From Betaproteobacteria bacterium (GTDB lineage Bacteria; Pseudomonadota; Gammaproteobacteria; Burkholderiales; JAHFQX01): a stretch of 34,009 nt of DNA. A program made the position numbers and the translations under genes. The stretch covers positions 1-34,009 of the forward strand of contig JAHFQX010000029.1 in assembly GCA_023259135.1 (NCBI GenBank), given 5' to 3'. The notes beneath the pieces are model-generated. The model was not told the DNA's origin. It saw only the letters and a list, made by a program, of their open reading frames with translations, and did not search any database. Within the stretch, counting starts at the first letter, position 1. Every line of letters starts with the position of its first letter. Below, one piece after another: positions 1-34,009 of the stretch.

Positions 1-111
1 ATCAACTTGCCGCAATCAACCCGTACTGATAAGGAGAAAACCCCTGACTTCACCAATCCAACACAGCAAATGCTCACTAATTTCTTAACCCAGGTGTCTC
101 AGAGTCATTGA
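1..111 (+). CDS. possible 3' end of an unrecognised coding sequence, partial at left edge
   Basis: Frame 1 is open from the first base to a TGA at 109-111 (36 sense codons). The peptide is polar and rich in Thr, Gln, Asn and Ser, ending in TQVSQSH. Its codons (ATC, TTG, CAA, TCA, ACT, GAT, AAA) are visibly less GC-rich than those of glyA downstream, which suggests accessory DNA. A sequence resembling an insertion-sequence end follows about 20 bases later, so this could be the tail of a transposase. I cannot assign a family from 36 residues, and a chance open frame is possible. Confidence 0.3.
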   Translation: MNLPQSTRTDKEKTPDFTNPTQQMLTNFLTQVSQSH

Positions 112-131
112 CACATTCCGGCACCGTGGGC

Positions 132-152
132 GCTTTTCAACAGCCTGTTAAG
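132..152. mobile_element. possible insertion-sequence terminal repeat
   Basis: Read on the minus strand this segment gives TTAACAGGCTGTTGAAAAGC. It resembles the CAGGCTGTTGAAAA-type termini I associate with several IS families; this is recall, not a database match. Only one end would lie in the window, so no paired repeat or target duplication can be checked. The rest of 112-331 shows no gene. Near glyA it has a possible -10 hexamer TAAAAT at 293-298 without a convincing -35. Confidence 0.28.
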
Positions 153-331
153 ACAGCCTTTGAGTGTTTTGCGTATCGTATCAAATTTCCCCAAACCCGA
201 CAGATCGAACCTAACGGACCCCGTTCGGCGCCATAGCCGAGAGAGGCCGCCTTTGGAGAGGTGGACGGGCACCGGGTTGGCGGCCGCCGTGATAAAATCC
301 GGCCCTCGTTATCCCAGGACGGCCCAATACA

Positions 332-1576
332 ATGTTCCCACCCCAGCAATCCATCGCCGAATTCGACCCGGATCTGGCCCGCGCCATTGCAGCCGAGGCC
401 CGCCGGCAGGAAGACCATATTGAGTTGATCGCCTCGGAGAACTATGCCAGCCGCCGGGTGCTGGAGGCCCAGGGCTCGGTGTTGACCAACAAGTATGCCG
501 AAGGCTATCCCGGCAAGCGCTATTATGGCGGCTGCGAGTTTGTCGACATCGCCGAGCAGTTGGCCATCGATCGGGCCAAGGCGCTGTTCCATGCCGACTA
601 CGCCAATGTTCAGCCCCACTCCGGCTCCCAGGCCAACGCCGCCGTCTATCTTTCGGTGTTGCAGCCGGGCGACACGATTATGGGCATGTCCCTGGCCCAC
701 GGCGGCCATCTGACCCACGGTTCGCCGGTCAATTTCAGCGGTAAGCTGTTCAAGGTGGTGAGCTACGGGCTGCATCCGGACACTGAGGAGATCGACTACG
801 ACGAGGCCCTGCGCCTAGCCGAGCAGCACAAGCCGAAGATGATTGTGGCGGGGGCCTCGGCCTATTCCCTGGTGATCGACTGGAAGCGCTTCCGTAGCAT
901 CGCCGATGCCGTCGGGGCTTATCTATTCGTGGACATGGCCCATTATGCGGGCCTGGTGGCGGCGGGGATCTATCCTAATCCGGTGGGCATTGCCGATTTC
1001 GTCACGACCACCACCCACAAGACCCTGCGGGGTCCGCGCGGCGGGATGATTCTGGCCAGCAAGGAACTGGAAAAACCTATCGCTTCCACGATTTTCCCCG
1101 GCACCCAGGGGGGACCGCTGATGCATGTGATCGCGGCCAAGGCGGTGGCCTTGAAAGAAGCCATGAGCAAGGAATTCCGGGTTTATCAGGAACTGGTGAT
1201 CGACAATGCCCGGGTGATGGCCAAGGTTTTGCAAGAACGGGGCGTGCGCATTGTTTCGGGGCGTACCGACAGCCACATGTTCCTGGTGGATTTGCGGGCC
1301 AAGGGGTTGACCGGCAAGGAGGCCGAGGAAGCCCTGGGACGCGCCCACATGACGGTCAACAAGAACGCCATTCCCAACGATCCCCAAAAACCCTTCGTCA
1401 CCAGCGGTATTCGCATCGGCACTCCGGCCCTGACCACTCGCGGATTCCAGGAGATCGAGGCGGAGCAGGTGGCGAACTTGATCGTCGACGTGTTGGAGAA
1501 CCGTGACGAGGCGACCCTGCGCCGGGTCGCGGAGGAAGTCCGGACGCTGTGCCGGAAGTTTCCGGTCTACGGCTAA
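332..1576 (+). CDS. glyA: serine hydroxymethyltransferase
   Basis: Cytosolic PLP enzyme that interconverts serine and glycine while charging tetrahydrofolate with a one-carbon unit. The 414-residue product is full length for the bacterial family. The PLP-binding lysine is Lys230 in the [14 protein letters not shown] motif, and the N-terminal [11 protein letters not shown] and [10 protein letters not shown] motifs are intact. The ATG at 332 is the first start before the conserved N-terminus. nrdR, ribD and ribE follow on the same strand with short gaps, an arrangement common in Gammaproteobacteria. A weak -10-like TAAAAT lies about 33 bases upstream. Nothing in the gene looks damaged. Confidence 0.97.
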
Positions 1577-1636
1577 TTCCCGCACTCGACAGCCGATGGG
1601 CGGATTCGGAATAATCGGCGTTACCGAGAGGCGGTC

Positions 1637-2119
1637 GTGAAGTGCCCCTTCTGCAAGGGAAGCGAAACCCAGGTGGTGGATTCCCGGGTTTCCGAGGATG
1701 GCGACAGCATTCGCCGCCGCCGCCGTTGCCTGAGCTGCGACAAGCGCTTCACCACTTACGAAACGGTGGAGCTGCGCATGCCCCAGGTGGTGAAGGGCAA
1801 CGACAGCCGGGAGCCCTTCGATCCGGAGAAGCTGCGGATCGGCTTCACTCGTGCGCTGCACAAGCGCCCGGTGTCTACCGAGGCGGTCGATCAAGCCATC
1901 CATCGCATCGCGCAAAAAGCCCTGAGCTACGGAGAGCGGGAAATTCCTTCCCGCGCCATCGGGGAGATGGTGATGCGGGAGCTCTACAGGCTCGACAAGG
2001 TGGCCTATATTCGCTTCGCTTCGGTGTATCGCAGCTTTGAGGACGTGGCGGATTTTCAGGAGGCCATCGCCGAAGTGCAAAAGCCTCCGCGCCGCCGCAA
2101 ATCCCGAAAGACAAGCTGA
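1637..2119 (+). CDS. nrdR: transcriptional repressor NrdR
   Basis: Nucleotide-sensing repressor of ribonucleotide reductase genes. The N-terminal zinc ribbon uses Cys3/Cys6 (CPFC) and Cys31/Cys34 (CLSC), with the characteristic arginine run RRRRR between the pairs. An ATP-cone domain occupies roughly residues 49-139 and a basic tail (PPRRRKSRK) closes the 160-residue protein. Translation starts at GTG 1637, since MKCPFC is the normal NrdR N-terminus. It sits 60 bases after glyA and 2 bases before ribD, so it is probably cotranscribed with both. No nrd gene or NrdR box was seen in this window, so its targets lie elsewhere. Confidence 0.96.
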
Positions 2120-2121
2120 CC

Positions 2122-3222
2122 GTGGAGGGCCGCATCGATGCCGGATTCATGGCGCGGGCGCTGCGCCTTGCGGCCCGAGGCTTGTATGGCGCATCTCCGA
2201 ATCCCCGGGTCGGCTGCGTCATCGTCAAGGACGGCATCGTGGTGGGGGAGGGTTTTCACCGCAAGGCCGGAGAACCCCATGCCGAGATTCATGCGCTGGA
2301 ACAAGCCGGGCCGGCCGCTCGGGACGCCGTGGTTTACGTCAGCTTGGAGCCGTGCAGCCATCACGGCCGTACCCCGCCTTGCGCCGACCGGCTGGCGGCG
2401 GCGGGAGTGGGCCGGGTGGTGGCGGCCATGCAAGATCCCAATCCCTTGGTTTGCGGCGCCGGGCTGAGGCGCTTGCAAGACGCGGGTATTGCGGCGGATT
2501 GCGGATTGCTGGAAGCCCAGGCTCGGGAACTCAATCCCGGTTTCGTTTCCCGCATGATTCGAGGGCGGCCGTGGGTGCGGCTGAAGATCGCCGCCAGCCT
2601 GGACGGCAAGACCGCCCTCCTGAACGGCGCCAGCCGCTGGATCACCGGCGCCGCGGCGCGGCGCGACGGCCATCATTGGCGGGCGCGTTCCTGCGCCGTG
2701 CTGACGGGAATCGGCACGGTGCGGGACGACGATCCGCAGCTCACCGTGCGGGCCGTGGAGACTTTCCGCCAGCCCTTGCGAGTGGTGGTGGACAGTCGTT
2801 TGGAGATTGCTCCCGAGGCCCGAGTGCTGCAAGGCGGCGCCCTGGTGGTCACGGCTCAGGCTGAGCCGGCGCGGAGAGCCGTTTTGCGGGAGCGGGGGGT
2901 CGAAGTGCTGGCGCTTCCCAACGGCCGGGGCAAAGTGGACTTGGCGGAGCTCATGAGGGAGTTGGCTCGCCGGGGGATCAACGAAGTGTTGGCGGAAGGC
3001 GGGGCCCGGCTTAACGGGGCGTTGTTGGAAGCCGGGGTGGTGGATGAGTTGGTCGTTTACCTTGCCCCCCGATTGCTGGGCCACCGGGCTCGGGGAATGG
3101 CGGATATTCCCGAACTGCGGACCTTGGATAAGGGCTGGGATTTGCGCTTTGCCGACGTTCGCCAAGTGGGGGCGGATCTACGCTTGCTGGTGCGGCTCGA
3201 AGCTCGTCAGGCCGTGGCCTAG
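2122..3222 (+). CDS. ribD: bifunctional diaminohydroxyphosphoribosylaminopyrimidine deaminase / 5-amino-6-(5-phosphoribosylamino)uracil reductase
   Basis: Catalyses two consecutive steps of riboflavin synthesis, deaminating the pyrimidine produced from GTP and then reducing the ribose side chain with NADPH. The N-terminal deaminase domain has the zinc site HAE (His53-Glu55) and PCSHHGRTPPC (Cys78, Cys87). The reductase domain begins near residue 147 and includes the ASLDGKTAL motif and a C-terminal EGGARLNGALL segment. Length is 366 residues, normal for RibD. The GTG at 2122 is two bases after the nrdR stop and gives the typical FMARALRLAARG start, so translation is probably coupled. Confidence 0.95.
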   Translation: MEGRIDAGFMARALRLAARGLYGASPNPRVGCVIVKDGIVVGEGFHRKAGEPHAEIHALEQAGPAARDAVVYVSLEPCSHHGRTPPCADRLAAAGVGRVVAAMQDPNPLVCGAGLRRLQDAGIAADCGLLEAQARELNPGFVSRMIRGRPWVRLKIAASLDGKTALLNGASRWITGAAARRDGHHWRARSCAVLTGIGTVRDDDPQLTVRAVETFRQPLRVVVDSRLEIAPEARVLQGGALVVTAQAEPARRAVLRERGVEVLALPNGRGKVDLAELMRELARRGINEVLAEGGARLNGALLEAGVVDELVVYLAPRLLGHRARGMADIPELRTLDKGWDLRFADVRQVGADLRLLVRLEARQAVA

Positions 3223-3233
3223 GAAAGGAAAAG

Positions 3234-3848
3234 ATGTTTACCGGAATCATTCAAACCATCGGAAAAATCGTCGGCAGCGAAGCCTTGGATGACGGGATCC
3301 GGTTGCGGATCGATGCTGGTGCGCCGTTTCTCGCCGATGTGGGAGTGGGGGACAGCATTGCGGTGGAGGGGGCGTGTCTGACGGCGGTCAAAATCGACGG
3401 CGGGGTGTTTGCCGTGGAGGTGTCCCGGGAAACCCTGGATTGCACCGTGGGCTTCCCTCCGGCGGGCGAAGTCAATCTGGAGAAGGCGCTGCGGCTGAGC
3501 GACCGGCTGGGAGGGCATTGGGTGACCGGTCACGTGGACGGGGTGGGCGCGGTGCGGGTATTTGAGGCGGTAGGGGAGTCCCATCGGCTGGTGGTGGAGG
3601 TCCCGGCCTCGTTGGCAAAATATATCGTCCGGAAAGGATCGGTGACCATCAACGGCGTCAGCCTTACCGTCAATGAGGCGGAAGGTTTGCGGTTCGCGGT
3701 GAACCTCATCCCCCATACCCTGCAGGCCACCACATTGAAACGCTTAGAGCCGGGGAAAAGGGTGAATCTGGAAATTGATCTGCTGGCCCGTTACCTGGAG
3801 CGCATGCTGCTGGAGCAGCGCTCGGGCGGCTCTGGCCAGGGGAGTTAA
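3234..3848 (+). CDS. ribE: riboflavin synthase, alpha subunit
   Basis: Dismutates two 6,7-dimethyl-8-ribityllumazines to riboflavin. The 204-residue protein shows the two tandem lumazine-binding repeats of the family, about residues 1-97 (MFTGIIQTIG, VEGACLT, VEVSRETL) and 98-195 (GHWVTGHVDGVG, INGVSLTVN, IPHTLQATT). A purine-rich AGGAAAGGAAAAG lies directly before the ATG, 11 bases after ribD. The gene ends the plus-strand operon: its TAA at 3846-3848 overlaps the stop codon of fur on the opposite strand. ribBA and ribH, often next in line, are not present here. Confidence 0.95.
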   Translation: MFTGIIQTIGKIVGSEALDDGIRLRIDAGAPFLADVGVGDSIAVEGACLTAVKIDGGVFAVEVSRETLDCTVGFPPAGEVNLEKALRLSDRLGGHWVTGHVDGVGAVRVFEAVGESHRLVVEVPASLAKYIVRKGSVTINGVSLTVNEAEGLRFAVNLIPHTLQATTLKRLEPGKRVNLEIDLLARYLERMLLEQRSGGSGQGS

Positions 3849-4279
3849 CCCCGGTCGGGGCGATAAGGGCAGGGATTTTTAGTGCAGTCCGCGTACAGGT
3901 ATAGGGAGTGGGCGCTGATGGCGAATCCGCGTTTCGCGGCGATTTGGTTTTGGCGCTGCTCGATTTGGGCATCGTAAAATTCCTCGACCCGGCCGCATTG
4001 CAGACAGACCAGATGATCGTGATGCCCGCCCTGGTTGAGTTCGTAGACCGCCTTGCCGCCTTCGAAGTGATGCCGCACCAGCAGACCCGCCTGCTCGAAC
4101 TGGGTCAATACCCGGTAGACCGTCGCTAGGCCGACATCGAGCCCTTCCTGCATCAGCAATTTGTAAACTTCCTCGGCGGATAGATGGCGTACTTCGGTGT
4201 TTTCGAAGAGATTGAGGATTTTGAGGCGCGGCAGGGTAACCTTGAGCCCGATATTCTTAAGGTCGCTGGAAGTGCCCAT
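3845..4279 (-). CDS. fur: ferric uptake regulator Fur
   Basis: Iron-dependent DNA-binding repressor. The N-terminal winged helix contains GLKVTLPRLKIL and the recognition-helix region GLATVYRVLTQFE; the dimerisation domain carries the metal motifs HHDHLVC, the CLQC pair and a C-terminal CTKNPC. I place the start at the ATG at 4279 (MGTSSDLKNIGLKV, 144 residues), matching the family N-terminus. An upstream in-frame GTG at 4300 would add seven residues. The gene is divergent from bamE and converges on ribE with overlapping stop codons. A possible -10 TATGAT lies upstream at about 4312-4317 on the minus strand. No clear Fur box was seen, so autoregulation is not shown. Confidence 0.95.
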   Translation of the reverse strand: MGTSSDLKNIGLKVTLPRLKILNLFENTEVRHLSAEEVYKLLMQEGLDVGLATVYRVLTQFEQAGLLVRHHFEGGKAVYELNQGGHHDHLVCLQCGRVEEFYDAQIEQRQNQIAAKRGFAISAHSLYLYADCTKNPCPYRPDRG

Positions 4280-4326
4280 GATGGCGGGTGCTGTAGTCAC
4301 TGCGAGGTTCGGTTATCATAGCCCTT

Positions 4327-4343
4327 TTCCCAGGGGTTGGGAA
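4327..4343. repeat. inverted repeat between fur and bamE
   Basis: TTCCCA and TGGGAA form perfect 6-base arms around a 5-base spacer (GGGGT). The site lies in the divergent promoter region and could be an operator or chance. It does not match a Fur box. Confidence 0.3.
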
Positions 4344-4394
4344 TCTGCGGCCCGCGTCGGCTCAGGCTTTTCCGGACATCTTTATTCCTCATTC

Positions 4395-5607
<1,213 letters not shown>

Positions 5608-5616
5608 CATCGTTTT

Positions 5617-5646
5617 AGCGGGACGGGATTTTCCTGTCCCGCTTTT
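5617..5646 (+). terminator. hairpin with short T run in the carAB leader (terminator or attenuator)
   Basis: AGCGGGAC at 5617-5624 pairs with GTCCCGCT at 5636-5643, with further partial pairing inside; the T run covers 5643-5646. The hairpin lies downstream of the TATAAT promoter and upstream of carA. It may stop readthrough from bamE-dapB or act as an attenuator in the carA leader. Confidence 0.55.
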
Positions 5647-5684
5647 CACGTCGCCCCTCGAATCGAGAGTCCCTGGATACTGCC

Positions 5685-6812
5685 GTGTCGAAACCTTCCC
5701 CCGCCTTGCTCGCCTTGGCCGACGGCGCCGTCTTCAGAGGCGAATCCATCGGCGCTCCGGGCTTGGCCAGCGGCGAGGTGGTGTTCAATACCGCCATGAC
5801 CGGTTACCAGGAAATCCTGACCGATCCTTCCTATTGCCGGCAAATCGTCACCCTCACCTATCCCCATATTGGTAATACGGGCATCAATCCAGAGGATATG
5901 GAAGCCGATCGGATTTTTGCCGCCGGTTTGGTGGTGCGGGATGTTCCGCCGCGTTTCAGCAACTGGCGGGCCAGCCGGGATCTGCCGGGCTATCTGGAAG
6001 AGCAAGGGGTGGTGGCGATCTCGGGCATCGACACCCGCAAGCTGACTCGCATATTGCGGGAACGGGGCGCCCAGAGCGGGGCCATCCTAACCGGGTCCGA
6101 CGATGCCGAGGCAGCCATCGCCGCGGCCCGGGCGTTTCCCGGTCTAGCCGGAATGGATTTGGCCAAGGTGGTGAGTTGCGCGCAAGCCTATGCCTGGGAA
6201 GAAGGGGAATGGGCGCTGGGCTCGGGTTATTCCCGGCCCGCGGCGGGGCGCTTTCGCGTGGCGGCCCTGGATTTCGGGATGAAGCGCAACATTCTGCGGA
6301 AACTGGCGGCTCGGGGCTGCCGGGTGACGGTGCTGCCCGCCCAAAGCTCCGCGGAGGAGGTGCTGGCTTTGCGTCCCCATGGGGTATTCCTGTCCAACGG
6401 ACCGGGGGATCCCGAACCCTGCGATTATGCCGTGGCGGCCATCCGGCGCATTCTCGCCGCGGGCATACCCACCTTCGGCATTTGCCTGGGCCATCAACTC
6501 ATGGGCTTGGCCTCGGGAGGGCGCACCGTCAAGATGAAATTCGGCCATCACGGCGCCAATCATCCGGTGCTGGAAGTGGACAGCGGGCGAGTCGCCATCA
6601 CCAGCCAGAACCACGGATTCGCGGTGGACCCCGATAGCTTGCCCGCCACCGCCCGGATAACCCATGTCTCCTTGTTCGACGGCAGCTTGCAGGGATTTTC
6701 CCGCACCGATTGTCCGGCGTTTTGCTTTCAAGGACATCCCGAGGCCAGCCCCGGGCCCCACGACATCGACTATTTGTTCGATCGTTTCATCCGCTTGATG
6801 GAACAAGCGTAA
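5685..6812 (+). CDS. carA: carbamoyl-phosphate synthase, small (glutaminase) subunit
   Basis: Hydrolyses glutamine and channels ammonia to CarB for carbamoyl phosphate, the precursor of pyrimidines and arginine. The N-terminal CarA-specific domain covers roughly residues 1-185. The class I glutamine amidotransferase domain follows, with [11 protein letters not shown], nucleophile Cys267 in GICLGHQ, and the His/Glu pair in [10 protein letters not shown]. The 375-residue length matches the family. The start is GTG 5685, giving a normal N-terminus ([17 protein letters not shown]). carB follows after 20 bases, and the two form a unit behind the promoter at 5578-5607. Confidence 0.97.
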
Positions 6813-6832
6813 AGAGACCCCGCCTCCCTCCC

Positions 6833-9800
6833 ATGCCTAAGCGCGCCGACATCCGATCCATCCTCATCCTGGGGGCCGGTCCCATCATCATCGGCCAAGC
6901 CTGCGAGTTCGATTATTCCGGAGCCCAGGCTTGCAAGGCACTGCGGGAGGAGGGTTACCGGGTGGTGCTGGTGAATTCCAATCCCGCCACCATCATGACC
7001 GATCCGGAAATGGCGGACGCTACCTATATCGAGCCGGTGCAGTGGCAGATGGTGGAGCGCATCATCGAAAAAGAGCGGCCGGACGCTTTGCTGCCCACCA
7101 TGGGCGGACAGACGGCCCTCAATTGCGCCCTGGATTTGGCCAAGCAAGGCGTGTTGGAACGCTATGGCGTCGAACTGATCGGAGCCAGCCGCGAGGCCAT
7201 CGACAAGGCGGAGGACCGGGAGAAGTTCAAGGAAGCGATGCGCCGCATCGGTTTATCCTGCGCTCGCTCGGCCATCGCGCACAGCCTGGAGGAGGCACTG
7301 CAAGTCCAGGTGGCCATCGGATTTCCCACCATCATCCGGCCTTCCTTCACCCTCGGAGGCAGCGGCGGGGGCATCGCCTATAACCGCGAGGAATTCGCCG
7401 CCATCTGCGAACAAGGACTCAAGGCTTCACCCACCCGGGAGTTGCTGATCGAGGAGTCGGTGATCGGCTGGAAGGAGTTCGAGATGGAGGTGGTGCGAGA
7501 TAAGCGGGATAACTGCATCATCATCTGCTCCATCGAAAACCTGGATCCCATGGGGGTCCACACCGGCGATTCGATTACCGTGGCTCCCGCCCAGACCCTC
7601 ACCGACAAGGAATATCAGCGGATGCGGGACGCATCCATCGCGGTGCTGCGGGAGATCGGCGTGGACACCGGCGGCTCGAATGTCCAGTTTGCCATTAATC
7701 CCCAGGATGGGCGGATGCTGGTGATCGAGATGAATCCCCGGGTATCCCGCTCCAGCGCCCTGGCCTCCAAGGCGACCGGCTTCCCCATCGCCAAGGTGGC
7801 CGCCAAGCTGGCGGTAGGTTACACCTTGGACGAGCTCAAGAACGAAATTACCGGCGGAGCGACTCCGGCATCCTTCGAGCCCACCATTGACTACGTGGTG
7901 ACCAAGGTCCCTCGTTTCGCCTTCGAGAAATTTCCCCAAGCCAATGATCGGCTGACGACCCAGATGAAATCGGTGGGGGAGGTCATGGCCATTGGCCGGA
8001 CCTTCCAGGAGTCCTTGCAAAAAGCGCTGCGGGGGTTGGAAACCGGGCGGGACGGATTCGACGAGCGCGGCGCCGATCTGGAGGCTATCGAGGCCGAACT
8101 GGCGGATCCCGGCCCGGAGCGGCTATGGTATGTGGCCGATGCTTTCCGGCAAGGGCTGTCCTTGGAGCAGATTCGCCAGTTGAGTCACATCGACCCCTGG
8201 TTTCTTGCGCAGATCGAGGATTTGATCGCCCAGGAAAGAAGTTTGGCGGGCCGTCGGCTGGAGGAGCTGGGGGCTGGGGAGTTGCGCCTGCTGAAGCGTT
8301 CCGGGTTCTCCGACCGGCGCTTGGCCAAGCTGTTGGACGCCACCCCGGACGCGGTGATCCGGCAACGACATGCCCTGGGGGTGCGGCCGGTTTACAAGCG
8401 GGTGGATACTTGCGCGGGGGAATTCGACACCCGCACCGCTTATCTATACTCCAGCTACGAGGAAGAGTGCGAGGCGCGGCCCACCGGTCGCCCCAAGATT
8501 ATGGTGCTGGGAGGCGGGCCGAACCGTATCGGCCAGGGCATCGAATTCGACTATTGCTGCGTCCACGCCGCCTATGCCCTGCGGGAGATGGGTTACGAGA
8601 CCATCATGGTCAATTGCAATCCCGAGACGGTTTCCACTGATTACGATACTTCGGACCGGCTTTACTTCGAGCCCCTCACTCTGGAGGACGTGCTGGAGAT
8701 TACGGCGGTGGAGCGGCCCGTCGGGGTCATCGTTCAGTATGGGGGCCAAACCCCCCTGAAGCTGGCGCGGGATCTGGAGGCTCACGGCGTCCCCATTATC
8801 GGCACCAGCCCGGACAGTATTGATCAGGCGGAAGATCGGGAGCGTTTTCAGCAGCTCCTGAACCGGCTGAAATTGAAGCAACCCCCCAATCGAACCGCGC
8901 GCAATCCTCAGCAGGCTTTGAAACATGCCGATGCCATCGGTTATCCCCTGGTGGTCCGCCCCAGTTACGTGCTGGGGGGGCGCGCTATGGAGATCGTTCA
9001 CGAGGCGCGGGATCTGGAGCGCTATATGCGGGAAGCGGTGAAGGTTTCCAACGAATCTCCGGTGTTGCTGGACCGCTTCTTGAACGATGCCACCGAGGTT
9101 GACGTGGATGCCGTAAGCGATGGCGAAACGGTGCTGATCGGCGGAATCATGGAGCATATCGAGCAGGCCGGGGTCCATTCCGGAGATTCGGCCTGTTCGC
9201 TGCCGCCTTTCAGCTTGCCGGCGGAATTGCAGGATGAGCTGCGCCGCCAGACGGTGGTCATGGCTCGGGCCTTGAAAGTGGTCGGCTTGATGAATGTGCA
9301 GTTCGCCATTCAGGGCGGGACGGTGTATGTGCTGGAGGTGAATCCCCGGGCTTCCCGCACCGTGCCCTACGTCTCCAAGGCCACCGGCCTGCCGTTGGCC
9401 AAGATCGGGGCCCGCTGCATGGTAGGCAACAGCCTGACCGAGCAGGGAGCCGAAAAAGAAGTGGTGCCCCATTATTACTCGGTCAAGGAGGCGGTATTTC
9501 CTTTTATCAAGTTTCCCGGCGCGGACTCGATCCTGGGTCCCGAGATGAAATCCACCGGCGAGGTCATGGGAGTGGGGATGACTTTTCCCGAGGCTTTCGT
9601 CAAGTCTCAACTGGCGGCCGGAGAGCGGCTGCCCCAGTCGGGCAAAGTGTTCATCAGTGTGCGGCAATCGGATAAACCCAAGGTGGTGGAAATTGCCCGT
9701 ACCCTTGCCGACCTGGGATTTGGCTTGTACGCTACTCGAGGCACGGCGGCTTATCTTGCCGAGGCGGGCCTGAAGGTGGCGCCGGTCAACAAGGTGGCGG

Positions 9801-10069
9801 AAGGCCGCCCCCATGTGGTGGACATGATCAAGAACGGGGAAATCGCGCTGATCATCAATACGGTGGAAGACCGCCGCAGCGCGATTCACGATTCTTATTC
9901 GATCCGACACGCGGCGCTGCAGGGACGCATTACCTATTACACGACTTTGGCCGGGGCTCGGGCTGCTTGCACCGGCATACAGCATATGCGGGAGTTGAGA
10001 CCCTACGATTTGCAAGGGCTGCATCGCGCCCTGTCGGGGGAAAACCCCGCGGCGGGCGATGGAGCCTGA
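6833..10069 (+). CDS. carB: carbamoyl-phosphate synthase, large subunit
   Basis: Synthase subunit that makes carbamoyl phosphate from bicarbonate, ammonia and two ATP. From ATG 6833 ([22 protein letters not shown]) it is 1078 residues, close to the usual 1070-1080. Two homologous ATP-grasp halves are evident: the first has [18 protein letters not shown] and [12 protein letters not shown], the second has [18 protein letters not shown] and [12 protein letters not shown]. The C-terminal MGS-like allosteric domain starts near residue 940 ([12 protein letters not shown]) and ends with a short tail. The open frame extends upstream into carA, but the ATG after the carA stop is the clear start. Confidence 0.97.
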
Positions 10070-10089
10070 TTATTCGGGAGGAATGGTAC

Positions 10090-10566
10090 GTGAGCAGAAT
10101 ACCCTTGACGGTGACCGGAGCGGAGCAACTGCGGGCCGAATTGCACCACCTTAAAACGGTGGCGCGGCCCGAGGTGATCGCGGCCATCGCCGAAGCGCGC
10201 TCCCATGGAGATCTGTCGGAAAACGCGGAATATGACGCCGCCAAGGAAAGGCAGAGCTTCATCGAAGGACGCATCGCGGATCTGGAGGGAAAATTGGCCA
10301 ATGCCCAGATCATCAATCCCGCCCTGTTGGACGCCGACGGCTGTTGTGTGTTCGGGGCTACCGTCGAATTGGAGGATATGGGCAATCGGGAGGTGGTCAC
10401 CTATCAGATTGTCGGCGAGGATGAGGCCGATATCAAAGCCGGCAAGATCTTCGTGGGCTCTCCCATTGCGCGGGCGCTGATTGGCAAATATCCCGGCGAG
10501 GTGGTGGAAGTTCATGCCCCCAGCGGCGTGCGGGAGTATGAAATCCTCGACGTCAAATACATCTGA
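10090..10566 (+). CDS. greA: transcription elongation factor GreA
   Basis: Rescues backtracked RNA polymerase by stimulating transcript cleavage. From GTG 10090 it encodes 158 residues, the standard GreA length. The coiled-coil tip is conserved ([22 protein letters not shown] contains the acidic residues that enter the polymerase channel), and the C-terminal FKBP-like domain ends in [10 protein letters not shown] strong Shine-Dalgarno GGGAGG lies 8 bases upstream. The frame is open further upstream inside carB but without a plausible ribosome site. Probably cotranscribed with carAB (20-base gap). Confidence 0.95.
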
Positions 10567-10672
10567 AGCGGTGCTACCGGGGAAAGCGGCCGTGCGGGTC
10601 TTTGGATTGCGGCGCATTGCGCTGACCCTTTGTGCGGAGTGTGCTGGGCGGGATTTTGGTCTGGCGGGGGGA

Positions 10673-10981
10673 TCAGTGGTTCGGCAGGATCAACCGGGCA
10701 TCTTTTGCCGCTCTGTAGAGCACTAGTATGGCGCCGATGATTTGGACCGGCGCGGCATCGAGCCGGGCGCCCAGATCCTCCAGCAGCGCAGTCCGGTCTG
10801 TCTGCCCGATGCCGGCTGCCTTGACCTTGACGGGTTCATGGTGTTTCAGATTCCGCTCCAGTTCCCGGAGCACCGCCGGCGTCAGGCCGGCTTGGCCTAT
10901 CCGGATCACGGGATCCAAGTGATGGGCGCGGGCCTTGAGGAAACGGCGTTGGGCGGCGGCGAGGGGGGACATGATGGACAT
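10673..10981 (-). CDS. yhbY: ribosome assembly RNA-binding protein YhbY (CRM domain)
   Basis: Small CRM-domain protein that associates with pre-50S particles. The 102 residues include the family pattern LKARAHHLDPVIRIGQAGLT, ELERNLKHHEPVKVK and the C-terminal GAILVLYRAAKDARLILP. Two Met codons, at 10981 and 10972, could both serve as start; the longer form is given. The gene is divergent from rlmE with 31 bases between starts, so their promoters must overlap or extend into each other. The yhbY/rlmE pairing is widely conserved in Proteobacteria and fits their shared role in large-subunit maturation. The 106 bases between greA and this stop show nothing. Confidence 0.93.
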   Translation of the reverse strand: MSIMSPLAAAQRRFLKARAHHLDPVIRIGQAGLTPAVLRELERNLKHHEPVKVKAAGIGQTDRTALLEDLGARLDAAPVQIIGAILVLYRAAKDARLILPNH

Positions 10982-11012
10982 GGATAACCCAGGCGGGACG
11001 GCAGTCTAGCCG

Positions 11013-11669
11013 ATGGGGCGCCGCAAGACCACCCATGCCTGGATACGGGGGCATCTCAATGACCCCTATGTCCAGCAAGCCCAACGTCAGGGGTATCGTT
11101 CCAGGGCGGCTTTCAAACTGCTGGAAATCGCCGACTCGGACCGGTTGTTCCGGCGCGGCATGCAGGTAATCGACCTGGGAGCCGCGCCCGGGGGCTGGAG
11201 CCAGGTGGCGGCCCGGCGGGTTGGGCCGGAAGGCCGGGTGGTGGCGTTGGATATCGCCGAAATGGCGCCGCTGCCCGGGGTGGTCTTCGTCCAAGGGGAC
11301 ATGGAACTCGATGCCACCGTGGAAACCTTGCTTCGTGCCCTGGGCACGGCCATGGCTGATCTTGTAATTTCCGATGTCGCCCCCCATTTATCCGGAGTGG
11401 CGGCGGCGGATCAGGCGCGCTCCGTGCGGTTGGCCGAAGCCGCCGTGGATTTGGCGACCCGGCTGCTGAAACCGGATGGGGTATTTCTAGTCAAAATGTT
11501 TCAAGGTTCCGGGTTTCCCGAATATCTCGCCTTGCTGCGGCGCCGGTTTGCCCGCGTCGTTACCCGCAAACCCAAGGCCTCCCGGGATCGCAGCCGGGAA
11601 ATCTACCTGCTGGCCCGAGGCGTGGTTCCCGAGGATTCCGGCGTTGTGCCCGACCAGGGGTTGGGATAA
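11013..11669 (+). CDS. rlmE: 23S rRNA (uridine-2'-O-)-methyltransferase RlmE (FtsJ/RrmJ)
   Basis: Methylates U2552 (E. coli numbering) in the A loop of 23S rRNA using SAM. The SAM-binding motif DLGAAPGGW is at residues 54-62, and the catalytic K-D-K-E tetrad can be placed at Lys35, Asp121, Lys161 and Glu196. The 218 residues are normal for RlmE. ftsH follows after 34 bases, the same order as in E. coli. The acidic C-terminal tail after YLLARG (about 17 residues) is somewhat longer than usual and is probably disordered. Confidence 0.95.
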
Positions 11670-11703
11670 GCTAGAACCGTTTTTTCATGGAGATAGGTGG
11701 ATT

Positions 11704-13587
11704 TTGAACAACTTAGCCAAGAATATGGTCATCTGGTTGGTGATTGCCGTGGTTCTGATGACGGTCTTCAACCAGTTCGGCGCGCGCCAGACGGTGCAGA
11801 GCCAGATGGAATACTCCCAGTTCATCGAAGAGGTGAAAGAGGGGCGGGTCGCCAAGGTGACCATAGAAGGCCGGATCGTTAAGGGGGTGAAAACCGACGG
11901 CAAGCGGTTTACCACCTACACGCCTTCCGATCCCTGGCTGGTGAGCGACTTGCTCAAGAACGGGGTCGCCATTGAGGCGAAGCCCGAGGAAGAGCCCTCC
12001 TTGCTCATGAACATTTTCGTTTCCTGGTTCCCGATGCTGTTGCTGATCGGGGTATGGGTATTTTTCATGCGCCAGATGCAGGGCGGCGGGCGCGGCGGGG
12101 CTTTCTCCTTCGGCAAGAGCCGGGCGCGGATATTGGACGATAGCACCAATCAAGTGACCTTCGCGGACGTGGCGGGTTGCGAGGAAGCCAAGGAGGAGGT
12201 ATCCGAGCTGGTGGAGTTTTTGCGGGATCCCTCGAAATTTCAAAAGCTCGGCGGCCGGATTCCTCGCGGCGTACTGATGGTGGGCAACCCCGGTACCGGC
12301 AAGACCTTGCTGGCCAAGGCTATCGCCGGGGAGGCCAAGGTGCCTTTCTTCAGCATCTCGGGCTCGGATTTCGTGGAGATGTTCGTCGGCGTCGGCGCTG
12401 CCCGGGTTCGGGACATGTTCGAGCAAGCCAAGAAACAAGCCCCTTGCATCGTGTTCATCGACGAGATTGACGCGGTCGGGCGGCAACGGGGCGCCGGGCT
12501 GGGCGGGGGCAATGACGAACGGGAGCAGACCCTCAATCAATTGCTGGTGGAGATGGACGGCTTCGAGGGCACCTCCGGGGTGATCGTCATCGCCGCCACC
12601 AACCGGCCGGATGTCTTGGATCCGGCCTTGCTGCGCCCCGGCCGCTTCGACCGGCAGGTAGTGGTGCCGCTACCGGATATCCGGGGCCGGGAGCAAATTC
12701 TGAAAGTGCACATGCGCAAGGTCCCGATAGCGCCGGACGTCAATGCCGAAGTGCTGGCACGGGGATGCCCGGGCTTTTCCGGGGCGGATTTGGCCAATCT
12801 GGTCAACGAGGCCGCCCTGTTCGCCGCCCGCAAGAACAAGCGGCTGGTGGACATGGAGGACTTCGAGCACGCCAAGGACAAAATCATCATGGGGGCCGAG
12901 CGGCGCTCCATGGTGATGCCCGAGCACGAGCGCCGCAATACGGCGTATCACGAGGCGGGCCACGCGGTGGTGGCTAAACTGATGACCAAGACCGATCCGG
13001 TCCACAAAGTCACCATCATCCCGCGGGGGCGAGCCTTGGGGGTCACCATGCAACTTCCGGAAGAGGACCGTTACAGCATGGATCGCGAGCATATCCTCCA
13101 GAATATCACGGTGCTGTTCGGCGGCCGGGTGGCGGAAGAACTCTTCATGCAGCAGATGACGACCGGTGCCAGCAATGATTTCGAGCGGGCCACCGAAATG
13201 GCCCGGCGCATGGTGACCCAGTGGGGCATGAGCGATGTCATGGGCCCCATGGTCTATGGAGAAAACGAGGGTGAAGTGTTCCTCGGGCGGTCCATCACCA
13301 CCCATAAGAATATTTCCGAAGCCACCATGCAAAAGGTGGATGCGGAGATTCGCCGGATTATCGATGAACAGTACGGATTAGCCCGCCGGCTGATCGAGAC
13401 CCATCGGGACAAGGTGGAAGCCATGGCCCATGCCTTGCTGGAGTGGGAAACCTTGGATGCGGAGCAGATCAGCGACATCATGGCCGGTCGCCCGCCTCGC
13501 CCTCCCTTGCCGGCTCCGACGCCTCCCGCGGGAGGCCCGGACAAGAGTACCGGGGCAGCGGCTTCCGCCACCCCGGCCTCGGCTTAG
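11704..13587 (+). CDS. ftsH: ATP-dependent zinc metalloprotease FtsH
   Basis: Inner-membrane AAA+ protease that degrades misassembled membrane proteins and regulators. I start it at TTG 11704, with AGGTGG and GGAG upstream, giving [11 protein letters not shown] and 627 residues. Membrane segments lie at about residues 5-24 and 103-122, flanking a periplasmic domain. The AAA+ module has Walker [10 protein letters not shown] at 193-201, Walker B FIDEID at 251-256 and an SRH-type RPGRFDRQ. The zinc site is HEAGH at 416-420. The C-terminus is a Pro/Ala/Thr-rich tail. Walker A reads GNPGTGKT where E. coli has GPPGTGKT, a tolerated position. An ATG at 11725 would truncate the first helix. Confidence 0.96.
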
Positions 13588-13613
13588 GAAATCTGGGCCG
13601 CGGCGCCGAAGCA

Positions 13614-13643
13614 CGGGGGCGGCAATGATCCCCCGAGACTTTT
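13614..13643 (+). terminator. possible weak terminator after ftsH
   Basis: CGGGGG at 13614-13619 can pair with CCCCCG at 13630-13635 across a 10-base loop, followed after four bases by TTTT. The stem is short and the T run displaced, so it may be partial or not function at all. folP begins 53 bases later. Confidence 0.3.
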
Positions 13644-13696
13644 CCCAAAGCGGTCCGCCGGTCCCATAGCTTATTCTCATCGCTTATTGCTCGGCT

Positions 13697-14533
13697 ATGC
13701 CGTTGCTGAAGTGCGGCAAGTTCACCCTGTCCCTTGAGCGCCCGCTCGTCATGGGCATCGTCAACGTTACCCCCGATTCCTTCGCCGATGGCGGGCTGTT
13801 CATGACCCCAGCAGCGGCTTTGGGCCAGGCTGCAAGGCTGATCGACGAAGGCGCTGACCTGCTGGATATCGGCGGTGAGTCTACTCGTCCCGGCGCTTCC
13901 CCCGTGGAAATTGGGGAGGAGTTGGACCGTATCATGCCGGTCTTGGAGGGATTGCGGGATTCCCCGGTGCCGGTCTCGGTGGACACCTCCAAGCCGGAAG
14001 TGATGCGGCAGGCAATCTCCGGCGGGGCGTCGATGATCAACGACGTGTCCGCTTTCGAGGCCGGCGGAGCGATGGAGGCGGTGGCCGGTTCGGACGTCGC
14101 TCTGTGCCTTATGCACAAACGAGGGGATCCTCGGACCATGCAGCAAGATCCCCACTACCGGGACGTAGTCGCGGAAGTCATGGAATATCTCGCAAGTCGA
14201 CGGGATGCGGTCCGCGCCGCCGGGGTGGCGGCCGAGCGGATGGTGGTGGATCCCGGGTTCGGCTTCGGCAAAAATTGGGCCCACAATATGACCTTGTTGC
14301 GGAACTTGGACCGCCTTACGATGTTGCATGTCCCGATCATGGTCGGGTTGTCGCGAAAATCCATGTTGGGAAAGATCACCGGCAGGGAGCCCCGGGACCG
14401 AGTCTATGCCAGCGTCGCGGCGGCGTTGCTGGCCGCGGAGCGGGGAGCGGCCATTCTGCGGGTTCACGATGTGGCCGCCACTAAGGACGGATTGGCGGTT
14501 TTTTGGGCAATGCATCAGGGGAGCCATGAGTAG
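13697..14533 (+). CDS. folP: dihydropteroate synthase
   Basis: Condenses p-aminobenzoate with the pterin pyrophosphate in folate synthesis; the sulfonamide target. The 278-residue TIM barrel shows NVTPDSF at 23-29, [11 protein letters not shown], the DPGFGFGK loop, GLSRKSM and the terminal RVHDV motif. All expected pterin- and pABA-site signatures are present. It overlaps glmM by 8 bases in a different frame (folP stop TAG at 14531-14533, glmM ATG at 14526), which indicates translational coupling. The ftsH-folP-glmM order is the same as in E. coli. Confidence 0.96.
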
Positions 14534-15899
14534 AAGATATTTCGGGACCGACGGTATCCGGGGCCGGGTGGGAGAGGATCCCATCACCCCGGAATTGGTC
14601 TTGCACTTGGGTTATGCGGCAGGCAAGGTCCTGGCTTTGGGTGATAGCGATAGCCTGCCGAGTCATGGCGAGCGGCCGGCGGTGATGATCGGCAAGGATA
14701 CCCGCATCTCTGGATACCTGCTGGAATCGGCCTTGCAGGCCGGATTGTCGGCGGCCGGGGTGGATGTTCATTTGGTGGGGCCGATGCCGACGCCGGGGGT
14801 GGCGTATCTGACTCGGGCGCTGCGCTTGCAGGCCGGGATCGTCATTTCCGCGTCCCATAACCCTTTCGAAGACAACGGGATCAAGTTCTTTTCCGGCAAC
14901 GGAGACAAGCTTCCCGATGCCGTCGAGTTGGCCATCGAAGCCCGACTGGCTGATCCGATTCGCACCATGCCCTCCCAAGGGTTGGGCAAAGCTTACCGGG
15001 TAGCCGACGCGGCGGGGCGCTACATCGAGTTTTGCAAGAGCACGTATCCGCCGGAATTGGATCTGCGGGGAATGCGCATCGTCGTGGATAGCGCCCATGG
15101 GGCTTGCTACCACGTGGCCGGACGGGTCTTCCACGAGTTGGGGGCGGAGGTGGTCACGGTGGGAGATCGGCCCGACGGACTCAACATCAACCGCGATTGC
15201 GGGGCCACCCACCCGGAATTCTTGCGGGAGGCGGTATTGGAGCACCGGGCCAATCTGGGAGTCGCCTTGGATGGAGACGGCGATCGGCTGGTGATGGTGG
15301 ACGGCCGGGGCGCGATTTATGACGGGGATCAACTGCTCTATGTCATCGCCCGGTATCGGAGTGAGCAGGGAGTTCTGAAAGGCGGGGTGGTCGGAACCCT
15401 GATGACCAATCTGGGGCTGGAGCAAGCCTTGGCTAAACTGGATATCCCTTTTGTGCGGGCCAAGGTGGGGGACCGATATGTATTGGAAGCCTTGCGGGAG
15501 CAAGGCTGGCAGTTGGGAGGGGAGGGCTCCGGACATCTGCTGTGCCTGGATAAACACACCACCGGAGACGGGATCATCTCCGCGTTGCAGGTGCTGCGGG
15601 CCGTGCGGGAGCAGCGCAAAGAGCTTTCGGAATTGCTGGAACCCCTGACCTTCTATCCTCAAACCCTCATTAACGTTCGAATGGACAGCCGAATTGACGT
15701 GTTGGCCATCCCAGCGGTGCAACAATCGGTGGCGGAGGCCGAACGGGGAATGGCGGGGCGGGGGAGGGTGCTGCTGCGGCCATCCGGCACCGAGCCGGTG
15801 CTCAGGGTGATGGTGGAGGGCCCCTCGGCGGAGGTGACGGAGCGTTGGGGACGATCTATTGCCGAGGCGGTGGGCCGCGCCGCAAGGCAGACCGGATAG
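14526..15899 (+). CDS. glmM: phosphoglucosamine mutase
   Basis: Interconverts glucosamine-6-phosphate and glucosamine-1-phosphate on the way to UDP-GlcNAc for peptidoglycan and lipopolysaccharide. From ATG 14526 ([13 protein letters not shown]) it is 457 residues, slightly above the usual 445. The phosphoserine is Ser110 in ISASHNP, the magnesium loop is DGDGDR, the sugar-binding loop is GGEGSGH, and the phosphate-binding RPSGTEP is near the C-terminus. The extra length includes an insertion at about residues 41-50 ([10 protein letters not shown]) in the N-terminal domain. The stop is followed by the pst promoter region. Confidence 0.96.
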
Positions 15900-15912
15900 G
15901 GAAATATTACAG

Positions 15913-15946
15913 GCGTCACATAAGCGTCATATTGGCTTGCTAGGAT
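15913..15946 (+). promoter_or_regulatory. PhoB box and -10 of the pst operon
   Basis: GCGTCAC-ATAA-GCGTCAT at 15913-15930 has the 7+4+7 layout of a Pho box (direct repeats with 11-base periodicity; consensus CTGTCAT half-site). The -10-like TAGGAT follows at 15941-15946, 10 bases after the box, with no -35, as expected for PhoB-activated promoters. Transcription would start near 15953. This fits phosphate-starvation induction of pstS. Confidence 0.8.
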
Positions 15947-15992
15947 GCGCGAGGTTGTCGTTTTTCTTCAACTTATTTTAGGAGCGCATGCA

Positions 15993-17000
15993 ATGAAACC
16001 GACCCGATCCATGAAATTGCTTGCCGTCGCCTTGGCGGCGGGGTTGTACGCCCATCTTCCCTTGGCCGGGGCGGACGCCCTGGTCAAGGTGGATGGTTCC
16101 AGCACGGTGTATCCCATTACCGAAGCCGTCGCCGAGGAATTCCAGAAAGCCAAGAAGGGCGCGGTCAAAGTGACGGTCGGCATCTCCGGTTCCGGCGGCG
16201 GGTTCAAGAAGTTTTGCCGCGGCGAAACCGATATTTCCGACGCCTCGCGGCCGATCCTCGAAAAGGAGATGAAGGCCTGCGCCGAAGCCGGAATCAAGTA
16301 CGTCGAGCTGCCGGTGGCGTTCGACGCGCTGACCGTGGTGATCAACCCGAAGAACACCTGGGTCAAGGAGCTGAAAGTCGAAGAGCTGAAGAAGATGTGG
16401 GAGCCCGGCGCGCAGGGCAAGATCATGACGTGGAACCAGGTCAACCCGGCCTGGCCCAATGCGCCGCTGAAACTCTTCGGACCCGGCGCCGACTCGGGTA
16501 CCTTCGATTACTTCACCGACGCCATCAACGGCAAGGAGAAGGCGAGCCGCGGCGACTTCACGGCGTCGGAGGACGACAACGTGCTGGTGCAGGGCGTGTC
16601 CCGCGACGTCAACGCCCTTGGCTATTTCGGCATGGCCTACTACGCCGAGAACAAGGACAAGCTCAAGGCGGCGGCGATCGTGAACAAGGGATCGAGCAAG
16701 GCAGTGCTGCCCTCGCTTGAGACCGTCATGGCCGGCACCTACCAGCCATTGGCGCGCCCGATTTTCATCTACGTCAGCGAAAAGGCGATGCAACGTGCCG
16801 AGGTCAGGGAGTTCGTCGAGTTCTACCTCAAGAACGCGCCGAAGCTCGTCAAGGAGGTCGGCTACGTGCCGCTTTCCCAGGCGCACTACAGCCAGGCGCT
16901 GAAGAACTTCACCTCGAAGAAACTTGGCACCGGCTTCGGCGGCACACCCGAGGTGGGCGTCAAGGTTGAAGACTTGCTCGCACGCGAAGCCAAGCTCTGA
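15993..17000 (+). CDS. pstS: phosphate ABC transporter, periplasmic phosphate-binding protein
   Basis: Captures inorganic phosphate in the periplasm for the PstCAB transporter. The start is ATG 15993, with AGGAG 8 bases upstream; the open frame to 15945 would begin before the predicted transcription start. The 335 residues begin with a signal peptide (MKPTRSMKLLAVALAAGLY, cleavage likely after AGA). Ligand-site motifs include DGSSTVYP, GSGGGFKKFCRGETDISDASR (split across the hinge) and GADSGTFDYF. Codon choice in the mature part strongly favours GGC, CCG and C/G-ending codons, unlike flanking genes that use GGG, GGA and TTG freely. That could reflect high expression or allelic replacement. 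Confidence 0.94.
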   Translation: MKPTRSMKLLAVALAAGLYAHLPLAGADALVKVDGSSTVYPITEAVAEEFQKAKKGAVKVTVGISGSGGGFKKFCRGETDISDASRPILEKEMKACAEAGIKYVELPVAFDALTVVINPKNTWVKELKVEELKKMWEPGAQGKIMTWNQVNPAWPNAPLKLFGPGADSGTFDYFTDAINGKEKASRGDFTASEDDNVLVQGVSRDVNALGYFGMAYYAENKDKLKAAAIVNKGSSKAVLPSLETVMAGTYQPLARPIFIYVSEKAMQRAEVREFVEFYLKNAPKLVKEVGYVPLSQAHYSQALKNFTSKKLGTGFGGTPEVGVKVEDLLAREAKL

Positions 17001-17012
17001 GGCTTTTCCCGG

Positions 17013-17034
17013 CCGGGGGGCACACGCCCCCCGG
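17013..17034 (+). promoter_or_regulatory. intercistronic hairpin between pstS and pstC
   Basis: CCGGGGGGC and GCCCCCCGG form a 9-pair all-GC stem with a 4-base loop (ACAC), 12 bases after the pstS stop. There is no T run. It probably stabilises the pstS mRNA 3' end or reduces downstream expression, so that the binding protein exceeds the membrane subunits. Confidence 0.65.
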
Positions 17035-17084
17035 TGTCGCGCTTCTAACAAACCGCAAGTTCTGCGATAATTCCGGGCCTTTCC

Positions 17085-18038
17085 ATGACCTCTACCGTTG
17101 CCGGGATTCCGGCGATTGCGACCGTGCCACCGATTGTCAGCCACCGCCTCGCCCGGCGCCATACACGCCACATAAAGGAACGGATCATTGAGTTTTTTCT
17201 GTTTCTGGCGGCGGCTTCCTCGGTTTTCACGACCTTTGCCATCGTTTACATCCTGGTCAGCGAATCCTGGGTCTTCTTTCAGCAGGTTCCGCTGAGGGAT
17301 TTTCTGTTCGATACCCAGTGGACGCCTTTGTTTTCGGACGCTCACTACGGCATCATGGTGCTGCTTTCGGGAACCCTGGTGAGCTCGTCGGTGGCGTTGC
17401 TGGTGGCGATTCCCCTGGGGACGATTATCGCCATCTATCTTTCCGAGTTCGCTCCCTTTACGGTGCGGGAGGTGGCCAAACCTTTCTTGGAGCTGCTGGG
17501 GGGAGTTCCGACCATCATATACGGATATTTCGCCCTGCTGTTCGTCACGCCGTTGCTGCAGAAAATTTTTCCCGAGCTGCCGGGGTTTAACCTGCTTTCC
17601 GCGGGCATGGTCATGGGGATCATGATTATTCCTTACGTATCCAGTATCTCCGAGGATGCCATGCGGGCCGTGCCCATGAATCTTCGGGAGGGATCCTATG
17701 CCATGGGCGCCACCCGCTTTCAGACGGCGCTCCGGGTCGTGACTCCGGCGGCGTTGTCGGGCATTGCCGCGGCGTATATCCTGGGAATTTCCCGCGCCGT
17801 GGGGGAAACCATGATTCTCGCGGTGGCCGCCGGCATGCAGCCCAATTTGACCTGGAACCCCATGGAGCCGGCGGCGACCGTTACCGCTTATATTGTCCAA
17901 GTCGCTTTGGGCGATCTGCCCCACGGCTCCATCGGCTATCAAACGATTTTCGCGGCCGGCCTGGCGTTGATGCTCATCACCCTGTTTTTCAATATCCTCG
18001 GCCATCTGCTGAGGAAATACTATCGCCAGGCCTATTGA
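17085..18038 (+). CDS. pstC: phosphate ABC transporter, permease PstC
   Basis: One of two membrane subunits of the high-affinity phosphate importer. The 317-residue protein has a longer cytoplasmic N-terminus (about 35 residues) followed by six hydrophobic segments. The EAA loop that contacts PstB is recognisable as REGSYAMGATRFQTALRVVTPAALSG, with the conserved Gly and the AVGETM segment after it. The ATG at 17085 follows the pstS hairpin by about 50 bases. Its TGA ends three bases before the pstA ATG, consistent with coupled translation. Confidence 0.95.
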   Translation: MTSTVAGIPAIATVPPIVSHRLARRHTRHIKERIIEFFLFLAAASSVFTTFAIVYILVSESWVFFQQVPLRDFLFDTQWTPLFSDAHYGIMVLLSGTLVSSSVALLVAIPLGTIIAIYLSEFAPFTVREVAKPFLELLGGVPTIIYGYFALLFVTPLLQKIFPELPGFNLLSAGMVMGIMIIPYVSSISEDAMRAVPMNLREGSYAMGATRFQTALRVVTPAALSGIAAAYILGISRAVGETMILAVAAGMQPNLTWNPMEPAATVTAYIVQVALGDLPHGSIGYQTIFAAGLALMLITLFFNILGHLLRKYYRQAY

Positions 18039-18040
18039 TC

Positions 18041-18967
18041 ATGAACACCGCCCCATCGGTAGCGGAAGTCCGGGCGCTCATTGTCAAGCACAAGCGCTGG
18101 GACTTGGCGTTCGCAGTAATCGGCACATTGGCGCTGATGGTGGGAATTTTGACCTTTGTCGCGTTGTTCGCGGATATGCTGATCGACGGCATGCCCAGAT
18201 TAAATTATGATTTTCTCACGTCTTTTCCCTCCCGCCGGCCGGAGCAGGCCGGGATTCTGTCGGCTTGGGTGGGCTCCACCTTGGTGATGCTGGTCACCGC
18301 GGTCGCCGCCGTGCCGCTGGGGGTGGCCGCCGCGATTTATCTGGAAGAGTACGCCCCAAAGAATTGGGTGACCGAGATCATCGAAGTCAATGTCACCAAT
18401 TTGGCGGGCGTCCCGTCCATTGTTTACGGGTTGCTGGCGCTGGGATTGTTTGTCTATCAGTTCGGGCTGGGGCAGAGCATCCTGGCCGCCGGATTGACCT
18501 TGGCCCTGCTCATTCTGCCGGTCGTGATCGTGGCGACGCGGGAAGCCATTCGCTCCATTCCGAGCGCCATTCGGGAAGGGGCTTACGCGTTGGGAGCCAC
18601 GCGCTGGCAGATGGTGTCTCAGCATATTTTGCCTTATTCGATCCCGGGTATTCTGACTGGGGTGATTATCGGCATGGCCCGGGCCATCGGCGAAACCGCC
18701 CCGGTGATCACCATCGGAGCGCTGACGTTCATCGCCTTCCTGCCACCGACACCCATTTCCGGAGCGTTTCCCTTCTTGTCCTTCGAGTGGCTTACGGCGC
18801 CTTTCACCGTTATGCCGATCCAAATGTTCAACTGGACCTCGCGGCCTGAGGCAGCATTTCAAGCCAATGCGGCCGCAGCGGGGCTGGTGTTGCTGGTGAT
18901 GACTTTGTCCATGAATGCATTGGCCATTTACTTGCGCTATAAGTTGAGGAAAAACATCCAATGGTAG
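18041..18967 (+). CDS. pstA: phosphate ABC transporter, permease PstA
   Basis: Second membrane subunit of the phosphate importer, 308 residues from ATG 18041; a TTG at 18035 inside the pstC stop region is less likely. Six hydrophobic segments are apparent. The EAA loop reads [26 protein letters not shown], followed by ARAIGETAP as in PstC. The long loop before the last segment ([13 protein letters not shown]) is typical of PstA. The last 7 bases overlap the pstB start. A short run of AT-ending codons occurs at about 18196-18216. Confidence 0.95.
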
Positions 18968-19776
18968 CCACCCCGATAGTCGAGGTAACGTCGGCGGCCA
19001 ATCCCCAGCAATCCAAGGTTCTCAAAGCCGAGGTGGTTGACCTCAACTTCCACTATGGCTCGGTCCAGGCCCTGAAGGGTATCAACATGCCGCTCTACGA
19101 GAAGCATGTCACGGCCCTGATCGGCCCTTCGGGCTGTGGAAAATCAACGCTTTTACGCTGCTTTAACCGAATGCACGATCTCTATCCCGGCAACCGCTAC
19201 GAGGGGCGGATCAAGCTGCATCCGGACGACACCAATTTGCTGGACCCGAAGGTGGATCCCATTGAAGTCCGGATGCGGATCAGCATGGTGTTCCAGAAAC
19301 CCAATCCGTTTCCCAAATCGATTTACGAAAACGTGGCCTATGGCCTGAGGGTCCGGGGAGTATCCAAGCGTTCCGTATTGGACGATAAAGTCGAAGAAGC
19401 GCTGTCCGGCGCCGCCTTGTGGGGCGAGGTGAAGGATCGGCTTCGGGACTTGGCCTTTAATTTATCCGGAGGCCAGCAGCAGCGTTTGTGCATCGCCAGG
19501 GCCTTGGCCACCGATCCGGAAATCCTGCTGTTTGACGAGCCCACCTCGGCGTTGGATCCCATTGCCACCGCCAGCATCGAGGAATTGATCGGCGACCTCA
19601 AGAACAAAATCACCATCCTCATCGTGACCCATAATATGCAGCAAGCGGCCCGGGTATCGGATTTCACCGCCTACATGTACATAGGGGAACTGGTGGAATT
19701 CGACGCCACGGATACCATTTTCATCAAGCCCAAGAACAAGCAGACCGAGGACTATATTACCGGCCGGTTTGGATAA
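18961..19776 (+). CDS. pstB: phosphate ABC transporter, ATP-binding protein PstB
   Basis: Cytoplasmic ATPase that powers phosphate import. It has Walker [10 protein letters not shown] (about residues 55-63), the Q-loop in [20 protein letters not shown] (the PstB-specific stretch), signature LSGGQQQR, Walker [14 protein letters not shown] and the switch His in [13 protein letters not shown]. Length is 271 residues, with a slightly extended N-terminus before the first strand. arsC starts only 9 bases after its stop, where phoU is found in many gammaproteobacterial pst operons; phoU is absent from this window. Confidence 0.97.
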
Positions 19777-19785
19777 ATCCCCGTC

Positions 19786-20274
19786 ATGGCGCCCCGTAAT
19801 GTCCTGTTCCTATGCACCGGCAACTCGGCCCGCAGCATCATGGCGGAAGCGCTCCTCAACGCCTCGGCTGCCGGGCGGTTCGCGGCTTTCAGCGCCGGAA
19901 GCCATCCTGCCGGAGCAGTCCATCCCCTCGCTTTGCGGGCATTGACCCGCAATGGTTACCCTATCGGTGAGTTGCGGAGCAAAAGCTGGGATGAGTTTTC
20001 CCAGCCTGACGCGCCGGTCATGGATTTCGTCATCACCGTTTGTGACCGTGCCGCCGAGGAGCAATGCCCGGTATGGCCCGGGCAACCCATCACGGCCCAC
20101 TGGAGTTTCGAGGATCCGGCTGCCGCTCGGGGTGATGAGCAGGAGCAATACAAGATCTTTGCCAGGGTTTTCCAGCAGATTTCCGTTCGTGTCCAGTTGT
20201 TTTTGAGCCTCCCGATGGACAAGCTCGACCGTTTGGCGCTGGAGCGCGGGGTTCGGGATATCGGCCGCGTCTGA
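19786..20274 (+). CDS. arsC: arsenate reductase, low-molecular-weight phosphatase family
   Basis: Reduces arsenate to arsenite. The N-terminal P-loop CTGNSARS carries the nucleophilic Cys and Arg of the LMW phosphatase fold; further cysteines in VITVCDRAAEEQCPVWPG are the usual partners in thiol-linked members. The 162 residues are longer than short ArsC proteins because of a C-terminal helical extension. It starts 9 bases after pstB with no strong ribosome site, suggesting coupling and Pho-controlled expression. A tyrosine-phosphatase role is less likely given the CDRA...CP motif and the MIP channel downstream. The electron donor (thioredoxin or glutaredoxin) cannot be decided from sequence. 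Confidence 0.88.
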   Translation: MAPRNVLFLCTGNSARSIMAEALLNASAAGRFAAFSAGSHPAGAVHPLALRALTRNGYPIGELRSKSWDEFSQPDAPVMDFVITVCDRAAEEQCPVWPGQPITAHWSFEDPAAARGDEQEQYKIFARVFQQISVRVQLFLSLPMDKLDRLALERGVRDIGRV

Positions 20275-20313
20275 ACCGCAGATTTCCTGGCGGTAGAGTG
20301 CGGCAGATCCGCG

Positions 20314-21018
20314 GTGGGATTCCAAGCTCCAACGGATCGTAAAAAATGGCTGGCCGAATTTCTCGGCACGTTCGCGGTGGTGTTCGCCGGGACGGGGGCC
20401 ATCGTCGTCAATGACCTTACGGGAGGCGTGATTTCCCATGCCGGGGTAGCCCTTACCTTCGGTCTCATCGTCCTCTCTATGATTTATGCTTTCGCCGACG
20501 TTTCCGGGGCTCATCTCAACCCGGCGGTCACCTTCGGGTTCTTTTTTGCCCGCCGCTTCGAGGCCCGTCAAGTTTTTCCCTATATTCTTGCTCAGTCGCT
20601 CGGCGCGATCGCCGCCAGCCTCGTCTTGCATGGATTGTTTCCCACCCATTCCACTCTCGGCGGCACGGTTCCCGCCGGCTCCGCGCTGCAATCCTTCACG
20701 TTGGAAATCATCCTGACCGGGATCCTTATGTTCGTGATCCTCAGCGTATCGGCAAACGCCAACGGAAATGGAACAATGGCGGGAATCGCCATCGGGGCGG
20801 TTATCGCGCTGGAGGCGATGTTTGCCGGGCCGGTCTCTGGCGCGTCGATGAACCCGGCCCGATCCCTCGCCCCCGCAATCGTGTCCGGACATCTCGACAG
20901 TTTGTGGATTTACCTGATAGCCCCACTGCTTGGGGCTGGATGGGCGGTTCTCGCCTGTGCCTGTGTAAGAGATCCGAGGTGCTGTCGTGCGCGGCTTTTT
21001 CCGGATGGGGATCGATGA
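20314..21018 (+). CDS. MIP family (aquaporin/glycerol-facilitator type) channel, probable arsenite exit channel
   Basis: Six-segment channel protein with both NPA boxes: GAHLNPAVT in the first half and GASMNPARS in the second. The start is GTG 20314 (MGFQAPTDRKKWLAEFLGTF), 39 bases after arsC; no better upstream start was seen. Length is 234 residues. The C-terminus contains cysteines (ACACVRDPRCC). Placement after arsC recalls the AqpS arrangement of Sinorhizobium meliloti, where arsenite leaves down its gradient through an aquaglyceroporin. That substrate is inferred from context; water or glycerol transport is not excluded. The 197 bases before purL hold two small hairpins (21082-21095 and 21117-21135) without T runs. 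Confidence 0.85.
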   Translation: MGFQAPTDRKKWLAEFLGTFAVVFAGTGAIVVNDLTGGVISHAGVALTFGLIVLSMIYAFADVSGAHLNPAVTFGFFFARRFEARQVFPYILAQSLGAIAASLVLHGLFPTHSTLGGTVPAGSALQSFTLEIILTGILMFVILSVSANANGNGTMAGIAIGAVIALEAMFAGPVSGASMNPARSLAPAIVSGHLDSLWIYLIAPLLGAGWAVLACACVRDPRCCRARLFPDGDR

Positions 21019-21215
21019 GTCAGATTGTCCCGGATGGAGCTTCAGCTCCGCCCAGCGATGGGCCGACCCCGAGAAATCAGTCCAATTTTCATTGGTCCGG
21101 GGCGATGGGATAACCGGCCGATTTATTCAATCGGCTATACCCCCGAGTCAGTCATCCCAAAGAGACGCTTAGGGTATGATTCGCCTTTCTTTATTTTCCT
21201 TCTTGCCCGCTCGCC

Positions 21216-24200
21216 ATGTCCCAGGTGCTTCGATTGCGAGGGTGTAGCGCTCTCTCCCGTTTTCGTATCGAAAAATTATTGGGGGCAATCCGATCCGGAA
21301 TTCCCGATCTGCTGTCGATAAACGCCGAACACTGGCATTTCGTGAGTCTGCGGAAACCCTTGAGCGATGTGGAATGGGCCAAGCTGCAGCGGTTGTTGGC
21401 CTATGGTTCCGTCGCTGCCACCCCGGCGCAAGCTCAGGAAGAACTTTTGCTGGTAGTGCCCCGCCTGGGGACTGTGTCGCCCTGGGCTTCCAAGGCCACC
21501 GATATCGCCCGCGGCTGCGGTTTGCCCGAAGTGGAGCGCATCGAGCGGGGGGTGGCTTACCGGCTGGCCAAACAGCAGGGCGAGGCGCTCACCGAGGCGG
21601 AGCGCAGCGCGGTGCGGCCGTTGCTTCACGACCCCATGACCGAAACGGTTTTGGATAGTCTGGAAGCGGCCGACGGCTTGTTCCTTCATCAGCCTCCCGC
21701 CCCTCTGCGGGCCGTGCCGCTGCTGGCTCGGGGCCGGACGGCCCTGGAAGAGGCCAACCGGGAATGGGGTCTGGCCTTGTCGGAGCAGGAGATCGATTAT
21801 CTCGCCGACTATTTCCGCGGCCTGGGCCGCGATCCCCATGATGCCGAGTTGATGATGTTCGCCCAGGCCAATTCCGAACATTGCCGGCACAAGATTTTCA
21901 ACGCCCATTGGGTGGTGGACGGGGAGCCCCAGCCCCATTCGCTGTTCGGCATGATCCGTCATACCCACGCCGCCAGCCCCCAGGGGACCGTCGTGGCCTA
22001 CAGCGACAACGCGGCGGTGATGGAGGGAGCGGAAGTCCTGCGCTTCCTGCCGGATGCGACGGGCCGCTATGAATACCGGCGGGAACGGACCCATATCTTG
22101 ATGAAGGTGGAGACCCACAACCATCCGACCGGAATCTCGCCTTTTCCCGGCGCGGCCACGGGGGTCGGAGGAGAAATCCGGGACGAGGCCGCCACCGGCC
22201 GCGGGGCCAAGACCCAAGCCGGGCTTGCCGGGTTTTCCGTTTCCAACTTGCGGATTCCTGGATTCATTCAACCCTGGGAAGGGCTGGGTGGCTATGGCCG
22301 CCCGGCTCGCATGGCCTCGGCCTTGCAGATCATGCTCGACGGCCCCATCGGCGCCGCGGCCTTCAATAACGAATTCGGCCGCCCCAATCTGGCGGGGTAC
22401 TTCAGGACCCTGGAACAGCGGGTGAATGGGCGGATGCGGGGCTACCACAAGCCTATCATGCTGGCCGGGGGCATCGGCAACATCCCGGCGGCCGGCGCCC
22501 ATAAGCGGGCAGTGCCCGAAGGAGCGCCGTTGGTGCAACTGGGCGGGCCGGGAATGCGCATCGGCTTGGGCGGGGGGGCGGCTTCCAGCCTGGGTACCGG
22601 CGCCAATACCGAAGCGTTGGATTTCAACTCGGTACAGCGCGGCAATCCGGAAATGCAGCGCCGCGCTCAAGAAGTCATCGATCGCTGCTGGGCGCTGGGG
22701 GAAGACAGCCCCATCCTGTCGATTCATGACGTGGGGGCGGGGGGCTTGGCCAATGCGCTGCCGGAGTTGGTGCATGGCGCCGGGCGCGGTGGGCATTTCG
22801 ATCTGCGGGCGGTGCCTTCGGAAGAGCCGGGAATGAGCCCTTTGGAAATTTGGTGCAACGAGGCTCAGGAACGCTATGTGTTGGCCATTGCCCCCGAACG
22901 CATGGCCGAATTCCGCCGTCTGTGCGAGCGGGAGCGCTGCCCGTTCGCGGTAGTCGGCAGGGCTACCGCCGACGGCCGGCTGGTGGTGGAGGATGCGCTG
23001 TTCGGCAACCGGCCGGTGAACATGGATTTGCAGGCGCTGCTAGGCAATCCTCCCCGCACGGAGCGCCGTGCCCAAAGGCTTTCGCGGGATTTAGCCCCGT
23101 TCTCGGGACAAGGCGTCGGTTTGCGGGAAGCAGCATTCCGGGTGCTGCGCTTGCCCGCGGTGGCGGACAAGACTTTCCTTATCAGCATTGGCGACCGCAC
23201 GGTGGGGGGGCTGACGGCCCGGGATCAGATGGTGGGGCCCTGGCAGGTGCCGGTGGCCGACGTGGCGGTGACGCTGATGGATTATCAAGGCTACCGGGGC
23301 GAAGCCATGGCCATCGGCGAGCGTTCGCCCGTGGCGCTGGTGAACCCGGCGGCCTCCGCCCGGATGGCGGTGGGAGAAGCCATCACCAACATCGCCGCCG
23401 CGCCGCTGGAACGGATCGGCGACATCAAGCTCTCCGCCAACTGGATGGCGGCGGCCGGACAGCCGGGGGAGGACGCGGCGCTGTTCGATGCTGTCCGGGC
23501 GGTGGGCCTGGAACTGTGCCCCGCTTTGGGAATCAGCATTCCGGTGGGCAAGGATTCCTTGTCGATGCACACCACGTGGACTGAGCAGGGTGACCAGGGC
23601 CGTTCCCTGGACAAGACGGTCACTTCACCCTTGTCTTTAGTGGTGTCGGCGTTTGCTCCGGTGGGCGATGTGCGCCATACCCTGACCCCCCAATTGCGCC
23701 TGGACCGGAATCCGACGGTGTTGATACTGGTGGATTTGGGGCGGGGCCGGCGCCGCATGGGCGGCTCGGCGCTGGCCCAGGTATATGGCCAGACGGGGAA
23801 TGAGGCGCCCGATTTGGAGGCTCCCCAGGACTTGAAAGGATTGTTTGCCGCAATTCATGATCTCCGCCGCGCAGAATGGGTATGGGCCTACCACGACCGC
23901 TCCGACGGCGGATTGTGGGTCGCCCTGTGCGAGATGATGTTTGCGTCCCGAACCGGCGTGACCCTTGATTTACCGGACTGGGCCAAGCCGGAAGCCGGGA
24001 TGCTGGAATGGCTCTTCAACGAGGAATTAGGGGCGGTGTTGCAAGTCCCGGAAGCGGATTTGGGATCGGTACGGAACAGTCTGGCGGCCCACGGGTTGGA
24101 TGATTGCTGCTGCGTGGTCGGCCGGCCTAACGGAGAGGATCGGCTGATTGTTCGGAACGGGCCGGTGCAGGTGTTTTCCGAAACCCGGGCCGCCCTACAA

Positions 24201-25133
24201 CAGGCTTGGTCGGAAACCAGCTTCCGGTTTCAGCAATTGCGGGATAACCCGGAGTGCGCGGCGGAGGAATATCGGCGGATTGCCGAGGACGACCCGGGAA
24301 TTTCCCCGTGGTTGACCTTCGACCCCGCCGAGGACGTGGCCGCGCCTTTCATCGCCAAGGGAACTCGACCCGCGGTGGCCATCCTGCGGGAACAGGGGGT
24401 CAACGGGCAGATGGAGATGGCGGCGGCCTTCCACCGGGCGGGATTCGATGCGCTGGACGTGCATATGAGCGACATCCTGGCGGGGCGGATCAGCTTGGCC
24501 GGTTTCCAAGGCATCGCCGCCTGCGGCGGGTTCTCCTACGGGGACGTGCTGGGGGCCGGGGCAGGGTGGGCCAAGTCCATCCTGTTCAATGCGCGGGCCC
24601 AGGACGAATTCACGGCTTTTTTTGCGAGAACAGACAGCTTTGCCTTGGGGGTTTGCAACGGATGCCAGATGATGAGCGCCTTGCGGGAGATTATTCCCGG
24701 CGCCGAACACTGGCCGAGCTTTGGCCGAAACCGCTCGGAGCAATTCGAAGCCCGTTTCGTCACCTTGGAGGTGCAGCGTTCCGCTGCGCTGTTTTTCCGC
24801 GGCATGGAAGGCAGCCGGCTGCCGGTGGCGGTGGCCCACGGCGAAGGCCGGGCGGAATTTTCCGATGCCGCCGCATTGGCGGCGGCCGAATCACTGGTGG
24901 CGCTGCGCTTCGTGGATAACCGGGGAATACCGACTGAGCGTTACCCGCTCAACCCCAACGGTTCCCCCGCCGGGATTGCCGGCCTGACGACCGCCGATGG
25001 ACGTTTTACCATCTTGATGCCCCATCCGGAACGGCTGTTCCGCACCGTCCAGCATTCCTGGCATCCCGGCCCATGGGGGGAAGACGGGCCGTGGTTAAGG
25101 ATGTTCCGCAACGCCCGCCGCTGGGTGGGATGA
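21216..25133 (+). CDS. purL: phosphoribosylformylglycinamidine synthase, large single-chain form
   Basis: Fourth step of purine synthesis: converts FGAR to FGAM using glutamine and ATP. The 1305-residue length is that of the fused proteobacterial enzyme. An N-terminal FGAR-AT domain is followed by two AIRS-like halves (the first includes [20 protein letters not shown]) and a C-terminal class I glutaminase with nucleophile Cys1147 in GVCNGCQMM and PHPERLFR for the His/Glu pair. The ATG at 21216 gives the usual hydrophobic N-terminus. A candidate -10 TATGAT lies at 21175-21180 with no convincing -35. It appears monocistronic and converges on the minus-strand operon. Confidence 0.97.
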
Positions 25134-25177
25134 GATCCGGGAGCGGGAAGGCCGGGCCGATTCGTCCCGGCGGATGA

Positions 25178-25621
25178 TCACGCTACCGTATCCGGGTCCA
25201 CCACATGGCCCGTGTAACGGTAAAAGGTGCCGCGGAACAGCACCACTTCTTTTCCAGCCGGATTGCGGATGGTGACATCCACCACCCCCGTGGAGCGGCC
25301 GGAGCGCTGTACCCGGCCTTCTCCCACCAAGATTTCCCCGAGCTTGGCGGGGGCCAGGTAGTTGATGCCGCATTGAATCCCTACCCCGACCATGTTGCGG
25401 GTGCGGCAGGCATAACCGAATATCACGTCGGCGAACAGAAACAGGATGCCGCCGTGGCAGACCTCGGTGCTGTTGATCATCTCTTCCCGCACCGGCATGC
25501 TGAGGACCACCCGGTCTACCTCTATTTCTTGCAGAGCGATGCCATAGGCCGGAGCTACCCGGTCCCGCCGGAAGAAACCTTCGCAGGCCGCCTTGGCGAC
25601 TCGCAAGCCCCGAGACTCCAC
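25178..25621 (-). CDS. PaaI-type hotdog-fold acyl-CoA thioesterase
   Basis: Predicted thioesterase of the PaaI/4HBT family. The family signature is visible as VCHGGILFLFADVIFGYAC, including the HGG turn and the Asp expected at the active site, followed by the second half NYLAPAKLGEILVGEGR. I choose GTG 25621 as start, 2 bases after the upstream gene's stop with GGTGGAG just before it, giving 147 residues; an in-frame codon at 25672 would lie inside that gene. It is last in the yciB operon. The acyl-CoA substrate is unknown, and there is no phenylacetate cluster here to support the name paaI. Confidence 0.82.
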   Translation of the reverse strand: MESRGLRVAKAACEGFFRRDRVAPAYGIALQEIEVDRVVLSMPVREEMINSTEVCHGGILFLFADVIFGYACRTRNMVGVGIQCGINYLAPAKLGEILVGEGRVQRSGRSTGVVDVTIRNPAGKEVVLFRGTFYRYTGHVVDPDTVA

Positions 25622-25623
25622 GG

Positions 25624-26415
25624 CTACTCCACCTTGGCCTTGGCTTTCAAATCGAGGATCGCACGTTCCCATTGCTGTTGCTGCATGCCGGCCAGCAATT
25701 GGCTTTTGACTTGATCCAAGGCAGGGAACTGGAAAGGGCGCTCGTTATCCAGCCTGATGATATGCCAGCCGAATTGGGAACGAACCGGCTCCTCGGTCAT
25801 TTGGCCTTTTTTCAGCTTCTCCATAGCCTCGGCGAAAGGCTTGACGAAGGTGTTCGGCAGGCTCCAGCCCAATGAGCCGCCCTTGGTCTTGGAGCCGGCA
25901 TCCTTGGATTTTTCACCGGCCAGCTTATCGAAGCTCTCCCCTTTTTTGATCCGAGCGATGAGTCCCTTGGCTTCGTCTTCCTTGTCCACCAGGATGTGGC
26001 GGACTTGATATTCCTTGGCGTTGCCCTGGGAGGCCTTGATGCGCTCGTATTCCTTTTTGAGGCCCTCGTCGTCGATAGGGTGGGTTTTCAGGAAATCTTC
26101 CCGATAGGCGTTGATGAGCACGGTTTGCCGAAACAACTCGAGTTGAGCCAGCACTTCGGGGTTTTTATCGAGGCTCTTCTTCTGTGCTTCCTGGGAAAGG
26201 ATTTCCCGGTTGATGAGTTCCTCCCGCAGCGCTTGGCGGATTTCCGGAGTATCAGGCTGGCCTTGGGCGGCGCGGGCTTTGAGCATGGCGTCCATTCGGG
26301 CCTGGGGGACGGCGATATTGTTGACGGTGGCTAAGGGTTTGGCGTCTTGGGCGTGTGCCGTGGGGGCGAGCCCAGCGATCAAAAGCAACAACAGGTGTGG
26401 CAGGGTGGAGCGCAT
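25624..26415 (-). CDS. periplasmic peptidyl-prolyl isomerase, parvulin (PpiC/PrsA-like)
   Basis: Predicted secreted PPIase/chaperone. From ATG 26415 (263 residues) it begins with a signal peptide ending near AHA. A SurA-like N-terminal helical region follows (about residues 30-125), then a parvulin domain at about 130-225 with YQVRHILV, a basic-rich lobe, GGSLGW and FGWHIIRL. The C-terminus is charged and helical. GAGG upstream overlaps the end of bolA and serves as ribosome site. Downstream of yciB-yciI-bolA this kind of parvulin is common in Proteobacteria. Its clients are unknown. Confidence 0.88.
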   Translation of the reverse strand: MRSTLPHLLLLLIAGLAPTAHAQDAKPLATVNNIAVPQARMDAMLKARAAQGQPDTPEIRQALREELINREILSQEAQKKSLDKNPEVLAQLELFRQTVLINAYREDFLKTHPIDDEGLKKEYERIKASQGNAKEYQVRHILVDKEDEAKGLIARIKKGESFDKLAGEKSKDAGSKTKGGSLGWSLPNTFVKPFAEAMEKLKKGQMTEEPVRSQFGWHIIRLDNERPFQFPALDQVKSQLLAGMQQQQWERAILDLKAKAKVE

Positions 26416-26426
26416 GGTTAAGGTCC

Positions 26427-26705
26427 TCAACGGGGTGAAAGGGAAAATTCTTCGGGGGTATAAGCCTCAAGGGACAGGGCATGGATCTGCTGTTGCATCA
26501 GTTCTCCCAAGGCAGCGTAAACCATTTGGTGGCGGGCTATGGCGGATTGGTCGCGGAACAAGGGAGAGACGATGCTGACCTTATAATGGCCGCCCCCCGC
26601 GGCGGCGCCGGCGTGACCGGCGTGCAGGGCGCTGTCGTCGGCAATATCCAGCCGCTCCGGGGTCAGGGAGGCGAGCTTTTCCCGGATCAACTCAGGGATG
26701 CTCAT
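26427..26705 (-). CDS. BolA family protein
   Basis: Small (92 residues) BolA-fold protein, of the kind that binds glutaredoxin/[2Fe-2S] partners or DNA. The family signature is ARHQMVYAAL followed by IHALSLEAYTPEEF, and the N-terminal half has the usual SIVSPLFRDQSAI strand-turn. It overlaps yciI by 4 bases and is 11 bases upstream of the parvulin gene. A poly-Gly/Ala/His loop (HAGHAGAAAGGGHY) sits where many BolA proteins carry a metal- or cluster-ligand His. No morphogen function is implied. Confidence 0.9.
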   Translation of the reverse strand: MSIPELIREKLASLTPERLDIADDSALHAGHAGAAAGGGHYKVSIVSPLFRDQSAIARHQMVYAALGELMQQQIHALSLEAYTPEEFSLSPR

Positions 26706-27004
26706 TGGGGAAACAGCTTCACGAAAGGCCGGACCAGGATATCGGAGAATACGCCCTCAACGCTGTAAGGGTCCTGACGCGCCCAGTCTTGCGCTTCTTC
26801 CAGGGAATCGAATTCGGCGATAATCAGACTCCCAGCGAACCCCGCCGCCAACGGATCGGGAATATCCTGGGCGCACAACGGGCCGGCCGTCAGCAACCGT
26901 CCCTGCTCTTGCAAGACGGTGACGCGCGCCATATGGGCAGGCCGGACGCTGAGGCGTTTTTCCATGGAGTTTGGGGCATCTTGCCCCAGAATAGCGTAGA
27001 ACAT
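26702..27004 (-). CDS. yciI: YciI family protein
   Basis: 100-residue protein with the dimeric alpha-beta fold of the YciI/YCII family: FYAILGQDAPNS at the N-terminus, the conserved RPAHMARV helix, GPL and a C-terminal DPYSVEGVFSDILVRPF. The biochemical role of this family is not established. It lies between yciB and bolA with overlapping or nearly touching ends, the same neighbourhood as E. coli yciB/yciI, so it is probably made with the cell-envelope proteins around it. Confidence 0.92.
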   Translation of the reverse strand: MFYAILGQDAPNSMEKRLSVRPAHMARVTVLQEQGRLLTAGPLCAQDIPDPLAAGFAGSLIIAEFDSLEEAQDWARQDPYSVEGVFSDILVRPFVKLFPQ

Positions 27005-27011
27005 GCGGCCG

Positions 27012-27548
27012 TCAGCCGTCTTTCTCTTCGAAGTAACGGGACAGGACGAGCCCCTGCAGCAGGGCGAATAACAGGGTGAGCCCGAGACCGCCGAACAATT
27101 TGAAATTGACCCAAGTGTCGGTGGGAAAGTGGAAAGCGACGAACAGGTTGGCGGCCCCCATGGCGCAGAAAAACCCCGCCCAACTGAGATTGATGCGAGC
27201 CCACACCGGCTCCGGTAGAGTGATCTGCGGGCCCATCAGATGACGCAACGGATTCTTCCGGAGCAGGAGCTGGGAACCTCCCAGGATGGCGGCGAAGGTC
27301 CAATAAAGCACGGTGGGCTTCCATTTGATGAAGGTTTCGTCTTGCAGCCATAGGGTCAACCCTCCGAATACCAGGATCAGCACCAGGCTGACCCATAGCA
27401 TCCGGTCCACTTTCCGGTGCTTCCACCAGGACCAAGCCACTTGGCCCCCGGTGGCGGCTATGGCCACGGCGGTAGCCGGATAAATCCCCCAGAACTTGAA
27501 GGCGACGAAAAAGACGATGACCGGAAACAGGTCGAAAAGAAACTTCAT
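27012..27548 (-). CDS. yciB: inner membrane septation protein YciB (IspZ family)
   Basis: Integral membrane protein of 178 residues with about five hydrophobic segments. The family pattern is clear: [25 protein letters not shown] at the N-terminus (broken by no gap), WKPTVLYW in the middle, and a C-terminal [13 protein letters not shown]. In Enterobacteria YciB interacts with division and elongation proteins and affects envelope integrity. It is first in the minus-strand operon. The 172 bases upstream are shared with the divergent enoyl-CoA hydratase gene and contain a possible -10 TAATCT on the minus strand. Confidence 0.94.
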
Positions 27549-27645
27549 CGGAGCGAAGAAGAACTATTGGCGGGAGATTATGCCGAGTTGACCGCTCCTT
27601 GTCCATCCACTTCCACTGCCGGTCGGTATTTTCGGCGGGGCCGCG

Positions 27646-27675
27646 TTGACACCCTGGCCCACGGATGGCTAGAGT
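27646..27675 (+). promoter_or_regulatory. sigma-70-like promoter of the enoyl-CoA hydratase gene
   Basis: A perfect TTGACA at 27646-27651 and TAGAGT at 27670-27675 are 18 bases apart. A strong Shine-Dalgarno AAGGAG at 27707-27712 lies 8 bases before the ATG at 27721. Confidence 0.55.
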
Positions 27676-27720
27676 TATTCCGATTGACCCATAAACTATA
27701 GATAGTAAGGAGAAGTCGTC

Positions 27721-28527
27721 ATGCCGGATTACAGTCGGTATCAATTCATCAAAGTCGAGGTGGCGAACAAGCTGGCCACGGTTACCCTGAATCGCCCGGA
27801 GGCCATGAATTCCACCAACCCTCAAATGCATGCCGAGTTGGAACAGGTGTGGGTGGATTTGGCCGAGGATGCCGGGATCAATGCCATCCTGTTGACCGGT
27901 GCCGGGCGGGCGTTTTCCGCCGGAGGTGACGTGAAGGCCATGGCGGCGCGGTACGGCACCGAAGAGGGCAAGCAACGCACCTTGACGTTGTCCGCCGGCG
28001 CCCGCCGGCTGATCCAGAACATGCTGGACGTGGGGCAGCCCATCATCGGCGCCATCAACGGCGATGCGATGGGGCTGGGGGCCACTATCGCGCTGTTTTG
28101 CGACGTCATCGTGGTTTCCGAGACGGCCCGCCTGGCCGACACCCATGTGAAGGTGGGCATCGTTGCCGGTGACGGTGGCGCGGTAATCTGGCCGCTGCTC
28201 ATTGGGCCGGCCCGGGCCAAGGAATTCCTGATGCGGGGGAAGATCATCAACGGCGCCGAGGCCGCCCAAATGGGACTGGTGAACTATGCCGTGCCCGCCG
28301 AGGCGGTGTTGCCCAAAGCACGGGAAATCGCCCAGGAACTGGCCGACGGCGCCACCTGGGCCATCCGCTGGAGCAAGTTGTCGGTAAATAAGTGGCTGAA
28401 AGACCAAGTCAATTTGATATTGGATGCTTCGTTGGCCTATGAGATGCTGACCTTCCACACCGACGACCACCGGGAGGCGGCCCAGGCTTTCGTGGATAAG
28501 CGTTCGCCGAAGTTCAGCGGGCGGTAG
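27721..28527 (+). CDS. enoyl-CoA hydratase/isomerase (crotonase) family protein
   Basis: 268-residue crotonase-fold enzyme acting on an acyl-CoA. The oxyanion-hole segments are present: AGRAFSAGGDVKAM around residue 61-73 and AINGDAMGLG at 111-120. The two catalytic glutamates of classical enoyl-CoA hydratase are not conserved: alignment by eye puts Thr122 and His142 at those positions, while Asp151 in AGDGGAVIWP sits where isomerase-type members keep an acidic residue. An isomerase or other crotonase reaction is therefore at least as likely as hydration. No beta-oxidation partners are nearby. It has its own promoter and converges on the GST gene 17 bases away. Confidence 0.85.
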   Translation: MPDYSRYQFIKVEVANKLATVTLNRPEAMNSTNPQMHAELEQVWVDLAEDAGINAILLTGAGRAFSAGGDVKAMAARYGTEEGKQRTLTLSAGARRLIQNMLDVGQPIIGAINGDAMGLGATIALFCDVIVVSETARLADTHVKVGIVAGDGGAVIWPLLIGPARAKEFLMRGKIINGAEAAQMGLVNYAVPAEAVLPKAREIAQELADGATWAIRWSKLSVNKWLKDQVNLILDASLAYEMLTFHTDDHREAAQAFVDKRSPKFSGR

Positions 28528-28544
28528 GGCTGAGGGAGGCGATT

Positions 28545-29174
28545 TCAGACCGCGGCGCTGGGGCGGGCGGACACGCGCTGCTGCCAGGCGGTGAAGGCGC
28601 TGTATAGGCCGGCCGGGGCGAGCTTTAGCCGCTGGGCAAAATCGGCCACCACCAAGGCGCTGATGTCGGCCAGGGTAAAGATATCCCCCGCCACGTAAGC
28701 TTGCCGGGCCAACTGCTCGTCCAGCAGGCGGTAGAACAGGCCGATCCGTTTGCGCCCTCGCTCGGCGAGGGCCGGGATTTGCTCGAGGTTTTCCGGGCCG
28801 GGGAGGGCGCGGTCCTTGAAGCCGGGAGCGGAGTTCCGAAAGGCCTCAGCGACGGCGGAAAATCCCAGGTCCTCGATCCAGTGGTTCCACATCAGGACCA
28901 ACGCCCGCTCTTTGGGGGTGCGGCCGAGGAGGGGAGGGTGCGGGTAGACGGATTCCAGGTAGTCGCAAATGGCGATGGTTTCCCCTAGGCAGGTACCGTC
29001 GTCCAGTTCCAGCACGGGAACGGTGCAGCGGGGGTTTTTAGCGCGGAACGCCTCGGTGAGTTGTTCTCCTGCCCGCAAATCGACCTGGACGGTGGGGATG
29101 TCGATCTTTTTTTCGGTGATGAAAACGCGCACCCGGCGCGGGCTGGGGGCGGTGGCACAGTCGTAGAATTTCAT
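28545..29174 (-). CDS. glutathione S-transferase family protein
   Basis: 209-residue GST. The thioredoxin-like N-terminal domain starts MKFYDCATAPSPRRVRVF, like GTT2-type enzymes, with Ser11 the likely residue near the glutathione thiol. The glutathione-binding CTVPVLELDDG and GETIAICDYLE motifs are intact. The helical C-terminal domain ends with the conserved FTLADISALVVADF N-capping motif. It lies 56 bases downstream of efp on the same strand and may be cotranscribed. Substrate unknown. Confidence 0.9.
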   Translation of the reverse strand: MKFYDCATAPSPRRVRVFITEKKIDIPTVQVDLRAGEQLTEAFRAKNPRCTVPVLELDDGTCLGETIAICDYLESVYPHPPLLGRTPKERALVLMWNHWIEDLGFSAVAEAFRNSAPGFKDRALPGPENLEQIPALAERGRKRIGLFYRLLDEQLARQAYVAGDIFTLADISALVVADFAQRLKLAPAGLYSAFTAWQQRVSARPSAAV

Positions 29175-29230
29175 CGGGCTTCTCCTCGTTGACGGGCTGG
29201 GTATCGGCAGGGCGTTTTCCCCGTGAGAAG

Positions 29231-29797
29231 TTAGCCCCGCTCCATGTATTCCCCGGAGTCGGTGCTGACCTTAATTTTATCACCTGTGACGACAAAGGCC
29301 GGGACCATCACGCTAATCCCGGTATCGGTGACGGCGGGCTTGAAGGAACCGGTGGCGGTGGCGTCTTTCACATGGGGTTCGGTTTCCATCACGGTTAGCC
29401 AGACGTTGGGGGGAAATTGAACGCCGATCGGGCGTTCGCCGTGAAAATTCACCTGCACGTCCATGTTGGGGAGCAGATAGCCGGTCTGACCTTCCAGTAA
29501 TTCCTTGGGTAGGGTGATTTGCTCGTAGTTTTCCTTATCCATGAAGACGTAGCCGCTGCCTTCCTGGTAAAGATATTGCATCTGGCGAATATCCACGGTG
29601 GCGCGCTCGATTTTTTCATCGCTGCGGAAGCGTTGATTGAGCTTGGTGCCGGCCTCTATATCTTTCATTTCGATTTGCATGAAAGCACCGCCCCGTCCGC
29701 CCACGTGGACGTGGTAGCATTTCACGACCCGCCAGATGTGCTTGTCGAATTCAATCAGATCGCTGGCTCGGATTTCCGTCGCGAGAACTTTGGACAT
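29231..29797 (-). CDS. efp: elongation factor P
   Basis: Relieves ribosome stalling at consecutive prolines. The 188 residues show the three-domain EF-P pattern: ATEIRASDLIEFDKHIWRVVK, AGTKLNQRFRSDEKIERA, and a C-terminal VPAFVVTGDKIKVSTDSGEY. The domain I tip reads GGRGGAF with Arg35, where E. coli has the modified Lys34 (PGKGQAF). The sequence otherwise resembles alphaproteobacterial-type EF-P more than the Pseudomonas SGRN type that EarP rhamnosylates, so the modification is unclear. Its promoter must lie in or near the divergent uracil-DNA glycosylase gene 42 bases away; TAGAAT on the minus strand could be a -10. Confidence 0.93.
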   Translation of the reverse strand: MSKVLATEIRASDLIEFDKHIWRVVKCYHVHVGGRGGAFMQIEMKDIEAGTKLNQRFRSDEKIERATVDIRQMQYLYQEGSGYVFMDKENYEQITLPKELLEGQTGYLLPNMDVQVNFHGERPIGVQFPPNVWLTVMETEPHVKDATATGSFKPAVTDTGISVMVPAFVVTGDKIKVSTDSGEYMERG

Positions 29798-29839
29798 GGA
29801 AACGGTTACTCCGCCTAAAAAAGGGGGGCATTCTACACC

Positions 29840-30514
29840 ATGCCCCTAGCGTCCATGACACGGAAGGAGCACGGCCCATTTAGCGAGGATTGCCGTCGCT
29901 GTCCGCGCTTGACGGATTATTTGAGCAAGGCCCGCCAGCGATTTCCGGCTTATCACGGGCGGCCGGTGTCTCCTTTCGGCGATGAGCGTCCCCGCCTGCT
30001 GATTGTCGGCCTGGCGCCGGGATTGCATGGAGCCAATCGAACCGGCCGGCCCTTTACCGGCGATCACGCCGGCTTGATCCTTTATCGGACGCTCCATCGC
30101 TTTGGCTTGGCGAGCGCCCCGGAATCGGTTGCTCGGGACGACGGCCTGGAGTTGCTGGGATGCCGGATTACCAACGCGGTGAAGTGCGCGCCCCCGGAGA
30201 ACAAGCCGGATATGGAAGAAATAAAGTTATGTAATAAATACTTATCAAATGAACTTCATGCTATGGATGAGAATTCTTGGATTTTGGCTCTGGGGGGTAT
30301 TGCCCATGGGGCGGTGCTCCGGGCCATGGGTTTGAAGCTGGTCTCCCATCCCTTCGCCCACGGCGCGATGCATTCGCTGCCCGGCGGCCGCTGGTTGATG
30401 GACAGCTATCATTGCAGCCGCTATAACACACAAACGGGGCGGCTTACCGAACCCATGTTTGAGGCGGTTTTCAGCGAGATTGTCCGGCGGCTGGGGCATG
30501 AACCTATCCTTTGA
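29840..30514 (+). CDS. uracil-DNA glycosylase, family 5 (UDGb type)
   Basis: Removes uracil (and possibly other deaminated bases) from DNA to start base-excision repair. Four cysteines fit the Fe-S cluster of families 4/5: Cys18 and Cys21 (CRRC), Cys116 and Cys131. The first active-site motif GLAPGLHGANRTGRPFTGD spans residues 57-75; it lacks the Asp/Asn of other families, as expected for UDGb. The second is HCSRYNTQTGRL near 191. Codons 125-150 form an AT-rich patch (about 28% GC) unlike the rest. An internal Met at 29855 is an alternative start. The stop overlaps uvrC by 17 bases, linking two repair genes. Confidence 0.9.
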   Translation: MPLASMTRKEHGPFSEDCRRCPRLTDYLSKARQRFPAYHGRPVSPFGDERPRLLIVGLAPGLHGANRTGRPFTGDHAGLILYRTLHRFGLASAPESVARDDGLELLGCRITNAVKCAPPENKPDMEEIKLCNKYLSNELHAMDENSWILALGGIAHGAVLRAMGLKLVSHPFAHGAMHSLPGGRWLMDSYHCSRYNTQTGRLTEPMFEAVFSEIVRRLGHEPIL

Positions 30515-32309
30515 TCCTCAATCGGTGGTGGCGCACTTGCCGCACCTGCCGGGGGTGTATCGCATGATCGACTCCGCGGGCCAAGTCATCTACGTCGGCA
30601 AGGCCCTGGATCTAAAAAAGCGGGTGGCGTCCTATTTTCAGAAAACCGCCGCCTTGTCCCCCCGCGTTTGTCTCATGGTGTCCCAGGTCCGGGATGTGCA
30701 AACCACCGTGACCCGCTCCGAGGCGGAAGCCCTACTGCTGGAAAATAACTTAATAAAAACTTTAAGTCCTAAATATAACATACTGTTTAGAGACGATAAG
30801 TCTTATCCATACATTGTCCTCACGGAGGAGCCGATTCCTCGCCTCGGGTTTCATCGGGGAGGGCTGGAAAAGCCCCACCGCTACTTCGGCCCTTTTCCCG
30901 GCGCGGGGGCGGTGCGGGAGAGCCTGCAATTGCTGCAGCGGGTTTTTCGGCTGCGGACTTGCGAAGACAGCGTGTTTCGCAACCGCTCCCGCCCTTGCTT
31001 GCTGTACCAGATCCGGCGCTGCAGCGGACCCTGCGTGGGCAAGGTGGACGAGGCCCGTTACCGGGAGGATGTCCGGAACGCGGAGCTGTTTCTGCGGGGC
31101 AAGGACGATCAGGTGGTGCATCGGTTGGTCGAGCGCATGGAATCGGCGGCGGCCCGCATGGAATACGAGGCGGCCGCCGGCTACCGCGACCAGATCGGGG
31201 CCCTGCGTAAAGTCCGGGAGACCCAGTTCGTCAGCCGGGAGGGCCCGCTGGACGCCGATGTGATCGCATGCGTGGCGGAGCACGGCCGGGTTTGCGTGGA
31301 CTGGGTAATGATCCGCGGCGGATTGCACTTGGGGGATAAATCTTATTTTCCCAAGAATGCCGGGGAAGGGGACGTGACCGTGGCCTTGGAAGCCTTCTTG
31401 ACCCAGCATTACCTGACTTGCTCCCCGCCGCCCCTCATCGTCATCGGCGAGAGCTTGGCCACCGCCGGGTTGGCTCAAGTGTTGAGCGAGCAAGCGGGCC
31501 GGCGGGTGGAAATTATCCATGATCGCACCCCGGAACGGCGGGCATGGCTTAAGATGGCCGAACAGAATGCCCGGCTGGCCCTGGGGCGGCGGCAAGCCCT
31601 GCTCGCCGGGCAGGAGGGGCTGCTGCAAGCCTTGGCGGAAGTCCTGCAATTGCCGGATTCCACCGCGCGCATCGAGTGTTTCGACGTCAGCCATACCGGC
31701 GGAGAAGCCACGGTGGCCGCCTGCGTGGTGTATGACGGCGGCGCGATGCGCAACGGCGAATACCGGCGTTATAACATTGGCGCTGCCGGAGCCGGCGACG
31801 ATTACGGGGCGCTGCGGGAAGCCTTCACACGCCGCTACGGCAAGATCGTCGCCGAGGAGGGCAAACGCCCCGACCTGATCCTGGTGGACGGAGGGCGGGG
31901 CCAGGTGAGTGTGGCGGAAAAGGTCTTGGCGGATTTGGGGCTGGCGGACATTCCGCTGCTGGGGGTGGCCAAGGGGGAATCCCGCAAGCCGGGATTGGAG
32001 CAACTCGTTTTCCCGGATCGCCGGGAGCCCTTGCGACTGCCGCCGGAACATCCCGGGCTGCATCTGATTCAGCAAATCCGGGACGAGGCCCATCGCTTCG
32101 CGGTGCAAGGCCACCGTGCCCGGCGAGGCAAGACCCGCAACCGCTCGCTGCTGGAAGACATTCCGGGTATCGGGCCACAGCGCCGCCGGAAATTGTTGGC
32201 CCGCTTCGGCGGCCTGAAGGGCTTGGTGTCCGCCAGTCAGGATGAGTTGGCCAAGGTAGAGGGAGTGAGCCGCGCCTTGGCGGAGAAAATCTATCAAGCT
32301 TTGCACTGA
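30498..32309 (+). CDS. uvrC: excinuclease ABC subunit C
   Basis: Makes the dual incisions in nucleotide-excision repair. From ATG 30498 (MNLSFDPQSVVAHLPHLPGVY) it is 603 residues. An N-terminal GIY-YIG nuclease (GVYRMIDSAGQVIYVGKAL) is followed by the UVR motif for UvrB contact near residue 200, an RNase H-like endonuclease (IECFDVSHTGGEATVA and LILVDGGRGQ), and C-terminal helix-hairpin-helix motifs (IPGIGPQRRRKLLARFG). Codons 82-106 are strikingly AT-rich (about 24% GC) with TTA, ATA, AGA and AGT codons rare elsewhere here, although the amino acids remain family-like. The start lies within the uracil-DNA glycosylase gene. Confidence 0.96.
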   Translation: MNLSFDPQSVVAHLPHLPGVYRMIDSAGQVIYVGKALDLKKRVASYFQKTAALSPRVCLMVSQVRDVQTTVTRSEAEALLLENNLIKTLSPKYNILFRDDKSYPYIVLTEEPIPRLGFHRGGLEKPHRYFGPFPGAGAVRESLQLLQRVFRLRTCEDSVFRNRSRPCLLYQIRRCSGPCVGKVDEARYREDVRNAELFLRGKDDQVVHRLVERMESAAARMEYEAAAGYRDQIGALRKVRETQFVSREGPLDADVIACVAEHGRVCVDWVMIRGGLHLGDKSYFPKNAGEGDVTVALEAFLTQHYLTCSPPPLIVIGESLATAGLAQVLSEQAGRRVEIIHDRTPERRAWLKMAEQNARLALGRRQALLAGQEGLLQALAEVLQLPDSTARIECFDVSHTGGEATVAACVVYDGGAMRNGEYRRYNIGAAGAGDDYGALREAFTRRYGKIVAEEGKRPDLILVDGGRGQVSVAEKVLADLGLADIPLLGVAKGESRKPGLEQLVFPDRREPLRLPPEHPGLHLIQQIRDEAHRFAVQGHRARRGKTRNRSLLEDIPGIGPQRRRKLLARFGGLKGLVSASQDELAKVEGVSRALAEKIYQALH

Positions 32310-32317
32310 AAACGACC

Positions 32318-32905
32318 ATGCTCTTGAACGTCCCCAATCTCCTCACCGGCTTTCGGATTCTGCTGATTCCCTTGTTCGTCGGGGTGTTTTACTTGCCGGA
32401 ATCCTGGCTGTCGCTGCATAGCAAGAATGTGGCCGCCACCTTGATTTTTACCGCCGCGGCCGTCACCGATTGGCTGGACGGCTACTTGGCCCGCAGTCTC
32501 AATCAAACATCGGCATTCGGCGCTTTTTTGGATCCGGTGGCGGACAAGCTGATGGTGGTGGCGGCGTTGATCCTGCTGGTGGCCCTGGGGCGGGTCGACG
32601 CCCTCATCGCGGTGGTGATCATCGGCCGGGAAATCGCGATTTCCGCGCTGCGGGAATGGATGGCGGGAATCGGCGCCGGCAAAAACGTCGCCGTTTCCTT
32701 TCTCGGCAAACTCAAGACTCTTGCCCAGATGGTGGCCATCCTGATGTTGTTGTACTACGAGCAGCCCCATGCCTGGCTGAATTTTCCGCTGCTCGGAACG
32801 GTGCTGATTCTGGTGGCGGCGCTGCTGACGCTGTGGTCCATGGCCTATTACCTGAAGATGGCGTGGCCCCATGCGTTGCGCCAAGACAAGCCGCCGGTTC
32901 CTTGA
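32318..32905 (+). CDS. pgsA: CDP-diacylglycerol--glycerol-3-phosphate 3-phosphatidyltransferase
   Basis: Makes phosphatidylglycerol phosphate, the precursor of phosphatidylglycerol and cardiolipin, at the inner membrane. The CDP-alcohol phosphatidyltransferase motif is complete: Asp54-Gly55, Ala58-Arg59, Gly68, Asp72 and Asp76. The 195 residues form about five or six hydrophobic segments. It starts 8 bases after uvrC and shares its operon. The TGA stop (32903-32905) lies inside the -35 hexamer of the tRNA promoter. uvrC-pgsA-tRNA order equals that of E. coli. Confidence 0.96.
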   Translation: MLLNVPNLLTGFRILLIPLFVGVFYLPESWLSLHSKNVAATLIFTAAAVTDWLDGYLARSLNQTSAFGAFLDPVADKLMVVAALILLVALGRVDALIAVVIIGREIAISALREWMAGIGAGKNVAVSFLGKLKTLAQMVAILMLLYYEQPHAWLNFPLLGTVLILVAALLTLWSMAYYLKMAWPHALRQDKPPVP

Positions 32906-32929
32906 CAATCGCGGCTGCCGTTCTATAAT
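32902..32929 (+). promoter_or_regulatory. consensus promoter of the tRNA operon
   Basis: Perfect TTGACA (32902-32907) and TATAAT (32924-32929) with a 16-base spacer, followed by a GC-rich discriminator CGCACCCC. Such discriminators are typical of growth-rate and stringent-controlled stable RNA promoters. The -35 overlaps the pgsA stop codon. Confidence 0.85.
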
Positions 32930-32944
32930 CGCACCCCTGTTCAT

Positions 32945-33019
32945 GCGGGAATAGCTCAGTGGTAGAGCACAACCTTGCCAAGGTTGGGGTCGCGAGTTCG
33001 AGCCTCGTTTCCCGCTCCA
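32945..33019 (+). tRNA. glyW: tRNA-Gly (anticodon GCC)
   Basis: Full cloverleaf: acceptor GCGGGAA pairs with TTCCCGC, the D arm contains AGCTCAGTGGTAGAGC, the anticodon loop TTGCCAA gives GCC, and the T arm has GAGTTCGAGCCTC. Discriminator T and CCA are encoded. Position after pgsA corresponds to E. coli glyW. Confidence 0.97.
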
Positions 33020-33112
33020 AATATTCCTGGGAAAACGACGTTTCGGTAAAGACGAACGCCCCATGAGGGCGATGTCGAAGCGGAAGCGGTCCGTTTTCCC
33101 TTAAGTTTTTCC

Positions 33113-33186
33113 GGCGGGGTGGCAGAGTGGTTATGCAGCGGCCTGCAAAGCCGTGGACGCCGGTTCGATTCCGACCCCCGCCTCCA
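33113..33186 (+). tRNA. cysT: tRNA-Cys (anticodon GCA), attachment site of a decayed element
   Basis: Acceptor GGCGGGG pairs with CCCCGCC; the anticodon loop CTGCAAA gives GCA; the T arm has CCGGTTCGATTCCG; T and CCA are encoded. The 3' half (33142-33179) is repeated at 33672-33709, marking this gene as an integration site. The 93 bases between tRNA-Gly and tRNA-Cys contain distant complementary segments GGGAAAACG and CGTTTTCCC, possibly for processing. Confidence 0.97.
33142..33179 (+). repeat. attachment-site core copy 1 (inside tRNA-Cys)
   Basis: 38 bases from the anticodon arm to the acceptor stem of tRNA-Cys, matching 33672-33709 with two mismatches. Tyrosine recombinases commonly use tRNA 3' halves as attB, so this copy keeps the tRNA whole. 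Confidence 0.8.
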
Positions 33187-33231
33187 ATAAATTCAATAGC
33201 TTATGTAAATAAGTTGAAATAGAAGCAGTTT

Positions 33232-33279
33232 TTTGGGACTATTTGGGACAGTAGTTTGGTCTTGAGGTGTCCCAAATAG
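33232..33279. repeat. TTTGGGAC repeats and 12-bp inverted repeat (probable integrase arm sites)
   Basis: TTTGGGAC occurs at 33232-33239 and again at 33242-33249, spaced by 10 bases. CTATTTGGGACA (33239-33250) and TGTCCCAAATAG (33268-33279) are perfect 12-base inverted arms with a 17-base loop. A further TTTGGGACA is at 33623-33631, near the other attachment copy. No T run follows, so a terminator is unlikely. Confidence 0.6.
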
Positions 33280-33332
33280 CATTGATCGAGGAGAGAGGCC
33301 CGGCGCAATACCGGGTTCGTGTCCGGCGGCAG
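33276..33332 (+). pseudogene. tyrosine integrase N-terminal remnant
   Basis: In this frame the translation is IALIEERGPAQYRVRVRRQ, closely matching the usual start of phage/island tyrosine integrases (M-A-S-I-x-x-RG-x-x-QYRVxVRR). ATA stands where an ATG start would be, and similarity ends after RRQ; the frame stops at 33396. The gene would begin just inside the element next to the tRNA, the normal position for such integrases. The family call rests on recall of the motif, not a search. Confidence 0.55.
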
Positions 33333-33337
33333 CGTAG

Positions 33338-33592
33338 AAACCTTTCAACCTGCCGGAGAGAAATTTACACCAGCTTGACGGACGCTACCGACAACTGACT
33401 TGGAATCAGGTATATCGAGATCAAAGCCTGAAGTGGGGAAAGGTCGCGAGTATTAATCCTCCCAAGGGCATTGACGCGATTTACACGCTGGGCATTACGA
33501 AATCGCGGCGGGCCACGGCTTATCGCGATGGGAACTACATGCGGTTTCTGACGATCGCTTCGGATCACGACGCCGCGTACGGAAAAAAATAA
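33338..33592 (+). pseudogene. unrecognised coding remnant without a start codon
   Basis: Following an in-frame TAG (33335-33337) the frame is open for 84 codons to TAA at 33590-33592. The first Met is far downstream, about 18 codons before the stop. The peptide has protein-like composition, with segments such as QLDGRYRQLTWNQVYRD, SINPPKGIDAIYTLGITKS and YMRFLTIASDHDAAYGKK. It looks like the 3' part of a real small gene whose 5' end was lost when it was joined to the integrase fragment. I do not recognise the family; a toxin-antitoxin or phage accessory protein is only a guess. Confidence 0.5.
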
Positions 33593-33622
33593 TCGCGGCG
33601 AGCGTGTGGCCAAGCAGCGGCG

Positions 33623-33631
33623 TTTGGGACA
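33623..33631 (+). repeat. third TTTGGGACA motif near the downstream attachment copy
   Basis: Same sequence as at 33242-33250, located 40 bases before the partial tRNA-Cys copy. Its placement near the opposite end suggests a matching arm-type site. Confidence 0.5.
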
Positions 33632-33671
33632 GTTGGCGGAAAAAAGTAGTCACAAATTGCGAGTGTTTTTT

Positions 33672-33709
33672 CCTGCAAAGCCGTGGACGCCGGCTCAATT
33701 CCGACCCCC
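33672..33709 (+). repeat. attachment-site core copy 2 (partial tRNA-Cys 3' half)
   Basis: Matches 36 of 38 bases of 33142-33179; the mismatches fall in the T arm (GGTTCGA to GGCTCAA). After the core the sequence continues TCTATAA where tRNA-Cys has GCCTCCAATAA, so the end has decayed with a small deletion. It lacks the 5' half and cannot be a functional tRNA. Confidence 0.8.
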
Positions 33710-33726
33710 TCTATAAGATATTGTTG

Positions 33727-33815
33727 GCCCGGGTGGCGAAATGGGTAGACGCAAGGGACTTAAAATCCCTCGGGCCGCAAAGCCCGTACCGGTTCGACTC
33801 CGGTCCCGGGCACCA
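33727..33815 (+). tRNA. leuZ: tRNA-Leu (anticodon UAA)
   Basis: Class II tRNA of 89 bases: acceptor GCCCGGG pairs with CCCGGGC, the anticodon loop CTTAAAA gives UAA, a long variable arm follows (CGGGCCGCAAAGCCCG), the T arm is CCGGTTCGACTCCGG, and ACCA is encoded. It corresponds to E. coli leuZ. The remnant upstream separates it from the promoter at 32902-32929. Confidence 0.97.
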
Positions 33816-33821
33816 AATCGC

Positions 33822-33849
33822 CTTTTCCGCCCAGTCGGGAAAAGCTTTT
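33822..33849 (+). terminator. rho-independent terminator of the tRNA operon
   Basis: CTTTTCC (33822-33828) pairs with GGAAAAG (33838-33844), followed by TTTT (33846-33849), 6 bases after the CCA of tRNA-Leu. The A-rich/T-rich stem could also work on the opposite strand for the converging gene. Confidence 0.6.
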
Positions 33850-33883
33850 AAATCCGCATACAGCAGGTCGGCAGAACTTCGGT

Positions 33884-34009
33884 CTAACCGTCCGCTTGGG
33901 CCTTGCCCCGCTGCCAAAGCCTGTCGGGGCGTCCGGCTTGGCGGTTGAGCACCCGGCTCAGCACGAACAGCAGGTCCGACAGCCGGTTCAGATAGCGCCG
34001 GCAGAAAGG
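33884..34009 (-). CDS. PduO-type cob(I)alamin adenosyltransferase, C-terminal part (runs off right edge)
   Basis: On the minus strand the frame reads in from the right edge to TAG at 33884-33886, encoding the last 41 residues. The segment RRYLNRLSDLLFVLSRVLNR is the characteristic C-terminal helix of PduO-type ATP:cobalamin adenosyltransferases, which make adenosylcobalamin or finish corrinoid adenosylation; the tail QRGKAQADG is variable. The catalytic N-terminal part lies outside the window, so activity cannot be judged. It is too short to have a start here. Confidence 0.75.
   Translation of the reverse strand, partial: PFCRRYLNRLSDLLFVLSRVLNRQAGRPDRLWQRGKAQADG

Follow-up and report, generated by a model that had tools for sequence, protein, structure and literature searches.

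Integration of mobile elements at the 3′ ends of tRNA genes, with formation of a direct repeat, has been described in Burkholderia, and an island at tRNA-Cys is listed for Burkholderia pseudomallei (PMC2612704). Integrase genes whose promoter overlaps attL are likewise known, from KplE1-type prophages (PMC2951348). The locus analyzed here lies near one end of a betaproteobacterial contig stretch of 34,009 nucleotides, which we refer to as the window (the whole stretch of DNA that was analyzed), and it resembles the Burkholderia 'tRNA-SSR' islands (PMC2612704) in that a duplicated tRNA 3′ half sits at the far end while the tRNA itself is intact. With tyrosine-integrase islands and prophages in tRNA genes it also shares low GC, the presence of IS sequence and an integrase that immediately follows the tRNA; however, only ~0.5 kb is left here and the integrase is truncated, which renders it immobile. 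The succession of tRNA, arm-like motifs and int in one direction, with motifs that overlap the int start, is similar to the autoregulated layout of KplE1-type prophages (PMC2951348), although the element is a different one with an integrase fragment only, and the likeness here is one of sequence layout. We are highly confident that positions 33187-33709 are the collapsed remnant of an integrative element, either a genomic island or prophage-like, whose tyrosine integrase used the 3′ half of tRNA-Cys. An integrative-element scar had been proposed at this site in an earlier note made from the sequence alone, and the proposal is borne out by the 3′-half repeat, the integrase N-terminus with its arm-like repeats, the IS and toxin-like fragments together with low GC, and the corresponding sites of relatives.

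The tRNA cluster in the window consists of Gly, Cys and Leu(UAA) genes that are all intact by ARAGORN, with uvrC and pgsA upstream, so that the order uvrC-pgsA-Gly-Cys-Leu is found as the note had claimed. Among named records, the best matches to UvrC are betaproteobacterial and do not exceed 66% identity. The genome is the sole sampled member of its family, and the comparisons are with other families of the same order. The cluster and the repeat associated with it have the following parts:

32902..32929, + strand: putative promoter of the tRNA operon, consensus sigma70-type, TTGACA-16-TATAAT, 12/12 match
32945..33019, + strand: tRNA-Gly(GCC), ARAGORN
33113..33186, + strand: tRNA-Cys(GCA), ARAGORN; 3′ half from 33142 is the attL core
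33142..33179, + strand: proximal copy of the 38-bp direct repeat, attL core, inside tRNA-Cys
33672..33709, + strand: distal copy of the tRNA-Cys 3′ half, attR core, two mismatches, decayed acceptor end
33727..33815, + strand: tRNA-Leu(UAA), ARAGORN; apparently the sole copy in the genome by its anticodon-arm pattern

ARAGORN and direct-repeat alignment confirm what had first been noticed from the sequence, namely an intact tRNA-Cys and a 38-base copy of its 3′ half 530 bp downstream (start to start), with 36 of 38 positions identical between 33142-33179 and 33672-33709. No repeat with three or fewer mismatches arose in 100 dinucleotide shuffles of the window, and the 38-bp repeat has an E-value of 7e-10 against the whole genome. 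Similarity in the distal copy extends from the anticodon stem (CCTGCAAAG) to the T-stem/acceptor region; the 5′ half of tRNA-Cys is absent before it, and the local alignment ends exactly at 38 bp. The interval is thus flanked at both ends by the 3′ portion of the gene, with tRNA-Cys intact, as in elements that reside in tRNA genes. A complete distal copy would reach 33716 and leave 10 bp to tRNA-Leu. Directly preceding attR, at 33658-33671, is TGCGAGTGTTTTTT. The genome contains only three occurrences of its first 12 bases, of which the remaining pair is next to or near the IS256-family copies C29 and C28; this is either a coincidence or another remnant of DNA that flanked the IS.

The spacer between tRNA-Cys and tRNA-Leu was surveyed in 28 loci of relatives that have a same-strand downstream tRNA-Leu(UAA) within the fetched DNA. 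Of the 28 spacers, 20 measure 2-39 bp, five fall in the range 68-172 bp, including one that contains an additional tRNA-Gly, and the remaining three span 3.2-3.8 kb. The virtual spacer of 10 bp here matches the 2-39 bp of the 20 empty loci, which argues that 33187-33716 is extra DNA, and its extent is just what an element inserted at the 3′ end of tRNA-Cys would be expected to give. The claim that the cysT-leuZ interval is extra DNA, originally based on the E. coli order, therefore holds against betaproteobacterial relatives with their usual spacer of 2-39 bp, the empty site being seen in distant relatives only.

The same tRNA-Cys is occupied in other genomes. A tyrosine integrase starts 110-220 bp after it, in the same orientation, at four loci of the same order (L011, L012, L016 and L058); a frame also spans the stretch after tRNA-Cys in L021, a weaker integrase match is found there in L092, and L019 and L065 have an integrase after tRNA-Cys in the opposite orientation. 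These neighbors indicate that tRNA-Cys is a used integration site, and the present locus adds to the record of this gene as an integration hotspot in betaproteobacteria. As to an integrase-bearing version in relatives, to which the earlier note had looked, the site is indeed occupied by integrases of other types, but no intact copy of this element was present in the sampled genomes, plasmids, phages and IMG/VR contigs, a set that includes no close relative. When the interval DNA was searched against phages and plasmids, the matches were confined to tRNA-Cys genes and, on a single plasmid, a copy of the RelE-like gene described below; the arm-site pattern, searched in IMG/VR and 399 genomes, occurs in this window alone. 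The pattern of a tRNA-Cys 3′ end plus TTTGGGAC was matched by 66 IMG/VR contigs, none of which contains the tRNA-Cys end on inspection. In the genomes of three relatives (G005, G015 and G056) the tRNA-Cys 3′ half occurs a second time with no adjacent tRNA-Leu, and these copies could not be paired with the integrases as one element. At a separate locus of a relative (L282, G044:C101, 486-640), tRNA-Cys is followed first by a pair of degraded 5′ pieces resembling tRNA-Leu and next by an integrase gene, a layout that suggests repeated integration at the neighboring tRNA-Leu.

The interior of the interval had been described as nearly empty, and this part of the earlier description does not hold, since most of it is identifiable: pieces of an integrase gene, of an IS and of a cargo gene are present. 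GC content is 49.9% in the interval and 41.9% on its integrase side, compared with 61.4% for the window. The interior features are:

33232..33249, + strand: two direct TTTGGGAC repeats starting at 33232 and 33242, candidate integrase arm-type sites
33267..33332, + strand: 5′ end of a tyrosine integrase gene, ~22 codons, truncated, GTG start, (V/M)SQIALIEERGPAQYRVRVRRQ
33268..33279, − strand: third arm-like site, inverted TTTGGGAC (at 33269), overlapping the integrase start
33323..33389, + strand: right end of an IS256-family insertion sequence, fragment of 67 bp, 100% identical to the ends of copies C28 and C29 (G000)
33390..33592, + strand: RelE-fold toxin-like gene of which the 3′ two thirds remain (67-69 codons plus TAA), no 5′ part
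33623..33630, + strand: fourth copy of TTTGGGAC, close to attR and a candidate arm site for that end of the element, with TTTGGGACAGT in common with 33242

The integrase fragment starts ~80 bp after tRNA-Cys and reads away from it, and its last 10 bp are common to the IS fragment. Among 399 genomes, the best non-self match of the frame at 33267 is the N-terminus of a PF00589 integrase (MATIIERGPLQYQVKIRRRG; 57%, E 0.006), which has a direct repeat of its own, TTGGGTACATTTTTGGGTACA, just 5′ of its start; several related integrases carry comparable direct repeats just upstream of theirs. When an integrase N-terminus profile was run against the six-frame translation of the window, this stretch was the sole significant match (E 0.0005, next 3.3). 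As the profile consists of ten integrase N-termini and was seeded with the fragment's own best hit, the test is partly circular, and it gives strong but not fully independent support to the integrase identity. The gene at this end of the interval is present as an N-terminal fragment, and its catalytic domain is absent, as expected for a remnant. All four occurrences of TTTGGGAC in the 34-kb window fall inside the interval, near both of its ends, and 33268-33279 forms a perfect 12-bp inverted repeat with 33239-33250; the copies may well be arm-type sites of the integrase.

Two other copies of the IS are found elsewhere in the genome (C28 and C29), and the C29 copy encodes a PF00872 Transposase_mut domain (E 3.7e-38). 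The Mutator-type transposase, together with the identical 67-bp terminal sequence, places the fragment in the IS256 family; the window has only this end of the IS, and neither its left part nor the target duplication is present. The RelE-like fragment starts directly at the IS end. At the amino acid level it is 75% identical to a 108-aa protein from the same order (residues 40-108) and has 72% identity over 46 residues to a Burkholderia ubonensis plasmid homologue. Searches of Pfam, NCBIfam and PDB sequences returned nothing significant for this family, and the RelE fold was identified by structure prediction only, using a full-length homologue from a viral contig that is 65% identical to the fragment (pLDDT 85.7). 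The top PDB matches of the predicted fold are RelE, YoeB, YafQ and HigB (TM 0.5-0.67, best E 1.4e-3). The window holds the C-terminal part alone, and with its N-terminal third missing this copy is presumably dead. Several homologues have a small antitoxin-type gene directly upstream, a further likeness to the RelE/YoeB/HigB superfamily, and for this reason the cargo was probably a toxin-antitoxin pair. More broadly, this ~105-aa RelE-fold family with no significant Pfam match includes 33390-33592 of the window and loci L254-L271, L276 and L277. The small gene that precedes it at several loci is of the type TVKVxGxNGQISLGK...AGRQVLVEExEPGVWLVRTATVVPDNERWLH, and the two together are probably a toxin-antitoxin pair that has no curated family. 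One family member matches the C-terminus of the PADLOC model NsnC (E 1e-6).

Could the interval have arisen in another way? The second tRNA copy might be the relic of a tandem duplication of the tRNA-Cys gene in which the 5′ half has decayed, and in some genomes of the order this cluster does include additional tRNA copies, for example another tRNA-Gly. However, the match has a sharp boundary at the anticodon stem, and before it there is nothing of the 5′ half by which the earlier note would have recognized a duplication; nor would a duplication bring in fragments of an integrase, an IS and a toxin-like gene. We rejected this origin because the 5′ half is missing, and its probability is very slight indeed. 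Only marginally less improbable is that IS-mediated or illegitimate recombination alone produced the interval, with the tRNA fragment carried in along with other DNA, an origin that would fit both the IS256-family end inside the interval and the 14-mer beside the distal copy that is common to IS-flanking DNA elsewhere. Against it, the IS fragment is internal rather than at the borders, arm-like sites lie near both ends, and the duplication covers what would be expected of a tRNA attachment site and stands 10 bp before tRNA-Leu.

For the collapsed integrative element, the anatomy of the interval suggests a history in four steps. An integrase-bearing element would first have entered the 3′ half of tRNA-Cys, leaving the tRNA whole at attL and displacing the original 3′ half to attR before tRNA-Leu, with the integrase gene directly behind tRNA-Cys, in the same orientation and behind its own arm-type sites. 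In the usual polarity of such events, the 3′ half of the functional tRNA is element-derived and the distal copy is displaced host sequence; by analogy, the 3′ half of tRNA-Cys would here have come with the element and the copy at 33672-33709 would be the host's own. An IS256-family element would then have inserted in the RelE-like cargo gene near the attR end, as the gene sequence directly adjoins the IS end. In a third step, a deletion would have joined approximately codon 20 of the integrase to the last 67 bp of the IS, with the loss of nearly all of the element. The border of this deletion would fall in CCGGCGGCAG, a sequence compatible with the integrase frame as well as with the IS, and the shared CCGGCGGCAG is probably a site of microhomology. 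Slow decay of attR and of the gene fragments would have followed. The first two steps, integration and IS insertion, are strongly supported by the anatomy; the order of events and the deletion mechanism with its microhomology are what we infer from it. The remnant is unable to excise on its own. Events of this kind are well known, and the history is unusually easy to read here: arm sites, an integrase start, an IS end, a cargo fragment and both att sites are preserved within ~500 bp as an example of element collapse. The general understanding is left unchanged.

The interval separates what is apparently the only tRNA-Leu(UAA) gene from the operon promoter. The 12/12 site at 32902-32929 is the only sigma70-type site in 32880-33900 and lies ~0.8 kb from tRNA-Leu, in agreement with the earlier note, and no terminator-like site was found on the + strand between tRNA-Cys and tRNA-Leu. 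In pattern searches of the 2.58-Mb assembly, from which the copy number is taken, the tRNA-Leu(UAA) anticodon-arm pattern occurs once, and the gene must therefore be expressed, presumably by readthrough from the operon promoter or from a promoter missed by the simple scan. A −10-like TATAAG is present at 33712-33717, inside the decayed acceptor end and ten bases before tRNA-Leu. It is conceivable that the decaying attR was recruited as a new promoter of tRNA-Leu(UAA), acceptor-stem mutations having created TATAAG after the gene was cut off from its operon. We consider this unlikely and give it little weight, because the hexamer lacks a −35 partner and the window contains six copies of it against 2.6 expected. 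Relatives with more than 3 kb between tRNA-Cys and tRNA-Leu indicate that a separation of the two tRNAs is tolerated, and the present locus indicates the same for the only tRNA-Leu(UAA) and its operon promoter. Just behind tRNA-Leu, the 120 bp at the contig end (33890-34009) are 100% common to the starts of contigs C2 and C30, and this end is an assembly branch point.
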